A stretch of DNA of 53,513 nucleotides from contig JAKPKY010000248.1 in NCBI GenBank assembly GCA_029553505.1, positions 1-53,513 on the forward strand, written 5' to 3'. The translations under genes were made by a program, and so were the position numbers. The stretch comes from Planctomycetota bacterium. GTDB lineage: Bacteria > Planctomycetota > Phycisphaerae > SM23-33. The notes beneath the pieces are model-generated. The model ran no database searches. It was given only the letters and a program-made list of their open reading frames with translations, and was not told the origin of the DNA. Positions 1 through 53,513 of the stretch are shown here, in pieces. Numbering within the stretch: position 1 is the stretch's first letter; every line of letters starts with the position of its first letter.

Positions 1-703
1 CGCCCAGGCGGCCGAACGCCTCGACGAGCAGGTCCACGCGCTTGTACGGAACGAGGCGCGAGACGCTCAAGTAGAAGTCCTCCTTGCGCTCGCCGAGGGC
101 GAAGCGCCCCACGTCCACCGGCGGGTGGATGACGCGCGCCTCGCGCCCGTAGGCGCGGCGGATCCGCTCGGCGACGAACCGCGAGTTGGCGGCGAAGGCC
201 GTCACGCGCGCCGCGGCGCGGAGGTCCCATCGGCGCAGGCGCTTCAGCAGCGCCCGGGCGGCGAGTCCACGCAGGCCCCTCGCCAGCCCGGCCTCGCCGA
301 GATACTCCTCCGGCATGGCCCATGCGTAGCGCATCGGCGTGTGGCAGTAGCACAGGTGCAACTGGTCGGGCCGCGTCCGCACACCCTTGGCGACGGCGTG
401 CGAGTTGGAGACCACCAGGTCGTAGCCGGACACGTCGAGGTGTTCGACGGCGCGGGGCATCAGCGGCAGGTACTTGCGGAAGTGCCGCCTGGCCAGGGGA
501 AGTTTCTGGATGAAACTGGTGCGGACGGTCCGCCCGCGGAGAAACGCCCGCCGGTCTGGTGGAAGGAAGTCCACGACGGCCAGCAGGTCCGCGTCGGGAA
601 GCACCCGGAGCATCTGCTCCAGGACCTTCTCCGAACCGGCGTAGGACTCCAGCCACTCGTGGACGACGGCGACGCGGAGGCCGGAATGGGAATCGTCACT
701 CAT
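1..703 (-). CDS. glycosyltransferase family 4 (partial, runs off left edge)
   Basis: This is the N-terminal 234 residues of a GT-B fold glycosyltransferase; the C-terminal half lies beyond the left edge. The N-terminus carries the family-4 signature HEWLESYAGSEKVLEQML. Near the left edge SRLVPYKRVDLLVEAF marks the start of the nucleotide-sugar-binding Glycos_transf_1 domain. The family transfers a sugar from an NDP-sugar to a glycan or lipid acceptor on the cytoplasmic side of the membrane. The start is the ATG at 703, which has no Shine-Dalgarno but has TAGAAT 7 nt upstream, so the transcript may be leaderless. Acceptor and sugar cannot be told. Confidence 0.88.
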   Translation of the reverse strand, partial: MSDDSHSGLRVAVVHEWLESYAGSEKVLEQMLRVLPDADLLAVVDFLPPDRRAFLRGRTVRTSFIQKLPLARRHFRKYLPLMPRAVEHLDVSGYDLVVSNSHAVAKGVRTRPDQLHLCYCHTPMRYAWAMPEEYLGEAGLARGLRGLAARALLKRLRRWDLRAAARVTAFAANSRFVAERIRRAYGREARVIHPPVDVGRFALGERKEDFYLSVSRLVPYKRVDLLVEAFGRLG

Positions 704-710
704 ACGGGGG

Positions 711-716
711 ATTCTA
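711..716 (-). promoter_or_regulatory. -10 element, candidate leaderless promoter of the left-edge glycosyltransferase
   Basis: On the minus strand TAGAAT ends 7 nt before the ATG at 703. No Shine-Dalgarno lies between. No convincing -35 was found. Confidence 0.4.
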
Positions 717-951
717 CCGGATCGGCAAGGTCTGGGAAAACCGGGAACTCGGAACTCGTAGCCGGTAGCCCGTAGCCGGTCTTTCAATCCACCCTTCGAC
801 TTCGCTCCCGTCGGTGTGAGGCCTCGGGATCGAAGACAGGGCGAGCAATCAGAAATCCAAAATTTCAAATCTCAAATTTCAGATTTCAGATTTAAAATCC
901 CTCCCACTCTCCACTACGCACTTCTTTCACAAATTCTTTTGGGAAAAAACG

Positions 952-979
952 TTGACGACCCGATAAGCAACCATAGGAT
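952..979 (+). promoter_or_regulatory. sigma70-like promoter upstream of PEP-CTERM gene
   Basis: TTGACG at 952-957, a 16-bp spacer and TAGGAT at 974-979. The predicted leader is about 150 nt. Confidence 0.4.
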
Positions 980-1138
980 GGTTCGTGAACGCCACGGCGG
1001 GTTCCGTGCAAGGACGCGGCAGTGAGGACGGGCCCGGCGTGCCCGTTGCTGCAATTGCTCGTTGCGAATGCTCGAAGTGCCGCTCGTTGCGACCGCTCGA
1101 TGTAAACAGCTCAGCTCGATTCAGAAAGCGAGGCAATC

Positions 1139-1825
1139 ATGTGCAAGTCGCTCGGATTTTCGTGCATTTTCGCGATGGTGGCATTCTGCGCCGGTGTGGC
1201 GACGGCCAGCCCGATCGTGGACGGAACGTTGGATGCGGCGAACTACGATTGGTCCCTGAGCGACACGCCCGGCGAGACGGCCTACACGGCGGGCCTGGAC
1301 ATTGACAAGGTGTATTTCGCCCAGACGGACAGCCTGGACCCCGCCGGCGCGTCGCGGTACCTCTGCTTGGACGTGATCGGTTCGCTGTTCGACACCAACG
1401 GCACGAGCCTCCGCCAGAAGCGCACGGGTGTCGTCCTGAGCTTCTACGACAGCGCGACGGACTACGACGCCAACGTGGAGATCGTCCTGACGATCAGCGA
1501 CCTCGGGTTGCTGGTGAATTACAGTTTCATCTCCGAGTGGGACCCGAACGAAAACGGCGGGCTGGGCGGGTACGTCGAGCAGGGATTCGACGGTTTCACG
1601 GCTGGCGTGGAATATGATTACGCCGTCGGCGAGGCGATGGAGTTGCGGCTGTCCCTCGGCGCGTTCCAGGTCTACGACGGGGACGACTTCCCCGGCTACG
1701 TGGTCGTGCACCTGGACGACGCGGGCTTGGACCCGGACGACGAACTGGAGGGGCATGTCCCCGAGCCGGTGACGCTGGCGATGCTGCTGGCGGGCACGCC
1801 GCTGCTGCTGCGTCGCAGGAAGTAA
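1139..1825 (+). CDS. PEP-CTERM sorting domain protein
   Basis: A 228-residue exported protein of unknown specific function. Residues 1-24 form a signal peptide (hydrophobic core CIFAMVAFCAGVATA). The C-terminus has the tripartite PEP-CTERM signal: a PEP motif at 208-210, a short hydrophobic helix and a terminal RRRK. Proteins with this signal are processed by an exosortase and reach the cell surface or exopolysaccharide in diderm bacteria. The middle is acidic, rich in D, G and Y, and matches no domain I recognise. A strong hairpin terminator follows the stop, so it is probably monocistronic. Confidence 0.88.
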   Translation: MCKSLGFSCIFAMVAFCAGVATASPIVDGTLDAANYDWSLSDTPGETAYTAGLDIDKVYFAQTDSLDPAGASRYLCLDVIGSLFDTNGTSLRQKRTGVVLSFYDSATDYDANVEIVLTISDLGLLVNYSFISEWDPNENGGLGGYVEQGFDGFTAGVEYDYAVGEAMELRLSLGAFQVYDGDDFPGYVVVHLDDAGLDPDDELEGHVPEPVTLAMLLAGTPLLLRRRK

Positions 1826-1855
1826 TCTTCCGCAGCCGGCAAAGGTGAAAATATC

Positions 1856-1889
1856 GGGGCCGGACTCGCAAAGGGTCCGGCCCCGTTTT
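1856..1889 (+). terminator. intrinsic terminator after PEP-CTERM gene
   Basis: A perfect 10-bp stem (GGGGCCGGAC at 1856-1865 with GTCCGGCCCC at 1875-1884) closes a 9-nt loop and is followed by GTTTTC. It lies between two convergent genes. Confidence 0.85.
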
Positions 1890-1910
1890 CTACGCTGGTT
1901 CGCGGGGGCG

Positions 1911-2663
1911 TCACTTCCTGCCGTTGGGACGGGAGTAGATTCGCGCGGGGAGTCCCGGGAGGGTTCCCTCGGCCGTGGGCTTCATGCTCTCCGGGCAGGG
2001 GCCACCCGCCTGTCGGCACTCGCGGGCCCGCTCGAGAATCTCCACCGTCTCGCGCAGGCTGTCGGTCACGTGGAACAGGCCCATGTCCCGCGGGTCGATC
2101 TTGCGGTAGCTGTTGTGGAGCATCTTGCGGTCCAGCCAGTCGGACAGGCCCTTCCAGAAACTCCGCCCGATGAGGATGACGGGAAACTGCTGCGCCTTTC
2201 CGGTCTGGATGAGCGTCATGGAGTTGAAGAACTCGTGCAGCGTGCCGAACCCGCCGGGGAAGCAGACGAACCCCCAGGCGTACTTGACGAACATCACCAG
2301 CCGGACGAAGAAGTAGCGGAAGTCCATCTGGATGTCCGCGTAGGGGTTGGCCTTCTGCTCGTGGGGCAGGGAGATGTTCAGCCCCACGCCGGTGCCGCCG
2401 ACGTCGTGGGCGCCGCGGTTGGCGGCCTCCATGATGCCCGGCCCGCCGCCGGTGATGATCGCGAAGTTCCGGTCGCAGAGCATCCGCGCGAGCTGGCGCG
2501 CCTTGCGGTAGTACGGATCGTTTCGAGGCGTCCGCGCCGAACCGAAGATGCTGACGGCGGGGCCCAGGCGGCTCATCGTCTCGAATCCCTCGACGAACTC
2601 GCTCATGATGCGGAAGACCCGCCAGGTGTCCTCGTTGAACTGCTCTTCGCTTCTCTTGGCCAT
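1911..2663 (-). CDS. LOG-family / TIGR00730 Rossmann-fold protein
   Basis: A 250-residue cytoplasmic protein of the LOG family, whose characterised members are cytokinin riboside 5'-monophosphate phosphoribohydrolases or act in nucleotide salvage. The diagnostic nucleotide-binding motifs are GGGPGIMEAAN at 72-82 and PGGFGTLHE at 136-144. Length and motif spacing fit the longer bacterial form. The start at 2663 has GGGAG five to seven nt upstream. It is convergent with the PEP-CTERM gene and stands alone. Its substrate in this organism is not known; the family assignment is firm. Confidence 0.93.
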   Translation of the reverse strand: MAKRSEEQFNEDTWRVFRIMSEFVEGFETMSRLGPAVSIFGSARTPRNDPYYRKARQLARMLCDRNFAIITGGGPGIMEAANRGAHDVGGTGVGLNISLPHEQKANPYADIQMDFRYFFVRLVMFVKYAWGFVCFPGGFGTLHEFFNSMTLIQTGKAQQFPVILIGRSFWKGLSDWLDRKMLHNSYRKIDPRDMGLFHVTDSLRETVEILERARECRQAGGPCPESMKPTAEGTLPGLPARIYSRPNGRK

Positions 2664-2755
2664 GTCGACTCCCGTTCGAGACTGTCTCTACGAATCATAT
2701 CGGAAGATGCGCGGTCAAAGAAGCACGGTTTTGCCGGCGGCGCGTCGGCAAAAGT

Positions 2756-2786
2756 TTGACAACCGCGTTCCGGTCGGGCCTAATCT
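2756..2786 (+). promoter_or_regulatory. promoter candidate upstream of lipoprotein gene
   Basis: A consensus TTGACA at 2756-2761 is separated by 19 bp from TAATCT at 2781-2786. The long spacer lowers confidence. The double hairpin at 2821-2900 would lie in the leader. Confidence 0.35.
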
Positions 2787-2820
2787 GGAATCCGGAAGTC
2801 CTTCATGGTTCATTTTGTGG

Positions 2821-2900
2821 GTGCCACGGCCAATCCCGATGTTGTGTATCGGGATTGACCGTGCGGACACCCTCAAGCAGACAGCGCTTGAGGGTGGCAC
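2821..2900. repeat. double-hairpin REP-like element (copy 1)
   Basis: Outer inverted arms GTGCCAC (2821-2827) and GTGGCAC (2894-2900) enclose two hairpins. The first pairs CAATCCCGAT (2831-2840) with ATCGGGATTG (2848-2857). The second pairs ACCCTCAAGC (2869-2878) with GCTTGAGGGT (2886-2895). The same layout recurs at 18861-18940 with different hairpin sequences. Confidence 0.8.
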
Positions 2901-2947
2901 CCACCTCACCATTTTGATTAGGAAGGATTCCCATGTGGAGGTGCGAC

Positions 2948-3787
2948 ATGGTTCGATGGATCGCATGCGGCATGCTGGCGGCGGTGGCGAGTGGGTGCGG
3001 CGGACAGTACATCCTGACGGTGCCCGACCAGGTGGCGCCGGCGGGCGGGGAAGCCGCCTGCGTCGTGCGCCTGCAACGGAACGACTTTTTCGTGCTCGCG
3101 CTGGCGGTCAAGAAGGCGGCGATGCGCTTCCAGGCCGGCGGCGGATCCGAGCGGGGCGCCTACACCGACGAGTTGGGATATGCCGGGGCGGCCGTCCCCG
3201 TTCCCGCCGCCGAAGGACGGTACGCCATGCGCGTCTCCCACATGGACCCCGAGGGCGAGGAGATCGTCGTCGAGGCGCCGGCGTACGTCTGGCCGGCTGA
3301 GGCGCCGATCGCGGTGGTGGACCTGGACTTCCTTCCCCACCGCAAAGGCAGGACCGCCGAGCAGGCCGCAGCCGCGCTCGGACAACTCGCCCAGGGAAAC
3401 CGCATCCTCTACTTCACGCGGCAATCCGTCCGACGGCACGCCGCGCTGCACAAGCAACTGGGCGAACTGGGGTATCCCCACGGCCCGATTTTGCTCTGGC
3501 AGCGGGAGCACTGGCACATCGTCCGCGAGGGCAAGTACAGGATTCCGCGCATGGTGGTGGAGTCGCGCCTGGTCAGCCAGTTGGCGTCACTGAAGCGGCA
3601 GTTCCCGCATCTCCACGCGGGCGTCTGCGGGACAGAACTGGCGGCGCGGGCCTTCGCGGCCGAGGGCCTGGACGTCGTGGTGGTGGGTTCGGAAAAGGTG
3701 ACGCTTCCGTCGGCCGGCGGAAACCCGCCGGCGCTCGTCCGCCGCGCGTCGTGGGCCGAGCTGGAGCAGAAGGGCCTGGACCGCTGA
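2948..3787 (+). CDS. lipoprotein with LNS2/HAD-like domain
   Basis: A 279-residue predicted lipoprotein. The signal peptide ends in a lipobox-like VASGC at residues 13-17. The C-terminal half resembles the LNS2 (lipin/Ned1/Smp2) branch of HAD-fold proteins: a VVDLDFLPHRKGRT segment sits where the catalytic DxDxT loop would be, followed by ILYFTRQS and a GPILLW strand. The usual second aspartate and threonine of DxDxT are not clear, so phosphatase activity is doubtful. I chose 2948 because GGAGGT precedes it at good spacing and the signal peptide starts there. A frame-compatible ATG also exists at 2933. Confidence 0.75.
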   Translation: MVRWIACGMLAAVASGCGGQYILTVPDQVAPAGGEAACVVRLQRNDFFVLALAVKKAAMRFQAGGGSERGAYTDELGYAGAAVPVPAAEGRYAMRVSHMDPEGEEIVVEAPAYVWPAEAPIAVVDLDFLPHRKGRTAEQAAAALGQLAQGNRILYFTRQSVRRHAALHKQLGELGYPHGPILLWQREHWHIVREGKYRIPRMVVESRLVSQLASLKRQFPHLHAGVCGTELAARAFAAEGLDVVVVGSEKVTLPSAGGNPPALVRRASWAELEQKGLDR

Positions 3788-3824
3788 CGCGGCGCTGGGT
3801 CTATCCGTTGGCGACGCCGCCCGC

Positions 3825-3830
3825 TACAAT
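3825..3830 (+). promoter_or_regulatory. -10 element, candidate leaderless promoter of waaF operon
   Basis: TACAAT ends 6 nt before the waaF ATG with no Shine-Dalgarno in between. The -35 region is weak (TATCCG at 17-bp spacing). Confidence 0.5.
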
Positions 3831-3836
3831 GCCTCC

Positions 3837-4913
3837 ATGCCTGATCCGGCGGACATCGCGATCTTCCTTCCGAACCCCGTGGGCGACGTGGTGATGGCCA
3901 CCCCCGCGCTGCGGGCGGTGCGCGAGCGTTTCGCCTCGGCGCGGATCACCTACGTCGGGCGGGCCAGCGCGCTGGCCGTGCTGGAAGGCACGACGTGGGC
4001 CGACGAAACGATTCTCTCGCGGTCCGATGGCCTGCGCGGCGCATTGGCGACCGCGCGACTGCTGCGGCAGCGCCGGCGCGACCTGGGCATCCTCCTGCCG
4101 AACAGTTTCCGCTGCGCCGCGATGTGCGCGTTGGCGCGGATCCGCCGCCGCGCGGGGTACGTCCGCGACGGTCGCGGCTGGCTGCTGACCGACCGCCTTC
4201 GCCCGGAACGCCTGCCCGACGGGCGGCGCAAGCCCGTCCCGCAGATCGACTATTACGCGCGCCTGGCTGAGTTCGTCGGCGCGCCCGTCCGGTCGCGCCG
4301 CATGGAGCTTCCGGTCACGGAGGCCGACGAGCGGGCGGCAGAAGCGCTGCTGGCCGAGGCGGGCATCGACCGGTCGCGCCCCGTCGTGATGCTCAATCCC
4401 GGCGCGGCGTTCGGCGTCAGCAAGATGTGGGACCCGGAGCGGTTCGCGGCGGTGGCCGACGCGCTCGTCGAGTCGCGCGGGGCGCAGATCGTCCTCAACG
4501 CCGCGCCGATGGACTTCGAGCGCCGCGTCGCCGAGCGCGTGCAGAAGGCCATGAACCACGCGCCGCTGCTGAGCTTCGCCCGGCGCGACAACACGCTCGG
4601 GCTGCTCAAGAGCCTCGTGCGACGCTGCGATTTGATGATCACCAACGACACGGGCCCGCGGCACTTCGCTGCCGCGTTCGGCATCGGCCTGGTGACGATC
4701 TTCGGCAGCACCGATCCGGTCTGGGCGCAGATCGACTGCCCGGGCGAGCGGACGATCCGCGTGGAACTGCCGTGCTCGCCGTGCCAGCGGAAACTCTGCC
4801 CCCAGCCGCCCGGGCCGCAGTACCACCAGTGCATGAGCGCCATTGGACCGGAGCGGGTGCTGCATGCCGCTTGCGAACTGCTGGACGAACGAGCGAAGGG
4901 GGGCGGCGCATGA
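3837..4913 (+). CDS. waaF: ADP-heptose:LPS heptosyltransferase (GT9)
   Basis: A 358-residue GT9 glycosyltransferase that adds heptose to the inner core of lipopolysaccharide on the cytoplasmic face. Family motifs are NPVGDVVMATPALRAVR (13-29), LNPGAAFGVSKMWDPERF (186-203) and the sugar-nucleotide site MITNDTGPRHFAAAFG (267-282), with STDP at 291-294. The length matches lipopolysaccharide heptosyltransferase II. It is the first gene of a four-gene operon in which each stop overlaps the next start by ATGA, ending in plsY. A heptose-containing core implies an outer membrane with LPS. Type II versus another GT9 member rests on overall resemblance only. Confidence 0.9.
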   Translation: MPDPADIAIFLPNPVGDVVMATPALRAVRERFASARITYVGRASALAVLEGTTWADETILSRSDGLRGALATARLLRQRRRDLGILLPNSFRCAAMCALARIRRRAGYVRDGRGWLLTDRLRPERLPDGRRKPVPQIDYYARLAEFVGAPVRSRRMELPVTEADERAAEALLAEAGIDRSRPVVMLNPGAAFGVSKMWDPERFAAVADALVESRGAQIVLNAAPMDFERRVAERVQKAMNHAPLLSFARRDNTLGLLKSLVRRCDLMITNDTGPRHFAAAFGIGLVTIFGSTDPVWAQIDCPGERTIRVELPCSPCQRKLCPQPPGPQYHQCMSAIGPERVLHAACELLDERAKGGGA

Positions 4914-5731
4914 CCTTCGCGTGCGACGAGGCATGGCGGGAGCCGTTGCGGCAGGCCGGGCTGGACAGCGTGGAGGGCGCCTTCGCTTTCGCAGCCGGTG
5001 CCGATTTGGACAAGCCCGGTCTGGGCAACCGGCGGCGCACCCGTTTGGAACTGGCCGACAGCCAGGGCCGGCGGCGGGAACTGATCCTCAAACGTTACGG
5101 CCCGGAGCCTTTGCGCGCCCGCCTGCGCCGCGCCTGGACGTACGGCCTATGTGGCGCAGCCGAGATCGAGTACCGCAACATCCGCCTCGTCGCGGCGCTG
5201 GGCATCGACACGATGCAGGCCGTCGCCTGGGGCGGCGAGAGCTGCCGCGGCGGCGGGCGGAGCTTCCTGCTGGCGACGGTCGTGCCCGGAGAGGCCCTGG
5301 AACGCTGCGGGCGGGAATTCCTCGCCGCCAGCCCCGAGCGCGCGGAGGAACTCACGGCGAAGCTGGCGGCGCTGGTCGCTCGTCTGCACGGCGCGGGGTA
5401 TGTCCACCGCGACCTGGGCGCCTGCCACGTGTTCCTCCACGTCGGCGACGTGGGGTTGGAGCTGAACCTGATCGACCTGGCCCGGGTGTTCGCGCCGTCG
5501 TCGTGGCGGATGTTCCGCTGGCGCGTCAAGGACCTGGCGCAACTGCTGCACTCGATGCCCAGCGAGTGGGTCGAGGCCCATTGGGAGGCGTTCCTGCGAC
5601 AATACCTGGCGCTGACGGGCGGCGGATCGCCGCGCCGCTACGCGCGGGCCGCGGCGTGCAAGGCCGCGTGGATCGCCCGTCACGAGGCCCGCAGGAAACG
5701 CAGACGGGAAGGACGGAACGCGAACGAATGA
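4910..5731 (+). CDS. lipopolysaccharide core kinase (InaA/WaaP-like)
   Basis: A 273-residue protein of the Kdo/WaaP (InaA) branch of the protein-kinase fold, which phosphorylates sugars of the LPS core at the inner membrane. Visible kinase elements are the ATP-binding lysine in LILKRY (K61), the catalytic loop HRDLGACHVFL (166-176; D168) and the metal-binding aspartate in LNLIDLARV (D189). The C-terminus is strongly basic, which could aid membrane contact. The start overlaps the waaF stop (ATGA), so translation is coupled to the heptosyltransferase, the expected functional partner. The exact phosphorylated sugar is unknown. Confidence 0.85.
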   Translation: MTFACDEAWREPLRQAGLDSVEGAFAFAAGADLDKPGLGNRRRTRLELADSQGRRRELILKRYGPEPLRARLRRAWTYGLCGAAEIEYRNIRLVAALGIDTMQAVAWGGESCRGGGRSFLLATVVPGEALERCGREFLAASPERAEELTAKLAALVARLHGAGYVHRDLGACHVFLHVGDVGLELNLIDLARVFAPSSWRMFRWRVKDLAQLLHSMPSEWVEAHWEAFLRQYLALTGGGSPRRYARAAACKAAWIARHEARRKRRREGRNANE

Positions 5732-6879
5732 GAATCGCCCTGGTCATCGAACGGTTCGACCCTTTGCGCGGCGGGCGGGAGAAGTCCACCGCACAGATCG
5801 CCTCGCGCCTGGCCGCGCGAGGCTGCGAGGTGACGGTCCTCTGCCAGGACGGGCAGGCGATGCACGGCGTGTCCGTCCGGGCGCTGGGGCAGGTGGGGCT
5901 GCTGCGGTCCAGCCGCCTGGACGCGTTCGTCCGCGCCGCGCGGCGCGAGATCGAGCGGGGGCAGTTCCGCGTCGCGCACGCCATGCTGCCCGTTCCGGGG
6001 GCGAACGTCTACCAGCCGCGGGGCGGCACCGTGCCGGCGCAGATCGCAGCGAGCGTCCGCCGGCGGGGGCCCCGGGGCGGCGCGCTGACGACGCTGACCG
6101 AACCGTTCAACCTCCATCGCCGCCGCATGGGCGAGCTGGAGCGGGCCGTCGTGGCCGACCCGCAGACGCTCTGCCTGGCCGTCAGCCAGATGGTCGCCCG
6201 GGAGTTCGAGGACCACTACGGGCGGACCGACGGCGTCCGCGTGATCTACAACGCCGCCGACGTGCCCGCCCCCGATTCGCCCGACCGCGCCGACTGGCGG
6301 CAGAAGCGCCGCTTCCAGCTTGGCGTCGGCGCGGGCGACCCGGTGTTCCTGATCGTGGCGCAGAACTTCGCCCTCAAGGGCGTGCTGGAGACGATCACCG
6401 CCTTCGCCGAGTTTTACCATGCGCACTACGGGCAGACCAACGCCCGCCTGGTGGTCGTCGGGCGCGACCTCGCCGAGGGCTACCATCGCATCGCGGGTCT
6501 GCGCGACGTGGGGCAGCAGGTGATCTTCGTGCCGCAGACCGACGAGGTGTTCCAGTGGTACGCCGCCGCCGACGCGGTGGTCCTTCCGACGTGGTACGAC
6601 CCGTGCAGCCGCGTGGTCCTGGAGGCCGTGCGCTGGGGAATCCCCTCCGTGACGACGATATTCAACGGGGCGGCCGAGGTACTCGCCGACGGCGCGGGCA
6701 TCGTCATCAGCTCGCCGGCCGACCGCAGGGCGCTCGTGGCGGCGCTGGAGGAACTGGCCGATCCCCGCCGCCGCGCGGAGCGGTCGGCCCGCTGCCCAAA
6801 GGCGGCCGAGGGACTGGGCGTGGACCGTCACGTGGACGAACTGCTTTCGGCGTACGAGGAGGCCGCGAGAGCGAGATGA
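5728..6879 (+). CDS. glycosyltransferase family 4
   Basis: A 383-residue GT-B glycosyltransferase. The N-terminus MRIALVIERFDPLRGGREKS is the typical GT4 opening. The C-terminal half carries the Glycos_transf_1 signature: FLIVAQNFALKG, then LVVVGRD, then ADAVVLPTWYDPCSRVVLEA with the conserved acidic/proline turn. It lies between an LPS-core kinase and plsY and overlaps both by ATGA, so it most likely extends the LPS core, as WaaG does. WaaG-type assignment is inference from context; donor sugar cannot be read from the sequence. Confidence 0.88.
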   Translation: MRIALVIERFDPLRGGREKSTAQIASRLAARGCEVTVLCQDGQAMHGVSVRALGQVGLLRSSRLDAFVRAARREIERGQFRVAHAMLPVPGANVYQPRGGTVPAQIAASVRRRGPRGGALTTLTEPFNLHRRRMGELERAVVADPQTLCLAVSQMVAREFEDHYGRTDGVRVIYNAADVPAPDSPDRADWRQKRRFQLGVGAGDPVFLIVAQNFALKGVLETITAFAEFYHAHYGQTNARLVVVGRDLAEGYHRIAGLRDVGQQVIFVPQTDEVFQWYAAADAVVLPTWYDPCSRVVLEAVRWGIPSVTTIFNGAAEVLADGAGIVISSPADRRALVAALEELADPRRRAERSARCPKAAEGLGVDRHVDELLSAYEEAARAR

Positions 6880-7565
6880 TCGAGAATCCGTGGATCCTTC
6901 TGGGCGCGTTTCCGCTGGCGGCGTATGGGATCGGTTCGACGCCGTTTGGGGTGATTCTCTCTCGCGCCCGCGGGGTGGACATCCGCAAGGCCGGCAGCGG
7001 AAACGTCGGGGCGACGAACGTCGGGCGCGTCCTGGGGCGGCGCTGGGGCTGGCTGTGCTTCGCCCTGGACGTTCTCAAGGGGTTCGCGCCGGCGCTGGCG
7101 GTCTCGTTCCTGGCTGGCTGCGACGCCGGCGGCCCGACGACGCTCCAGCAGGCGGCTTGGCTGGCGGTGGGGGCGGGGGCAATTCTCGGGCACGTGCTGA
7201 GCTTCTGGCTGGGATTCCGCGGGGGCAAGGGCGTGGCGACGGCGTTGGGGGTCGTCCTGGGGCTCTACCCCTACTTCACCTTCGCCGGGCTGGCGGCGCT
7301 GGGCGTCTGGATCGCCGTGACCCTCGCCAGCCGTTACGTCTCGCTGGGGAGCATCGTCGCAGCGGGGGCGTTTCTGGCGTTCTTCGTCGGCTTCAACTGG
7401 GCGTTCTGGGGCCTGTCGCCCGCGCGTCTCTGGCCGCTGGTGGTCTTCTGCGCGGTCATCGTCGCGCTGATCCTGTTCCGACACCGCACGAACATCTCCC
7501 GCCTGTTGGCCGGAACCGAAAACAAGATCGGCGCGGCGAAGAAACAAACAAAAACCCCCGCTTGA
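6876..7565 (+). CDS. plsY: acyl-phosphate:glycerol-3-phosphate acyltransferase PlsY
   Basis: A 229-residue polytopic inner-membrane enzyme that acylates glycerol-3-phosphate from acyl-phosphate, the first step of phospholipid synthesis. All three catalytic loops are recognisable: SGNVGATNVGR near residue 46, GHVLSFWLGFRGGKGVAT near 107, and FRHRTNISRLLAGTENK near 201. Five hydrophobic segments are seen, as expected. The start overlaps the preceding stop (ATGA). The stop codon at 7563-7565 begins in the loop of the hairpin at 7555-7574, so the terminator for the opposite-strand gene overlaps this coding end. Confidence 0.96.
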   Translation: MIENPWILLGAFPLAAYGIGSTPFGVILSRARGVDIRKAGSGNVGATNVGRVLGRRWGWLCFALDVLKGFAPALAVSFLAGCDAGGPTTLQQAAWLAVGAGAILGHVLSFWLGFRGGKGVATALGVVLGLYPYFTFAGLAALGVWIAVTLASRYVSLGSIVAAGAFLAFFVGFNWAFWGLSPARLWPLVVFCAVIVALILFRHRTNISRLLAGTENKIGAAKKQTKTPA

Positions 7566-7574
7566 CAGCGGGGG
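7545..7574 (-). terminator. intrinsic terminator of the 7602-10235 gene
   Basis: CCCCCGCT (7555-7562) pairs with AGCGGGGG (7567-7574) around a 4-nt loop. Read on the minus strand it is followed by TTTTTGTTTGTTT. The plus-strand side lacks a T-tract, so it mainly serves the minus-strand gene. Confidence 0.85.
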
Positions 7575-7601
7575 CTTGTTGAAAACCGTCTTTCGCGATT
7601 C

Positions 7602-10235
7602 TCATCTCGCTTCGAGGCGGATGCGGAGGTGGCGGATGAGGTCCGCCGTCGGGCCCGTGTCCGCCTTGGCGCCCGCCAGGGCCGACTGCGCCTCGGGGTA
7701 TCGGCCGATCTGCTCGAGGACGGCTGCCAGGTAGTATTTCACCAGCGGTTGATCGCCCGTGCGATCGAGCGCCGCCAGGGCGTCGGCGGCGGCCACCGGG
7801 TCGCCCTCCACCCACAGACACAGCGCCTCGCGCAGGTCGAGCTGCCATCTCTCGGCCGGAACGAGCCGGACGGCGCGGTAGGCCTCCCGCGCGTCGGCGA
7901 CGAGTCCCTTGCGGAGCAGCACGTCTCCCAGGGCCAGGCGGGCGGCGGCATCGGTTTCCGGCGCGGCGCGGAGTTCGGCGACGGCGGCGTCGATCAGCCC
8001 GATCTGCGGCGACAGCAGCGCCTCGGCCCGCCGGACGGGCGGCGCCGCCTGCCAGTGGCCCGCCAGCACGTCGGCCTGTCGGCGCGAGCGCTCCAGCGCC
8101 TGCGTGATGACGTTGCGGACCTCGAGGTAGTCGCGCGGCGGGTTGACCTGCTCACGCGGCGGCAGGCGGTCGAGGAACTCGCGCACGGCGCGGTCGGCCG
8201 CGTCGATCTGGCGGGCCCGCACCATCGCCCAGACCCGCCGCAGGGCGAAGACCTGGAGGTCCTCGCTGCGCAGGTCGGACAGGTCGAATTGCCCGTAGAT
8301 CCGCAGCGCGCGGGCGGAATACAGGTCGGCGGGAATCGCCGGCGTCGTCGGCACGTCGGCCAGAACCGATTGCTCGACGAGCGCCGATCCGAGCGTGCCG
8401 GCGACGACGGCGTCGGACGGGAACTCCCTCGCGGCGGCGGCCAGGTAGCGCGACGCCAGCAGCGTCAGGCGCTCGCGCAGCGGGTCCGGCGCACCGGGGG
8501 CGCGCCCGCCTGTCTTGCCCATCGCCAGCAGCAGCCTGCCCAACTGGAGGTTCCACGAGCGCGGCGTCTGCCGCCACCAAGTCCAACGGACTCGCGGCGC
8601 GCCGGAGACGTATCCGTCGGCGTCGAGGGGTTGGTCGTACTCGTCGAGGTTGGCGGGTGGCAGCGGTCGCGCGGCCCGCGGTCCGGTCCAGTCCAGGCGG
8701 GTGAAGCACGCCCCGGCCGGGTCCACATAGAGCAGGCGGAACCGCTGCGGGTTGGCCGACAGCGCCGCCAGGTGGTTCTCCGACTTGTGGCTGACGAAGA
8801 CGAACCGCGCGCAGTCGGGCAGCGGCACGCGCCCGGCCGAGTCCGCGTCGGACAGCGCCTGGTTGATCTTGTGCTGCTCGATGAAGCGTTTCTCGCTGTG
8901 GACCTCCAGGCGCCCGTCCATCCAGACCTTCCGCGCGGGGTAGGTGAGCGCGACGAAGGTGGAGGCGTCGCCGAAGTTGGCGCAGAGGATGTCGCCTTCG
9001 TCGGGCAGGGCGGCGAGGAACCTGGCCAGGGCGACGGGGAAGCGGTAAGGCTCCAGCCCCGCGCCGAACATCCGCTCGCTCCGCAGGGCGCGGTACCACC
9101 AGCCGGTGGCGATGGCGGGTACGGCAGCCGCCGCCAGCAGCACAGCCGCGACGTTCAGCGGAACCCGCGCGAAGCGCAGCCTGGGCGCGGCGCGGACGGC
9201 GCGGCCCGCCAGCTCCCCGCCGTGGACCGCCAGCAGCCAGGCCAGCACCGGCGCCGCCAGGGCGACGTTCCGCAGGGCGCTCAGCGCCAGCAGGACGAAC
9301 GCCGCGGCGTACAGGAAGTGCGCCGCGGGCACGCGCCGCAGGTTCATCGCCAGCGCGAGCGCCACGGCGGCCGTCAGGACGATGGCCTCCGGGAACGCCC
9401 CGAGCGCCTGGAAGGTGGGCTGGAGTTCCGAGACGCCGTAGCTGTAGTAGTACGCCTGCCCGCTGATGCGGGTCAGCAGCAGCAGGGGGTGCAGGACGGT
9501 CTCGATGGGCCAGGGGGTCAGCAGGCACGCGAGGGTGGCGGCGACGGCGGGGACGAGCGCCTCGCCCGTCAGGAGCCCGCCGGCCAGGGCGCGCCGCCCG
9601 AGCAGGCGGTCGATGGCGGCCCCCGCGAACCCGCCCCAGAGCAGACCCAGGCCCAGGATGAACAGCCCGTGCAGGTTGGCCCAGAGCAGCATGACGGGGA
9701 CTATCCACCAGAGCCGCCGGCAGGGGCCGCCCAGGCGGACCGACTCGACGAGGTGGAACGTCAGCGGAATCAGCACGAGCGTGACGGCCTCGGGGCGGAC
9801 GCGCAGGCGGGAGGAGATTCCCAGGAGCATCGCCAGGGCGCAGAGCGTCAGCCAGGCCGGCGGAACACGTCGGCGCAGGGGCAGCGCGAACGCGAGCATC
9901 GCGGCGGCGGCCAGCGCGCTTTTCAGCAGCGTCAGACCGACGAATCCGCCGACGGTGTGCACGGCCGCCACCACCACCTGGAAGAGCCAGTGGACGTTCA
10001 CCCAGTGCGCCTGGAGGGCCTCGGGGTCTGCGGTGAAGGGATCGTGCCCGAGGACGGCGCGATTGTGGAGCATCCAGTCTCCGGCCGCGAGGTGCCAGAA
10101 GACGTCGCAATCCCAGACGTAGTTGCAGGCGATTGCGCCTGCGACTGTCGCGGGCAGGATCACGGCGAGCAGAGCCCAGGCGCCGGCGCGCGGCGCCGGG
10201 GCGGGCGAAGCGATGTCGGCGGGGGCGTTTTGCAT
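7602..10235 (-). CDS. polytopic membrane protein with C-terminal TPR-like region
   Basis: An 877-residue protein. The first ~400 residues hold about ten to twelve hydrophobic helices. The segment WDCDVFWHLAAGDWML near residue 40 resembles the first luminal loop of GT-C glycosyltransferases, where an acidic motif binds metal and lipid-linked donor. A periplasmic domain follows (YPARKVWMDGR), then alanine-rich TPR-like helices to the end. A GT-C role in glycan or protein glycosylation is plausible but unproven. The start at 10235 was preferred over an upstream in-frame codon because the hydrophobic region begins about 20 residues later and a -10-like TACATT lies 7 nt before it. Confidence 0.75.
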   Translation of the reverse strand: MQNAPADIASPAPAPRAGAWALLAVILPATVAGAIACNYVWDCDVFWHLAAGDWMLHNRAVLGHDPFTADPEALQAHWVNVHWLFQVVVAAVHTVGGFVGLTLLKSALAAAAMLAFALPLRRRVPPAWLTLCALAMLLGISSRLRVRPEAVTLVLIPLTFHLVESVRLGGPCRRLWWIVPVMLLWANLHGLFILGLGLLWGGFAGAAIDRLLGRRALAGGLLTGEALVPAVAATLACLLTPWPIETVLHPLLLLTRISGQAYYYSYGVSELQPTFQALGAFPEAIVLTAAVALALAMNLRRVPAAHFLYAAAFVLLALSALRNVALAAPVLAWLLAVHGGELAGRAVRAAPRLRFARVPLNVAAVLLAAAAVPAIATGWWYRALRSERMFGAGLEPYRFPVALARFLAALPDEGDILCANFGDASTFVALTYPARKVWMDGRLEVHSEKRFIEQHKINQALSDADSAGRVPLPDCARFVFVSHKSENHLAALSANPQRFRLLYVDPAGACFTRLDWTGPRAARPLPPANLDEYDQPLDADGYVSGAPRVRWTWWRQTPRSWNLQLGRLLLAMGKTGGRAPGAPDPLRERLTLLASRYLAAAAREFPSDAVVAGTLGSALVEQSVLADVPTTPAIPADLYSARALRIYGQFDLSDLRSEDLQVFALRRVWAMVRARQIDAADRAVREFLDRLPPREQVNPPRDYLEVRNVITQALERSRRQADVLAGHWQAAPPVRRAEALLSPQIGLIDAAVAELRAAPETDAAARLALGDVLLRKGLVADAREAYRAVRLVPAERWQLDLREALCLWVEGDPVAAADALAALDRTGDQPLVKYYLAAVLEQIGRYPEAQSALAGAKADTGPTADLIRHLRIRLEAR

Positions 10236-10242
10236 GGGACGG

Positions 10243-10248
10243 AATGTA
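10243..10248 (-). promoter_or_regulatory. -10-like element before the 10235 start
   Basis: On the minus strand TACATT ends 7 nt before the ATG, in the same layout as other leaderless candidates here. The match to TATAAT is only 4 of 6. Confidence 0.25.
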
Positions 10249-10281
10249 CCGCCCCCGCGCCGGAGAGGCAAGCGCGGCCTG

Positions 10282-11421
10282 TTACGCCAGGCCCGCCAGC
10301 AGCAGGATCACGTCGATGATGAACAGCAGGACGATCGTGCCTTCGAGGAGGATCATCCACCAGTTGGTCTGATCGTGCTTGAGCACCTCATACAGCCCGT
10401 CGATGGCGCGGAGCTTCTCGCCGATGACGCGGTGCCAGTCGGCCAGGTGGAACCGCTGGGAGAGGTTCTGGTACAGCCTGGCCAGGTGCCAGTCGCCGAA
10501 GAACTTGGTGGTGTTGGACAACTCGTCGCTGAGCCGGGCCATGTCCAGGCGGATTTCCCGCAGACCGCGGACCGGCTCGCGATGCCAGCGGAAGCGAGCG
10601 CCCTTCAGGTCGCGGTAGGAGCGGTCCAGGGCGGCATCCAGCAGCAGGTCGTAGGCGCCCAATTCGGCCAACTGCACGTTGGCCAGTTCCATGAAGTGCA
10701 GGACCTCGTTGAAATTGGCCGGATCGTCCGCGACGAGCGCGGCGTCCCAGTCCACGACGGCAAGGTCGTGCTCGTAGTAGGTCAGGTAGAGGCTGGTGGA
10801 CTCCTCCGCCTCCTGGACGGACAGGTGCTCGGCGTCGTATTCCTCGGTCAGCAGGGCGGCGATCTGCCTGCGGTTGTCCGCCAGCCAGGTCTCCGACTCG
10901 ACGGGCCCGCCCCCGGGGCCTCGCAGGGGCGAGTGGAGGCAGAAGACGGTGTAGGCCTCTCCCTCGGCCAGCGCGGCAACGGGGCGGATGCAGTATGGCG
11001 TCAGCTCGGTGCGGACCTGCTCGGCCAGCTCGCGGACTTCCTGGTCGAGCGAGCCGTTGGTGAACTGGAGGTTGTGGAAGGCGACGAGTTCGGACAGGTC
11101 GTTGACGGCGAAGGGCACGCTGGCCGCGATGGAGATCGCACCGACGTGGAAGAGCTTGACGGTGCGTTCCACGCGGACGGGCCCCTGGGGTCCGATGCGT
11201 TCCTCGGGCGGAAGCTGGATCATCTGCGGGCGGTAGAAGAACGGCTGGCGCGGCGTGCGCTTGCCCGCGTCGATGCGGAAGTTGGCGACCGTCTGCCCGA
11301 GCAGCAGTCCGATGGGCTCGCGTTTCATCTCGTAGGCGACGTCGAACGCGTAAATGTAGACCGCGCGCCCGACGTAGCGGGCGGAAGCGGGCGACGGGGC
11401 AGGGCGATGGGTTGTGTTCAT
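10282..11421 (-). CDS. RMD1/YagE (DUF155) family protein
   Basis: A 379-residue member of the RMD1/Sif2/YagE family. Its eukaryotic relatives (RMND1, Rmd1) sit in mitochondrial or other membranes and support translation or sporulation; bacterial function is unclear. The family pattern is a soluble N-terminal domain, a helical hairpin (NTTKFFGDWHLARLYQNL, then IGEKLRAIDGLYEVL) and one or two C-terminal membrane helices (WWMILLEGTIVLLFIIDVIL). The start at 11421 is fixed by TATAAT 6 nt upstream and no Shine-Dalgarno, suggesting a leaderless mRNA. It ends 47 nt before the membrane/TPR gene. Confidence 0.85.
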   Translation of the reverse strand: MNTTHRPAPSPASARYVGRAVYIYAFDVAYEMKREPIGLLLGQTVANFRIDAGKRTPRQPFFYRPQMIQLPPEERIGPQGPVRVERTVKLFHVGAISIAASVPFAVNDLSELVAFHNLQFTNGSLDQEVRELAEQVRTELTPYCIRPVAALAEGEAYTVFCLHSPLRGPGGGPVESETWLADNRRQIAALLTEEYDAEHLSVQEAEESTSLYLTYYEHDLAVVDWDAALVADDPANFNEVLHFMELANVQLAELGAYDLLLDAALDRSYRDLKGARFRWHREPVRGLREIRLDMARLSDELSNTTKFFGDWHLARLYQNLSQRFHLADWHRVIGEKLRAIDGLYEVLKHDQTNWWMILLEGTIVLLFIIDVILLLAGLA

Positions 11422-11427
11422 GGCGGA

Positions 11428-11457
11428 ATTATACCACGGGGCCGGTCGGCCCGTCAG
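11428..11457 (-). promoter_or_regulatory. promoter giving a leaderless transcript
   Basis: Minus strand: CTGACG (-35, 11452-11457), an 18-bp spacer and consensus TATAAT at 11428-11433, only 6 nt before the ATG at 11421. The transcription start would fall at or next to the start codon. Confidence 0.6.
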
Positions 11458-12278
11458 TTTCCCCCGGCCGCGGCAAGAAAATCCGCCAGACGCTCGGCGC
11501 AACCGGCGTCGATGAGCTTGCGCAGGCGGTCGGCGTCGTGGAAGACCTCGAGCATCAGCGTGCCGCGGTAACGGATTTCCCGCAGGGCGGCGGCCACTCC
11601 GGCCGTGTCCAGCGAACCGTAGGTGGGCATCTCGTGCTCGTCGTTTCCCCCGGAGTTGTCGGAAAAATGGACGTAGACGATCTGCTTTCCCGCGGCGCGA
11701 AGGGCCGACGGAACGTCGGCGACCATGTTGGCGTGCCCCGTGTCGAAGCACAGGCCGGTGTTCGGCGCGCCGAGTTCGCCCAGCACGCGAGCCAGTTCGC
11801 CGGCGTCGGAGCCGATCGCGTGGTAGCCGGGCAGGTTCTCGAAGGCGTAGGTCACCCCCATTCGCCGCCCGAACCCGCCCAGTTCGGCGATGGAGCGGCG
11901 CAGCTGGTCCCAGCGGAGGCGTTTCTCGTCCGGCGAGACGCCTTGGGGGCGGACGGTCGAGCAGTGGACGACCACCAGCGGCCCGCCCAGCGCCAGCGCC
12001 AGCTCGCCCTCGGCCTTGTAGGTGTCCACGGCGAACCGCCGGGCGCGCTCGTCGGGGGCGGACGGGTCGAACGCCTCTCCGAAGACGCCGTGCAGGCTGT
12101 CGCAGGGCATTTCGCCGGCGGCGAGGGCGTCCCGCATCTGTGCCAGCGAGACGTTCGCCTCCTGGTTGCGGTAGGCCTGCACGACGGTGCACCCGAGGCG
12201 CCGGAAGCACCCCAGCCACTCCGCCGGGGAGAAGCTGTCGAATCCGATCGCGGCCACCGTCCCCAGTCGTATCGCCAT
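11454..12278 (-). CDS. sugar phosphate isomerase/epimerase (AP-endonuclease-2 TIM barrel)
   Basis: A 274-residue TIM-barrel protein of the xylose-isomerase-like superfamily. Strand-end metal ligands are visible: YAFENLPGY (Glu), GLCFDTGHANM (Asp and His), YVHFSDNSG (His/Asp) and LMLEVFHD (Glu). Members isomerise or epimerise sugars or inositols, so the substrate here is unknown. The start at 12278 follows GGAGGG at short spacing; an in-frame ATG at 12290 has no such signal. It is transcribed in the same direction as mcsA-mcsB, 31 bp after mcsB, and may be cotranscribed. Confidence 0.85.
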   Translation of the reverse strand: MAIRLGTVAAIGFDSFSPAEWLGCFRRLGCTVVQAYRNQEANVSLAQMRDALAAGEMPCDSLHGVFGEAFDPSAPDERARRFAVDTYKAEGELALALGGPLVVVHCSTVRPQGVSPDEKRLRWDQLRRSIAELGGFGRRMGVTYAFENLPGYHAIGSDAGELARVLGELGAPNTGLCFDTGHANMVADVPSALRAAGKQIVYVHFSDNSGGNDEHEMPTYGSLDTAGVAAALREIRYRGTLMLEVFHDADRLRKLIDAGCAERLADFLAAAGGN

Positions 12279-12309
12279 TCGACCCTCCATGGGGTATTGC
12301 GGCGGGGGT

Positions 12310-13365
12310 TCAATTCAGGTTCAGTCTCCGGCGGAGGTAATCCGCGCGGGCGGCGGCGCGCTGGTCGGGCGTCATCTCCCGGTTGAGGATCCGCTGGAGA
12401 TGCGCCGGTTGGGTCAGCAGGAACAGCTCGTTGATCGTCTTGAGGTCCATTCCCTCGACGCGCCGGAGGTTGGCCCCCAGGCGCACCAGCGACAGCAGGT
12501 ACATCGTCTCGTCGGAGCTCATCAGCCTGGCCGAACGCAGCAGGGCGACGGACCGGGCGACCTTGTCGTCGATGGCGGCGGGGCGCTCCGCCAGCAGCGC
12601 CTCGCGCGCGCGGCGCTCGTATTGCACGAAGCTGGGGACCATCGTGTCGACGAACTCGCTGACGATCTGCTGCTCGCTCTTTCCGAGGGTGGTCTGGTTG
12701 GAGATCTGGAAGAAATCGCCGGTGGCCTCGGTTCCCTCGCCGTAGAGCCCGCGGACCTCCAGGTGCATGTCGGAGGCGGCGTGGAAGAGCTTCTCGATCT
12801 GCCCGGTCATCTTCAGGGCCGGCAGGTGCAGCATGACGCTGACGCGCAGGCCCGTGCCGACGTTGGTGGGGCAGGCGGTGAGGTATCCGTAGCGGCTGTG
12901 GAACGCGAAGTCCAGGCGCTGCTCCAGCGCGTCGTCGATGCGGGAGATGTCCTCGAACGCCTGGGCGAGTTGGAAGCCGGTGCGGAGGACCTGCATGCGA
13001 AGGTGGTCTTCCTCGTTGATCATGAGGGCGACGGTCTCGTCGCCGCTGACGGCGACCCCGCGCGGGTGGGACGCTTCGGCGTGCTGGCGGGAGATGAGGT
13101 GCCGCTCGACGAGCAAACGGCGGTCCAGCTCGCCGGCGGCGCGGACGTCCACGTAGAACATTTCCGGCGCCGCGGGCCCGGCGAGCACTTCCGTGCGGAG
13201 TCGCTGCTCGATCTCCTGCTGTTGCGTCTCGGTGCACTTGCCCAGGAACGGCATGCCGGCCAGGTTGCGCGCCAGACGCACCCGCGACGAGATGACCACG
13301 TCGTACATCGGTCCCTCGCCCCGAAGCCACTCCCCGGCGTGCTGGGTCAGGTCGGCCAGCCTCAT
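12310..13365 (-). CDS. mcsB: protein arginine kinase McsB
   Basis: A 351-residue ATP:guanido phosphotransferase-fold kinase that phosphorylates arginine side chains on proteins and, in Bacillus, marks them for ClpCP. Conserved elements are SSRVRLARNL (26-35), NEEDHLRMQ (117-125) and the active-site loop ACPTNVGTGLR (164-174; C165), plus the C-terminal GEGTEATGDFFQISNQ. The start overlaps the mcsA stop by ATGA. Together with mcsA it forms the classic McsA-McsB pair; the Firmicute partners ctsR and clpC are not adjacent. Confidence 0.97.
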   Translation of the reverse strand: MRLADLTQHAGEWLRGEGPMYDVVISSRVRLARNLAGMPFLGKCTETQQQEIEQRLRTEVLAGPAAPEMFYVDVRAAGELDRRLLVERHLISRQHAEASHPRGVAVSGDETVALMINEEDHLRMQVLRTGFQLAQAFEDISRIDDALEQRLDFAFHSRYGYLTACPTNVGTGLRVSVMLHLPALKMTGQIEKLFHAASDMHLEVRGLYGEGTEATGDFFQISNQTTLGKSEQQIVSEFVDTMVPSFVQYERRAREALLAERPAAIDDKVARSVALLRSARLMSSDETMYLLSLVRLGANLRRVEGMDLKTINELFLLTQPAHLQRILNREMTPDQRAAARADYLRRRLNLN

Positions 13366-13853
13366 GAACTCTCGAACTCCTTGATCTGGTCCCGCAGGAC
13401 TGCGGCCCGCTCGTAATCCTCGTCGGCGATGGCGGCCTTGAGCTGCGCCCGCAGGCGGAGGATGGCCGCCTGCTTCTTCTGCCCGCTGTCGGCGCGGTGG
13501 GGAACCTTTCCCATGTGGTGCGTGGCGCCCTCGTGCGCCCGCTCCAGCAGGGGCGCCAGGGGCTTGGCGAACGCGTCGTAATCGTTGGGGCAGCCCAGCC
13601 GTCCGCCCTGGCGAAACTGCGAGAACGTCATCCCGCAGACCTCACAGGTCGGTTCGGACGCCTCGTCCTCCCCGCCGGCGCTCTGGAGGATGAAGTCCTC
13701 CAGGAGCTGGCTGATGGGCACGTTGGACTTGATGGTGATTCCCTCGGCCGCGGCGCAATGCTCGCAGAGGTGCTTCTCGATCTTCTGCCCGCCGACGATC
13801 TCCGTCAGGTAGACCGTCGCGGGCTTTCCGCACTTGTCGCACTGATTTTTCAT
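13362..13853 (-). CDS. mcsA: McsA, activator of McsB (UVR-motif zinc protein)
   Basis: A 163-residue zinc-binding adaptor that activates McsB. Cysteine pairs C5/C8 with C30/C33, and C70/C73 with a further cysteine at 88, form two treble-clef-like sites. The C-terminal 45 residues are a UVR motif (LRAQLKAAIADEDYERAAVL). The start at 13853 follows CAGGA. Upstream codons in frame lack a Shine-Dalgarno and encode low-complexity sequence. In the second finger only three cysteines are obvious (C88 is followed by PND where a CxxC would be expected), so that site may be degenerate, as in some non-Firmicute McsA proteins. Confidence 0.93.
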   Translation of the reverse strand: MKNQCDKCGKPATVYLTEIVGGQKIEKHLCEHCAAAEGITIKSNVPISQLLEDFILQSAGGEDEASEPTCEVCGMTFSQFRQGGRLGCPNDYDAFAKPLAPLLERAHEGATHHMGKVPHRADSGQKKQAAILRLRAQLKAAIADEDYERAAVLRDQIKEFESS

Positions 13854-13986
13854 TGAAATCCTGAAAGATCGCCGCCGGACGGCGTCGGCGTCTTTTCGTT
13901 TCACTCCGCAAACGGGGCGAAAGCCTTGCCAGAAACTTATCCTACGCGGGCGGGCACGCGCCCGCAAGCTTTCCGCCGGGGAAGCC

Positions 13987-15084
13987 TCATCGCCCGCCCA
14001 GCGAGCGTTCCATCAGCTTCCAGCCCAGCAGCGTCTGCGAGATCACCAGTTGCTTTCCGTGCAGGACGATCGCGCCCTTGCCCTGCGGCTGCCACATGTC
14101 CTCGCCGATGGACTGCTTGAGGATCCCGATCAGGCTGTCACGGGCGCGGTTCCGCAGCTCGGCCGTCGTCTCGGTTCCCTCGGAATCGCCGTTCTTGTTG
14201 CTGGTGTTGTTGGTGGTGTCGAAGAGGCCTCCGGAGGTGTTGTTGTTCTGGTTGTCGGTTCCGACGGCGGCCTTGTTGAGGTCCATGCGGGGGCCCTTGA
14301 AGTCCGGCGCGACCATCAGCAGGTCGGCCACGTCGAATGTGCGGGTGCGCAGGGTGGTGTCGAGCGCCTGTCCGGTGGAGATTTCCACGACGCCCTGGTC
14401 GACCACCCAGTAGACGCGGGCGTACTTGTCGCGGTTTTGACTGATCTCATCGGTGACAAGGTCCAGCAGGCGCTCGATGGTGACGTTTCGCAGCTGGAGC
14501 GTGACCTCGGTCTGCTGGGTGATTCCGGAGGCTTCGAGGGCCTTCCAGTTGACGTGCATGTTGGCGCCGCTGACGGCCTGGAGGAAGCGGAAGACGTCTT
14601 TCGCGGGGACGGCCTGGAAATCGACCTTCGGTAGCGCGCCGATGCGGGCCGGGGCGCGGGCGTCCGCGCGGGCGGACGCCGCGGGCACGCGATTACGGAG
14701 CAGCACACGGCGCTGCGTCGTGACGATGACCGCGTCGTCCTCGGTGTAGTAGGCCAGGGGATGGCCCTTGGTGGCCGCCTGGGTCAGCACGAGTTCCAAC
14801 AGTTGCCCGACGGTGGCCTTGGGGGCCTTGACGGCCACGCGGACGTCGTCCTTGACGCCCGTGTCGTGGATCGATTCCCAGTCCACGACGATTCGCACCT
14901 TTCCCAGCTTGGAAACCTGATCGAGGGCGTCCTTGAGCGTTCCGGCGACGGCAGGGGACGTCAGCGAGACCTTCACCGCCTCGGCCGCCGCGACGGGCGG
15001 GGAGGGCTTTTCCCCCTCGGCGGCGAGACCGGTCGGCGCGACCAACAACAGTCCGACACACAGGCATGCCAAAGTTCGGTTCAT
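13987..15084 (-). CDS. secreted STN-domain (secretin/TonB short N-terminal) protein
   Basis: A 365-residue exported protein. Residues 1-22 are a signal peptide. Two STN-like repeats follow: one near 40-130 (LKDALDQVSKLGKVRIVVDW, then a VIVTTQRR strand) and one near 160-245 (VPAKDVFRFLQAVSGANMHV, then VVEISTGQ). The C-terminal part has an N/T/G-rich linker and ends with IVLHGKQLVISQTLLGWKLM. Such paired STN proteins are common in planctomycetes and probably work in the outer envelope, but no secretin pore domain is present here. AAGGAGC precedes the start at 15084. Function is unknown beyond the fold. Confidence 0.8.
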   Translation of the reverse strand: MNRTLACLCVGLLLVAPTGLAAEGEKPSPPVAAAEAVKVSLTSPAVAGTLKDALDQVSKLGKVRIVVDWESIHDTGVKDDVRVAVKAPKATVGQLLELVLTQAATKGHPLAYYTEDDAVIVTTQRRVLLRNRVPAASARADARAPARIGALPKVDFQAVPAKDVFRFLQAVSGANMHVNWKALEASGITQQTEVTLQLRNVTIERLLDLVTDEISQNRDKYARVYWVVDQGVVEISTGQALDTTLRTRTFDVADLLMVAPDFKGPRMDLNKAAVGTDNQNNNTSGGLFDTTNNTSNKNGDSEGTETTAELRNRARDSLIGILKQSIGEDMWQPQGKGAIVLHGKQLVISQTLLGWKLMERSLGGR

Positions 15085-15503
15085 GGCGCAGTGCTCCTTG
15101 GGGTTGGAGTTCCCGTTTCGTCTTCGCCCGCGCATGGTATGGATAAAGACCGCCTGCCGCCTTGATTATACCGCATCGGTACGGGGAATTGCCAAGAAGA
15201 GTGATGGGTGTGGCCGGATATCGTTGGTATGCGGCAAGTACCGGATAACACGGCTCCTTTCGTCCGATTTTTCGGTTTTTTGCTATTGAAGACGCGCGAC
15301 GTTTCTTCCGATACGAATTGCACCCGGATGGATCACCATGCGGCGAATTCGTGAACGGTCCGAAAGTAAGGTGAATGACGGAGTTTCCAGCGAGCGGGCG
15401 GGCGGTTCGCCGGACAGTGCCGGAAGGGTCGGGATACCTGAGGCCATGCGGTTGGCCGGCGCCGAAGAGCGCCGGACCGGCCCGTGCCGAACACGAGGGC
15501 GAC
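15085..15503. other. 419-bp divergent intergenic region
   Basis: Separates the minus-strand STN gene from the plus-strand signalling operon. It holds the STN promoter (15165-15195) and, at 15264-15281, a short CCGA-TTTTT-TCGG hairpin with a T-run that is too weak to call a terminator. A plus-strand reading frame open from 15375 was not accepted as coding because a Shine-Dalgarno and a typical membrane start occur at 15504. No clear promoter for the kinase was found. Confidence 0.5.
15165..15195 (-). promoter_or_regulatory. promoter of the STN-domain gene
   Basis: Minus strand: TTGGCA (15190-15195), 19-bp spacer, consensus TATAAT (15165-15170). The leader would be about 75 nt. Confidence 0.5.
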
Positions 15504-17444
15504 ATGCGGATTGTCACCAAGTTGGTTGGCGGATTTGTGGCAATCGCGATCCTGACGGCGGTCACCGCGTACGTGAGTGTGTCCCTGTCGGACCACGTCT
15601 GGAACCTGCGAAACGTCGAACTGCCCATGGAGCAGCATCTCGGGCAACTCGAGGAAAGCGGATGGGAGGCTCTCCATGCCGTCGATTCCTACACGACCAG
15701 CCCCGATCCGCGTTTTGTGGAGGAATACGAGGAAGAGGCCGCCGACGTGGAGAATTACTTCGCCGCGTACCTGGCCCTGACGGACACGAAAAAGGAAAAG
15801 GACGCCGCGACCGAGTTCTACCGCGTGTGGTCCGCCGCCAAAGTCGGCGCGGAAACCGTCATGACGCTGGTCCGGAAGTGCAAGCAGGCCGAGGACGACC
15901 TGTTCGTGCACGTGGAGCATGCGGACGACGTGATCGACTCCCGTCTCCAGGCCCGCCTGTCGCCGTCCGATCCGGACGTGCTGGCCAAGGAACAGGCCCT
16001 GCGGGAAGTGGAGGTGAGTATCTGGGAGGCCATCCACGCCGCCCAGCAGTACGCCTCGCTCACCCCGACGATGACGCGGGCGGACCGCGCGCAGGGCGCG
16101 TTCGCGGAATTGTTGGAAAAACAGATCGGCGAAGTGGCGGAGTTCTGGGCGCAATACAAGGCGCTCGCCCACAGCGAGGAGGAGCGCAAGGCCGCCGCGG
16201 ACTTCGAGGCGGCGTGGGCCAAGGCGGTCGCAGCCGGCAGGGACGTCGTGAAACTGCACACCGAAGCCCGTCGCCAGTTCGACCGTCTCATCGAACAGGC
16301 CGAACAACTCGACGAAATCGTGGACGACGGCATGCGCGCCTGCGTGCAAGAACGCATCCTGGCCAGGGACCGCGCGGCGCAGCGGGCCAAGGTCATCGCA
16401 ATCGTCGTCGGCATGGTGGCGATTCTCGGCGCCGTCGCCATCGGGCTGGTCCTGACGCGCTCCATCAGCGTGCCGGTCCGGCGCCTCAGCGACGCCACGA
16501 GCGAACTGGCCAAGGGCAACTACGCCCACCGCATTGCCATCGCGCGGAAGGATGAGTTCGGACTGGTCTCCGAAGCGTTCAATCACATGGCCGGCGAGAT
16601 GCACGTCTCCACGGCGAAACTCGAGGCGCAGATCGTCCAGCGGACCGAGGCCGAGAAGTCGCTCCAGAAGGCCAACGACGAACTGACGACCGTTCTGGCC
16701 AGGCTCTCCCAGGCCAACGACGAGTTGCGGGAGTTCGTCTACATCGCCTCCCACGACCTGCGCGAACCGCTGCGGAAGATATCCTCGTTCGGGTCGATGC
16801 TGAAGGATTCGCTGGAAGAAAAGCTGGACGCCGACGACCGCGAGAACCTGATGTTCATGATCGACGGCGCCAACCGCATGACGCAGATGATCGAGGGCCT
16901 GCTGACGTATTCCCGCGTGAACACGTCCGAGAAGGCGCGAGACGTGATTGACCTGAACGAGACCGTTCGGGATCTCCTCCACCTCGAGCTGGGGGCGTTG
17001 ATCGAGGAGACCGGCGCGCTCGTCGAGGTTCCCCAGGCGCTGCCGAAGGTGCTGGGCAACCCCGCGCAGATCGGCCAGTTGCTTCAGAACCTGATCGGCA
17101 ACGGGATCAAGTACAGCCGCGACGACGTCGCGCCGCGGATCGTCCTGACGGCCGAGGACGCCGGCGACGGTGACGTGCGGATTTCCGTCCGCGACAACGG
17201 CATCGGGATTCCCGCGGAGCATTACGAGAACATTTTCAAGATGTTCCGCCGCCTGCATTCGCGGCGGAAGTATTCGGGCACGGGCATCGGACTGGCCGTC
17301 TGCAAGCGAATCGTGGACAAGCACGGCGGGCGGATCGGCGTGGAATCCCGCGAGGGCGAGGGCACGACGTTCTGGTTCACGCTCGTCCGCGCCGGAGCGG
17401 CGGAAACCGAGGCGTCGCCGGCAGTCGCCGTCGCGTCAGTGTGA
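15504..17444 (+). CDS. membrane histidine kinase with HAMP domain
   Basis: A 646-residue sensor kinase. A membrane helix at about 8-28 and another at about 330-352 flank a ~300-residue all-helical periplasmic sensor region. A HAMP linker follows (SISVPVRRLSDATSELAKGN), then a coiled coil, a HisKA domain with the phosphorylated H417 in SHDLREPLRK, and a HATPase domain with N-box QNLIGNGIKYS, G1 DNGIGIP and G2 GTGIGLAV. The SHDLxEPLR form is typical of kinases that signal through small Rcp1-like receivers, and exactly such a gene follows 37 bp downstream. The ligand is unknown. Confidence 0.93.
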   Translation: MRIVTKLVGGFVAIAILTAVTAYVSVSLSDHVWNLRNVELPMEQHLGQLEESGWEALHAVDSYTTSPDPRFVEEYEEEAADVENYFAAYLALTDTKKEKDAATEFYRVWSAAKVGAETVMTLVRKCKQAEDDLFVHVEHADDVIDSRLQARLSPSDPDVLAKEQALREVEVSIWEAIHAAQQYASLTPTMTRADRAQGAFAELLEKQIGEVAEFWAQYKALAHSEEERKAAADFEAAWAKAVAAGRDVVKLHTEARRQFDRLIEQAEQLDEIVDDGMRACVQERILARDRAAQRAKVIAIVVGMVAILGAVAIGLVLTRSISVPVRRLSDATSELAKGNYAHRIAIARKDEFGLVSEAFNHMAGEMHVSTAKLEAQIVQRTEAEKSLQKANDELTTVLARLSQANDELREFVYIASHDLREPLRKISSFGSMLKDSLEEKLDADDRENLMFMIDGANRMTQMIEGLLTYSRVNTSEKARDVIDLNETVRDLLHLELGALIEETGALVEVPQALPKVLGNPAQIGQLLQNLIGNGIKYSRDDVAPRIVLTAEDAGDGDVRISVRDNGIGIPAEHYENIFKMFRRLHSRRKYSGTGIGLAVCKRIVDKHGGRIGVESREGEGTTFWFTLVRAGAAETEASPAVAVASV

Positions 17445-17481
17445 GAAAACCAAACCGCAAAGACCCCAGGAGGCAACAACC

Positions 17482-17943
17482 ATGGCGAATCTTCAGGCAA
17501 TCCGAATCATGCTGGTGGAAGACGATCCCGGCGATCAGAAACTCATCCGCCAGTCCATCCTCCGGCAAAAACTCGCGAACGACGTGTGTGTCATGGAAAA
17601 CGGCGAGGAGGCGTTGGAGTACCTGAACGCCTGCAAGGCGGGCGATCCCAACTGCGCGGTCCCGGAACTGATCCTTCTGGACCTGAACATGCCCGGAATG
17701 GGCGGCAAGGAGTTTCTGAAACGCCTCAAGTCTGACGAGAACCTGGACACGATTCCCGTGGTCATCCTGACGACCTCCGATTCCGACCAGGACATCCTGG
17801 ACACCTACAAGCTGCACGCGTCCGGATACATCAAGAAGCCGGTGGAGCTCAAGGCGTTCCAGGAAGTCATGTCCACCCTCGAGGACTACTGGTTCATGAT
17901 CTGCAAGCGCGTTGCGTCCCCTGAAGTGCACTGCACGGCATGA
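17482..17943 (+). CDS. single-domain response regulator (Rcp1-like)
   Basis: A 153-residue receiver domain with no output domain. The acidic pocket is VEDDPGD (12-18), the phosphorylation site D67 in ILLDLNMPGMGG, the switch threonine in ILTTSD (97/98) and the conserved lysine K118 in YIKKPV. The VEDDPGD form and C-terminal length are typical of Rcp1-type partners of phytochrome-like kinases. A strong AGGAGG lies 9 nt before the start. It is in an operon with the kinase and overlaps the GGDEF gene by ATGA, so it probably shuttles phosphate between them. Confidence 0.93.
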   Translation: MANLQAIRIMLVEDDPGDQKLIRQSILRQKLANDVCVMENGEEALEYLNACKAGDPNCAVPELILLDLNMPGMGGKEFLKRLKSDENLDTIPVVILTTSDSDQDILDTYKLHASGYIKKPVELKAFQEVMSTLEDYWFMICKRVASPEVHCTA

Positions 17944-18848
17944 TGAACATCCTTGTCATCGACGACGACGACGGCGACATCCGGATGGTGGCCCTGGCGC
18001 TGAAGCAGGCCCATCTGGACTACACGCTGTCCACGGCTGGCACGTTGGCCGAGGGAATGGCCCGGTTGCGCCGGCGCGGCATCGACCTGGTGCTGCTGGA
18101 CCTGGGCCTTCCGGACAGCCGTGGCCTGGAGACGGTGGACCGCGTCTGCAAGGCCTACACGCACATCCCCATCGTCGTGCTGACCGGCCTGAGCAGCGAG
18201 GAGGCCGGTCTGGACGCCATCCGACGCGGCGCCAGCGACTACCTCATTAAGGACAAGCTCTCCGCCGACGTGCTCAGCCGCGCGATCCGCTATTCCCAGG
18301 AGCGCAAGAAGCTGGAGCAGCGCCTGATCTTCCTGGCCAGCCACGACCCGCTCACCGGCGCCCTGAACCGCCGCGCGTTCGAGGAGACGGTCAACCGGTC
18401 CATCGCCCGCGCCCACCGCGGCATGAACAGCGTCCTGATCCTGTTCGACGTGGACCACTTCAAGCAGATCAACGACACGCTGGGGCACTCCGCCGGCGAC
18501 GACGCGCTGGTGAACATCGCCCAGCGGGTGCGGGACCAGTTGCGCGCGGGAGACGTCCTGGCCCGGCTGGGGGGCGACGAGTTCGCCGTCCTGCTGGAAG
18601 GCGTGCCGATGACGGTGGCCCACACCGTGGCCAACCGGCTGCGAACCTCCGTGGCGGAATTGGGCGAGGTGTCCGGCCGTGTCGTTCACCCGACGCTCAG
18701 CGTCGGACTGGTGGAGATCGACGGGCAACTGGAGCACGAGCCCCTCATCAGCCAGGCCGACGACTGCCTCTACCGCGCCAAGAGCCAGGGGCGCGACCGC
18801 CTGGTCTGCATGAACCATCCCGCCGGATGCGCCGCGCCGCAGGATTGA
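17940..18848 (+). CDS. response regulator with GGDEF (diguanylate cyclase) output
   Basis: A 302-residue receiver-GGDEF protein that should make cyclic di-GMP when phosphorylated. The receiver has IDDDDGD (7-13) and phospho-acceptor D54. The cyclase has the substrate-binding FDVDHFKQINDTLGHSAGDD (169-188), the active-site GGDEF at 211-215 and an inhibitory I-site RxxD at 202-205, five residues before it. All catalytic residues are intact. Start is the first ATG of ATGATGA, overlapping the previous stop. As the last gene of the operon it is the likely output of the kinase and links an external signal to c-di-GMP. Confidence 0.95.
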   Translation: MMNILVIDDDDGDIRMVALALKQAHLDYTLSTAGTLAEGMARLRRRGIDLVLLDLGLPDSRGLETVDRVCKAYTHIPIVVLTGLSSEEAGLDAIRRGASDYLIKDKLSADVLSRAIRYSQERKKLEQRLIFLASHDPLTGALNRRAFEETVNRSIARAHRGMNSVLILFDVDHFKQINDTLGHSAGDDALVNIAQRVRDQLRAGDVLARLGGDEFAVLLEGVPMTVAHTVANRLRTSVAELGEVSGRVVHPTLSVGLVEIDGQLEHEPLISQADDCLYRAKSQGRDRLVCMNHPAGCAAPQD

Positions 18849-18860
18849 CGCAGCCAATGG

Positions 18861-18940
18861 GTGGCACGGCTTGCTTGCAAGCCGTGTTGATAGTGATTTC
18901 CCCACGGCATGGAACCACGGGCTGCAAGCAGCCCGTGCCC
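18861..18940. repeat. double-hairpin REP-like element (copy 2)
   Basis: Two hairpins face each other: CACGGCTTGC/GCAAGCCGTG (18865-18886, 2-nt loop) and CACGGGCTGC/GCAGCCCGTG (18916-18937, 2-nt loop). GTGGCAC at the left and GTGCC at the right flank them. Layout matches the element at 2821-2900. Confidence 0.85.
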
Positions 18941-18959
18941 CCCGTCACCGAACAAAAAA

Positions 18960-19030
18960 CACCGCAGAGACCGCGGAGAAAGGATTTTTCATTTTCCCGA
19001 TTCTCTGCGACCTCTGCGGTCTCTGTGGTG
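18960..19030. repeat. long imperfect palindrome of the CACCGCAGAGACC type
   Basis: CACCGCAGAGACCGCGGAG at 18960-18978 pairs with CTCTGCGGTCTCTGTGGTG at 19012-19030 (two mismatches) around a T-rich centre. It lies directly after the REP-like element and before the 3' end of the LamG gene, and might help terminate either gene. Confidence 0.75.
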
Positions 19031-19045
19031 AGTCTTTTGGTGTTG

Positions 19046-20131
19046 TTAGCGGACGCGTTTCCGCCGCAGCGCCAGACCGGCCAGGCCCAGTCCGATCAGC
19101 GTCATGGTGGCCGGCTCGGGGATGATCTGCACGCCGTTGCCGCTTCCGTCGAGGATCAGCGCCGTGTGGTTGACCACGCTCCCGGCGTCGCCCGACAGCC
19201 CGGTGACGTACTGCCAGGTCTTTCCGTCGCTCGTGTCGCCCTGGGCGCCGGCGCCGGCTGCGAAGATCCCGAACAGCGTGTCCGCGTCGGCGATGCCGTA
19301 ATTCAGGCTGTCCACGGCGAGGTTGTAGATCGCCTTGGCCTGTGTGGCGGTCAACCGCTCGTTCCAGACCGAAACGTCGTCCAGCGCGCCGTCCAGGCCG
19401 GTCATGTCACTCGTGGAATCGGTCCGGCCGATGCCGCCGATCCGGACGGGGTTCGTCCACGCGTTGAAGGACGAGGAACTCGAAGAGGCGTAGGTGCTCC
19501 GGGTAAACGCCAGGGCGTCGCCGCCGTCGATGTAGATCATGGCGTCTCCGCCGTTGGAACTGTTATTGCTGGCGATGTCCCACGTGATGAGCAGGTGGTG
19601 CCACTGGTTGTCGAGCGCCGGTGAACCGGTGGGGAAGTTCAGGCCGTAATTGTCGTCGGCGCCGTTGTTGGTCCGGACGAACAGGCGGATGGAATTGGCC
19701 GCTGTGCCCGCCGCGTTGTTGGTCGTCAGGATGAACGCCTCGTGGGAACTGGGGTTGATCGCGCCGAGAATGCCCTGCATGGTCGTGGTGTCGCCGGACT
19801 TGATCCAGAGGGAAATGGTTCCCGTGGACCAGCCGTTCGCGGCGCCGGTCTTGGGGAATCCTTCGGTCGAGCAGTCCACCCAGTTCTCCGCCGTGCCGCT
19901 GCGGGAAAACAGCAGGGCGTTTCCGATCTGCCCGGCCACGTACGTGGGCAGCGCCGAGTCCGTCCGGTTGGTGGTCAGCGTTCCGCCGCTGACGCCCGAG
20001 ACGGAGTTGGCGGGATTCCCGCTGGATTCGTCGAAGGTGAACAGCGAAAGCAACTCTCCCTGGGCCGCGACGGGCATCGCCCCGAGCAGGGCCGCCGTCA
20101 GCCACACTGCCAACTTGGTCATGCGATTCAT
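19046..20131 (-). CDS. LamG-like (concanavalin A fold) PEP-CTERM protein
   Basis: A 361-residue exported protein. Signal peptide 1-24 (MNRMTKLAVWLTAALLGAMP). Residues ~30-240 form a LamG/concanavalin-A-like domain, with the typical opening LSLFTFDESSGNPANSVSG, internal strand WHHLLITWD and the closing GALDDVSVWNERLTATQAKA. The C-terminus has the PEP-CTERM signal: IIPEPATMTLIGLGLAGLAL then RRKRVR. It is probably sorted to the cell surface or matrix and may bind carbohydrate. A GGGAGGT precedes the start at 20131, and a good promoter lies 123 bp upstream. Confidence 0.9.
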   Translation of the reverse strand: MNRMTKLAVWLTAALLGAMPVAAQGELLSLFTFDESSGNPANSVSGVSGGTLTTNRTDSALPTYVAGQIGNALLFSRSGTAENWVDCSTEGFPKTGAANGWSTGTISLWIKSGDTTTMQGILGAINPSSHEAFILTTNNAAGTAANSIRLFVRTNNGADDNYGLNFPTGSPALDNQWHHLLITWDIASNNSSNGGDAMIYIDGGDALAFTRSTYASSSSSSFNAWTNPVRIGGIGRTDSTSDMTGLDGALDDVSVWNERLTATQAKAIYNLAVDSLNYGIADADTLFGIFAAGAGAQGDTSDGKTWQYVTGLSGDAGSVVNHTALILDGSGNGVQIIPEPATMTLIGLGLAGLALRRKRVR

Positions 20132-20253
20132 GGCTACCTCCCTGGTTCCAAGGTCAGTGCAAAACCGGTCCGCTGCGTGATACGCCTTGCGACCAACGAT
20201 CTCCGATGTGCCGTCGGTCCCTCTCTCGCCACGGAATGGCCTGATGATAACAA

Positions 20254-20281
20254 AGTATATCCGAAAACCCGGAAATTGCAA
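20254..20281 (-). promoter_or_regulatory. promoter of the LamG PEP-CTERM gene
   Basis: Minus strand: TTGCAA (20276-20281), 16-bp spacer, TATACT (20254-20259). The leader would be about 115 nt. Confidence 0.6.
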
Positions 20282-20335
20282 CAGTTGATATCTGAAACCG
20301 CATGCGTTGTGGACGGGGGATTTGTCAAAAACGTC

Positions 20336-20520
20336 AAAAACATTCGCAGGGATGAACACAGATAAACACGGTTTTTTTACTCTCTCTCCCTTCTTTTTAT
20401 CCGCGTTCATCCGTGTGCATCCCTGCCCGTTTTCTTGGTTTGAAGAAAACATCGCCACCCGGCAAGCCGTATGTGGGAGTTTATGACGCGCCCGCGGCGC
20501 GGTAGGATGGGGCGATGAGC
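20336..20520. repeat. upstream-region repeat, copy 1 (dyad element plus promoter)
   Basis: About 185 bp closely similar to 21731-21913. The left part is a dyad: GCAGGGATGAACACAG on one side and a CATCCGTGTGCATCCCTGC-like arm on the other. The right part carries the GTTTATG...TAGGATGGGGCGATGAGC promoter/start block. Together with 20254-20281 it accounts for the 20132-20514 intergenic region. Confidence 0.8.
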
Positions 20521-20568
20521 GGGCGGGCACGTCAAATCTTGCCGCGTACGAAGGGAGATCTCCGATGA
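20515..20568 (+). CDS. putative 17-residue leader peptide, possibly a by-product of promoter duplication
   Basis: ATG at 20515 lies 6 nt after TAGGAT and opens a 17-codon frame (MSGRARQILPRTKGDLR) whose stop overlaps the next gene's ATG by ATGA. Its first three codons match those of the U32 gene at 21908 (MSG), and the same promoter precedes both. It may therefore be a copied promoter-plus-start fragment that now couples translation into the secreted-protein gene. Coding status is uncertain, because nothing shows that the peptide itself has a function. Confidence 0.35.
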   Translation: MSGRARQILPRTKGDLR

Positions 20569-21677
20569 GACGGGCGCAATGTCTGATGGTGTTGGCGGGT
20601 CTGATGGGAATCGCGCCGGTCCATGCCGAGTCGCCGCAGGCCGGGCCGCAGGCTTCGGCCGTGACGGTCGCGCCGCTGCCCACGCCGACGATTCCCGAGG
20701 GGCGCACGGGCATCGCGGCCAGGTATCCCGGCGACGTGGGCATCGAAAAGGATCCGGACGTGGTGTTTGTGGAGTCGTTCGAGGGCTCCGTGGACGAGAT
20801 TTGCAGCCACTGGGAGACGGTGAGCGGAAAGCCCCTCATGTCCAGGTCGGACGAAGTGCCGCCCGGGAGCGGGGGAAAGCAGTCGCTGCTTCTCACCCGC
20901 GTTGCGGGAGGCACACAGGGCTACAAGGACGGCGGCAATCTCTACCGCCGGCTGAAGAACGAGAAAGGAGGGTATGGATACGACCAGCTCTTCTTCCGCT
21001 TCTACATGAAGTTCAACAAGGAGCACGCTCCGATCCACCACTACGGGAGCGGACTGGTCGGCTTCAACCCGCCGACGCGCTGGCCGCAGGGAGGGGCGGG
21101 CGAGCGGCCCAAGGGCGACGCGCGCTGGACCAGCCAGGTCGAGCCGGGCGACTTCACGTCCTGGACCTTCTACAGCTATTGGCAGAATATGGGAGGGAGT
21201 CCGCCCCGGGGGCAGACCTGGGGGAACGTCCTGGAGTACGGCGTGCCGCCCCGTGCCGTGGCGAAGGACCAGTGGATCTGCCTGGAGATCATGGTCAAGA
21301 TGAACGACGTCGGCGACAGCAACGGCGAGCAGGCCTACTGGCTCGACGGCAAGCTCAGCCGGGACCGCGAGGGCAGGATCACCAGTTACCTGGGCAAGGG
21401 GTTCCCCGCGGCCGGAACCTGGACCTACGACAAGTTCAAGCCCTACGTGACCGAACGGGGAATCGCCTGGGACTACGCGCTGGGAAAAGGCGTTGCCCTG
21501 CCGGGCGGCAAGCCCTTCCCCGGTTTTGCCTGGAGAAACACGCCGAAGCTGAACATCAACGCCCTCTGGCTGTACCGCTACATGTCGGTGCCCGAGAAGG
21601 GCACGAGCAAGGTCTGGTGGGACCACCTGGTGGTCGCCAAAAAGTACATCGGTCCCATGACGCCGGCGAAACCATAA
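20565..21677 (+). CDS. secreted jelly-roll protein, polysaccharide-lyase-like
   Basis: A 370-residue exported protein with signal peptide 1-21 (cut after PVHA). The body is beta-rich and looks like a concanavalin-A/polysaccharide-lyase jelly roll: YDQLFFRFYMKFNKEH, then HHYGSGLVGF, WTFYSYWQNM, KDQWICLEIMVKMND, AYWLDGKLSRDR and the closing WWDHLVVAKKYIGPM. Aromatic-rich strands suggest carbohydrate binding or cleavage, but I cannot identify catalytic residues or a named family with confidence. GGGAG precedes the start, and the frame also overlaps a tiny upstream ORF. No PEP-CTERM signal is present, so it may be periplasmic or released. Confidence 0.75.
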   Translation: MRRAQCLMVLAGLMGIAPVHAESPQAGPQASAVTVAPLPTPTIPEGRTGIAARYPGDVGIEKDPDVVFVESFEGSVDEICSHWETVSGKPLMSRSDEVPPGSGGKQSLLLTRVAGGTQGYKDGGNLYRRLKNEKGGYGYDQLFFRFYMKFNKEHAPIHHYGSGLVGFNPPTRWPQGGAGERPKGDARWTSQVEPGDFTSWTFYSYWQNMGGSPPRGQTWGNVLEYGVPPRAVAKDQWICLEIMVKMNDVGDSNGEQAYWLDGKLSRDREGRITSYLGKGFPAAGTWTYDKFKPYVTERGIAWDYALGKGVALPGGKPFPGFAWRNTPKLNINALWLYRYMSVPEKGTSKVWWDHLVVAKKYIGPMTPAKP

Positions 21678-21730
21678 GGCCGAGTAAGGCGCGCGGTCTT
21701 GCCGCGCACGCGGACGGTGTGGGCTCTTAA

Positions 21731-21913
21731 AAAACATTCGCAGGGATGAACACAGATAAACGCTGATTGCTGTTGTTTCAAAAACACTTTCTTATCCGTG
21801 TTCATCCCGTTTATCCCTGCCAATTCTCTTGTTTGAATAAAACATAGCCGAACGGCAAGCCGCGCGCCGGCGTTTATGGCGCGCCCGCGGCGTGGTAGGA
21901 TGGGGCGATGAGC
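21731..21913. repeat. upstream-region repeat, copy 2
   Basis: Partner of 20336-20520. The dyad arms are GCAGGGATGAACACAG near 21740 and TTATCCGTGTTCATCC near 21793, with a further CCCTGC. The block from CGGCAAGCCG to the ATG is nearly the same in both copies. This repeat and the promoter fill the 21678-21907 gap. Confidence 0.8.
21896..21901 (+). promoter_or_regulatory. -10 element, candidate leaderless promoter of the U32 gene
   Basis: TAGGAT ends 6 nt before the ATG at 21908. TTTATG lies 17 bp upstream and is kept in both copies of the repeat, so it may be the -35. Confidence 0.45.
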
Positions 21914-24373
21914 GGCAATTGGCGCGGACAAACGGAACTGCTGGCCCCGGCCGGGCAGTGGGAGTCGTTGCGGGCGGCCGTCGCCAACGGCGCCGACGCG
22001 GTCTACTTCGGCCTGGACGACTTCAACGCGCGGCGCCGGGCGGCCAACTTCGCCTTGGACGAACTGCCCGAGGTGGTGCGCTTCGTCCACGACCGCAACG
22101 CGCGGGCGTACGTGGCCATGAACACGCTGATTTTCCCCGACGAACTGGAGCGGGCGGCGGAGTACGTCCGCGCGCTCGCCGGCGCGGGGGCCGACGCGGT
22201 CATCGTGCAGGACCTGGGCCTGGCGGCGCTGATCGGGCGCATGGCGCCGGGGCTGCCGGTCCACGCGTCCACGCAGATGACGCTCAGCGAGCCGGAGGCC
22301 ATCGCCGCGGCCGCGACGCTCGGCGTTCGCCGCGTCATCCTCCCGCGCGAGCTGTCCATCGACGACATCCGCCGCCTGCGCGAGCGGTGCGAGGTGGAGC
22401 TGGAGGTCTTCGTGCACGGGGCGCTGTGCGTCTCGTACAGCGGGCAGTGCCTGGCGAGCCTGTCCATCGGCGGGCGCAGCGCCAACCGCGGCCAGTGCGC
22501 CCAGCCATGCCGCCTGCCGTACGAGCTGCACGTCGACGGCCGGCGGGTCGATTGCGGCGGGCGCGACTTCCTCCTGAGCCCGCGCGACCTGGCGGCGTGG
22601 GACCTGCTGGGCGAACTGCTGGCGGCGGGGGCGACGGCCTTCAAGATCGAGGGACGCATGAAGGACGCGGCATACGTGGCCGCGACCGTGCGAATGTATC
22701 GCGCCGCGCTGGACGCCGCGCTGGCCGGGCGGACGCACCAGCCCTCGCGCGAGCAGGCCGAGGCGCTGGAACACACATTCTCGCGCGGGTTCTGCCGCGG
22801 ATACCTCACAGGCCGACGGCTGCGCGAACTGGTGGACGGCGAGTCGCAGGCCAAGCGTGGCCGGCTGCTGGGCGTCGTGCGGCGCGTCACGAACGGGGCG
22901 GTGGTGATCGAGCTGGCGGCGGACGCCGACGCGCCGGCCGCGGGAGACGGCGTGGCGTTCGACGCGCCCGATCCGCGCGACGAAACCGCCGCGCAGGGCG
23001 GGCGGGTGTACCACGTGCGGCCGCTGTCGGGGCAGAACGTGGAACTGGCGTTCGGGCGGGAGGATGTCTCGCTGGGTGCGTTGCGGCCGGGGCTGCGAGC
23101 GTGGAAGACCGACGACCCGCGCCTGCGCCGGGAGCTGGAGAAGACGTTCGCCCGCGTCGAGCCGTATCGCCGCGAGCCGCTGTCGGTGCGGGTGCGGGCG
23201 GCCGAGGGCGCCCCGCTGGAAGCCACGTTCACCGATACGGCCGGGCGGTCCGCGCGCGGGGTCGGGCGCGAGCCGCTGGCGGCTGCGCGAACGCGCCCGC
23301 TGACGACGGACCTGCTGCGGGCGCAGTTCGGGCGGCTGGGCGACACGCCGTACTCGCTGGGCGAGGTGACGCTGGAGGGCCCGTCGGGCCCGGCCGAGAG
23401 CGTCAACGTGATGGCGCCGGCGGGGGAGTTGAACGAGCTTCGCCGCCGGGCCGTGGGAGAACTGCTGGCCGCGCGCCGCGCGGCGGAACCGTGGCCGATT
23501 GCCGCGGCCGACGCGCTGGAGACGATGCGCGCCGAGGCGCGAGGCGGCGCGCCCGCGAGCGAGTCGCCGCCGCTGCTGTGCGTGCTGGCGCGCACGGGCG
23601 AGCAGGTCGATGCCGTGCTGGACTGGAACGCCAAAGCGCCCGGTCGCGTGGGCCTGCTCTACGCGGACCTGGCGGAGGTGGCGGACGTATCAAACGCCGT
23701 GGATGCGTGCCGCGCGGCGGCCGTGCCGGTCGCGCCGGCCGGGCCGCGCATCCTCACCCTCGACGGGCACGAGCGCGTCCGCCGGCTGGCCGAACTGCCC
23801 GCCGACGCCATCCTCGCGCGGAACCTCGGCACGTTGCGGATCGCGGCGCGGGTCGCGCCGTCGCTGGTTCGCGTGGGCGATTTCTCGCTGAACGTCGCCA
23901 ACGAGCTGACGGCCGGGCTGCTGGGCGCGTGGGGCCTGTCGCGCGTCGCGCCCGGCTGCGACTTGTACGCCGAGCAGCTCGCGCATCTCGCGGCGGCGCT
24001 GCCGCGCGGCGCGCTGGAAGTGCCCATCTGGCGGCACGAGCCGATGTTCCACACGCAGTACTGCCTGTGGTCGGCGCACCTGGCCGGCGGGGCGATCGCG
24101 CCCGAGTGCGGGCGCTTGTGCCGGCGAGAGCGCGTCGCGCTGCGCGACCGCGCCGGCCTGACGCTCCACGCATTCGCCGACGAGTCCTGCCGGACGACGC
24201 TGTTCCGCGCCGTCGCGACGGACCGGATCGCCGAGACGGCGGCGCTGGCGGCCGCGGGCGCCGGCGCGGTCCGGATCGAGCTGCTCGACGAGTCCGGCGC
24301 GCGCGTCGGGGCGATTCTCGATTCCGTCGCCGCCGGTCTCAAACGGGGGGGATTTGCCCCGAATTTGCCCTGA
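21908..24373 (+). CDS. peptidase U32 family protein (RlhA/YdcP-like, with DUF3656-like C-terminus)
   Basis: An 821-residue U32-family protein. Characterised relatives are not proteases but hydroxylate nucleic-acid or quinone substrates: RlhA modifies 23S rRNA C2501, and UbiU/UbiV bind 4Fe-4S clusters. The TIM-barrel N-terminus starts ELLAPAGQWESLRAAVANGA. Cluster-type cysteines are C174, C181, C197 and C201 within the signature GGRSANRGQCAQPCRLPY, and the IEGRMK motif follows. A later CGRLCRR sits near residue 735. Its length fits the long form with a DUF3656-type insert. The start is set by the -10 hexamer six nt upstream. rRNA hydroxylation is inferred from the family only. Confidence 0.9.
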   Translation: MSGNWRGQTELLAPAGQWESLRAAVANGADAVYFGLDDFNARRRAANFALDELPEVVRFVHDRNARAYVAMNTLIFPDELERAAEYVRALAGAGADAVIVQDLGLAALIGRMAPGLPVHASTQMTLSEPEAIAAAATLGVRRVILPRELSIDDIRRLRERCEVELEVFVHGALCVSYSGQCLASLSIGGRSANRGQCAQPCRLPYELHVDGRRVDCGGRDFLLSPRDLAAWDLLGELLAAGATAFKIEGRMKDAAYVAATVRMYRAALDAALAGRTHQPSREQAEALEHTFSRGFCRGYLTGRRLRELVDGESQAKRGRLLGVVRRVTNGAVVIELAADADAPAAGDGVAFDAPDPRDETAAQGGRVYHVRPLSGQNVELAFGREDVSLGALRPGLRAWKTDDPRLRRELEKTFARVEPYRREPLSVRVRAAEGAPLEATFTDTAGRSARGVGREPLAAARTRPLTTDLLRAQFGRLGDTPYSLGEVTLEGPSGPAESVNVMAPAGELNELRRRAVGELLAARRAAEPWPIAAADALETMRAEARGGAPASESPPLLCVLARTGEQVDAVLDWNAKAPGRVGLLYADLAEVADVSNAVDACRAAAVPVAPAGPRILTLDGHERVRRLAELPADAILARNLGTLRIAARVAPSLVRVGDFSLNVANELTAGLLGAWGLSRVAPGCDLYAEQLAHLAAALPRGALEVPIWRHEPMFHTQYCLWSAHLAGGAIAPECGRLCRRERVALRDRAGLTLHAFADESCRTTLFRAVATDRIAETAALAAAGAGAVRIELLDESGARVGAILDSVAAGLKRGGFAPNLP

Positions 24374-24540
24374 ATTCGCGCCCATTTCCGACCGATTTGG
24401 GCGGTATTCCGGATCTTTTCCGCCATTATGGCGCCCTTTTTTCGCCCCTTTTCGCGGGTTTTTCCGCCCCCGGCCGGGGGATATTTCCGCACGCCTCCCC
24501 GCCGCGCGGGCAAAGTCTTCCGCCCGTCGGGCCGATGGGG

Positions 24541-24546
24541 TATAAT
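24541..24546 (+). promoter_or_regulatory. -10 element of ssrA
   Basis: Consensus TATAAT 29 nt upstream of the mature tmRNA 5' end, leaving a short 5' leader for RNase P removal. The -35 is weak. The 24374-24540 stretch upstream holds only short T-rich words such as ATTTGCCCC. Confidence 0.6.
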
Positions 24547-24575
24547 GGACGAGTTGGACACAGGCCGCCGCATCC

Positions 24576-24930
24576 GGGGGCGAATTGGATTCGACCGGAC
24601 GGGTGAGGCGCCGGTGGCGTGCCGAGGTTCCAAGGCGGCCTCGTTAAACCCCTTGGGCTATTTTTACGTGCCAACAATGGCTACGCAATGGCTGCCTAAT
24701 TAACTAGGCAACCCGTCTCGGTGGGCCTGGGCCCGTGGGCCTGCCGCGACGACAACCAACGGGCTCGCCGAGGGACAGTGGGGCGGTTACCCCTCGGGAC
24801 TTCCGTCGCCCTGGCCTGGACGAACCGTGTCCCATGCGGGTCGGACGGGCGAGACACAAAACAGGGACTACGCACGTAGAAGCCGTCGCTGAAACGTCAC
24901 GGGACGCGGGTTCGATTCCCGCCGCCTCCA
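24576..24930 (+). ncRNA. ssrA: tmRNA (SsrA)
   Basis: The 355-nt transfer-messenger RNA that rescues stalled ribosomes. The acceptor stem pairs GGGGGCG (24576-24582) with CGCCUCC (24923-24929), followed by discriminator A. The 3' CCA is not encoded. The 5' side has the tmRNA D-loop region (GAUUCGAC), and the 3' side has the T-arm GGUUCGAUUCC. The tag reading frame starts with resume codon GCC at 24670 after UUACGU and ends with UAA at 24697-24699, giving ANNGYAMAA. The C-terminal MAA replaces the common LAA. The 3' end is the likely attachment site of the adjoining prophage. Confidence 0.97.
24908..24930. other. candidate prophage attachment site (attL) in the tmRNA 3' end
   Basis: The T-arm and acceptor end of ssrA, from GGGTTCGATT to the discriminator A, is a common target of tyrosine integrases. 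An integrase gene starts 180 bp downstream and reads away from it. A matching direct repeat would mark attR, but none occurs in the rest of the window, so the prophage probably ends beyond the right edge. Confidence 0.6.
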
Positions 24931-24953
24931 TTGTTTTTCTCAAATCTGGGGGT

Positions 24954-24973
24954 ACACACAAAGCCCGGTGTGT
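24954..24973. promoter_or_regulatory. short inverted repeat between tmRNA and integrase
   Basis: ACACAC (24954-24959) and GTGTGT (24968-24973) flank an 8-nt centre. It could be an integrase core- or arm-binding site or a weak hairpin. The remaining 24931-25110 gap is T-rich near 25006-25040 and has no gene. Confidence 0.25.
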
Positions 24974-25110
24974 TATAAAGTTGTGAACCGGGTTGGGTCG
25001 GGGCAAATTTTTTCGCTTCTCGCCGGATTTTTCCTTGACGGTTTTCGCCGCGCCGGGCGCTGGGCGGTCGAGCCGCGCCGTCGCCCCGCGCGCGAACGGG
25101 AGACCTGTGA

Positions 25111-26118
25111 ATGAGCCAGGCATGGCCGCGAGCGGCCATGGACGGCGACGCGTCCCAGGGATGGGGGGACCTGATCGACGGCTTCCGCCAAGAGGCCGAA
25201 CTCCGCATGGACTCCAAGCAGGCAAAGGCCGCAGCCGCGATCGCGACGCGGTTCCTCTGGCACGCCGGCCTGCCGGGCTGCGGCGGACTTCGCCCCGGCG
25301 AGCCGGCGGAACGGCTGGACGCCGCCGCCGTCAACCGCTACCTGGCCGGCGTCTCGCGGGGCGGGGCGAGCCTAAAAACGCTGCACAACCACCGCTGGGC
25401 GATCGCGGCCTTTCTGGAGCACCTGGTCAACCTGCGCATCCTGCCGAGCAACCCGGCCGCCGCCGTGCGGCTGCGGAAGCTCGAGAAGCGCCCGGCTCGC
25501 TGGCTGACCGACGAGGAAGTCTCGGCCGCGATGTCCGTCGCCCGCCAGCGCGGAACCTGGCCGGAGGTCGCCCTGGCCGTCGCGTCGGGCCTGCGGCTCA
25601 GCGAGCTGCGGCGGCTAATCTGGATGGACGTCGATTCGCAGCGCAGCACGCTTTTGGTCCGCAAGGCCAAGGGCAAACGTTGGCGAACGGTGCCGCTGAA
25701 CCGGCTGGCCGTCGCGGCGCTGGACGAACAGTGGAAGATCTCCGGCGGACTGGTCCACGTCTTCCCGGCGCGGCGGACCTGGCGCGGCGGCTGGGCGTGG
25801 AAGGACGCGCCCCGCGCTGCCAACTGGTGGCGGAAGGCGATGGCGCCGATCCAGGACGCCGTGCCGAAATTCCGCCAGGCCGCCGGCACCGGCCGCGGCT
25901 GGCACCTGCTGCGCCACACGTTCGCCAGCCGCCTGGCCCAGCAGGGCGTGGACCTCTACCAGATCGCCGAGTGGCTCGGCCACACCGACACGCGGACCAC
26001 GCAGATGTACGCCCACCTCGCCGCGGGCTACAACCCGCTGATCGAGCGGGCCTGCTCGCGAGGGGATTTTTGTAATGACAAAAACGATACAACAACAGAA
26101 GGGAACGCGAGATGCTAA
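25111..26118 (+). CDS. int: tyrosine-type phage integrase
   Basis: A 335-residue site-specific recombinase. The N-terminal SAM-like core-binding domain spans about 15-115 (TLHNHRWAIAAFLEHLVN). The catalytic domain has the full set: R162 in SGLRLSEL, a lysine near 187 on the beta-hairpin, H265-x-x-R268 in HLLRHTFASRL, H291 in WLGHTD and the nucleophile Y300 in TQMYAHL. It lies 180 bp from the tmRNA 3' end and reads away from it, as expected for the enzyme that integrated this prophage at ssrA. GGGAG lies 8 nt before the start. It converges with the second recombinase and overlaps it by four bases. Confidence 0.93.
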   Translation: MSQAWPRAAMDGDASQGWGDLIDGFRQEAELRMDSKQAKAAAAIATRFLWHAGLPGCGGLRPGEPAERLDAAAVNRYLAGVSRGGASLKTLHNHRWAIAAFLEHLVNLRILPSNPAAAVRLRKLEKRPARWLTDEEVSAAMSVARQRGTWPEVALAVASGLRLSELRRLIWMDVDSQRSTLLVRKAKGKRWRTVPLNRLAVAALDEQWKISGGLVHVFPARRTWRGGWAWKDAPRAANWWRKAMAPIQDAVPKFRQAAGTGRGWHLLRHTFASRLAQQGVDLYQIAEWLGHTDTRTTQMYAHLAAGYNPLIERACSRGDFCNDKNDTTTEGNARC

Positions 26119-26879
26119 TCCTCGCCCAGGATCGCCTGGTCGACGTCGTCCTGGTCGGCGGCCAGGTAGGTGGTGGTCGAGGCCAGGCTGGCGTGTCCCA
26201 GCGCCTGCTGGACCCGCGCCACGTTGCCGCGGGCGTTGCGGTGGACGCGGCGGGCGAAGCTTTTCCGCATGGAGTGCGTGCCGGTCTGGCCGTGGATGCC
26301 GCAGCGGACGAACGCCGCGTGCAGGATCTGCCAGGCCTGGCCGCGGGTCAGCGGCTTCCGGTCGGTCTCCGGCGCCCCTTCGTCCTGGACGGGAAGCTCC
26401 CCGAACGGCAGCAGGGCGTCGGCCTTCCCGCGCCGACGCCGCATGCGGGAGCAGAAAACCGGCGTCGCGGCCGCCAGCAGGCCCTTGACCCGAAGGACCT
26501 CCAGCCAGGCGGCCAGCGCGGCGCGGGCCTCGGAATGGACCGGCACGGAGCGGCCCTGCCGCTTGAGCTTCATGTGCCGCCGGGCGACGGTGATCCGCTC
26601 GGCGATGTCTCCGGCGGTCAGCACCCTCTCCCGGGCCTCCCCCTTGAAGGGGGAGGGGTGGGTGGGGGCGCCATCACCCTGCCCTCTCCCGGCGGGAGAG
26701 GGGTTTTTCGGCAAGGCGCGAAGCACGTCGCCGCAGGTCAGGCTCAGCAGCTCCGAGATCCGAAAGCCCGTCCAGCAGCCCAAGACGAACATCGCCCGGT
26801 CCCGGAGGGCCCAGGGGCCGGTGAAGCTCGCGGCGACGCGGGCGATCTCTTCGGAGCTGAGCGGTCGGCAGCCTGGCAT
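26115..26879 (-). CDS. catalytic-domain-only tyrosine recombinase with a repeat-encoded insertion
   Basis: A 254-residue tyrosine recombinase without a core-binding domain, similar in layout to FimB/FimE inversion enzymes or short Xer-like proteins. Catalytic residues are R40 (GFRISEL), K104 (RRHMKLK), H202-x-x-R205 (THSMRKSF), H229 (ALGHAS) and Y238 (TTYLA), so it may be active. Residues 57-86 are encoded by two copies of the GAGAGG palindromic repeat found between genes elsewhere in this prophage. The insert falls between the strand ending CGDVLR and the one starting AERITVARR. Promoter TTGACA/TAGAAG places transcription start at the ATG. Its target DNA is unknown. Confidence 0.88.
   Translation of the reverse strand: MPGCRPLSSEEIARVAASFTGPWALRDRAMFVLGCWTGFRISELLSLTCGDVLRALPKNPSPAGRGQGDGAPTHPSPFKGEARERVLTAGDIAERITVARRHMKLKRQGRSVPVHSEARAALAAWLEVLRVKGLLAAATPVFCSRMRRRRGKADALLPFGELPVQDEGAPETDRKPLTRGQAWQILHAAFVRCGIHGQTGTHSMRKSFARRVHRNARGNVARVQQALGHASLASTTTYLAADQDDVDQAILGED
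26622..26711. repeat. GAGAGG palindromic repeat, two copies inside a recombinase gene
   Basis: Contains CCCCCTTGAAGGGGGAGGGG and CCCTCTCCCGGCGGGAGAGG units. It is inserted in frame and is a 90-bp multiple of three. Same family as 32845-32893, 38984-39028, 40629-40670, 47104-47162 and 47988-48043. Confidence 0.85.
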
Positions 26880-26885
26880 GGCGAC

Positions 26886-26913
26886 CTTCTAGCGAGTTTT
26901 CAGGGCTTGTCAA
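26886..26913 (-). promoter_or_regulatory. promoter giving a leaderless recombinase transcript
   Basis: Minus strand: consensus TTGACA (26908-26913), 16-bp spacer, TAGAAG (26886-26891), then 6 nt to the ATG at 26879. No Shine-Dalgarno fits. Confidence 0.65.
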
Positions 26914-27004
26914 GCCCCGAATTTGACCTTTCCGTGAAATGTCCGATTCGGCGCGGAAAAAGACTTGTCAGCCGGGAAGGGAGGGCGGATAGTGGAGAGT
27001 GGCC

Positions 27005-27115
27005 AGGGAAGCAGGCCGAAGGCCGAAGGGGAAAGGCCGAAGGAAAACCGGAGACCGAGAACCGGATACCGAACTCCGACCTTCGAACTTCGACCGGGAA
27101 CCGGGAAAAAGGGGA
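27005..27115. repeat. low-complexity repeat block (GGCCGAAGG, CCGGGAACCGGGAA)
   Basis: Tandem GGCCGAAGGCCGAAGG, then GAACCGGATACCGAAC, CCTTCGAACTTCGACC and CCGGGAACCGGGAA words. The same motifs occur at 33310-33400, 34660-34738 and 40668-40705. It fills most of the 26914-27120 gap; no separate gene is supported. Confidence 0.7.
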
Positions 27116-27120
27116 CGATC

Positions 27121-27846
27121 ATGGCGGTGGAATGCCCACGGTGCAAGGCGCGGCTGAAGATCTCGGATGCCAGCGGGCCGCCCGCGCAGATCCGCTGCGG
27201 CAAGTGCGGGCACGTGTTCTCGGCGGCCCGGCCGCAGGACCCGCCCCAGGACCCGCCAAAAACCGTCCAGGAGGCCCCAGGACCGATTCAAGCGCTCGCA
27301 ACCGCTACCCGGGGCGTTCCGCCGCCGGAACGCAAAGGGGGCCGCGGAATCGCCAAGATCGAATGCCCCCAGTGCGGCGCGACGGACGCTCAGAAGGTCT
27401 CCCTTGTCTGGGAGTCCGGGACGTCGAACACCAGCAGCTCGACGCTCGGTGCGGCCTTCGACGGCGATGGGAACCTCATGCCGTTCCTGGCCGGTTCGTC
27501 GGGCAAGCACCAGACGCAACTGGCGGCCCGTCTGGCCCCGCCGGAACCGCAGAAGGATTCTTCCACACTGCTGGTAATCGTCGGGATCGGCTTCGGAGCG
27601 ATTGCCGTCACCTTCGGAATCACCGCGTATGGAGAAGTCGTCGGCCTCTGTGTCTTCTGGCCGGTTGGAATGCTCATCCTCGCGGGCGGGATCGTGTTGG
27701 CCGTGCGGGCGAAACGGCAGGCGAAGGCCTACAACGCGACGGTTTTCCGGCCCGCGATGGCGCGTTGGAACGCCTCCTGGATCTGCCTGCGATGCGGGGA
27801 GAAGTTCGTGCCGGGGAAAACCTCTGATCTCGGGAGCGACAGATGA
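27121..27846 (+). CDS. zinc-ribbon membrane protein (MJ0042-type N-terminus)
   Basis: A 241-residue protein. Residues 5-32 form an MJ0042-like zinc ribbon (CPRCKARLKIS, then CGKCGHVF). A Pro-rich linker follows. A second ribbon is split: CPQCGATDAQK near 80 and ICLRCGEKF near the C-terminus, with two hydrophobic helices between (LLVIVGIGFGAIAVTFGI and VFWPVGMLILAGGIVL). It is the first of three overlapping genes. The first ~45 codons are nearly identical in DNA to the next gene, a recent duplication. Function unknown; the position next to the integrase suggests an accessory gene expressed from the lysogen. Start at 27121 follows GGGGA. Confidence 0.75.
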   Translation: MAVECPRCKARLKISDASGPPAQIRCGKCGHVFSAARPQDPPQDPPKTVQEAPGPIQALATATRGVPPPERKGGRGIAKIECPQCGATDAQKVSLVWESGTSNTSSSTLGAAFDGDGNLMPFLAGSSGKHQTQLAARLAPPEPQKDSSTLLVIVGIGFGAIAVTFGITAYGEVVGLCVFWPVGMLILAGGIVLAVRAKRQAKAYNATVFRPAMARWNASWICLRCGEKFVPGKTSDLGSDR

Positions 27847-28214
27847 CCATCCAATGCCCACGATGCAAGGCGCGGCTGAAGGTCTCGGATGCCAGCGGGC
27901 CGCCCGCGCAGATCCGCTGCGGCAAGTGCGGACATGCGTTTTCGACGGCCCGGCCGCAGGACCCGCCCCCGGCCCCATCGAGCCTGGACGAATTGCAGGA
28001 ACAGGCCGCCGCGCGACGAGACGCCGGAGAACCCATCCGGGTGCAGGGTTTCTACAAATGGTCCGAGGAGATGCTGCGGCACACCGAGCGGATGCGAAAT
28101 GACCTGACGTTGATCGCCTTCTGCTTCAAGGCGGCGATCGTCGGCCTGTTCCTGACGGTCGTGTTTACCATCCTCAAATTCATTGTGATCTATTTCAAAG
28201 GAGCGAACCCATGA
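27843..28214 (+). CDS. zinc-ribbon single-helix membrane protein (paralogue)
   Basis: A 123-residue protein. Residues 5-32 repeat the MJ0042-like ribbon of the upstream gene (CPRCKARLKVS, CGKCGHAF). A short acidic-helical region follows (LDELQEQAAARRDAGEP), and a membrane helix lies near the C-terminus (FKAAIVGLFLTVVFTILKFI). It overlaps both neighbours by ATGA, so the three products are probably made together. The shared ribbon joined to different membrane parts suggests a common partner. No enzymatic motif is seen, and function is unknown. Confidence 0.75.
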   Translation: MTIQCPRCKARLKVSDASGPPAQIRCGKCGHAFSTARPQDPPPAPSSLDELQEQAAARRDAGEPIRVQGFYKWSEEMLRHTERMRNDLTLIAFCFKAAIVGLFLTVVFTILKFIVIYFKGANP

Positions 28215-29008
28215 ACCGCCTGACGATCCTTCTTGCCGTTCTGTGCGTGGCCGTCGCCTTCCAGTGGGCAATGGGAGCAGAAGAGATGACGCCGGAGGTC
28301 AAGCGGGCCACGCTGTCTCTGAAAATCCAGCAACAGAACATCCAAAAACTGCTGGCGGAAGAAAAGGCGAATCTCGCATTGTTCAAGGCGGCAAGGATAA
28401 CGCCGGGCCACAGCTCGCATTCCGGCGCCGGGTATACCTTCGACAGCCAGGAAATGAAGGAGCTCCAGATTCTGGACGCAGAACAGCGAATCGCGGGATA
28501 CGAGGCGAAGCTCGCCGAGATCGCCAAAAAGCTGTCGGAACTTGAGTCATCAGGCAATGCGTCCGGGAAATCCGCGACGAAGGCGAGACCGGACGAGTTC
28601 GTCGTTGAGGAGTTTGAATTTGTGTGGACCGTTGCGAAATCGGGAGATGTGAAGCTGCGCGTTGAAAAAACACGGGACACTTCCCTGCTGGTGCTGACTG
28701 GAAAAATGGAACGCCTCAGCATGACGATCGCCACGGCTGAGGCGGTCGCTGCCGTGTTGGCCAAAGCCGATGCGTATTACGAAACCCTGCGAGGCGAGGA
28801 GGAAAAACGGGAAAGCCTCGAGGCGGGAGATTGCCGGGTGATCTTCTCCAATCACCCCAAGTACGGATTTGCCGTATCCGTGGCGGAAAAGGGAGGCCTG
28901 GGGCTCGTGTCGGTTTCCATGACCCGCCAGGATGCCATAACAATGGCGGTCTACCTTGCAAAGGCTAGACGGTTGGTGGAGTTCATAAATCGCAAGGTCG
29001 CCCTGTGA
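28211..29008 (+). CDS. secreted coiled-coil protein, function unknown
   Basis: A 265-residue exported protein, with signal peptide 1-22 (hydrophobic core ILLAVLCVAVAFQWAMG). A helical coiled-coil region spans about 28-118 (LKIQQQNIQKLLAEEKANL). A compact C-terminal domain follows, with beta strands such as VEEFEFVWTV and FAVSVAEKGGLGLVSVSM. Codon use is less GC-rich than in neighbouring phage genes, which suggests separate acquisition. It is the third gene of the plus-strand operon and abuts the convergent tail-fibre gene without a gap. It may act in the periplasm, for example in superinfection exclusion, but that is speculation. Confidence 0.7.
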   Translation: MNRLTILLAVLCVAVAFQWAMGAEEMTPEVKRATLSLKIQQQNIQKLLAEEKANLALFKAARITPGHSSHSGAGYTFDSQEMKELQILDAEQRIAGYEAKLAEIAKKLSELESSGNASGKSATKARPDEFVVEEFEFVWTVAKSGDVKLRVEKTRDTSLLVLTGKMERLSMTIATAEAVAAVLAKADAYYETLRGEEEKRESLEAGDCRVIFSNHPKYGFAVSVAEKGGLGLVSVSMTRQDAITMAVYLAKARRLVEFINRKVAL

Positions 29009-30118
29009 TCACTGCACCCGCATGATGAACGCCAGGGCGTAGTAGGGGGGAGTGACCGTCGCCGCGCTGATCCCCGTCAACGCCAGGAAGTCGGTTCCCG
29101 ATGCCGCCTGTGCCGCGTTGACTTCGTGCGTGTGCGTGGCGAGCCCGCCGGGGCCCGGCGTCTCGGCGCCTCGGATAAAGCGGTCGCGCAGGTCCGGCGT
29201 GCCGTTCGTCCCGTCGCAAATCTGCCAGCCGCCGGGCACGGTGGCCGCGTTTCCGTTCCACAGGCGGATTGTCTTGCCGATCTTCCCGTCGCAGAGGTTC
29301 ACCGCCGCGATGAACCCCCAATCGTCCGCCCGGCATCGCCAGAAGGGAATCACTTGGTCAGTTCGGACCAATGGGTCCTCGCCCGGCGTGTAACGCGGCA
29401 GATAGACTGTCATCGTCTGCGTCGCGTCCGGATTGAAGCCATTCATAGGGTCGCAAGGATTGACCGTTACGGTACACTCCGCGCCGATAGTGGCGTTCGC
29501 GGTGGCCTTGCCCCACAGGACCGGCGAGCCGAACTCGCCCAGCAACACGACGCCCAGGCCATCCCCCTGCGTGCCACCGACAGTCCCGTGCACCAGCACG
29601 CGCGACCCGGAACTCATGCGCTTCGACACCCGCATCGCCGTCGTGTCGCCGGGAATCGGCTGCGCCCAGACAGATAGCGGATCGATTGGATATTCCGCGT
29701 AGGTCAGATAACATGGGCTGGCGCCCGCCACGCGGACCAGGCCGATTCCACTGGCGGTGATCGGCTGCTGGGTGATGGCGATCGGCATGTCGAACATGTC
29801 CGGGGCCTCCCAAAGGCACGGCTTGAACAGGTATGGGATCGGCCCTTCGTGAAACGGGTCCATTCCGCTGCAGACCCCGTTGTACCGGCGCATACTGCTG
29901 GGCGAGACGCGGACGACTGACCAACACGGCAGGTCGATCGCCGTATTGTTGTAGGCGAGAATGTCCAGGGCGTTCATGCTGACGCCCGGAGTGGCTCTGG
30001 GGCGGTCGGCGTGACCTCGCCGCGCCAGGGGCTCCCAGGCCTCGGCGGCAGCCATCGCGCCATTCCAAGCCTCGGCCGGGATCCTCAATCGTTCGCCTGG
30101 CGTGACTCGCTTGAACAT
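29009..30118 (-). CDS. phage tail collar-domain protein (fibre)
   Basis: A 369-residue virion protein. The N-terminal MFKRVTPGERLRIPAEAWN resembles an attachment segment shared by tail-tip proteins. The middle is beta-rich. Near the C-terminus GGWQICDGTNGTPDLRDRFI is the phage tail collar motif, and the protein ends in a PYYALAFIMRVQ segment typical of collar/fibre C-termini. It is the last gene of the late operon and probably forms a receptor-binding or tip component. Collar identification is firm; receptor unknown. Confidence 0.85.
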   Translation of the reverse strand: MFKRVTPGERLRIPAEAWNGAMAAAEAWEPLARRGHADRPRATPGVSMNALDILAYNNTAIDLPCWSVVRVSPSSMRRYNGVCSGMDPFHEGPIPYLFKPCLWEAPDMFDMPIAITQQPITASGIGLVRVAGASPCYLTYAEYPIDPLSVWAQPIPGDTTAMRVSKRMSSGSRVLVHGTVGGTQGDGLGVVLLGEFGSPVLWGKATANATIGAECTVTVNPCDPMNGFNPDATQTMTVYLPRYTPGEDPLVRTDQVIPFWRCRADDWGFIAAVNLCDGKIGKTIRLWNGNAATVPGGWQICDGTNGTPDLRDRFIRGAETPGPGGLATHTHEVNAAQAASGTDFLALTGISAATVTPPYYALAFIMRVQ

Positions 30119-30130
30119 GAGCGTCCTCGA

Positions 30131-30952
30131 TTACAAAATACCGAGACCTGCGTAATTCCCGCCGGGAAACACCTTTTCCACGTAGGCAGATTGCGGCCGA
30201 CGAACCGTCTTCCTTGCGACCGTATCTTCCACCGATGCATATTGGACCCACAGATAGTGGTGGGGAGGGACGGTCATGTCGCCGATGACCGGGACGGCAA
30301 TCGTCTCCTGGGTCGATGCTGACAGATGGAAGGTGATCTCCTCCGCGCCGTCCGCACGAACCGAACCACTGACTCCGAGGAAAAGCAGTTCCCCGCCTGG
30401 GAAGGACCCGAATATTCCGCTATTCGTCTTCAAGTACAATCCAGCGACGGTGCGAATCCAGGATTGACTCACGGTGCCGGACGGGAACGCTTTTGTGATT
30501 CCGAATCGCATCCCCCCTTCGCCGGGCACCTCGACGCCATCGACGCCGTCGTCGGTGACATTGATCGCCCCCTTATGATCCGGTACGTCTGCGAAAACGC
30601 TTTTGCTTTGCGTGGTCTGAAGGGATTGATAGATGCGGCGCGAGCCGCCTCCGATCTGAAAATTATACTCCATCGTTCCAACCGGAAGCATGCGGGGGGA
30701 TAACAAGTCCGGATTGTGCTCCGCGGCGTAACGGGCCGTGATCTCCCACAGATCGTCCGCATCCTGCAACGTGGCCAGGTTGACTTCTCTGCGAGGCCAG
30801 GAGAGCAGCGTTTCGGGCAACTGCTCAGGGTCCGCGATCGCGGCAAGCAGTTCATCCAGAGCGGCGCTGCCGGTGGCGAGGTATTTCACCTCCGCCGATT
30901 TGCCCTCGACGATGTTGATCCCGCCGGGCCGTTGATTGATGGTTACCGCCAT
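30131..30952 (-). CDS. phage tail-region protein, unknown
   Basis: A 273-residue protein that I do not recognise by domain. The N-terminus is mixed helical (LDELLAAIADPEQLPETLLS). The rest is beta-rich with conserved-looking turns (EYNFQIGGGSRRIYQ, GSFPGGELLFLGVSG) and a C-terminal KVFPGGNYAGLGIL. It sits between the tape measure and the collar-domain fibre, where distal-tail or baseplate-hub proteins are normally encoded, so a tail-tip structural role is inferred. Codon use matches the late operon. The gap of 12 bp to the fibre gene and 24 bp to the tape measure supports cotranscription. Confidence 0.7.
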   Translation of the reverse strand: MAVTINQRPGGINIVEGKSAEVKYLATGSAALDELLAAIADPEQLPETLLSWPRREVNLATLQDADDLWEITARYAAEHNPDLLSPRMLPVGTMEYNFQIGGGSRRIYQSLQTTQSKSVFADVPDHKGAINVTDDGVDGVEVPGEGGMRFGITKAFPSGTVSQSWIRTVAGLYLKTNSGIFGSFPGGELLFLGVSGSVRADGAEEITFHLSASTQETIAVPVIGDMTVPPHHYLWVQYASVEDTVARKTVRRPQSAYVEKVFPGGNYAGLGIL

Positions 30953-30976
30953 GCTCTGCTCCGATCGTTATTCGCG

Positions 30977-32827
30977 TCACGCGAAGGCCAATCCATGCGT
31001 CTTCAGGTACGCCGTCTGCTCCCGGACGGCGGCGGTGGTCGCCTCCGTCGCCGCGACGACCTTGTCCAGCGGCTTGGAGAACTCCCCGGCGAAGATGCGC
31101 CCGCCGAGGGACGGCGCCCCGCCGAACGCGCCGGCCAGCGTCGTGCCGCCCAGCTCGTTCATGCCCAGCAGCCGGCGGCGCAGGTCGTACTCCTTGCGGA
31201 CCAGGTCGAGGTTCTCGCCGGCCTTGGCGGCCGACTCCAGGGCGCGTTTCTCCTGGAGGTCCAGCATGGCCTTCTCCAGCGCGTAGCCCTTCAGCTTGGT
31301 CTGGAGGCCGAGTTCCTCGATGGCCTGGGAGCGCTCCTGGTCCGTCTTCAGCGCGTCCATGTCGCGGCGGGCCTTGGCCAGCGCCTCCTCGGCCTCGACG
31401 ATCCTGCGCATGTCCGCCGGGTCGATGTGCCCTCCGACGGCGGATTCCCTCGCCTTGCGCGTGGCCAGGGCGTCCTCCGTCCCGGCGCGGGCGGCCTCGG
31501 CCTGCTCCCGGAGGTCCCGGACGTATTTCTCGGCGTTGGTCCGCGTGGTCTTCTCGCGGTCCTGCTGCTGGAGCTTGGCCAGCGTCTCGCGCAGGGAGGC
31601 GATGAACTCGATCTGCTGCGCGGTCGCGCCTGCCATCTTGGCGTTGTAGACGGCCCAGGCGTCTCCGCTGAAGGTCAAGGCGCGTATCTGCTCGTTGAGG
31701 GATTCGATCAGGGCGTTGGCTGGCTGTTGCGAGACGGCCGCCCGTTCCGCCAGCATGGTCTTGTTGCGCTCCTGCGCCGCCCTGACCCACAACGCCTGCT
31801 CGGCCGGCCTGCCGCTTTGCCGGGCCTCGCCGATCTTTTCCCGCAGCTCCCGCATGTCGCGATCGTAGTCGGCCTGGAGCTTCGCCTTCTCCATCGCAAC
31901 GCTGGAACCGCCGCGCAGGGCAAGCTCCGTCGCCTTGCCCGCCCAGGCGGCGCGGTCCCGGAATCCCGCGATCGCCCGGTCCGTCTCCTCGATGGCCTTG
32001 CGGAAATCCGCCAGTTCCCGCTGCCCGCGCTCGAAGACCGCCTGCCGCTTCCGTTCGATTTCGGCCATGCCGAGGATTTCTTCGCCGAGTTCCCGCGACG
32101 ACCTCCACACCTGGCCGAACCCGAACGGCAGCCTGCCCATTGCCTCGTCGAAACCTTCGACATTTCCCTTCGCCAGCCGGACGGAGGCGGTAACGACATC
32201 CATCCCGCCGCTGACCGCGCGCGTCACGGCGAGCGCCTTGATCGCGGCGACGCCGGTACGAATCTGATCGAACACGCCGCCCTTGCCGCTCAGCAGGGCG
32301 TTCCGCTCGGCCGCGTAGGCCTGGTCGATCAGGGAGAGCATCTTGGTGTTGCCGGCGTGCTGGGCGCGGAGGCGGGCGTAGTAGGTCTGGAGGTTGCGGA
32401 GGTCCACGTCCCGCCGGGAGTGCGTCGCGTCGAAATACCGGTCTTCCAGGTTGACCCGCTGGCGGTAGTTGTCCAGTGCGATGGCGGCGTCCTGGTCGGC
32501 CGTGCGGCGCCGGTCCTCCAGCAGCGCGTCGGAATGGGCGCGGCTGACGTCCTGTTCTTTGCGGCGCAGGGCGATCTCGAGCTGGTTGCGCATCCGGGCG
32601 GACAGGTCCGCCGCCTGGCTGGCGGCCTGCGCGGCGACCATCCGCTCGCCCGTCGTCGCGCCCGGGCCGGCGACGGAAAGGTCGTTGAGCCGCCCGAGCT
32701 CCCGCTGGGCGGCCTGGAAGGTCCGCAGCTCGTCCTGGGCCTTCTTCAGGCTGCGCGAAAGGTCCGAGGTCTCCGCGAAGACCTCGACGAACGCGCGGCC
32801 CGCCCGAATTTCGCCCGGAGAAGGCAT
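30977..32827 (-). CDS. tail tape measure-like protein
   Basis: A 616-residue, almost entirely helical, charged protein. It opens with GRAFVEVFAETSDLSRSLKK, a pattern seen at the start of tape-measure proteins. Long coiled coils follow (190-560), rich in E, A, R and K. The centre has a mildly hydrophobic stretch near 185-220. It is the longest gene in the tail module and is located after the tail chaperone pair, which is the classical order. At 616 residues it implies a rather short tail, if the usual length relation holds. Alternative: a coiled-coil minor tail protein with the true tape measure missing. Confidence 0.78.
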   Translation of the reverse strand: MPSPGEIRAGRAFVEVFAETSDLSRSLKKAQDELRTFQAAQRELGRLNDLSVAGPGATTGERMVAAQAASQAADLSARMRNQLEIALRRKEQDVSRAHSDALLEDRRRTADQDAAIALDNYRQRVNLEDRYFDATHSRRDVDLRNLQTYYARLRAQHAGNTKMLSLIDQAYAAERNALLSGKGGVFDQIRTGVAAIKALAVTRAVSGGMDVVTASVRLAKGNVEGFDEAMGRLPFGFGQVWRSSRELGEEILGMAEIERKRQAVFERGQRELADFRKAIEETDRAIAGFRDRAAWAGKATELALRGGSSVAMEKAKLQADYDRDMRELREKIGEARQSGRPAEQALWVRAAQERNKTMLAERAAVSQQPANALIESLNEQIRALTFSGDAWAVYNAKMAGATAQQIEFIASLRETLAKLQQQDREKTTRTNAEKYVRDLREQAEAARAGTEDALATRKARESAVGGHIDPADMRRIVEAEEALAKARRDMDALKTDQERSQAIEELGLQTKLKGYALEKAMLDLQEKRALESAAKAGENLDLVRKEYDLRRRLLGMNELGGTTLAGAFGGAPSLGGRIFAGEFSKPLDKVVAATEATTAAVREQTAYLKTHGLAFA

Positions 32828-32844
32828 TTTTTCTATCCTAAATC

Positions 32845-32893
32845 ACCCTCGCCCTGCCCTCCCCCTTGAAGGGAGAGGGGTAGTGGAGAGGGT
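32845..32893. repeat. GAGAGG palindromic repeat
   Basis: CCCCCTTGAAGGGAGAGGGG core in the short gap between the tape measure and the next gene upstream. Confidence 0.8.
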
Positions 32894-32896
32894 GCG

Positions 32897-33256
32897 TCAC
32901 GACACCGGCTTGACCGTCAGCCGCTCGGCGGGGACCTTGCGGGTGAATTTTTCAAGCACCGCCTGGCCCAGCACCCTGCGGGCCTCGGACAGCCGGATGG
33001 TGACGATCTCCAGCAGCCGCTTGCCCGCGGCCTTCGCCAGGCCCGGCACGTCGGAGATCTCCGTCGTCTCGGAGTCCACCAGCTCGGCGCGGTACGCCTC
33101 GCCGGACGCCTGGCGGCTGGCCCGGGCCGCGAGGGCCTCGCGGACCTCGTCCGAGACGCTTTTTTCCTCGTCGCCCAGGACGTGCAACTGTTTTCGAAGA
33201 GCGCCCAGCCGGTCGATCCGCTCGGCCAGCTCCGCACGGTTCAACGCCTTCGGCAT
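32897..33256 (-). CDS. small phage protein, unknown
   Basis: A 119-residue, helical, charged protein with no recognised domain. It starts MPKALNRAELAERIDRLGAL, includes VSDEVREALAARASRQ, and ends AERLTVKPVS. It is located between the tape measure and the lipoprotein genes and shares their orientation, so it is presumably a late gene. A Shine-Dalgarno-like AAGGC lies upstream. I considered it as an extra tail chaperone, but found no sequence support. Confidence 0.6.
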   Translation of the reverse strand: MPKALNRAELAERIDRLGALRKQLHVLGDEEKSVSDEVREALAARASRQASGEAYRAELVDSETTEISDVPGLAKAAGKRLLEIVTIRLSEARRVLGQAVLEKFTRKVPAERLTVKPVS

Positions 33257-33280
33257 GTTTTCGCCTTGCCTTTCCCTTTG

Positions 33281-33406
33281 CGGCCCCGTGCGGCCATTGC
33301 CAGAAAACAGTTCGTAGTTCGTAGGTCGAAGCGGAAGAAGTTCGGAGTTCGAAAGTTCGCAGCGCCCTTCGTACTACGACCTTCGCACTTCGACCTTCTT
33401 TCAGTT
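33281..33406. repeat. TTCG-rich low-complexity repeat in a 150-bp gap
   Basis: TTCGTAGTTCGTAGGTCGAAG at the left and GTACTACGACCTTCGCACTTCGA at the right are partly complementary and can fold into a long imperfect hairpin. GGCCCCGTGCGGCCAT at about 33281 recurs near 44647. Confidence 0.6.
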
Positions 33407-33613
33407 TCATCCCTTGCGTCTTCGCAGCAGCTCGAGCGTCCCCTTGGGGTTGCTCTCCAGTTCCCGGCCCAGGAGGTCGAGCGCGATCCGCAGGACCTCC
33501 TTGACCTGGGCGATGGATAGGGCTTGCTTCTTGCCTTCCATCATGCAGATCGCTTCGGCCAGGAGGTTCTGGTTGACGGTCAGCTTCCGCTTCCGGCTCA
33601 ACACCAGGATCAT
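33407..33613 (-). CDS. small phage protein, unknown
   Basis: A 68-residue basic protein that begins MILVLSRKRKLTVNQNLLAE and continues with a helical segment (VKEVLRIALDLLGRELE). The start overlaps the stop of the upstream 244-residue gene by ATGA, so it is coupled to it. The first residues recall CsrA, but the rest does not fit that fold. It could be a small regulatory or chaperone protein. Function is unknown; confidence in coding comes from operon coupling and codon use. Confidence 0.6.
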   Translation of the reverse strand: MILVLSRKRKLTVNQNLLAEAICMMEGKKQALSIAQVKEVLRIALDLLGRELESNPKGTLELLRRRKG

Positions 33614-34344
33614 GTCAGGCTCCTTACTGTGGTCTGCGTCGATTGGTCCTGCGCCGCCGACTGCGAGGAACGGAACAGTTCCAGGACCTTGTCCCGGATC
33701 GCCTGGTTTTTCTGGACGTCGTCCGCGAAATTTGCCTCGGAGACCGCCGTCTTGAATTTCTCCCCGCCGTCGATCACCTGTTCCAGGGGCGTCTCGACGG
33801 CCTTGACCTTGAAGCCGGAGACGATCCGCTCGATCAGGCTGCCCAGGAACGGCACGACGCTGGCGAGCACCCGCAGGATCGCGCCGGCGACCGGCGCGGT
33901 GGCCGGGATGAACAGGAGGATCACCAGCACGATCAGGCCGAACGCGCCGAACCAGAAGACGTCCTTGATCGCGTCCCAGAGGCTTTCCAGAAGACCGTAG
34001 CCCTTCGAGCCGCCAAAGCTGATTCCGCCTTCGCCCCAGGACAGGCCGACTCGTTTTTCGACGGCCTGGATGGGCGACTGGCCGAACCAGCTCAACGCCC
34101 GCGTGCCGGCGAACTGGCTCTCGGCCCGAACGGTGTCGCCCGGCTCGGACGTCTGGACCTTCTCGCCCACGCAAATCTCGATGTTCGCACCGGCGGCTGG
34201 CGAGGCCTCAGGCCGGTCGGGCTTGTCGTTTTTCCCGCAGCCGCAGAACAACAGAGCGACCGCGATCAGTGGGAAAATCCGCAATCCGCTCGTCAGGGCG
34301 AAGCCTGCCGTAGCCCGGAAATCCGAAATCCGAAATGGTTTCAT
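33610..34344 (-). CDS. predicted lipoprotein with a membrane segment
   Basis: A 244-residue protein. The signal peptide has an unusually long N-region (about 22 residues) encoded by a 61-bp direct repeat shared with the next gene upstream, then a hydrophobic core and a lipobox-like FCGC. A second hydrophobic stretch lies near 125-165 (FWFGAFGLIVLVILLFIPAT). A helical C-terminus follows. AAGGAG precedes the start. Paired exported proteins in a phage could belong to lysis (spanin- or holin-like), but there is no clear family match. Treat function as unknown. Confidence 0.68.
   Translation of the reverse strand: MKPFRISDFRATAGFALTSGLRIFPLIAVALLFCGCGKNDKPDRPEASPAAGANIEICVGEKVQTSEPGDTVRAESQFAGTRALSWFGQSPIQAVEKRVGLSWGEGGISFGGSKGYGLLESLWDAIKDVFWFGAFGLIVLVILLFIPATAPVAGAILRVLASVVPFLGSLIERIVSGFKVKAVETPLEQVIDGGEKFKTAVSEANFADDVQKNQAIRDKVLELFRSSQSAAQDQSTQTTVRSLT
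34276..34336. repeat. 61-bp direct repeat, copy A
   Basis: Encodes the N-region of the 244-residue lipoprotein on the minus strand. It matches 34554-34614 with one mismatch and ends with tandem TCCGAAA units. Confidence 0.9.
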
Positions 34345-34622
34345 GGCCGCGTTTCTCCTTCCGCCCCGATGAGGATGATCGTCCCGTCCGGCTGGACCAC
34401 CAGTTGCCGGACGCCCGTGGCGCTGATCCGCTTCGGGCCTTCCCGCAGCGACTGCCGCGGCGGCCCGTAGCCCTGCTCCAGCCGATCGCTGGTCAGCGAG
34501 TCGGAGCAGCCGCCGGCGAGCAGCGCGACGGCCAGGACCGCGACGAGCAGGACAATCCGCAATCCGCTCGTCAGGGCGAAGCCTGCCGTAGCCCGGAAAT
34601 TCGAAATCCGAAATCGCTTCAT
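34341..34622 (-). CDS. small predicted lipoprotein
   Basis: A 93-residue protein whose first 23 residues (MKRFRISNFRATAGFALTSG onward) are encoded by copy B of the 61-bp repeat. A hydrophobic core and lipobox-like AGGC follow. The mature part is short and ends VVQPDGTIILIGAEGETRP. GGGAG lies 5 nt before the start. It overlaps the next gene by ATGA. The small size recalls outer-membrane spanin subunits (Rz1-like), but those are usually proline-rich and this one is not clearly so. Function unknown. Confidence 0.65.
   Translation of the reverse strand: MKRFRISNFRATAGFALTSGLRIVLLVAVLAVALLAGGCSDSLTSDRLEQGYGPPRQSLREGPKRISATGVRQLVVQPDGTIILIGAEGETRP
34554..34614. repeat. 61-bp direct repeat, copy B
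   Basis: Second copy of 34276-34336, at the same offset (8 nt) from its gene's start codon. Confidence 0.9.
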
Positions 34623-34647
34623 GTCGTTCTCCCGGCTTCGCCTCCGG

Positions 34648-34998
34648 CTACGCCGTGGCGAGCCCTGTTCCAGGTTCCTTGTTCCCGGTTCCCTGCTGTT
34701 GCTTTGGCCTTCGGCCTTCGGCCTTCGGCCTGTTTTTCTCGAACGCCTCTTTCAGGAGGCCCAGGTTCCGTACCTCGATCGCGTCATCCGGCCGTTTCCG
34801 CCCCGCGTACGGGTCGAAATCCGCCGCCTGGAACGGCCGGGTCTTTTTGGGATCCCGGTGGCAGTTCGCCAGCAGCGCCAGCAGCCTCGCCGTGCGGGAC
34901 CAGTCGGCCTTGTCGCGGGCCTCGGCCATCCAGACCAGCTCCCGCAGCGTCCGCGGGCCGGGGTCCACGCCGGCGACGCCCGCATACTGCCAGATCAT
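34648..34998 (-). CDS. tail assembly chaperone, downstream product (T-like)
   Basis: A 116-residue reading frame that overlaps the end of the 164-residue gene. It has the conserved phage sequence WQYAGVAGVDPGPRTLRELV, a MAEARDK helix and HRDPKKTRPFQAADFDPYAG. By position it corresponds to the T portion of lambda gpGT. Two routes to expression fit: a start at ATG 34998 overlapping the upstream stop by ATGA, or a -1 frameshift at the A6 run (35027-35032), which would fuse it to the upstream product (about 280 residues). The frame stays open upstream to the A-run (KRITAADCWRM). The last ~20 residues are encoded by low-complexity repeats. Confidence 0.78.
   Translation of the reverse strand: MIWQYAGVAGVDPGPRTLRELVWMAEARDKADWSRTARLLALLANCHRDPKKTRPFQAADFDPYAGRKRPDDAIEVRNLGLLKEAFEKNRPKAEGRRPKQQQGTGNKEPGTGLATA
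34660..34738. repeat. low-complexity repeats encoding a C-terminus
   Basis: CCAGGTTCCTTGTTCCCGG words and three tandem GGCCTTC units. They encode the end of the tail chaperone T-like product (PKAEGRRPKQQQ and following). Confidence 0.7.
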
Positions 34999-35489
34999 CC
35001 GCCAGCAGTCGGCTGCGGTGATCCGCTTTTTTCGGCGTCCGGCGTTCCGGCGTCCGGCGTTCCGGCTTCCCGCTCCGCCCGCAGCCTGCTTTCCAGTTCC
35101 GGGCTTTCCAGCTCGCGCGTCGCCAGTTCCGTCGCCAGCGTCTCGATCGCCCGAAGCTTCTCCAGCATCGTCCGGATCAGCCGCCGCTTCGGGCTCGGGA
35201 AAAAATCCGTCAGCTCCTCCAGCAGGGCGGTCGTGGCGGCCTCGATCGCATCGCCGGCCATGGCCTTGCCGAAGTCCTCGTCGCCGACGTCCTGGGCGTC
35301 CGCCTGCGGCTTGCACAGGCAGTAGACCAGGTCGCACAGGAGGACCGGGTCGTCGATGAGCCGGCCGATGAGCTTGCTCCCCGCGGCGTCCAGCAGGTCC
35401 ACGTCCAGCAGGCCGCGCACCCGCTTGACGGCCGCGACGTTCACCTCGACGGTCCAGGACCGCCCGGCGTTGTCGGTGAAGGTTTTCAT
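34995..35489 (-). CDS. tail assembly chaperone, upstream product (G-like)
   Basis: A 164-residue protein that begins MKTFTDNAGRSWTVEVNVAA, a form typical of the upstream tail chaperone (gpG-like), and has a helical C-terminal half (AGDAIEAATTALLEELTDFF). Its function is to bind the tape measure during tail assembly. The 3' end carries a 15-bp tandem repeat (encoding GTPDA twice) followed by six A residues, a candidate slippage site into the overlapping T-like frame. It lies between the gp10-like gene and the tape-measure side of the operon, as in HK97-type phages. Confidence 0.8.
   Translation of the reverse strand: MKTFTDNAGRSWTVEVNVAAVKRVRGLLDVDLLDAAGSKLIGRLIDDPVLLCDLVYCLCKPQADAQDVGDEDFGKAMAGDAIEAATTALLEELTDFFPSPKRRLIRTMLEKLRAIETLATELATRELESPELESRLRAEREAGTPDAGTPDAEKSGSPQPTAGG
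35026..35033 (-). promoter_or_regulatory. candidate -1 ribosomal frameshift site (G-A6-G)
   Basis: Minus-strand GAAAAAAG within codons GAA AAA AGC of the upstream chaperone. A -1 shift continues as AAG CGG ATC into the T-like frame. It is not the classical A-AAA-AAG phase, so P-site slippage on the A-run would be needed. Confidence 0.45.
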
Positions 35490-35490
35490 G

Positions 35491-36105
35491 TCATGCCGCT
35501 CCTCGCGTCACGCTCCCGGCCCACAGGGCGGGAAGCTTCGGAAGTTCCTGCATCATGGCCGGACCCATGTACGGGCGGGCGGCGAGGGTGTAGGTTCGAA
35601 AACGGTTCTGCCCGGCCGGGACGACGACGTTTCCGCCGCCGAGCTTGATGGCCCGCCCGCGACGGAGATTCTCCCGCAGCGCCGCGATCAGCGCGACTTT
35701 CCCCATTCTGCGCAGATCCCGCCGCACCCAGATCATGTGCCCGCCGAAACGAACGGCGGTCTCGATGACGCCGGCCTTGCCCCCGTGCTCCAGCAGCTCC
35801 GGGACGCTGACGCCCGGCCCGAGGAACGCCGAGAGCTGCACATGATGGAAGAGGGTCGGCCCGACGACGACCGACCTGCTCGCCGGGTCGTAGGCGAAAA
35901 GTATCCGGCGACGCAGGTCTCCGGTGTGGCTGTGGGGCGGTTCGCCCGGGGCGCTTGGGGCCTTCCGCGGGCGGATCGAGGTCCGCGCCGCCGTGCGGAC
36001 GAACGCGCCGAATTTCGACAGGACCTTGCGCGTGGCGGCGTCCACGCTGCGGACCACCGCCGCGCTGTCGAAGAACATCCGCTTGGTCACCGCGCCGATT
36101 CGCAT
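35491..36105 (-). CDS. HK97 gp10-like head-tail connector/tail completion protein
   Basis: A 204-residue protein with the HK97 gp10 pattern: an N-terminal helix (FDSAAVVRSVDAATRKVLSK), RTAARTSIRPRKAPS, the GEPPHSHTGDLRRRILFAYD loop, a central beta domain and a C-terminal RPYMGPAMMQELPKL helix. Proteins of this type finish the tail or connect it to the head. The ATG at 36105 follows GAGGA at 5 nt and was preferred to a TTG 12 nt upstream. Confidence 0.78.
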   Translation of the reverse strand: MRIGAVTKRMFFDSAAVVRSVDAATRKVLSKFGAFVRTAARTSIRPRKAPSAPGEPPHSHTGDLRRRILFAYDPASRSVVVGPTLFHHVQLSAFLGPGVSVPELLEHGGKAGVIETAVRFGGHMIWVRRDLRRMGKVALIAALRENLRRGRAIKLGGGNVVVPAGQNRFRTYTLAARPYMGPAMMQELPKLPALWAGSVTRGAA

Positions 36106-36162
36106 GTCGATCCTCAAACTTCAATCAGTCCGCGGACTGACTACCTTCTCTCGTGTTTCCCG

Positions 36163-37782
36163 TCAAATCCGCACGCTCCATGCGAACGTCGCCGTCGTCG
36201 CGCCGGGATCCTGGTCCACGGCAACGGTGAACTGCGTGGACGTGATGGAACTGACGTAGAACTTCGTCGCGTTGCCCAGGCTGTTCGTCGGCGTCACGAG
36301 GATGTGCGCGGGCGTCAACGCGCAGCCGTGGTTGACCGTCACGCTGGTCTGCCCGCTGGCCACCGTGGCGGTGCCCGCGTTTTCCGTCACGTATCCTGTG
36401 TTGTTGCGGATCACGTCGCTCGCGCCCGGCGCGGAGATCGTCTCGGTTCCGTAAGTCGCGTTGAAGTAATTGCTTTCGACCCGGTGGCCCTGGTTCGACA
36501 CCTGGAACCACACGCCGCGCTTCATGCTGTTCCCGGACGAAACGCCGAACTCGTTGCCGACGACCTGGCAGCGATAGTTGCACACAACCTCGCTGTAGGT
36601 GTTGGCAGTCGCCACGGTGGACCAGAACCGGTTGCCGACGATCTGCGAATCCGCCGCGTTGTTGACGCACGCCTTGTAGTTGTTGATGAAGCTGCAAGCC
36701 GCGATCCGCGTCGCGCTCGGCGTGTTGATACAGTCCTCGGTGTTTCCCTGGAACTTGCACCCAACGATGCTGGTGGTCGACGCCGACACGATGCCGTATC
36801 CGTTGCGGTAAAAGTGGCACTCGGATACGAACGATCCGCTGGCGCTGTACAGGCCGCCGAGCGTGTTGTAGGCGAAGTTGGTCCCGACGAAGGAGCAGTC
36901 CTCGATCTGGTCGGCGTAGTGGCCGTACTTGGAACACGAGTAGATTCCGCAGGCGGAAATTTCCATATGGAAATTGCTCGACCGGATGCCGTGGCCGGTC
37001 ATCAGCTGGACAAAAACGTTGTGGATTTTCGAGCGTCGGCACGCCTCCAGCAGGATGCCGCAATCCGCGCCGCCCGTCAGCCACAGGCCCGTCAGCAGCG
37101 CTTTTTCCCCGTAAGGATGGGTCACGTTGCTGGAGTGCAGCCGCACCAGCGGACCGGCGTAAGAGCCGTCCTTGTATACGACGACTTCCAGTCCGCTCAA
37201 CGCGCCGCCGCTGGAGATGTTGCGATCCAGCGTGAGCGTGTCGTCGGTGTTGGAGGCGATCTGGCAGTAGTAGCCGCCGCCGGACGTGGTGCGGACCTTC
37301 CTGCCGCCGACGTAGCAGTACGCGCCGGTGAGGTTCAGCCCGGTCCACGCGCCGGCCTTGGTCAGCACGGTCGGGTCGGCGTCGGTGCCCGTCACGCTGG
37401 TGGTGTAGGTCGGGGCGGTCTGGTTCGCGCCGTTGCCGTCGATCTTCATGTCGCGCAGGCAGAAGCCCTCCGCGCCCGCAACGGTGGTGGCGATGGCCGA
37501 GCAGTTCGCGGCGTTCGCCAGCTTGAGAATCGTGCCGTATCCGACGCCGCGAATCGTCACGCCCGGCTTGGAAACCAGAACCGGGGCGGAGAGGTTAAAC
37601 TGGCCCGGCGTGAGCAGGATTTCCCCGCCCGTGGCGAGCAGGGCGTCGTGCGCGGCCTGCAACTGCACGTCGTCCGCCGTTCCATCGCAGACGTAATCCG
37701 CGCGGCTCACAAGGTCCGCCGGGGCGTTGGACGCCGCCACGATCAGCGAAGGCGGCCTGCGAAGATTGATTGGGTATCCCAT
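36163..37782 (-). CDS. right-handed beta-helix tail spike-like protein
   Basis: A 539-residue protein with the layout of a phage spike: an N-terminal YPINLRRPPSLIVAASNAPA, then ADYVCDGTADDVQLQAAHDA (the usual entry into a pectate-lyase-like helix), many parallel beta-helix rungs (IVGCKFQGNT, IAACSFINNY, IVGNRFWSTV, VVGNEFGVSS) and a C-terminal beta domain. Such spikes bind and often degrade host polysaccharide. I cannot identify an active site. The start overlaps the upstream stop by one base. Codon use is slightly less GC-rich than in neighbours, common for receptor-binding genes that are exchanged between phages. Confidence 0.85.
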   Translation of the reverse strand: MGYPINLRRPPSLIVAASNAPADLVSRADYVCDGTADDVQLQAAHDALLATGGEILLTPGQFNLSAPVLVSKPGVTIRGVGYGTILKLANAANCSAIATTVAGAEGFCLRDMKIDGNGANQTAPTYTTSVTGTDADPTVLTKAGAWTGLNLTGAYCYVGGRKVRTTSGGGYYCQIASNTDDTLTLDRNISSGGALSGLEVVVYKDGSYAGPLVRLHSSNVTHPYGEKALLTGLWLTGGADCGILLEACRRSKIHNVFVQLMTGHGIRSSNFHMEISACGIYSCSKYGHYADQIEDCSFVGTNFAYNTLGGLYSASGSFVSECHFYRNGYGIVSASTTSIVGCKFQGNTEDCINTPSATRIAACSFINNYKACVNNAADSQIVGNRFWSTVATANTYSEVVCNYRCQVVGNEFGVSSGNSMKRGVWFQVSNQGHRVESNYFNATYGTETISAPGASDVIRNNTGYVTENAGTATVASGQTSVTVNHGCALTPAHILVTPTNSLGNATKFYVSSITSTQFTVAVDQDPGATTATFAWSVRI

Positions 37783-38480
37783 CAGCGCACCTCGATCCAG
37801 GCGTCCGCGAACGCCACGCCGCTGGCGATCCGCTTGGCCTTGAGGGCCGCGTCCGCCGCGATGGAAACGCAAATCTCGTCCACCGTGTTGGCCGGAACGC
37901 GGATGGATTCGGTCGTGCCGCCGTCCAGCGAGAGGATCATGCCGCCCGCGCCGCAACCGAACCGGATGCGCGTGCAGGCCCGGCCCGGCGCGGTGGCGGC
38001 CGCCGTGTAGGCGTCGGACGCCGGATCGGTGAACTGTCGCGGAATCGGCGCGCCGGTCCCGATCGCCGCCGCCAGGATCGCCGCCGCGCTGGCCTCCTCG
38101 ACCTCAATCGCACTATCGCGGAGCTGCTCGTCCGTCAGCGGGCCAGAAACCGAAACGGGCGTTCCGCCCTCGACTCCCTCGACCGGAAGGCCGCCGTGTT
38201 CCCCGGGCGACTCGGGCAACTGGCCGGAGAGGTCCTCAAGCGTTTTCTCGCCCGCGATCCCGTCGACCAGGGCCGTCACGTCTACCTCGGCCATGTCTAC
38301 GTTGATGACGGCAGACCCGCCGACGATCGTGCAGCGGATCGACTGGTTTTCCGTATCCGCCGCGGCGGCGAGCGCCTCCAGCGCCGCGACGACCGCGTCG
38401 GTCTGACGGACCAGCAGCGCCCCGTCGCTGTCGTCCTGGGCGGCGGTCAGCGCCATGAGTGCTTTTCGAATCAATGCCAT
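37782..38480 (-). CDS. phage structural protein, unknown
   Basis: A 232-residue acidic, alanine-rich protein. The N-terminus is helical (ALIRKALMALTAAQDDSDG and VVAALEALAAAADTE). The C-terminal ~80 residues look like a small beta domain (RACTRIRFGCGAGGMILSLD to VCVSIAADAAL-like strands). It is translationally coupled to the spike gene, so it may anchor the spike or form part of the tail tip. No family recognised. Confidence 0.65.
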   Translation of the reverse strand: MALIRKALMALTAAQDDSDGALLVRQTDAVVAALEALAAAADTENQSIRCTIVGGSAVINVDMAEVDVTALVDGIAGEKTLEDLSGQLPESPGEHGGLPVEGVEGGTPVSVSGPLTDEQLRDSAIEVEEASAAAILAAAIGTGAPIPRQFTDPASDAYTAAATAPGRACTRIRFGCGAGGMILSLDGGTTESIRVPANTVDEICVSIAADAALKAKRIASGVAFADAWIEVR

Positions 38481-38497
38481 GGGTCACCTCTTGCTTT

Positions 38498-38959
38498 TCA
38501 GGTCGCCCGCATCGCGCGGAACGTAAAGGTCAGGACGCCCGTGAACTGCCGGAACTCCCGCAGGTGCTCGATCGCGTAGACGGGCGCGTTCTCCGTGGCC
38601 GTCCAGACGGCGACGCCGCCGGGGATCTCCAGCCTGCCCAAGCGGGCGACGAACTCGCCGATCTCCTGCGACAGGTCCATCAGGGCGTCCAGTTCCGCCA
38701 GTTCCAGCGCCGGATTTGCGGCGCTGTCGGCGGAAAGCTTTTTCTGCACGGCCAGGTCCACCTGGACGTCGGTCTGGCTGAGCTTGCGGGCCGCGACGGA
38801 CAGCGCCACGCCGCGCGGCACGACCGTCACGTGGAGGTCGGCCAGCTCCGCCAGGTCGAACCGCGGCGCATAGGCGCGGACGGCCTCGAAGGCGGCGGAA
38901 AACTCTCCCCCGTTCACGGCCGTCTTGAGCGCCTCGGCGACGTCGATCGGCAGGGACAT
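38498..38959 (-). CDS. phage tail-module protein (terminator/completion-like)
   Basis: A 153-residue protein beginning MSLPIDVAEALKTAVNGGEF. The middle FDLAELADLHVTVVPRGVAL and DVQVDLAVQKKL fit the alpha/beta pattern of tail terminator or completion proteins in other siphoviruses, which cap the tail tube. It lies immediately after the tail tube gene in the operon. The assignment is based on pattern and position, not on a named motif. Start at 38959 was chosen for the helical N-terminus; upstream in-frame sequence is repeat-derived. Confidence 0.65.
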   Translation of the reverse strand: MSLPIDVAEALKTAVNGGEFSAAFEAVRAYAPRFDLAELADLHVTVVPRGVALSVAARKLSQTDVQVDLAVQKKLSADSAANPALELAELDALMDLSQEIGEFVARLGRLEIPGGVAVWTATENAPVYAIEHLREFRQFTGVLTFTFRAMRAT

Positions 38960-38983
38960 GGAACCGTCTCCTACAGGTGGTCC

Positions 38984-39028
38984 CCTCACCCTGCCCTCTC
39001 CCTAAGGGAGAAGGGTGGGGGTGAGGGT
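38984..39028. repeat. GAGAGG palindromic repeat
   Basis: Core CCCTCTCCCTAAGGGAGAAG, followed by GGGTGGGGGTGAGGG, in the gap between the tail tube gene and the next. Confidence 0.8.
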
Positions 39029-39048
39029 TTTCCCACTTCCGGCTATCG

Positions 39049-39495
39049 TCAGGTCCCGGCCACCTCGACCCATTCGTCGAACGCGGCCAGCTTGGCCGAG
39101 ACGTTGACGACGATCGCCTCTTCCAGCGCCTCGGACCGCGAGAACGACGTGATGGAGAAGCTGCCCTTGGGCCCCTGCGCCCCGGCGACGCCCCGGTCCT
39201 GGTCCAGGATGGCCAGCTCGAGAGTTCCGTTGGACAGGAAGGCGGCCTGGACGGCGTCGAAGCCCGCGTCGCCGGGCTTCCAGACCATCTGGAACTCGGC
39301 GGTGCACTGGCGGAGGGTCGCGGCGGTCGCACGCCAGCCGCTGTTGGCGCGGGTGGTGACGTCCGCCTCGCCCGCCTCGAGGGTGAGCGTGACGTCCTTG
39401 ACGTTGTCCAGTTCCGTCAGGTCGGCCAGGTCTGCCCCGGTGGCCCCGAAGTAGAGTTTCGCGTCTTTTCCAAGGATAAAAAGCTGTTCCGGCAT
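39049..39495 (-). CDS. major tail tube protein
   Basis: A 148-residue beta-rich protein with the typical tail-tube opening (KDAKLYFGATGADLADLTEL), DVTLTLEAGEADVTTRANSG and a central TAEFQMVWKPGD strand. Tail tube proteins stack as hexameric rings around the tape measure. Size and position (after the connector genes, before tail completion and spike genes) agree. A good fit to the TP901/lambda gpV-like class, exact family not established. A repeat of the GAGAGG type follows the stop. Confidence 0.83.
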   Translation of the reverse strand: MPEQLFILGKDAKLYFGATGADLADLTELDNVKDVTLTLEAGEADVTTRANSGWRATAATLRQCTAEFQMVWKPGDAGFDAVQAAFLSNGTLELAILDQDRGVAGAQGPKGSFSITSFSRSEALEEAIVVNVSAKLAAFDEWVEVAGT

Positions 39496-39516
39496 GATGA
39501 ATCTCCTCGTGTCGCG

Positions 39517-39801
39517 TCACGCGGACGCGATCAGTTTCCAGACGGTTCCCACCGCCGCGGCGACGGTCGACGCGGCGATCAGCCACAGCAGCCTCGCCCG
39601 CGTCGTCGCGGCCGTCTCCAGCCGGTCCAGACGGAGCAGGATGCCAGGCTTCTCGCCCAGGGCGTTGCCGCGGATCGCCTCGTCGATCCGGTCGAGCGCC
39701 GCCAGGACGCGGGCGAACTGCGCCCGGCACTCCACGCGGTCCAGCGGGCCGCAGCCGTTCGGCGGGCCGACGGGAATTCTGGTTGTGTGCGATGGGGTCA
39801 T
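39517..39801 (-). CDS. small membrane protein, holin- or XhlA-like
   Basis: A 94-residue protein: an N-terminal charged helical region (FARVLAALDRIDEAIRGN, RLDRLETAATTRARL) and a single C-terminal membrane helix (LLWLIAASTVAAAVGTVWKL). This coil-plus-helix layout occurs in XhlA-type lysis accessory proteins and in some phage tail membrane factors. It is encoded among connector and tail genes, with ATGA overlap to the upstream gene. Lysis function is only a guess, because no endolysin is visible in the window. Confidence 0.6.
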   Translation of the reverse strand: MTPSHTTRIPVGPPNGCGPLDRVECRAQFARVLAALDRIDEAIRGNALGEKPGILLRLDRLETAATTRARLLWLIAASTVAAAVGTVWKLIASA

Positions 39802-40193
39802 GGCGCCGTTCCGATCCGTTTCGTGTGGATTCGCAGGGTCAGGCCGTCCGGGTCGCACGGCTGCCAGCAGCCTGCCCCTCCGAGGTCCAGGACCTCGTGG
39901 ACGATCACCCGTCCGTCCGCCGCCTGGGCGTAGATGCGGTCGCCGGCCCGCGGCTCGATCGGCTCGTCGCCGAGCGCCAGGTCCGCCGCGGCGAGGATAA
40001 AATCCGTCGCCACGGCATGGACGACGGCGCCCGACTCGCTGGCCTGTTCGTAGACCGTCCGGCCCGGCGTGGCGTCCACCTCGACGGAACTCGCGCCCCG
40101 CTCGTAGACGACCGAACGGGCCAGGTGGTCCGCCCGCTTGCCGTCGAGCCACCTTCGGGCCCAGTCCAGGATGTCCCGGCCACCGCCGGCCAT
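39798..40193 (-). CDS. phage head-tail joining-region protein
   Basis: A 131-residue protein between the capsid cement gene and the tail genes. It begins with a helical segment (DILDWARRWLDGKRADHLAR), then beta-rich sequence (YERGASSVEVDATPGRTVYE, VHEVLDLGGAGCWQPCDPDG). This position is typical for head-closure or stopper proteins, and the layout is compatible, but no motif proves it. It overlaps the next gene by ATGA. Confidence 0.65.
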   Translation of the reverse strand: MAGGGRDILDWARRWLDGKRADHLARSVVYERGASSVEVDATPGRTVYEQASESGAVVHAVATDFILAAADLALGDEPIEPRAGDRIYAQAADGRVIVHEVLDLGGAGCWQPCDPDGLTLRIHTKRIGTAP

Positions 40194-40203
40194 GCGAACA
40201 CCT

Positions 40204-40262
40204 CAAACCGCAGGCTTCAGACCCAAGGCTTCAGCCTTCGGCCCGTGGCCTTTCGCCTGCTG
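40204..40262. repeat. GGCTTCAG-type low-complexity repeat
   Basis: AGGCTTCAGACCCAAGGCTT, then CAGCCTTCGGCCC words. Same family as the sequence encoding the N-terminus of the protease-capsid fusion at about 42795-42845. Confidence 0.65.
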
Positions 40263-40265
40263 CTT

Positions 40266-40601
40266 TCACTGGTCCATGCGGACGCGGACCGTCTCGTCGG
40301 CGTCGTCGCAGTCGGCGACGGACTTGCCGATCAGCTTGTTGTTGCCGCTGTCGGAGTCGGTCGTGGCGACCTCGGCCGCCTTGTCCCAGTAGTACACCGT
40401 CCCGGCGGTGCTGCCGCTGCCGGTGGAGGTGTCCTTGGGGAAGTCGAAGACGCCGGACACCGCCAGGCTGCCCAGCTCGTTGGCCGCGATGGCCCGCGGG
40501 GCCACGCCCACCAGCTCGCCCTGGACGACCACGTCGCCGGCGGCCACCGCCGAACCCGGCGTGTAGTCGATGGTGTTTCCTTCGTGTACGAACGTTGTCA
40601 T
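40266..40601 (-). CDS. DUF2190-like capsid decoration (cement) protein
   Basis: A 111-residue beta protein directly downstream of the capsid gene. It has the DUF2190-type opening (FVHEGNTIDYTPGSAVAAGD, then VVVQGELVGVAPRAIAA), the GTVYYWDKAAEVAT strand and LIGKSVADCDDADETVRVRM. Relatives decorate the outside of phage heads and stabilise them. Family assignment is good from pattern and position. Confidence 0.82.
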   Translation of the reverse strand: MTTFVHEGNTIDYTPGSAVAAGDVVVQGELVGVAPRAIAANELGSLAVSGVFDFPKDTSTGSGSTAGTVYYWDKAAEVATTDSDSGNNKLIGKSVADCDDADETVRVRMDQ

Positions 40602-40619
40602 GTCGTTCTCCTTGAGGCC

Positions 40620-40704
40620 GGGGCCGGAATCACCCTCTTCCCGCCCTCTCCCTCAAGGGAGAGGGGTTTTCCGGGTTCCCGGTTCCGTTGTTCCCGGTTC
40701 CGGC
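40620..40704. repeat. GAGAGG palindrome plus GTTCCCGGTTCC repeats
   Basis: CCCTCTCCCTCAAGGGAGAG at 40641-40660 followed by alternating TTCCGGGTTCCCGGTTCCG words. It fills the gap between the capsid gene stop and the cement gene start. Confidence 0.8.
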
Positions 40705-42852
40705 TTACACAGAACCCTTGCTCTTGACGCCGCCCTTGGGGTCCTGCTTGGCCACGCCGAAGTCGTGATAACCGCGCATCTGGACGCCCAGGACGTTGAA
40801 GTCCGCTTCCGCCGTCTCGATGGTCGGGCTTTCCTGGCCGTTCAGGAACGCCACCTCGATCACCGGCAGGTCCGCCGGGTCGGCCAGCAGGTACCACGCC
40901 AGGGCCGAGTAGCCCTTGTAGGCGCTGTTGGCCAGGTACCGGCTGACGACCGCGCGGAACTTGTTGGCGTGCGGGTTGGCCACGGGGTACTTGGTGCTGG
41001 CCGTGGTGTCGCGGATCTCCAGGCTCTTGAAAAGCATGGTGGCCATCGCGCCCAGGGACGTCGGAACCAGCAGGATCGCCGGCATCACGCCCAGCGGCTT
41101 GCCGTCGCCGTCGACCTGGTCCATGAAGGCCCGCTCGGCGGCCGACAGGCCGTCGATGCCCAGGACCGTGGCCGCGCCGGAGAGATAGTTGTTGTTGCCG
41201 GCGGCGAAGAAGGCGGCGTTGTCCAGGAACGCGGTCCAGAACACGTCGTTGATCTTCAGGCCGCTGCCGCGCCCCAGCTTGCGGGGGACGGTCGTGATGG
41301 CGCCGAGGTCGTCGTTGATGACGTCCCGCCGGTCGATGGAGAGCATCAGGCCGTAGGTGTCGGCCTTGTTGGTGTAAGTCTCCTCTCCCAGCGTCCCGTG
41401 CTTCAGCTCGCCACCGGGGGCGACCAGCTCGTACTGGTCCTTGCCGATCAGCCGGTAGCTGGTGACCGTCTTGAAGTCCGAGACGTTGCGGATCGCGGCG
41501 ATCTCGCGCCAGGCCCGCTCGACGCTGAAGAAGCCGTCCAGCAGGAACTTGTTGGCGACGTTGGACAGGATGCCGCCGATGTCGATGGTGCTAAAGCCAG
41601 CCTGAACGACGTCGTGGCCGAACGCGCTGCGCAGGATCGCGCGGGTGTCGCGGAAGCTCCGGCCGGTGTAGCCGTTGGCCCACGCGGCCTCCAGCAGCAG
41701 CTCCTGCAGGCCCAGGCCGTGCGGGAACCGCTTGGACGCCGCCTCGAGCGTCTTGGCGTCGTAGAGCTGCTCGACCTTCTTCTCGCCGGTCAGCTTTCCG
41801 GTGAGCATGGCCGCGGCCTCGAGCACCGCGCCGTCGGCGGCCTGTTCCGGCACGTGGGCGGCCGGGGCCTTGGGCCGGTCGGCGCGCAGCACCTCGAGCT
41901 CCGCGCGCGTCGCGTCCCAGCCCTCGGCGATCGCCCTGGCCTCGATGTCCGGGTGGCCCGTGCAGGCCTTGCGGACGTCGGCGATCCGCTTGCTTTCGGC
42001 GGCGGCCTCGGCGCGGATCTGCTCCGCGGCGGTCCGCGGGGCGGGATCGGAGGGTTCTTTGCCTTCGTCGTCGTCGGCGTCGGACGCCTTGACCTTGGCC
42101 TTTTTCCCGTCCTTTGCGTTCTTCTTTTTCCAGTCTTCGCCGGCCGCGGCGACTTCGGCGTCGTAGGCCGCCTGGAGGCTGGCCAGCTGCGTCTCGTCGA
42201 GGTTCGCCCGGACGAAGCCCTTTGCAATGAGCCACTGTTCGAATGTCATGTTGGTTTCTCCCGCGGAGGCGGCGACCCGCGCGCGCGAGCGGCGGTCGGC
42301 CCCCAAGTCCACGAAACTGATCTCCCCGAGCGTCGATTTGCGGATGACGTTGACGGGGCCCTTGACCTTGCGGCCGTTGACCACCACGGTCTGGCCGTCT
42401 GTGACGTACTCGTACTCTTCCACGCTGGCGCCGACGGACGCCTGCCACGGGAAGCCGTTCAGCGCCGAGGCCACGATCTCGCGGGCCACCTCCGTGTCGC
42501 GGCTGATCACGCCCGCGGCGGTCAGGCGCGCGCCCTCGATGGAGACGCTCTCGCTGTGGCCGACGCCGGCGGCGGCGTCGTGTCCGGCGCGGATGGGGAC
42601 CGACTGCGACGGGATGGTCAGGCCGGCCAGGTCGATCACGACCGGATGGAACCAGCCGGCCACGCGCATGGGCCCGCCCGTATAGGCGACCATCTGGAAG
42701 CGGGGAAGTTTCTTCGCGTTGCCCTCGCCCGCGGCCGCCTCGATGCGGACCGCGCCGTCGCTGACGAAACTCACGGGGCTCGCCGGGGCCTTGGCGGCGG
42801 CCTGAAGCCTGTGGCCTGAAGCCTGTCGCCTGTGGTTCTTACGCGATCGCAT
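40705..42852 (-). CDS. prohead protease fused to Mu gpT-like major capsid protein
   Basis: A 715-residue fusion. Residues ~45-215 are a prohead protease: catalytic-type H91 in RAGHD and S139 in QASVGA, then SEISFVDLGADRRS-like closing sequence. Residues ~215-390 are a charged helical linker (WKKKNAKDGKKAKVKASDAD), which probably serves as internal scaffold. Residues ~395-715 resemble Mu gpT-like capsid proteins (LSNVANKFLLDGFFSVERAW, ETYTNKADTYGLMLSIDRRD). The enzyme would cut itself off the capsid after assembly. The start at 42852 overlaps the portal stop; the first ~20 residues are repeat-derived (RRQASGHRLQAAAKA). Confidence 0.9.
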   Translation of the reverse strand: MRSRKNHRRQASGHRLQAAAKAPASPVSFVSDGAVRIEAAAGEGNAKKLPRFQMVAYTGGPMRVAGWFHPVVIDLAGLTIPSQSVPIRAGHDAAAGVGHSESVSIEGARLTAAGVISRDTEVAREIVASALNGFPWQASVGASVEEYEYVTDGQTVVVNGRKVKGPVNVIRKSTLGEISFVDLGADRRSRARVAASAGETNMTFEQWLIAKGFVRANLDETQLASLQAAYDAEVAAAGEDWKKKNAKDGKKAKVKASDADDDEGKEPSDPAPRTAAEQIRAEAAAESKRIADVRKACTGHPDIEARAIAEGWDATRAELEVLRADRPKAPAAHVPEQAADGAVLEAAAMLTGKLTGEKKVEQLYDAKTLEAASKRFPHGLGLQELLLEAAWANGYTGRSFRDTRAILRSAFGHDVVQAGFSTIDIGGILSNVANKFLLDGFFSVERAWREIAAIRNVSDFKTVTSYRLIGKDQYELVAPGGELKHGTLGEETYTNKADTYGLMLSIDRRDVINDDLGAITTVPRKLGRGSGLKINDVFWTAFLDNAAFFAAGNNNYLSGAATVLGIDGLSAAERAFMDQVDGDGKPLGVMPAILLVPTSLGAMATMLFKSLEIRDTTASTKYPVANPHANKFRAVVSRYLANSAYKGYSALAWYLLADPADLPVIEVAFLNGQESPTIETAEADFNVLGVQMRGYHDFGVAKQDPKGGVKSKGSV

Positions 42853-44359
42853 CTTCGATCTCCTCGACTCGGCTGCGCAGGTCTTCGATCGCGGCGGCCT
42901 CCGCGTCTCCATCTCCGCCGTCGTCGGGCGCGGATTCGTTCGGCAGCGGCAGTCCCAGTTCCTTCTGGAGCGAGATTTCCTTCGCCCGCTGGCGCAGCTC
43001 GGTTTCCCAGTCCTTGCCCTGGCGGGCATACTCGGTCGCCAGCGTGGTGGCGTGGTTGGCCAGCCGCGTGGCCTGGGCGGAGGCCTCCTTGACGGGGTCC
43101 ACGTGCTCGTGGCCGTCCCAGAACCACTGGTGCGCCTGGACCGGCGAAGCGCCCGTCCGGCTGATCCCGAAGACCGCCACGGCCTCCAGCAGCCAGGCTT
43201 CGAGGATGCGGTCCAGCACGACCGCCTCGCAGTGGGCCTGCTCCACGCGGATCGACTTGTAGTAGGTCTGGTGGTCCAGCCGCCCCGAGGCGTAGTTGTA
43301 GCCGGAGCTGTTGCAGGCGGCGATGTTGTACGGCATGTTCAGGCAGCGGGCGATCTCGTTGAGGATCTCATGCTTGAACATGTCATACGTCGTGGCCGGC
43401 TGCTCGGCCTTGATCTGCTCGGGCTTCCAGCCTTCCGGGGCGAAGACCGCCGTGTTCTGTTCGGTCTCGATCTCCTGGACGGCGCCTTTTTCGACTTCGG
43501 CCGCCTCGCCGCCGGGCGGGACGGTCGTCGCCATCACGATGGCCCAGTTGGCGGCGCTCTCGGCAGCCAGGATCACCGCCTGCGTGTAGCGACGGAGCTG
43601 GGCGAACAGCGGCAGCGCCGGCAGGATGTCCGGCAGGCCGCGCCGCTGGCCGGGGCGGTCGGCGCGGAACCAGTGGATCATGCTCGACGCGGGGACCGGA
43701 ACGATCTCCGTCGAGCCGGTCCCGCCGCCGGGGTGGGCCTTGAGCACCTGGTAGGTCTTCGGGTTGCCGAAGGCGTCGAACTCGATGCCGTCGACCGCCT
43801 CGGCCGATCCGACCTTGGCGGCCGCGCCGGGCGAGGTCACCTGGTCGGCCTCGATCAGCCGCAGGTCCAGCTTGACGGGGTGGGCGAGGTTCTCGTTGGT
43901 GAACAGGACCGCGAACGCCTCGCCGTCCTGCGCCCGGGCCATCCGCAGCGTCCGGAGCTTGGCGGGCAGGTCGACGGCCTTGGCCCAGGCGGCGAACTCC
44001 CGCTCGATCGCCTGGTTGATCTCGGGGTTCTCCAGGAGCATCTGCAATCGCGGGCCCGTGCCGATGCAGTCGTTGGCGAGCGTCAGGACGATTCCGCGGG
44101 CATAGGAGTTGTTGGCCACCTCGTAGCGGGCGCGGTTGCGGAGGATGCGGCGGATGTCGGCGCGGGCGGCGGCGTCGGGCGAGAGGCTGTCGGCGTTGGC
44201 CCAGTGGCGGCGGTTGTCGGGCGTGGTCTGCGCCGAGTCGAACTTGGCTCGGACCTTTTTTACAGCCGAGTCGCTCTTGCTCCGTACAAGGGACCGGTAC
44301 CTTGCCGGCGCCGCCGAGTCGCTCTTGTTCCGCTTGAAGGGCCAGAAGTTCATTTTCAT
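42839..44359 (-). CDS. phage portal protein (lambda gpB-like)
   Basis: A 506-residue portal protein, the dodecameric ring through which DNA enters and leaves the head. Signatures are ARYEVANNSYARGIVLTLAN (90-110), MARAQDGEAFAVLF, DLRLIEADQV, MIHWFRADRPGQRRGLPDI and NMPYNIAACNSSGYNYASGR. The C-terminal ~60 residues are a helical acidic tail. The N-terminus has a duplicated KSDSA motif. A hairpin repeat at 44366-44387 lies in the ribosome-binding region, so the true start could be either of two ATGs (44359 or 44353). Confidence 0.93.
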   Translation of the reverse strand: MKMNFWPFKRNKSDSAAPARYRSLVRSKSDSAVKKVRAKFDSAQTTPDNRRHWANADSLSPDAAARADIRRILRNRARYEVANNSYARGIVLTLANDCIGTGPRLQMLLENPEINQAIEREFAAWAKAVDLPAKLRTLRMARAQDGEAFAVLFTNENLAHPVKLDLRLIEADQVTSPGAAAKVGSAEAVDGIEFDAFGNPKTYQVLKAHPGGGTGSTEIVPVPASSMIHWFRADRPGQRRGLPDILPALPLFAQLRRYTQAVILAAESAANWAIVMATTVPPGGEAAEVEKGAVQEIETEQNTAVFAPEGWKPEQIKAEQPATTYDMFKHEILNEIARCLNMPYNIAACNSSGYNYASGRLDHQTYYKSIRVEQAHCEAVVLDRILEAWLLEAVAVFGISRTGASPVQAHQWFWDGHEHVDPVKEASAQATRLANHATTLATEYARQGKDWETELRQRAKEISLQKELGLPLPNESAPDDGGDGDAEAAAIEDLRSRVEEIEDAIA

Positions 44360-44390
44360 GTCCGACAGGCGTCCCGCCTGTCCTACAAAA
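44360..44390. repeat. GACAGGCGTCCCGCCTGTC hairpin repeat at the portal start
   Basis: A palindromic element (GACAGGC with GCCTGTC around a 5-nt centre) immediately before the portal ATG. It may form a hairpin over the ribosome-binding site and so lower portal translation. Confidence 0.65.
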
Positions 44391-44591
44391 TCACACCGTT
44401 CCCGGAGGCACGATCTTCATCCGCGCGAACGCCTTGCGCGGGTCGGCATGCGCCGCCCGCTTGCCGGACAGGTACTTGTCCGCCCGGATGAGCTGGTCCA
44501 GCGAGTGCTGCTGGACGGTCGTGCCGTCCCCGCTGGCGCTGGCCGGCTCGGAGGCCGCCTGCTCGAGGATGTCCTCGATCTCGTCCGTCAT
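44391..44591 (-). CDS. gpW-like head-tail connector
   Basis: A 66-residue protein, upstream of the portal as in lambda. It has an N-terminal acidic helix (MTDEIEDILEQAASEPAS), the central DGTTVQQHSLDQLIRADKYL segment and a basic C-terminus, which fits the small gpW/head-completion type. Start at 44591 was chosen because it opens the helix; upstream in-frame codons are in a non-coding gap. Confidence 0.72.
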   Translation of the reverse strand: MTDEIEDILEQAASEPASASGDGTTVQQHSLDQLIRADKYLSGKRAAHADPRKAFARMKIVPPGTV

Positions 44592-44828
44592 CGCATGACC
44601 TTTTCTCCAGTGCCGCGGCGCGTAAAATTGGCCGCGCGGGTGCACGGCCCCGTGCGGCCATGTTCGAGGCGGTTCTTTCCGTCCGTTTTTGGGGCGGAAA
44701 GCCTCCGGCGGTTCGGCCGGGTTGCCTCTCGTCAGCCATCGCTATCGGGCGACGGCAGGCGCAACACTACCAAAAAATCGCCCAGGTTCTACCCGTAGAC
44801 GTGGATGCGCCGATTTTTCCGAGAATTT
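44592..44828. other. 237-bp non-coding gap in the late operon
   Basis: Two small palindromes are seen: GCACGG-CC-CCGTGC at 44642-44655 and a CTTTCCG/CGGAAAG pair at 44680-44706. T-runs such as TTTTTTGG occur near the glycosyltransferase end. It may hold an internal promoter or terminator for the late operon, but none is clear. No gene is supported. Confidence 0.4.
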
Positions 44829-45806
44829 TCACAGGAGGGTGCGGGCGATTTCGATCGCCCGGGCGTAGCGGTCCCGGAAGTCCGCCAGGCCGTACCGTTC
44901 GGCCACTCGCGCGGAGGCCGTTTCGCCCAGCCGGCGGCGCAGGGGGTCGTCGTCCAGCAGCCGCTCGATCGCGCCGACCGCGCCGGGGACGTCGGAGGCC
45001 AGCAGGGCATTGACGCCGTCTTCGACCTGGTCCAGCAGGCCGCCCCGCGCGTCGATCACCGCCGGCAGTCCGACCGCCAGCATCTCCTGGACGGCGATGC
45101 CGAACCCCTCGGCGCAGCCCGCCAGGTAAATCCCGAGGTCCAGCGATTCCAGAAACTCCCACTTGCCCGGCCCGACGCGCGGTTCCAGCAGCGTGCAGGG
45201 GAAGCCGCAATTTTGAAACCGCTCCGCCAGCGGCGCCATGCCGTAGCCGAGAAAATGCACCAGCCGTCGCTCGTGAATCCGTTTCAAGACGGCCAGCAGG
45301 CGCGGGGAGAATTTCTCCATGCGCCCGGAGGCGATGCAGCCGATCCGCACCGGCGAACCGATCCAGTAGTCCGTCTTGCGGACGGGCGGCAACCGCATGC
45401 CGGGATGCAGGCTGGGCAGTTCGGAGAGGCCCTGCCTGATCCGCAGCCACTCCGTGCCGGCGGCGTTGACGGAACAGTTCAGGGCGTGCGGATGGAACTG
45501 GCCCCTGGAAGCCGGGAAGCCGTGGTAGACGCTCAGCACGGGCCGGCGGAGTTTGTCCCTGCCCGGCGCGGACGCCGGCTGGTTGTGGTGGACGACGACA
45601 TCGACGTCGTCCGCCACGCGCCAGTCGCTCCAGCGGAACGGCGTCGGCAGGATGCCGTACGGCGCCAGCAGGCCGAGGGCCTCCGGCTCGATGGTCCCGC
45701 GAACCGCGATGCGGTGCGTCCAGCCGGGCGTGGCGGCGATCAGCCGGACGAGGTCGTGTTCCAGGCCGCCGACCCACCAGAGGTTCAGGTAATGCTGGAT
45801 GATCAT
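44829..45806 (-). CDS. phage-encoded glycosyltransferase family 4
   Basis: A 325-residue GT-B glycosyltransferase. It begins MIIQHYLNLWWVGGLEHDLV, has VDVVVHHNQPA, the domain-two opening RIGCIASGRMEKF, the LGIYLAGCAEGFGIAVQEML donor-binding segment (E before GFGI) and a C-terminal helix. It is the last of three glycosyltransferases embedded between terminase and portal genes. Substrate is unknown; candidates are virion proteins, host surface glycans or modified DNA. Confidence 0.85.
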   Translation of the reverse strand: MIIQHYLNLWWVGGLEHDLVRLIAATPGWTHRIAVRGTIEPEALGLLAPYGILPTPFRWSDWRVADDVDVVVHHNQPASAPGRDKLRRPVLSVYHGFPASRGQFHPHALNCSVNAAGTEWLRIRQGLSELPSLHPGMRLPPVRKTDYWIGSPVRIGCIASGRMEKFSPRLLAVLKRIHERRLVHFLGYGMAPLAERFQNCGFPCTLLEPRVGPGKWEFLESLDLGIYLAGCAEGFGIAVQEMLAVGLPAVIDARGGLLDQVEDGVNALLASDVPGAVGAIERLLDDDPLRRRLGETASARVAERYGLADFRDRYARAIEIARTLL

Positions 45807-45837
45807 GGTTCGGTCTCCGGTTTCCGGTCCTCGGTTT

Positions 45838-47079
45838 TCATTTCTTCCGCCCGGTCAGGGTGTACGCCGAAACCTCCCCGACATGCCGGCACCAGGACGG
45901 CTCGCAGTGCGCCACCCAGCGGCCCGCGTCGCGCAGGCGGCGGGCCATGCGATGCTCGAACTCCGGCGGCTTCGCCGGAAGGCAGGCGCGGACCGCGTCC
46001 GTCCAGTGCAGGTTGGGGTTGAGCGTGAAGCCGGGCCAGTGGCTGTCGCTTCCGTCCGCGTTGCGCCGGCCGGTGTACAGGTGGAACCGGTACGGCACGG
46101 CGCTGCCGGTGCGGCGCGGCTGGCAGGCCTGGAACGGCAGCCCGACCTGCGCGAGCCGCGGATCGTGCAGCAGGATGGAGAAACACTCGTGGATCAGGTT
46201 TCCCTGTCGGTGGAATTCCCAGTCGTCCTCCAGCCAGAGCGTCAGCGGGGTGGCGATCCGCTCGTAGGCCAGGTTGACCGATTCGTGGTGGCCGTGGCGC
46301 TTGTTGTAGAGGATTTCGCAGTGCGGCCAGCGGCGGGACATTTCCCGCCGATCAGGGAGGCTGCTGCCGTCGTCGACGATCAGCCAGCGGCTGACCTGGT
46401 CCAGGTCCACGCAGTTCCGCCGCAGGGAATCCATCATCCTGCCCATCAGGCCGAGGCGGCGGCAGGCGGTGACGACGGCCGTGATCTCCGGGAGCTTGCG
46501 GACGTGCTTGCGACCCGGCGGGCTGGACAGGCCGAAGAGGATCTTCGGCGCGCCGACGGGATTCCCGCGGCCCGGCAGCCAGCACCAGTTCGGCGGCAGT
46601 TCCTTGAGCCGAAGAAAGTCCCTGTCGGCCTGCCAGAGGCGGCAGAGCACGTCGTGGTCCGGGGAGCAGTTGTCGGCCGACTCGACCGCCGCGGCCCAGC
46701 CCTCCAGGAACCGCACCGCCGCCGGCGTGCAGTTGAACCACAGCACGGTCGCCAGCACGGGAAGGTCTTTCCGGGGCAGCTGCTGGCGCACGGCCGCCAC
46801 GTCGGTGTTTCCCATCAGGACGTCCAGTTCGTCCAGCGGGCCGACGACGCTGCTGTCCGCGTCCACCCACAGGACGGGCCGCCGAAGATCCCGCAGGGCC
46901 TGGAGGATGATGCGCGGCTTCAGCAGGCAGGTGTCCTGCCAGCAGCCCGCATGCTCGGCCTGGAAGACCCAGCAGGGAATCCCGTGGACGGCGCAGTCCT
47001 TCGCCAACCGTGCCGCGCGCTCGGCGTACCAATCCTGCCCGGGCGGGTCGGCGTGAAACGTGACGACGTTCGTGATCAT
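45838..47079 (-). CDS. two-domain glycosyltransferase (GT77-like plus GT2-like)
   Basis: A 413-residue protein with two apparent GT-A domains. The N-terminal domain has LLKPRIILQALRD then LWVDADSSVVGP (DxD at 73-75), as in nucleotide-diphospho-sugar transferases (GT77/DUF616-like). The C-terminal domain has ITAVVTACRR, WLIVDDGSS (235-240) and LWLEDDWEF (283-288), as in GT2. The linked domains may add two sugars in succession. It lies 31 bp from the GT4 gene. A possible Shine-Dalgarno (TCAGGA) is 11 nt from the start. Confidence 0.83.
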   Translation of the reverse strand: MITNVVTFHADPPGQDWYAERAARLAKDCAVHGIPCWVFQAEHAGCWQDTCLLKPRIILQALRDLRRPVLWVDADSSVVGPLDELDVLMGNTDVAAVRQQLPRKDLPVLATVLWFNCTPAAVRFLEGWAAAVESADNCSPDHDVLCRLWQADRDFLRLKELPPNWCWLPGRGNPVGAPKILFGLSSPPGRKHVRKLPEITAVVTACRRLGLMGRMMDSLRRNCVDLDQVSRWLIVDDGSSLPDRREMSRRWPHCEILYNKRHGHHESVNLAYERIATPLTLWLEDDWEFHRQGNLIHECFSILLHDPRLAQVGLPFQACQPRRTGSAVPYRFHLYTGRRNADGSDSHWPGFTLNPNLHWTDAVRACLPAKPPEFEHRMARRLRDAGRWVAHCEPSWCRHVGEVSAYTLTGRKK

Positions 47080-47103
47080 GGTCGTTCATATCCTGACAGA
47101 TTT

Positions 47104-47162
47104 TTATCAACACCCTCTCCCCGCCCTCTCCCTCAAGGGAGAGGGGTTGGGGTGAGGGTCCG
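47104..47162. repeat. GAGAGG palindromic repeat overlapping a glycosyltransferase C-terminus
   Basis: CCCTCTCCCTCAAGGGAGAG, then GGGTTGGGGTGAGGGT. It encodes the last ~17 residues (DPHPNPSPLRERAGRGC) of the upstream GT2 gene. Confidence 0.85.
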
Positions 47163-47958
47163 CCCCTTCAAAAAATCTCCGCCGGTTCGCCCGCTCGGCG
47201 TCCGGAGTCCGCCAGTCCGGGCGGTAGTCGTGCCGGACGTGGTACAGGCAGGAGGCCGGGTCGGTGCGGATCGCGCCGCGATAGGCGTCGCCCGCGGCCC
47301 GGCGGATGCGCCGCAGCATGTCCAGGTCCTCCCAGCCGCGGCCTACAAACGCCTCGTCCCACCGGAGATTTCCCAGGGCGCGCAGCATGTCCCGCCGGAG
47401 GGAGAACTGGCTGTTGCCCAGGACCGTGGCGATCGACGCCGGATCGGCGGGGGCGACCTTGGGGTTGTATTCCGCGCGGCCGTAGGCCTCGTAGGCCCGT
47501 GGATGACGCTCGTATTCCGCCGGGTCGAACAGCGCCCGCCAGGAGTCGCGGTCCGGCAGGTCGGTTCCGGGCGGCAGGTACCGGACGCGGTAGGCCAGCA
47601 GCGTGACGGCCGGGTCGTCCAGCGCCTCGACGGCGCGAATCCAGCGGGGCCCGACGATCGCGTCGGCGTCCAGGAACGTCAGCACGTCGCCGCCGCAATC
47701 GATTCCGACGTTCAGCAGGGCGGCCTTGTTGAAGACCGGCATCTCGCGCTCGTCGTGGACCACGCGGACGCGGCCGCTGCCCACCAGGTAGTCGTAGGGA
47801 TAAGGTTCCCGCCCGGACCCGTTGTCGATCACGAGGATCTCCCAGGCGCGCGGGTCCGTCCAGGGCGGCCCGCACTCCAGGGCGCTCCAGAGGATCGAGC
47901 AGACGCAGCGGGCCAGCGCCGCGTGTCGGTCCCGGTGCGGGATGACGATCGTATTCAT
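47107..47958 (-). CDS. phage-encoded glycosyltransferase family 2
   Basis: A 283-residue GT-A enzyme: TIVIPHRDRHAALARCV at the start, VIDNGSG (44-50), LTFLDADAIVGPRW with the metal-binding DxD at 97-99, and GWEDLDMLRRIRRAAG, a galactosyltransferase-type (GT7C-like) ED motif. It is the first translated of three adjacent glycosyltransferase genes. The final ~17 residues are encoded by a GAGAGG repeat and look like an extension of a protein that once ended near FFEGA. The start at 47958 was chosen because a typical GT2 first strand follows. Confidence 0.86.
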   Translation of the reverse strand: MNTIVIPHRDRHAALARCVCSILWSALECGPPWTDPRAWEILVIDNGSGREPYPYDYLVGSGRVRVVHDEREMPVFNKAALLNVGIDCGGDVLTFLDADAIVGPRWIRAVEALDDPAVTLLAYRVRYLPPGTDLPDRDSWRALFDPAEYERHPRAYEAYGRAEYNPKVAPADPASIATVLGNSQFSLRRDMLRALGNLRWDEAFVGRGWEDLDMLRRIRRAAGDAYRGAIRTDPASCLYHVRHDYRPDWRTPDAERANRRRFFEGADPHPNPSPLRERAGRGC

Positions 47959-47987
47959 GGTTCGTATCCTGGAACGCGGAACCTGAA

Positions 47988-48043
47988 TCACCCTCTCCCC
48001 GCCCTCTCCCTTCCAGGGAGAGGGGCAAGGGGTTTTCTAATGT
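47988..48043. repeat. GAGAGG palindromic repeat overlapping a small gene's C-terminus
   Basis: CCCTCTCCCTTCCAGGGAGA and AGGGGCAAGGGG, followed at 48040 by GTTCCCGGTTCCC. It encodes the end (about KPLAPLPGRERAGRG) of the 114-residue protein. Confidence 0.85.
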
Positions 48044-48332
48044 TCCCGGTTCCCTGTTTCTTGCCCAGCAGCGCCGCGAAGGTCCGCACGCGCCGCCGGG
48101 CCGCCCGCGGCAAGGCATACATCGGCACGCCGGCGAGCCCGAACGCATCCATGCCGGTCCGGCGCTCCAGCCCCGCGGCCAGTTCGACGGCCGCCAGCGC
48201 CCTTCGGACCGCCGCCAGGCCGCGAGGCGAGCGGTCCTCCAGCAGCTCGTCCGCCAGCTCGTGCAGGCTCGGCCCTCCGCCGCCGAACGGAAGGCTGAAC
48301 AGCACCTCCCGGCCCAGCTCATCGAGGTCCAT
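47988..48332 (-). CDS. small phage protein, unknown
   Basis: A 114-residue protein starting MDLDELGREVLFSLPFGGGG. It is helical (LHELADELLEDRSPRGLAAV, ALAAVELAAGL) and then basic (RAARRRVRTFAALLG). The last ~15 residues are repeat-derived. It overlaps the end of the zinc-ribbon gene by 14 bases and precedes the glycosyltransferases. No domain recognised. An in-frame ATG at 48389 would lengthen it but lies inside the zinc-ribbon gene. Confidence 0.6.
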   Translation of the reverse strand: MDLDELGREVLFSLPFGGGGPSLHELADELLEDRSPRGLAAVRRALAAVELAAGLERRTGMDAFGLAGVPMYALPRAARRRVRTFAALLGKKQGTGNIRKPLAPLPGRERAGRG

Positions 48333-48552
48333 CAACGCATCCGTCGTCAGGTTGTCCGTCTTTGGGTTCACGCTCAATCTCCTGCTCATAGGTGCTGACC
48401 CGCGCGCCGCAGTAACGGCACTGCCGGCGCCGGAGGATTCTTCCGCCCGGCAGGGCGCGGGTGTAGAGGACGTGGAAGTGGCGGCAGCCGCAGCGCGGGC
48501 ATTCCAGGCCGCGTTGCGATTCCGCCGGGTCCCATTTTTTCCGAGCCGCCAT
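48319..48552 (-). CDS. NrdR-like zinc-ribbon small protein
   Basis: A 77-residue protein with a four-cysteine ribbon: CPRCGC at 18-23 and CRYCG at 47-51, joined by a basic RALPGGRILRRRQ and followed by ARVSTYEQEIER. This is the pattern of the NrdR zinc finger (CPFC ... RRRRECLECHERFTTFE). NrdR's ATP-cone is absent. The start overlaps the terminase stop by one base (TAATG), so it is made with the terminase. It may bind DNA or RNA in packaging or late regulation; that is inference. Confidence 0.75.
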   Translation of the reverse strand: MAARKKWDPAESQRGLECPRCGCRHFHVLYTRALPGGRILRRRQCRYCGARVSTYEQEIEREPKDGQPDDGCVDGPR

Positions 48553-50885
48553 TACGACCTCCTCCGCAGGTCGGCCTGGGTGTAGCGCTTCCGCTGGCGG
48601 ACGGCGCGGGTCTCCTGGCCCGGCGCGGCGGCCCCGAGCATGCTCGCCGCCACCGCGCAGCCCACCAGGCAGTCGAACCAGTGGTTGTCCGGCGCGCCGG
48701 GCCTCAGCAGCCATTCGTGGACCTTCCGGCCCCGCCCGGCCGTCTCGACCCAGGTCTCGCTGCCGGCGACGTGCTCGGCGAACAGCTCGTGCTCGTTGGC
48801 GTTCTTTCCCCAGAGCGTCAGGCCGCCGCGCTCGGACGGCGGCGCGGCCAGCGCGCCGTGCACGTGGCTCTTCCAGTAGTTCACGTCCGCCGCGACGTGG
48901 CGGAACTCGCGCGTTCCGGAGAGGTTCGGGATGTACCAGTGGCAGCCGAAACTTTCGCCCGGCTTGCGGCGGTACTCGCTCATCGGCCGGTGCGCGGCGC
49001 GGATGCCCACGCCCTTGGCCAGCCACATCGTCTCGCCGCCGACGGCGTGCTTGACGGCCTCGACGATCTCCGGCTTGTAGCCCATGTCCACCAGCAGCCG
49101 CCCGATCCGCATCACGCCGCCGCCGGCGCGGGGGAACTCCCTCCGCAGCAGCTCGGCCACCAGGCCCTCCAGCCCGGCGCGGATCACCGCGTCCGTCCCG
49201 CGCCCGGGGGTGGCCCGGCCGAGCGTCTGCTGCGCCGAGCGGAGCGTAAACCGCCGCAGCGACTGCCGGGGGTGCGTGCCGTAGTCGATCACGCAGCCCG
49301 TCAGGTCCGACTCCCAGGCGACCACGCACCAGAACAGCAGCTCGTCGTGGACGTCCACGAAGCCGGTCAGGTGGGCCGCCGCCTGCGGGACCTGGCCTTT
49401 CGGGCGTCCGTTGAGCTTCGCGGCCACCTGGGCGGGGCGCAGGGCGGCGTCGGCGAGTTGCTCGGACCGCGGCGCGTTCTGGTATTCGGACCAGAACGTC
49501 GCCTGGTTGGCGAAGAACAGGTCCATCGCGTGCTGGATGGCGCTCAGCTCCGTCCGGCGGTCGTAGGCGTGCACCCACGAGACCGACGCGCCGGCGTCCA
49601 TGTCGGCGCGTCGTTTTTTGTAGTAGCGGTTTGAATCGCGGATTCCCGCCGAGCCGCGCCCGCGGCGGAGGTCCCAGTATTCCTCCCAGAGCTTCAGGTT
49701 GTCGGGGAATTTCGTGAGGAACGCCGTGCAGAGGCTCTGCCAGTCCGGGCTGGCGTCGCGGTTCATCAGGCGGTCCGCCAGGTCGGACTCGTAGATCTTC
49801 GTCACCAGCGCGACTGCGGCGACGGTCTCTCCGGGCCCGGCCAGGTAGCGGACGTCGCCGTTGATCAGCTCCAGCCGGTAATCGGTCTGGAGGCTCGAGC
49901 GGGCGCTCCGCCGCGTCTGCGGGTCGTCCAGCAGGACCATCCGGGGCCGGATGACCGTGCCGTCCGGGCGCTCGTGCTGGTGGCCGCGGATCTCCCCGTC
50001 CAGGCCGTCGACGCTGTAGACCGCGCCCCAGGCCGCCGGCTTGACGCCGCGCTGGGCGAACGACGCCGGCAGGTCCTCCGGCCGGACGGACGGGAAGACG
50101 ATCCGGTCGTCCTCCCACCGCACGTGCGTCAGGTGGCCGTTGACGTGCTGCTGGAGCTGGCGCTTGGAGGAATTCTCCAGCCGGCGCAGCGGCAGGATCG
50201 CCTCCGGGAAATCCTCGCCCAGCTTGCGGTTCTCGATGATGACCGTCTTGACCGGGCTGAGCAGCTGCCGGACGGCCCGGGTCTCGGATGCCGAGATCCC
50301 GCAGACGTAGTCGACCAGGTTGGCCAGCACGGCCCACAGGGCCGCCCAGCGGGCGAGCGTGGTCTTGCCGCCGCCGCGGGGCATGGCCAGCGCGAACATG
50401 CCGCCGTTGCGGCCGACGTCCTGGAGGATCTCGATCGCCTTGAGGTGGTCGTCCGACCAGGGCCAGCAGAACGCGGCCGACGCGTAGGTCTCGCAGAACG
50501 TCCGGAGGCTCGCGACGGCCGCCAGGCGGCGCGGCCAGTCCGCCACGTCGGGGATCGGGCCGACGTCCTGGGCGGCCTTGGTGGCGGCGCGGTTCCGCTC
50601 GGCCTGTTTCTTTTTCGCCTCGAGGTAGCGGTCCGCCGCCGACGGCGCCGGCGGCGCGGACTCCGCGGCGACGAGCCGGTCGAACAGCCACGCGACGTAG
50701 CGCGGCAGGTCCACGCGCCGCCCGTCGCCCGCCGCGGCGATCCGAAGCCCCGCCGCGTCGCGGTGGGCGCGGAGGGCCGCCGAGGACAGCACCGCGCCCA
50801 GCGGCGTGCTGTTCAACAGCCGGACCGTCTCGGCGGGCGTGAGCCGCCTGAGGTCCGTGGTCGGTGTGTGCTCACTTTTCCGCAA
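48552..50885 (-). CDS. phage terminase large subunit with N-terminal DNA-binding-like module
   Basis: A 777-residue packaging ATPase/nuclease. Walker A is MPRGGGKTTLARW (168-180) and Walker B is MVLLDDPQTRRS (316-327). The C-terminal half carries the nuclease-type region (HDELLFWCVVAWESD, VDMGYKPEIVEAVKHAVGG). Residues ~12-72 repeat the module found in the two small genes upstream (LTPAETVRLLN ... RRVDLPRYVAWLFDRL). The start is probably TTG at 50885, because the previous in-frame codons are TGA, the stop of the upstream gene, and two sense codons. Readthrough of that TGA would fuse the two proteins. Confidence 0.9.
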   Translation of the reverse strand: MRKSEHTPTTDLRRLTPAETVRLLNSTPLGAVLSSAALRAHRDAAGLRIAAAGDGRRVDLPRYVAWLFDRLVAAESAPPAPSAADRYLEAKKKQAERNRAATKAAQDVGPIPDVADWPRRLAAVASLRTFCETYASAAFCWPWSDDHLKAIEILQDVGRNGGMFALAMPRGGGKTTLARWAALWAVLANLVDYVCGISASETRAVRQLLSPVKTVIIENRKLGEDFPEAILPLRRLENSSKRQLQQHVNGHLTHVRWEDDRIVFPSVRPEDLPASFAQRGVKPAAWGAVYSVDGLDGEIRGHQHERPDGTVIRPRMVLLDDPQTRRSARSSLQTDYRLELINGDVRYLAGPGETVAAVALVTKIYESDLADRLMNRDASPDWQSLCTAFLTKFPDNLKLWEEYWDLRRGRGSAGIRDSNRYYKKRRADMDAGASVSWVHAYDRRTELSAIQHAMDLFFANQATFWSEYQNAPRSEQLADAALRPAQVAAKLNGRPKGQVPQAAAHLTGFVDVHDELLFWCVVAWESDLTGCVIDYGTHPRQSLRRFTLRSAQQTLGRATPGRGTDAVIRAGLEGLVAELLRREFPRAGGGVMRIGRLLVDMGYKPEIVEAVKHAVGGETMWLAKGVGIRAAHRPMSEYRRKPGESFGCHWYIPNLSGTREFRHVAADVNYWKSHVHGALAAPPSERGGLTLWGKNANEHELFAEHVAGSETWVETAGRGRKVHEWLLRPGAPDNHWFDCLVGCAVAASMLGAAAPGQETRAVRQRKRYTQADLRRRS

Positions 50886-50891
50886 AAGTGC

Positions 50892-51209
50892 TCACTTCCG
50901 CTCATTCGCGTGCGAGTCGCCCAGGCGGACCAGCAACCAGGCGGCGTAGGCGGTCAGGGAAATCCGGCCGCGGGAATCGGCAGGTGCCCCCTCGCGAAGG
51001 TGCCGCCGGATCGTCTCGGCCGGGACGGTCCCCGCGCCGCTGTCGGCCAGCAGCGCCGCCAGTTGCGGCGCGGTCCGCGGCGTCTCGGCGTCCTCCAACG
51101 TCAGGTCCCGCACGGCGATTTTTGGGGATGATTTTTTGACGCGTTTTTTTGTATCACAAATCGCCGCGGCCGATTTGCCTGCCTGCCGGGCGGATCGTAC
51201 CTTCGCCAT
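50892..51209 (-). CDS. small DNA-binding-like protein, second module (possible small terminase)
   Basis: A 105-residue protein. Residues 1-45 are very basic (MAKVRSARQAGKSAAAICDT, KKRVKKSSPK). Residues ~46-105 form the shared module: TPRTAPQLAALLADSGAGTV, IRRHLREGAPADSRGRISL and YAAWLLVRLG. Its stop TGA is followed in the same frame, after two codons, by the terminase start. By position and size it is a candidate small terminase subunit, which recognises pac/cos DNA, but the fold is inferred. Start at 51209 is supported by the in-frame ATG at a basic N-terminus. Confidence 0.7.
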   Translation of the reverse strand: MAKVRSARQAGKSAAAICDTKKRVKKSSPKIAVRDLTLEDAETPRTAPQLAALLADSGAGTVPAETIRRHLREGAPADSRGRISLTAYAAWLLVRLGDSHANERK

Positions 51210-51244
51210 GGTGCAGACTCCAATCAAGGGATCGTCTGTGCCCT

Positions 51245-51273
51245 GGGGGCGTCCCGTGCCTGGGAGCGCCCCC
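51245..51273. other. strong hairpin between two module genes
   Basis: GGGGGCGTCCC (51245-51255) pairs, with one bulge, with GGGAGCGCCCCC (51262-51273). There is no T-run. It may act as an attenuator or RNA stability element within the open frame linking the two small genes. Confidence 0.5.
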
Positions 51274-51278
51274 GCTTG

Positions 51279-51536
51279 TCATTCCGTCTCCAGCCGCCGG
51301 ATCATCCACGCCGCGTAGTGCAGCAGGTTGATCCGGGGCTGCCCGTCCGCGCCGGCCGTCGCCGGCGCTCCATCTGCCAGGTGCCTCCCGATGGCCTGTT
51401 CCGTCGCGGCCGCTCCGGCTGCCGATAACAACCTTGCCGCCTGCGCCACCGTCAGCGCCGCCGGGTCGAGCCGTTCCGGCCCGGGCGCGGCGGATTTTTT
51501 GGAAGTTCTTCCGAAAGATTTCCCGTCAGTCACCAT
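51279..51536 (-). CDS. small DNA-binding-like protein, first module
   Basis: An 85-residue protein with the same module as the next gene and the terminase N-terminus: LDPAALTVAQAARLLSAAGA, AIGRHLADGAPAT and INLLHYAAWMIRRLE. A basic, serine-rich tail precedes it. The stop TGA (followed by C) is in the same frame as the second module gene, with 23 open codons between. Start at 51536 follows AAAGGC; an alternative ATG at 51566 lies inside an inverted repeat. Confidence 0.65.
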   Translation of the reverse strand: MVTDGKSFGRTSKKSAAPGPERLDPAALTVAQAARLLSAAGAAATEQAIGRHLADGAPATAGADGQPRINLLHYAAWMIRRLETE

Positions 51537-51552
51537 AAGCCTTTGCCCCGCT

Positions 51553-51575
51553 AAAGCATGAAACATGCATGCTTT
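51553..51575. promoter_or_regulatory. inverted repeat in the divergent control region (operator candidate)
   Basis: AAAGCATG (51553-51560) and CATGCTTT (51568-51575) are exact inverted arms around AAACATG. The site lies between the leftward late operon and the rightward 51670/52159 genes, where a phage regulator would bind. The 51537-51669 gap holds no gene, and no clear promoter hexamers were found. Confidence 0.4.
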
Positions 51576-51669
51576 CGCCGGTTTTCGCAGGGATTCCCTT
51601 GGCTGTTCGCGGATTCCATGGCCTCATGGGTTCGTGAACCTGGCAACGAACCACGAAAGGAGAAGCACC

Positions 51670-52113
51670 ATGAAACGCAAGACATTGACCACGATGAAGG
51701 CTGCGGAGATCGGGCGCAAGATGGGCGTTCGCGGCCTGTGCATCTACCGCGACGACATCGACCGGAATCTGTGGCGCGTCATCACCCCGGGCCGGTCCGA
51801 GGTCCATCAGCCGATGGACGAAAAGGCCTGGAGGGCGTTCCTCCGTGCGTCCGGCTGGATCGAACGGCGGGCCCGCTACGACGCGGGCAACGGCCGCAAG
51901 GTCACCGTGCCGGAAAACGACGAGCGGGACCTCTTCGACGCGCTCCGCGAGCGGCTCAGCGTCAAGGCTCTGGTCGCCATCGCGGCGCACCTGCACGGGA
52001 CCGTGAGAACCGCGGACGACAAGGTCAACGACGAGGTGGCCGCCTTCGCCGAGGGACTGCTGGAAAGACTCGGCGATCGGTACAGCACCCTCCTCGACGA
52101 GATCGGACTTTGA
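51670..52113 (+). CDS. prophage protein, unknown
   Basis: A 147-residue protein read divergently from the late operon. It starts MKRKTLTTMKAAEIGRKMGV and has a mixed alpha/beta region (CIYRDDIDRNLWRVITPGRS, WRAFLRASGWIERRARYD) and a helical C-terminus (KALVAIAAHLHGT to ERLGDRYSTLLDEIGL). AAGGAG lies 8 nt upstream of the start, clearly better than an upstream frame-compatible ATG at 51565. Its position beside a HARE-HTH gene suggests regulatory or DNA-metabolism function, not shown. Confidence 0.7.
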   Translation: MKRKTLTTMKAAEIGRKMGVRGLCIYRDDIDRNLWRVITPGRSEVHQPMDEKAWRAFLRASGWIERRARYDAGNGRKVTVPENDERDLFDALRERLSVKALVAIAAHLHGTVRTADDKVNDEVAAFAEGLLERLGDRYSTLLDEIGL

Positions 52114-52158
52114 CAAAACGCCCGGCGCGTCGCCGGGCCCAACACAAGGAGAATCGAG

Positions 52159-52671
52159 ATGGACAAGCGACGGATTCAAATCGGCTTGGTGTACAGCGTG
52201 AAGATCGGCGGCTCGTGGCTGCCGGCGCGGATGGACAAGTCGCTGGGACATGGGCGATACGAAGCCGCCGTCCTGCCCAGCGGCAAGACGGTCAAAGTCA
52301 GCATGGACGCGATCCAGGGCGGGGGCGAGACGCTCAGACGATGGGAAGCCCGGCGGAAGCCCAAGGCGGTTCCCGACATTCCGAGCGAAGCGGCCGGACC
52401 CGCCAGGCCCAAGGCCGCGGACGGGAAAAAGGAAAAGCAGCAGCGCAAGGCCAGCGGCCTGGACGCCGCGGCGCAGGTGCTTGCCGAGGCGGGCGGCCCG
52501 CTCAACACCAAGGAAATGGTCGAGCGGATGCTTTCCCAAGGCCTTTGGCAGACGGGCGGCAAGACGCCGGCGGCGACCATCTACTCCGCCATCCTCCGCG
52601 AGATCTCCGTCAAGGGAGACGCCAGCCGGTTCCGCAAAGTCGAACGCGGGAAATTCGAGCGGGTCAGGTAG
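52159..52671 (+). CDS. HARE-HTH domain protein
   Basis: A 170-residue protein. The N-terminal ~60 residues form a small beta domain (IQIGLVYSVKIGGSWLPARM, then AVLPSGKTVKVSMDAIQGG). A basic linker rich in K, A and P follows. Residues ~98-168 are a HARE-HTH winged helix (DAAAQVLAEAGGPLNTKEMV, YSAILREISVKGDASRF, FRKVERGKFE), a module found in restriction, modification and chromatin proteins. It probably binds DNA and lies convergent to a DNA methyltransferase, so they may work together. AAGGAG precedes the start. A terminator follows its stop. Confidence 0.82.
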   Translation: MDKRRIQIGLVYSVKIGGSWLPARMDKSLGHGRYEAAVLPSGKTVKVSMDAIQGGGETLRRWEARRKPKAVPDIPSEAAGPARPKAADGKKEKQQRKASGLDAAAQVLAEAGGPLNTKEMVERMLSQGLWQTGGKTPAATIYSAILREISVKGDASRFRKVERGKFERVR

Positions 52672-53513
52672 CATTCGCCTTTCCCCTGTTTCGCCCCGGC
52701 CCCGATGCGGACCGGGGTTTTTTAATCCGGCTTGCCTTCCGCCCCGTGAACGCCTCCCAGCGGCGAACGATCACGTCGCAGTAGAGCGGGTCGATCTCCA
52801 TCAGGAAGGCATGCCGCTCGGTCTGCTCGCATCCGACGAGCGTCGATCCGCTCCCCCCGAACAGGTCCAGGACGTTCTCGCCGGGCCGCGAAGAGTACTG
52901 AATCGCGCGGACGGCCAGCTCGACGGGCTTCTCCGTCAGGTGCACCATCGCCTGCGGGGTGACCTTCTTGACCGACCAGACGTCGGTGGCGTTGGCGGGG
53001 CCGAAGAAGCGATGGGCGGCGCCTTCCTTCCAGCCGTAGAAGCACCACTCGTGGTTGCCCATGAAATCCTTCCGCGTCAGGACCGGATGCTCCTTGACCC
53101 AGATGATCATCTGCGAGAAGTACAGCTCCGACTCGCGGAGGGCGTTGGGGTAATTCCAGATGTTGCTGTACCCGCCCCAGATGTAGAACGCCCGGCCCGG
53201 CAGCAGGACGCGACGGATGTTCCCGAACCACGCCCGCAGCATGGCTGCGAAGGCCTCGTCCGAGACGAAGTCGTTCGCGAGCGGCCGGTCCTTGGGGCGC
53301 ATCTTCTTCGTGGTCGCCCTGGTGCTTATTCCCCGCGCCGCGTCCATCTGCTGGTGATGGGTCGGCCCGGAGAAACTGGACAGGCCGGCGGCGATCGCGT
53401 TTCCGCTACGCGGCTCGACCTTGACGTTGTAGGGCGGGTCCGTGTTGACCAGGTGGACGTCGCTGCCGTCCAGCAGGCGGTCCACGTCCGCGGGGTTCCC
53501 GCTGTCTCCGCAG
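52664..53513 (-). CDS. site-specific DNA methyltransferase, beta class (partial)
   Basis: The C-terminal ~282 residues of an N6-adenine or N4-cytosine methyltransferase; the N-terminus is beyond the right edge (the frame is open through GDSGNPADVDRLLDG). The beta-class motif order is seen: motif IV TDPPYN comes first, then the target region, then motif I-like LDLFGGSGSTLVGCEQTER near the C-terminus. Such proteins often have an N-terminal ParB-like nuclease domain, which is not in the window. It may protect phage DNA or regulate replication. The last residues overlap the terminator of the HARE-HTH gene. Confidence 0.9.
   Translation of the reverse strand, partial: CGDSGNPADVDRLLDGSDVHLVNTDPPYNVKVEPRSGNAIAAGLSSFSGPTHHQQMDAARGISTRATTKKMRPKDRPLANDFVSDEAFAAMLRAWFGNIRRVLLPGRAFYIWGGYSNIWNYPNALRESELYFSQMIIWVKEHPVLTRKDFMGNHEWCFYGWKEGAAHRFFGPANATDVWSVKKVTPQAMVHLTEKPVELAVRAIQYSSRPGENVLDLFGGSGSTLVGCEQTERHAFLMEIDPLYCDVIVRRWEAFTGRKASRIKKPRSASGPGRNRGKANAT
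52694..52723 (+). terminator. intrinsic terminator after the HARE-HTH gene
   Basis: CCCCGG (52694-52699) pairs with CCGGGG (52712-52717) and is followed by TTTTTT. It lies inside the 3' coding end of the opposing methyltransferase gene. Confidence 0.7.

Follow-up and report, generated by a model that had tools for sequence, protein, structure and literature searches.

Three intact genes for soluble glycosyltransferases (GTs), one of them from a phage-confined family, form a tight co-directional run between the packaging and head genes of a planctomycete prophage, in a slot that this family (GT2) has occupied repeatedly. In our estimate there is about an even chance that this trio is a phage-owned glycan-assembly cassette, held in a cargo slot, that decorates a virion protein. 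The DNA analyzed here (the window, 53,513 nucleotides) represents an entire contig from a Planctomycetota MAG of 2.5 Mb. All three GT open reading frames were verified; they lie on the minus strand, their GC3 is of the coding type, and the gaps within the trio measure 27–31 nt (Table 1). Read along this strand, the late genes follow the order terminase gpA, NrdR-like Zn ribbon, 133-aa protein, GT2, a two-domain glycosyltransferase (GTx), GT4, gpW-like protein, portal, protease-capsid fusion, cement, head-tail joining and tail tube. With these data we could confirm the coordinates, strand and neighbors behind the earlier note's claim that a GT4, a two-domain GT and a GT2 gene lie in a row, in late direction, between terminase-associated and gpW/portal genes. 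The GT genes thus sit among virion structural genes and share their direction, as the GTs of Corndog-type cassettes do. No sigma-70 promoters were found, and terminator-like sites are not significantly enriched (5 observed vs 2.7 expected); one of them, at 44795-44783, directly follows GT4.

Table 1. Features of the prophage and of the cargo slot; positions refer to the window unless a related locus (L number) is named
Feature	Position	Strand	Evidence and remarks
GT2: GT-A glycosyltransferase, polypeptide-GalNAc-T-like fold, phage-confined family	47107..47958	-	PF00535 E 3.5e-9, 11-row alignment, model; GTG start at 47991 also open
GTx: two-domain glycosyltransferase, N-terminal GT-A domain (DAD) and C-terminal GT2-like domain (VDDGS, EDDW)	45838..47079	-	Alignment, model of N-domain; without Pfam match
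GT4-type glycosyltransferase (GT-B), EX7E intact	44829..45806	-	PF00534 E 8e-11
133-aa protein, left flank of slot	47988..48389	-	In some relatives too
NrdR-like Zn-ribbon protein, conserved left border of slot	48319..48585	-	PF22811, 1.5e-10
Terminase large subunit, gpA type	48552..50885	-	PF20454
gpW-like head protein, 84 aa, right border of slot	44391..44645	-	Conserved before portal in relatives; window copy without Pfam match
Portal protein, lambda type	42839..44359	-	PF05136
Head maturation protease-major capsid fusion	40705..43029	-	PF25209, phrog_4523; ORF from first ATG, true start later
Capsid cement protein	40266..40601	-	PF09956
tmRNA gene at prophage start	24576-24930		
Tyrosine integrase, adjoins tmRNA	25111-26118		
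Partial, non-significant structured-RNA match (remnant)	44619..44671	-	19.7 bits, E 0.13
Remnant of motif ACGTCTACGGGTAGAACCTGGG, which precedes the structured RNA in relatives	44775..44805	-	Read by eye
Structured RNA element in relatives	L034:6400-6515, L078:4426-4541, L118:9645-9768, L172:7532-7635(-), L184:15145-15263		About 35 more
tRNA-Met (CAT) in relatives	L034:6520-6595, L111:9633-9704, L015:6090-6162		About 17 more

Since the integrase adjoins the tmRNA gene, which likely marks the attachment site, the trio is distant from the integrase end of the prophage. Directly after this integrase, on the opposite strand, lies a second tyrosine-integrase-like gene (window 26115-26879). A second copy of the attachment site was not found in the MAG. 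The contig terminates within a gene for a DNA methylase that belongs to the prophage, and a search from the contig ends found no overlapping contig that extends it further. Lysogenic-conversion cassettes of the gtrABC type combine membrane GTs with a flippase and lie near the attachment site. The window trio shares with them that its GTs are phage-encoded, but it is soluble, lacks a flippase and is embedded in structural genes.

GT2 and GT4 were assigned to their families by domain match and catalytic motifs; the DAD motif of GT2 (11-row alignment) and the EX7E motif of GT4 are intact and invariant among relatives. GTx aligns over its full length with proteins of two other phages, in which DAD (73-75) and EDDW (284-287) are invariant. 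A simple hydropathy scan detected no membrane segment in the three GTs (none above KD 1.5 over 19 residues), and this, together with the intact motifs, favors a virion protein as the target. The predicted model of GT2 (pLDDT 83) finds its best PDB matches in the protein O-GalNAc transferases GalNAc-T2/T3 (TMq 0.58-0.61, E about 5e-12). The N-terminal half of GTx is modeled with confidence and folds as a GT-A domain; its best single-domain PDB match is the PBCV-1 GT of major-capsid glycans (2p72/2p6w, TMt 0.60-0.67), and two-domain structures matched by this half are LH3, mimivirus R699 and GlyE, which are protein-glycosylating enzymes. These nearest folds also point to a virion protein. On the other side, the C-domain model of GTx is poor, so that its comparison covers the N-terminal part, and the GT-A fold says little about the acceptor: among the matches to GT2, those to TarP, SpsA and chondroitin synthase follow close behind. 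Because the fold leaves the acceptor unfixed, we treat these matches as support for glycosylation of a virion protein, not as proof.

As to whether related phages keep the trio, a check proposed in the earlier note, two do and most do not, although the GT2 family itself is encountered again at this position in phages that are only distantly related. The first, L171, retains the whole trio in the same order and slot (GT2 60%, GTx 58% and GT4 65% identity), with a portal at 61% and a capsid at 43% identity; the trio is therefore conserved about as well as the portal and better than the capsid. The second, L172, retains all three genes at 46-50% identity, while its portal is only 25% identical to that of the window. 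This preservation of a complete and ordered trio, at portal level in L171, argues for a virion function. Although terminase and portal enclose the trio in L172 as well, it is inverted there and encoded on the strand opposite to that of the late genes. Co-transcription with late genes is therefore not obligatory, which speaks against action on the virion.

The GT2 family occurs in 14 independent viral contigs. Counting the window, it directly follows the terminase gene in 10 of 15 cases (window, L171, L172, L173, L174, L177, L178, L179, L183 and L184; the L183 contig ends before a portal is seen), and in L175 it lies among neck and tail genes. In contrast to the viral contigs, 391 other Planctomycetota genomes contain no match to GT2 (E below 1e-30), nor was GTx detected in them (E below 1e-20). 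At this sensitivity the GT2 family is therefore phage-confined and not a host gene acquired once. Both its distribution and its position favor modification of the virion. Single-sequence searches of viral contigs found no relatives of GTx, for which an alignment query was needed, and a phage database contained no matches to GT2 or GT4. In a terminase (TerL) tree, GT2 carriers are scattered among non-carriers, with 7 changes as the minimum and at least four forced by well-supported branches; this scatter is only suggested, since the two groups come from separate searches and branches are long.

In several carriers GT2 heads a longer run that includes other GTs, class I methyltransferases, sulfotransferase-like proteins and radical-SAM proteins. 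A related radical-SAM protein recurs in such cassettes (L173:7497-8417, L174:6903-7760, L177:5914-6762 and L184:10134-11033), also in the company of sulfotransferase-like and methyltransferase genes, an unusual set for glycan or protein modification. One 72.8-kb viral contig has about 20 small genes for GTs, methyltransferases and epimerases arrayed in succession (L180:784-16580).

To describe the slot itself, we compared relatives of the portal gene in viral contigs, where 80 of 261 loci were retained, and in genomes of Planctomycetota, Verrucomicrobiota, Kiritimatiellota and Lentisphaerota. The conserved order is terminase, Zn ribbon, slot, gpW, portal and capsid. After removal of near-copies, 108 loci contained both slot borders; the interval is shorter than 400 bp in 60 of these, 400-800 bp in 11 and 0.8-7 kb in 37, so that variable inserts between conserved genes stand beside many empty sites, as expected of a prophage cargo hotspot. 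The inserts encode PEP-CTERM proteins, FGE-sulfatase-like, caspase-like and HTH-M78 (ImmA-like) proteins, an aquaporin and an AAA ATPase, and, by sequence reading, cytosine methylases, HigBA-like (toxin-antitoxin-like) pairs, an HNH protein and sigma-like proteins. Cargo is found on either strand, with several genes opposite to the late genes, and the difference in orientation between GT genes and other cargo is not significant (p 0.23, hand counts). Because the inserts are so varied and some are reversed, we regard the slot as a general cargo hotspot. A complete planctomycete chromosome of 7.4 Mb (CP087563, 'syqfu') contains about a dozen copies of the portal gene (L135-L144, L148, L151 and L157), so that either this chromosome hosts many related prophages or its assembly is odd.

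Between the cargo slot and gpW, upstream of the latter, many relatives contain a structured element of approximately 115 nt in the shape of a three-way junction with a terminator-like hairpin. Its covariation is strong, with 96.3% of cells paired as compared to 28-45% when the alignment is slid, and 86 double-change cells as compared to 25 after shuffling. With no match in Rfam, this element is an undescribed RNA. The corresponding model also finds copies beside the slot in L172, L177 and L184. A tRNA-Met (CAT) gene often follows the element directly, just before gpW and within the late gene run. In a broader scenario, a widespread planctomycete phage lineage would possess a cargo port between packaging and head genes, often flanked by this RNA and tRNA-Met, and would repeatedly exchange phage-specific virion-glycan cassettes of GTs with methyltransferases, sulfotransferase-like and radical-SAM enzymes, the RNA acting in regulation or exchange at the port. 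We consider this scenario rather unlikely.

The closest known arrangement is that of cluster O mycobacteriophages (Corndog gp35-38, Firecracker gp33-36). In Corndog-type phages, the interval from portal to protease contains genes for an O-methyltransferase and for three GTs (PMC4351075), and the Corndog relative Firecracker likewise has an O-methyltransferase and GTs at this location. Glycosylation of capsid and tail tube of Corndog-type virions by phage enzymes has been reported, according to papers that cite this work (Freeman 2023, cited in PMC12363180, PMC11600133 and PMC11256854). As in the window, the cluster O cassette consists of a gene run with soluble GTs in the head-gene operon beside the portal, and one of its GTs is annotated as a polypeptide GalNAc-T; for Corndog itself, the citing articles report glycosylated virions (PMC12363180, PMC11600133). 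The window trio differs in its location between terminase and gpW/portal instead of portal and protease, in the lack of a methyltransferase, and in phage lineage and host. In Caudovirales GX15bay (MK557849), GTs and a methyltransferase are encoded in a row that precedes the terminase by a few genes, and these GTs differ from the trio. One of them is the only tblastn match to GTx in the phage database (26% over the C-terminal half). Methyltransferases among the cassette mates of GT2 in other carriers, as in Corndog-type phages, and the similar array of GX15bay favor glycosylation of the virion. Against it counts that the GT2 profile, compared by hhalign with three Firecracker cassette proteins (gp34, gp35 and gp36), gave only a weak match to gp35 (probability 50%) and none to gp34 or gp36.

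If the trio acts on the virion, GT2 would attach a first sugar to Ser/Thr of cement, capsid or tail-tube protein, and GTx (two transfers) and GT4 would extend this glycan at the expense of host nucleotide sugars during the lytic phase. Released virions would then carry a short glycan coat that may change adsorption, recognition or stability. The cement protein is a weak candidate for the acceptor judging by its composition (Ser/Thr 18% vs a mean of 13% in relatives, rank 7 of 89); choosing the acceptor by Ser/Thr content is not convincing, as this protein alone was mildly high. No Ser/Thr-rich insertion that would mark an acceptor was found, which weighs against the virion as target.

The main rival is modification of the host surface, in which the trio, expressed in the lysogen from its own promoter, would transfer sugars onto a surface glycan of the planctomycete or onto a lipid-linked precursor, thereby altering phage receptors by lysogenic conversion or superinfection exclusion. 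What makes it serious is the slot: relatives keep host-directed cargo there (secreted PEP-CTERM proteins, aquaporin, defense- or TA-like genes), which speaks against a virion role, and the slot accepts reversed genes, among them, in L172, the trio; moreover, GT4 enzymes commonly extend surface glycans. We nevertheless regard this explanation as somewhat unlikely, because the trio has no membrane segment and is accompanied by no membrane GT, flippase or polymerase, a difference from gtr-type cassettes that extends to its location; because the GT2 family is absent from 391 genomes of the host phylum; because 12 of 16 GT-carrying records, many of which are fragments, yielded no integrase; and because the tie to packaging and structural genes is maintained even between phages that are distantly related. 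The earlier note had argued from the late operon to late expression and hence to virion or DNA as the target. Position, direction and operon-like packing stand, but the argument is weaker than was claimed given a general hotspot with reversed and host-directed genes and an inverted trio in L172. Its preference for virion protein or DNA over host surface survives in the first part, a virion protein being the best-supported target.

Glycosylation of hydroxymethylated bases in replicated phage DNA, as a shield against restriction, would fit the methylase adjacent in the prophage and phage GTs of such kind (Pyle 2024, as cited in PMC12619734). This is very improbable: a ThyA-type base hydroxymethylase was neither found in 15 GT-carrying contigs (many of them fragments) nor recognized in the window, the trio matches no DNA-GT family in Pfam or PHROGs, and the nearest folds are GTs for protein or polysaccharide. 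The trio might also be one of many hotspot inserts, directed against competitor phages or without a role in the phage's own cycle. Slot contents do vary strongly among relatives, and P2-like phages have a short variable cargo locus from the gpA replication gene to gpQ that is rich in anti-phage systems (PMC9122126). This locus resembles the slot in lying between conserved phage genes beside the portal; it differs in its position by cos and its anti-phage content, while the slot separates terminase from gpW, is bordered by structured RNA in many relatives and sometimes holds GT cassettes. Neutral or defense cargo is improbable given that L171 and L172 conserve the trio at portal level with its catalytic motifs intact, and it fails to explain why a single GT2 family, instead of a random assortment of genes, appears again and again at this point in distantly related phages.

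In the portions of the literature surveyed, glycosylation of phage virions is experimentally established in a few mycobacteriophages only. The trio described here probably serves to coat virions with sugars. The cell surface of planctomycetes is unusual, and few of their phages are known. If many planctomycete-type phages carry a phage-confined GT family fixed next to the terminase, this would point to virion glycosylation as widespread and exchanged in cassettes, and the GT2 family together with its slot would provide a marker for finding such cassettes.
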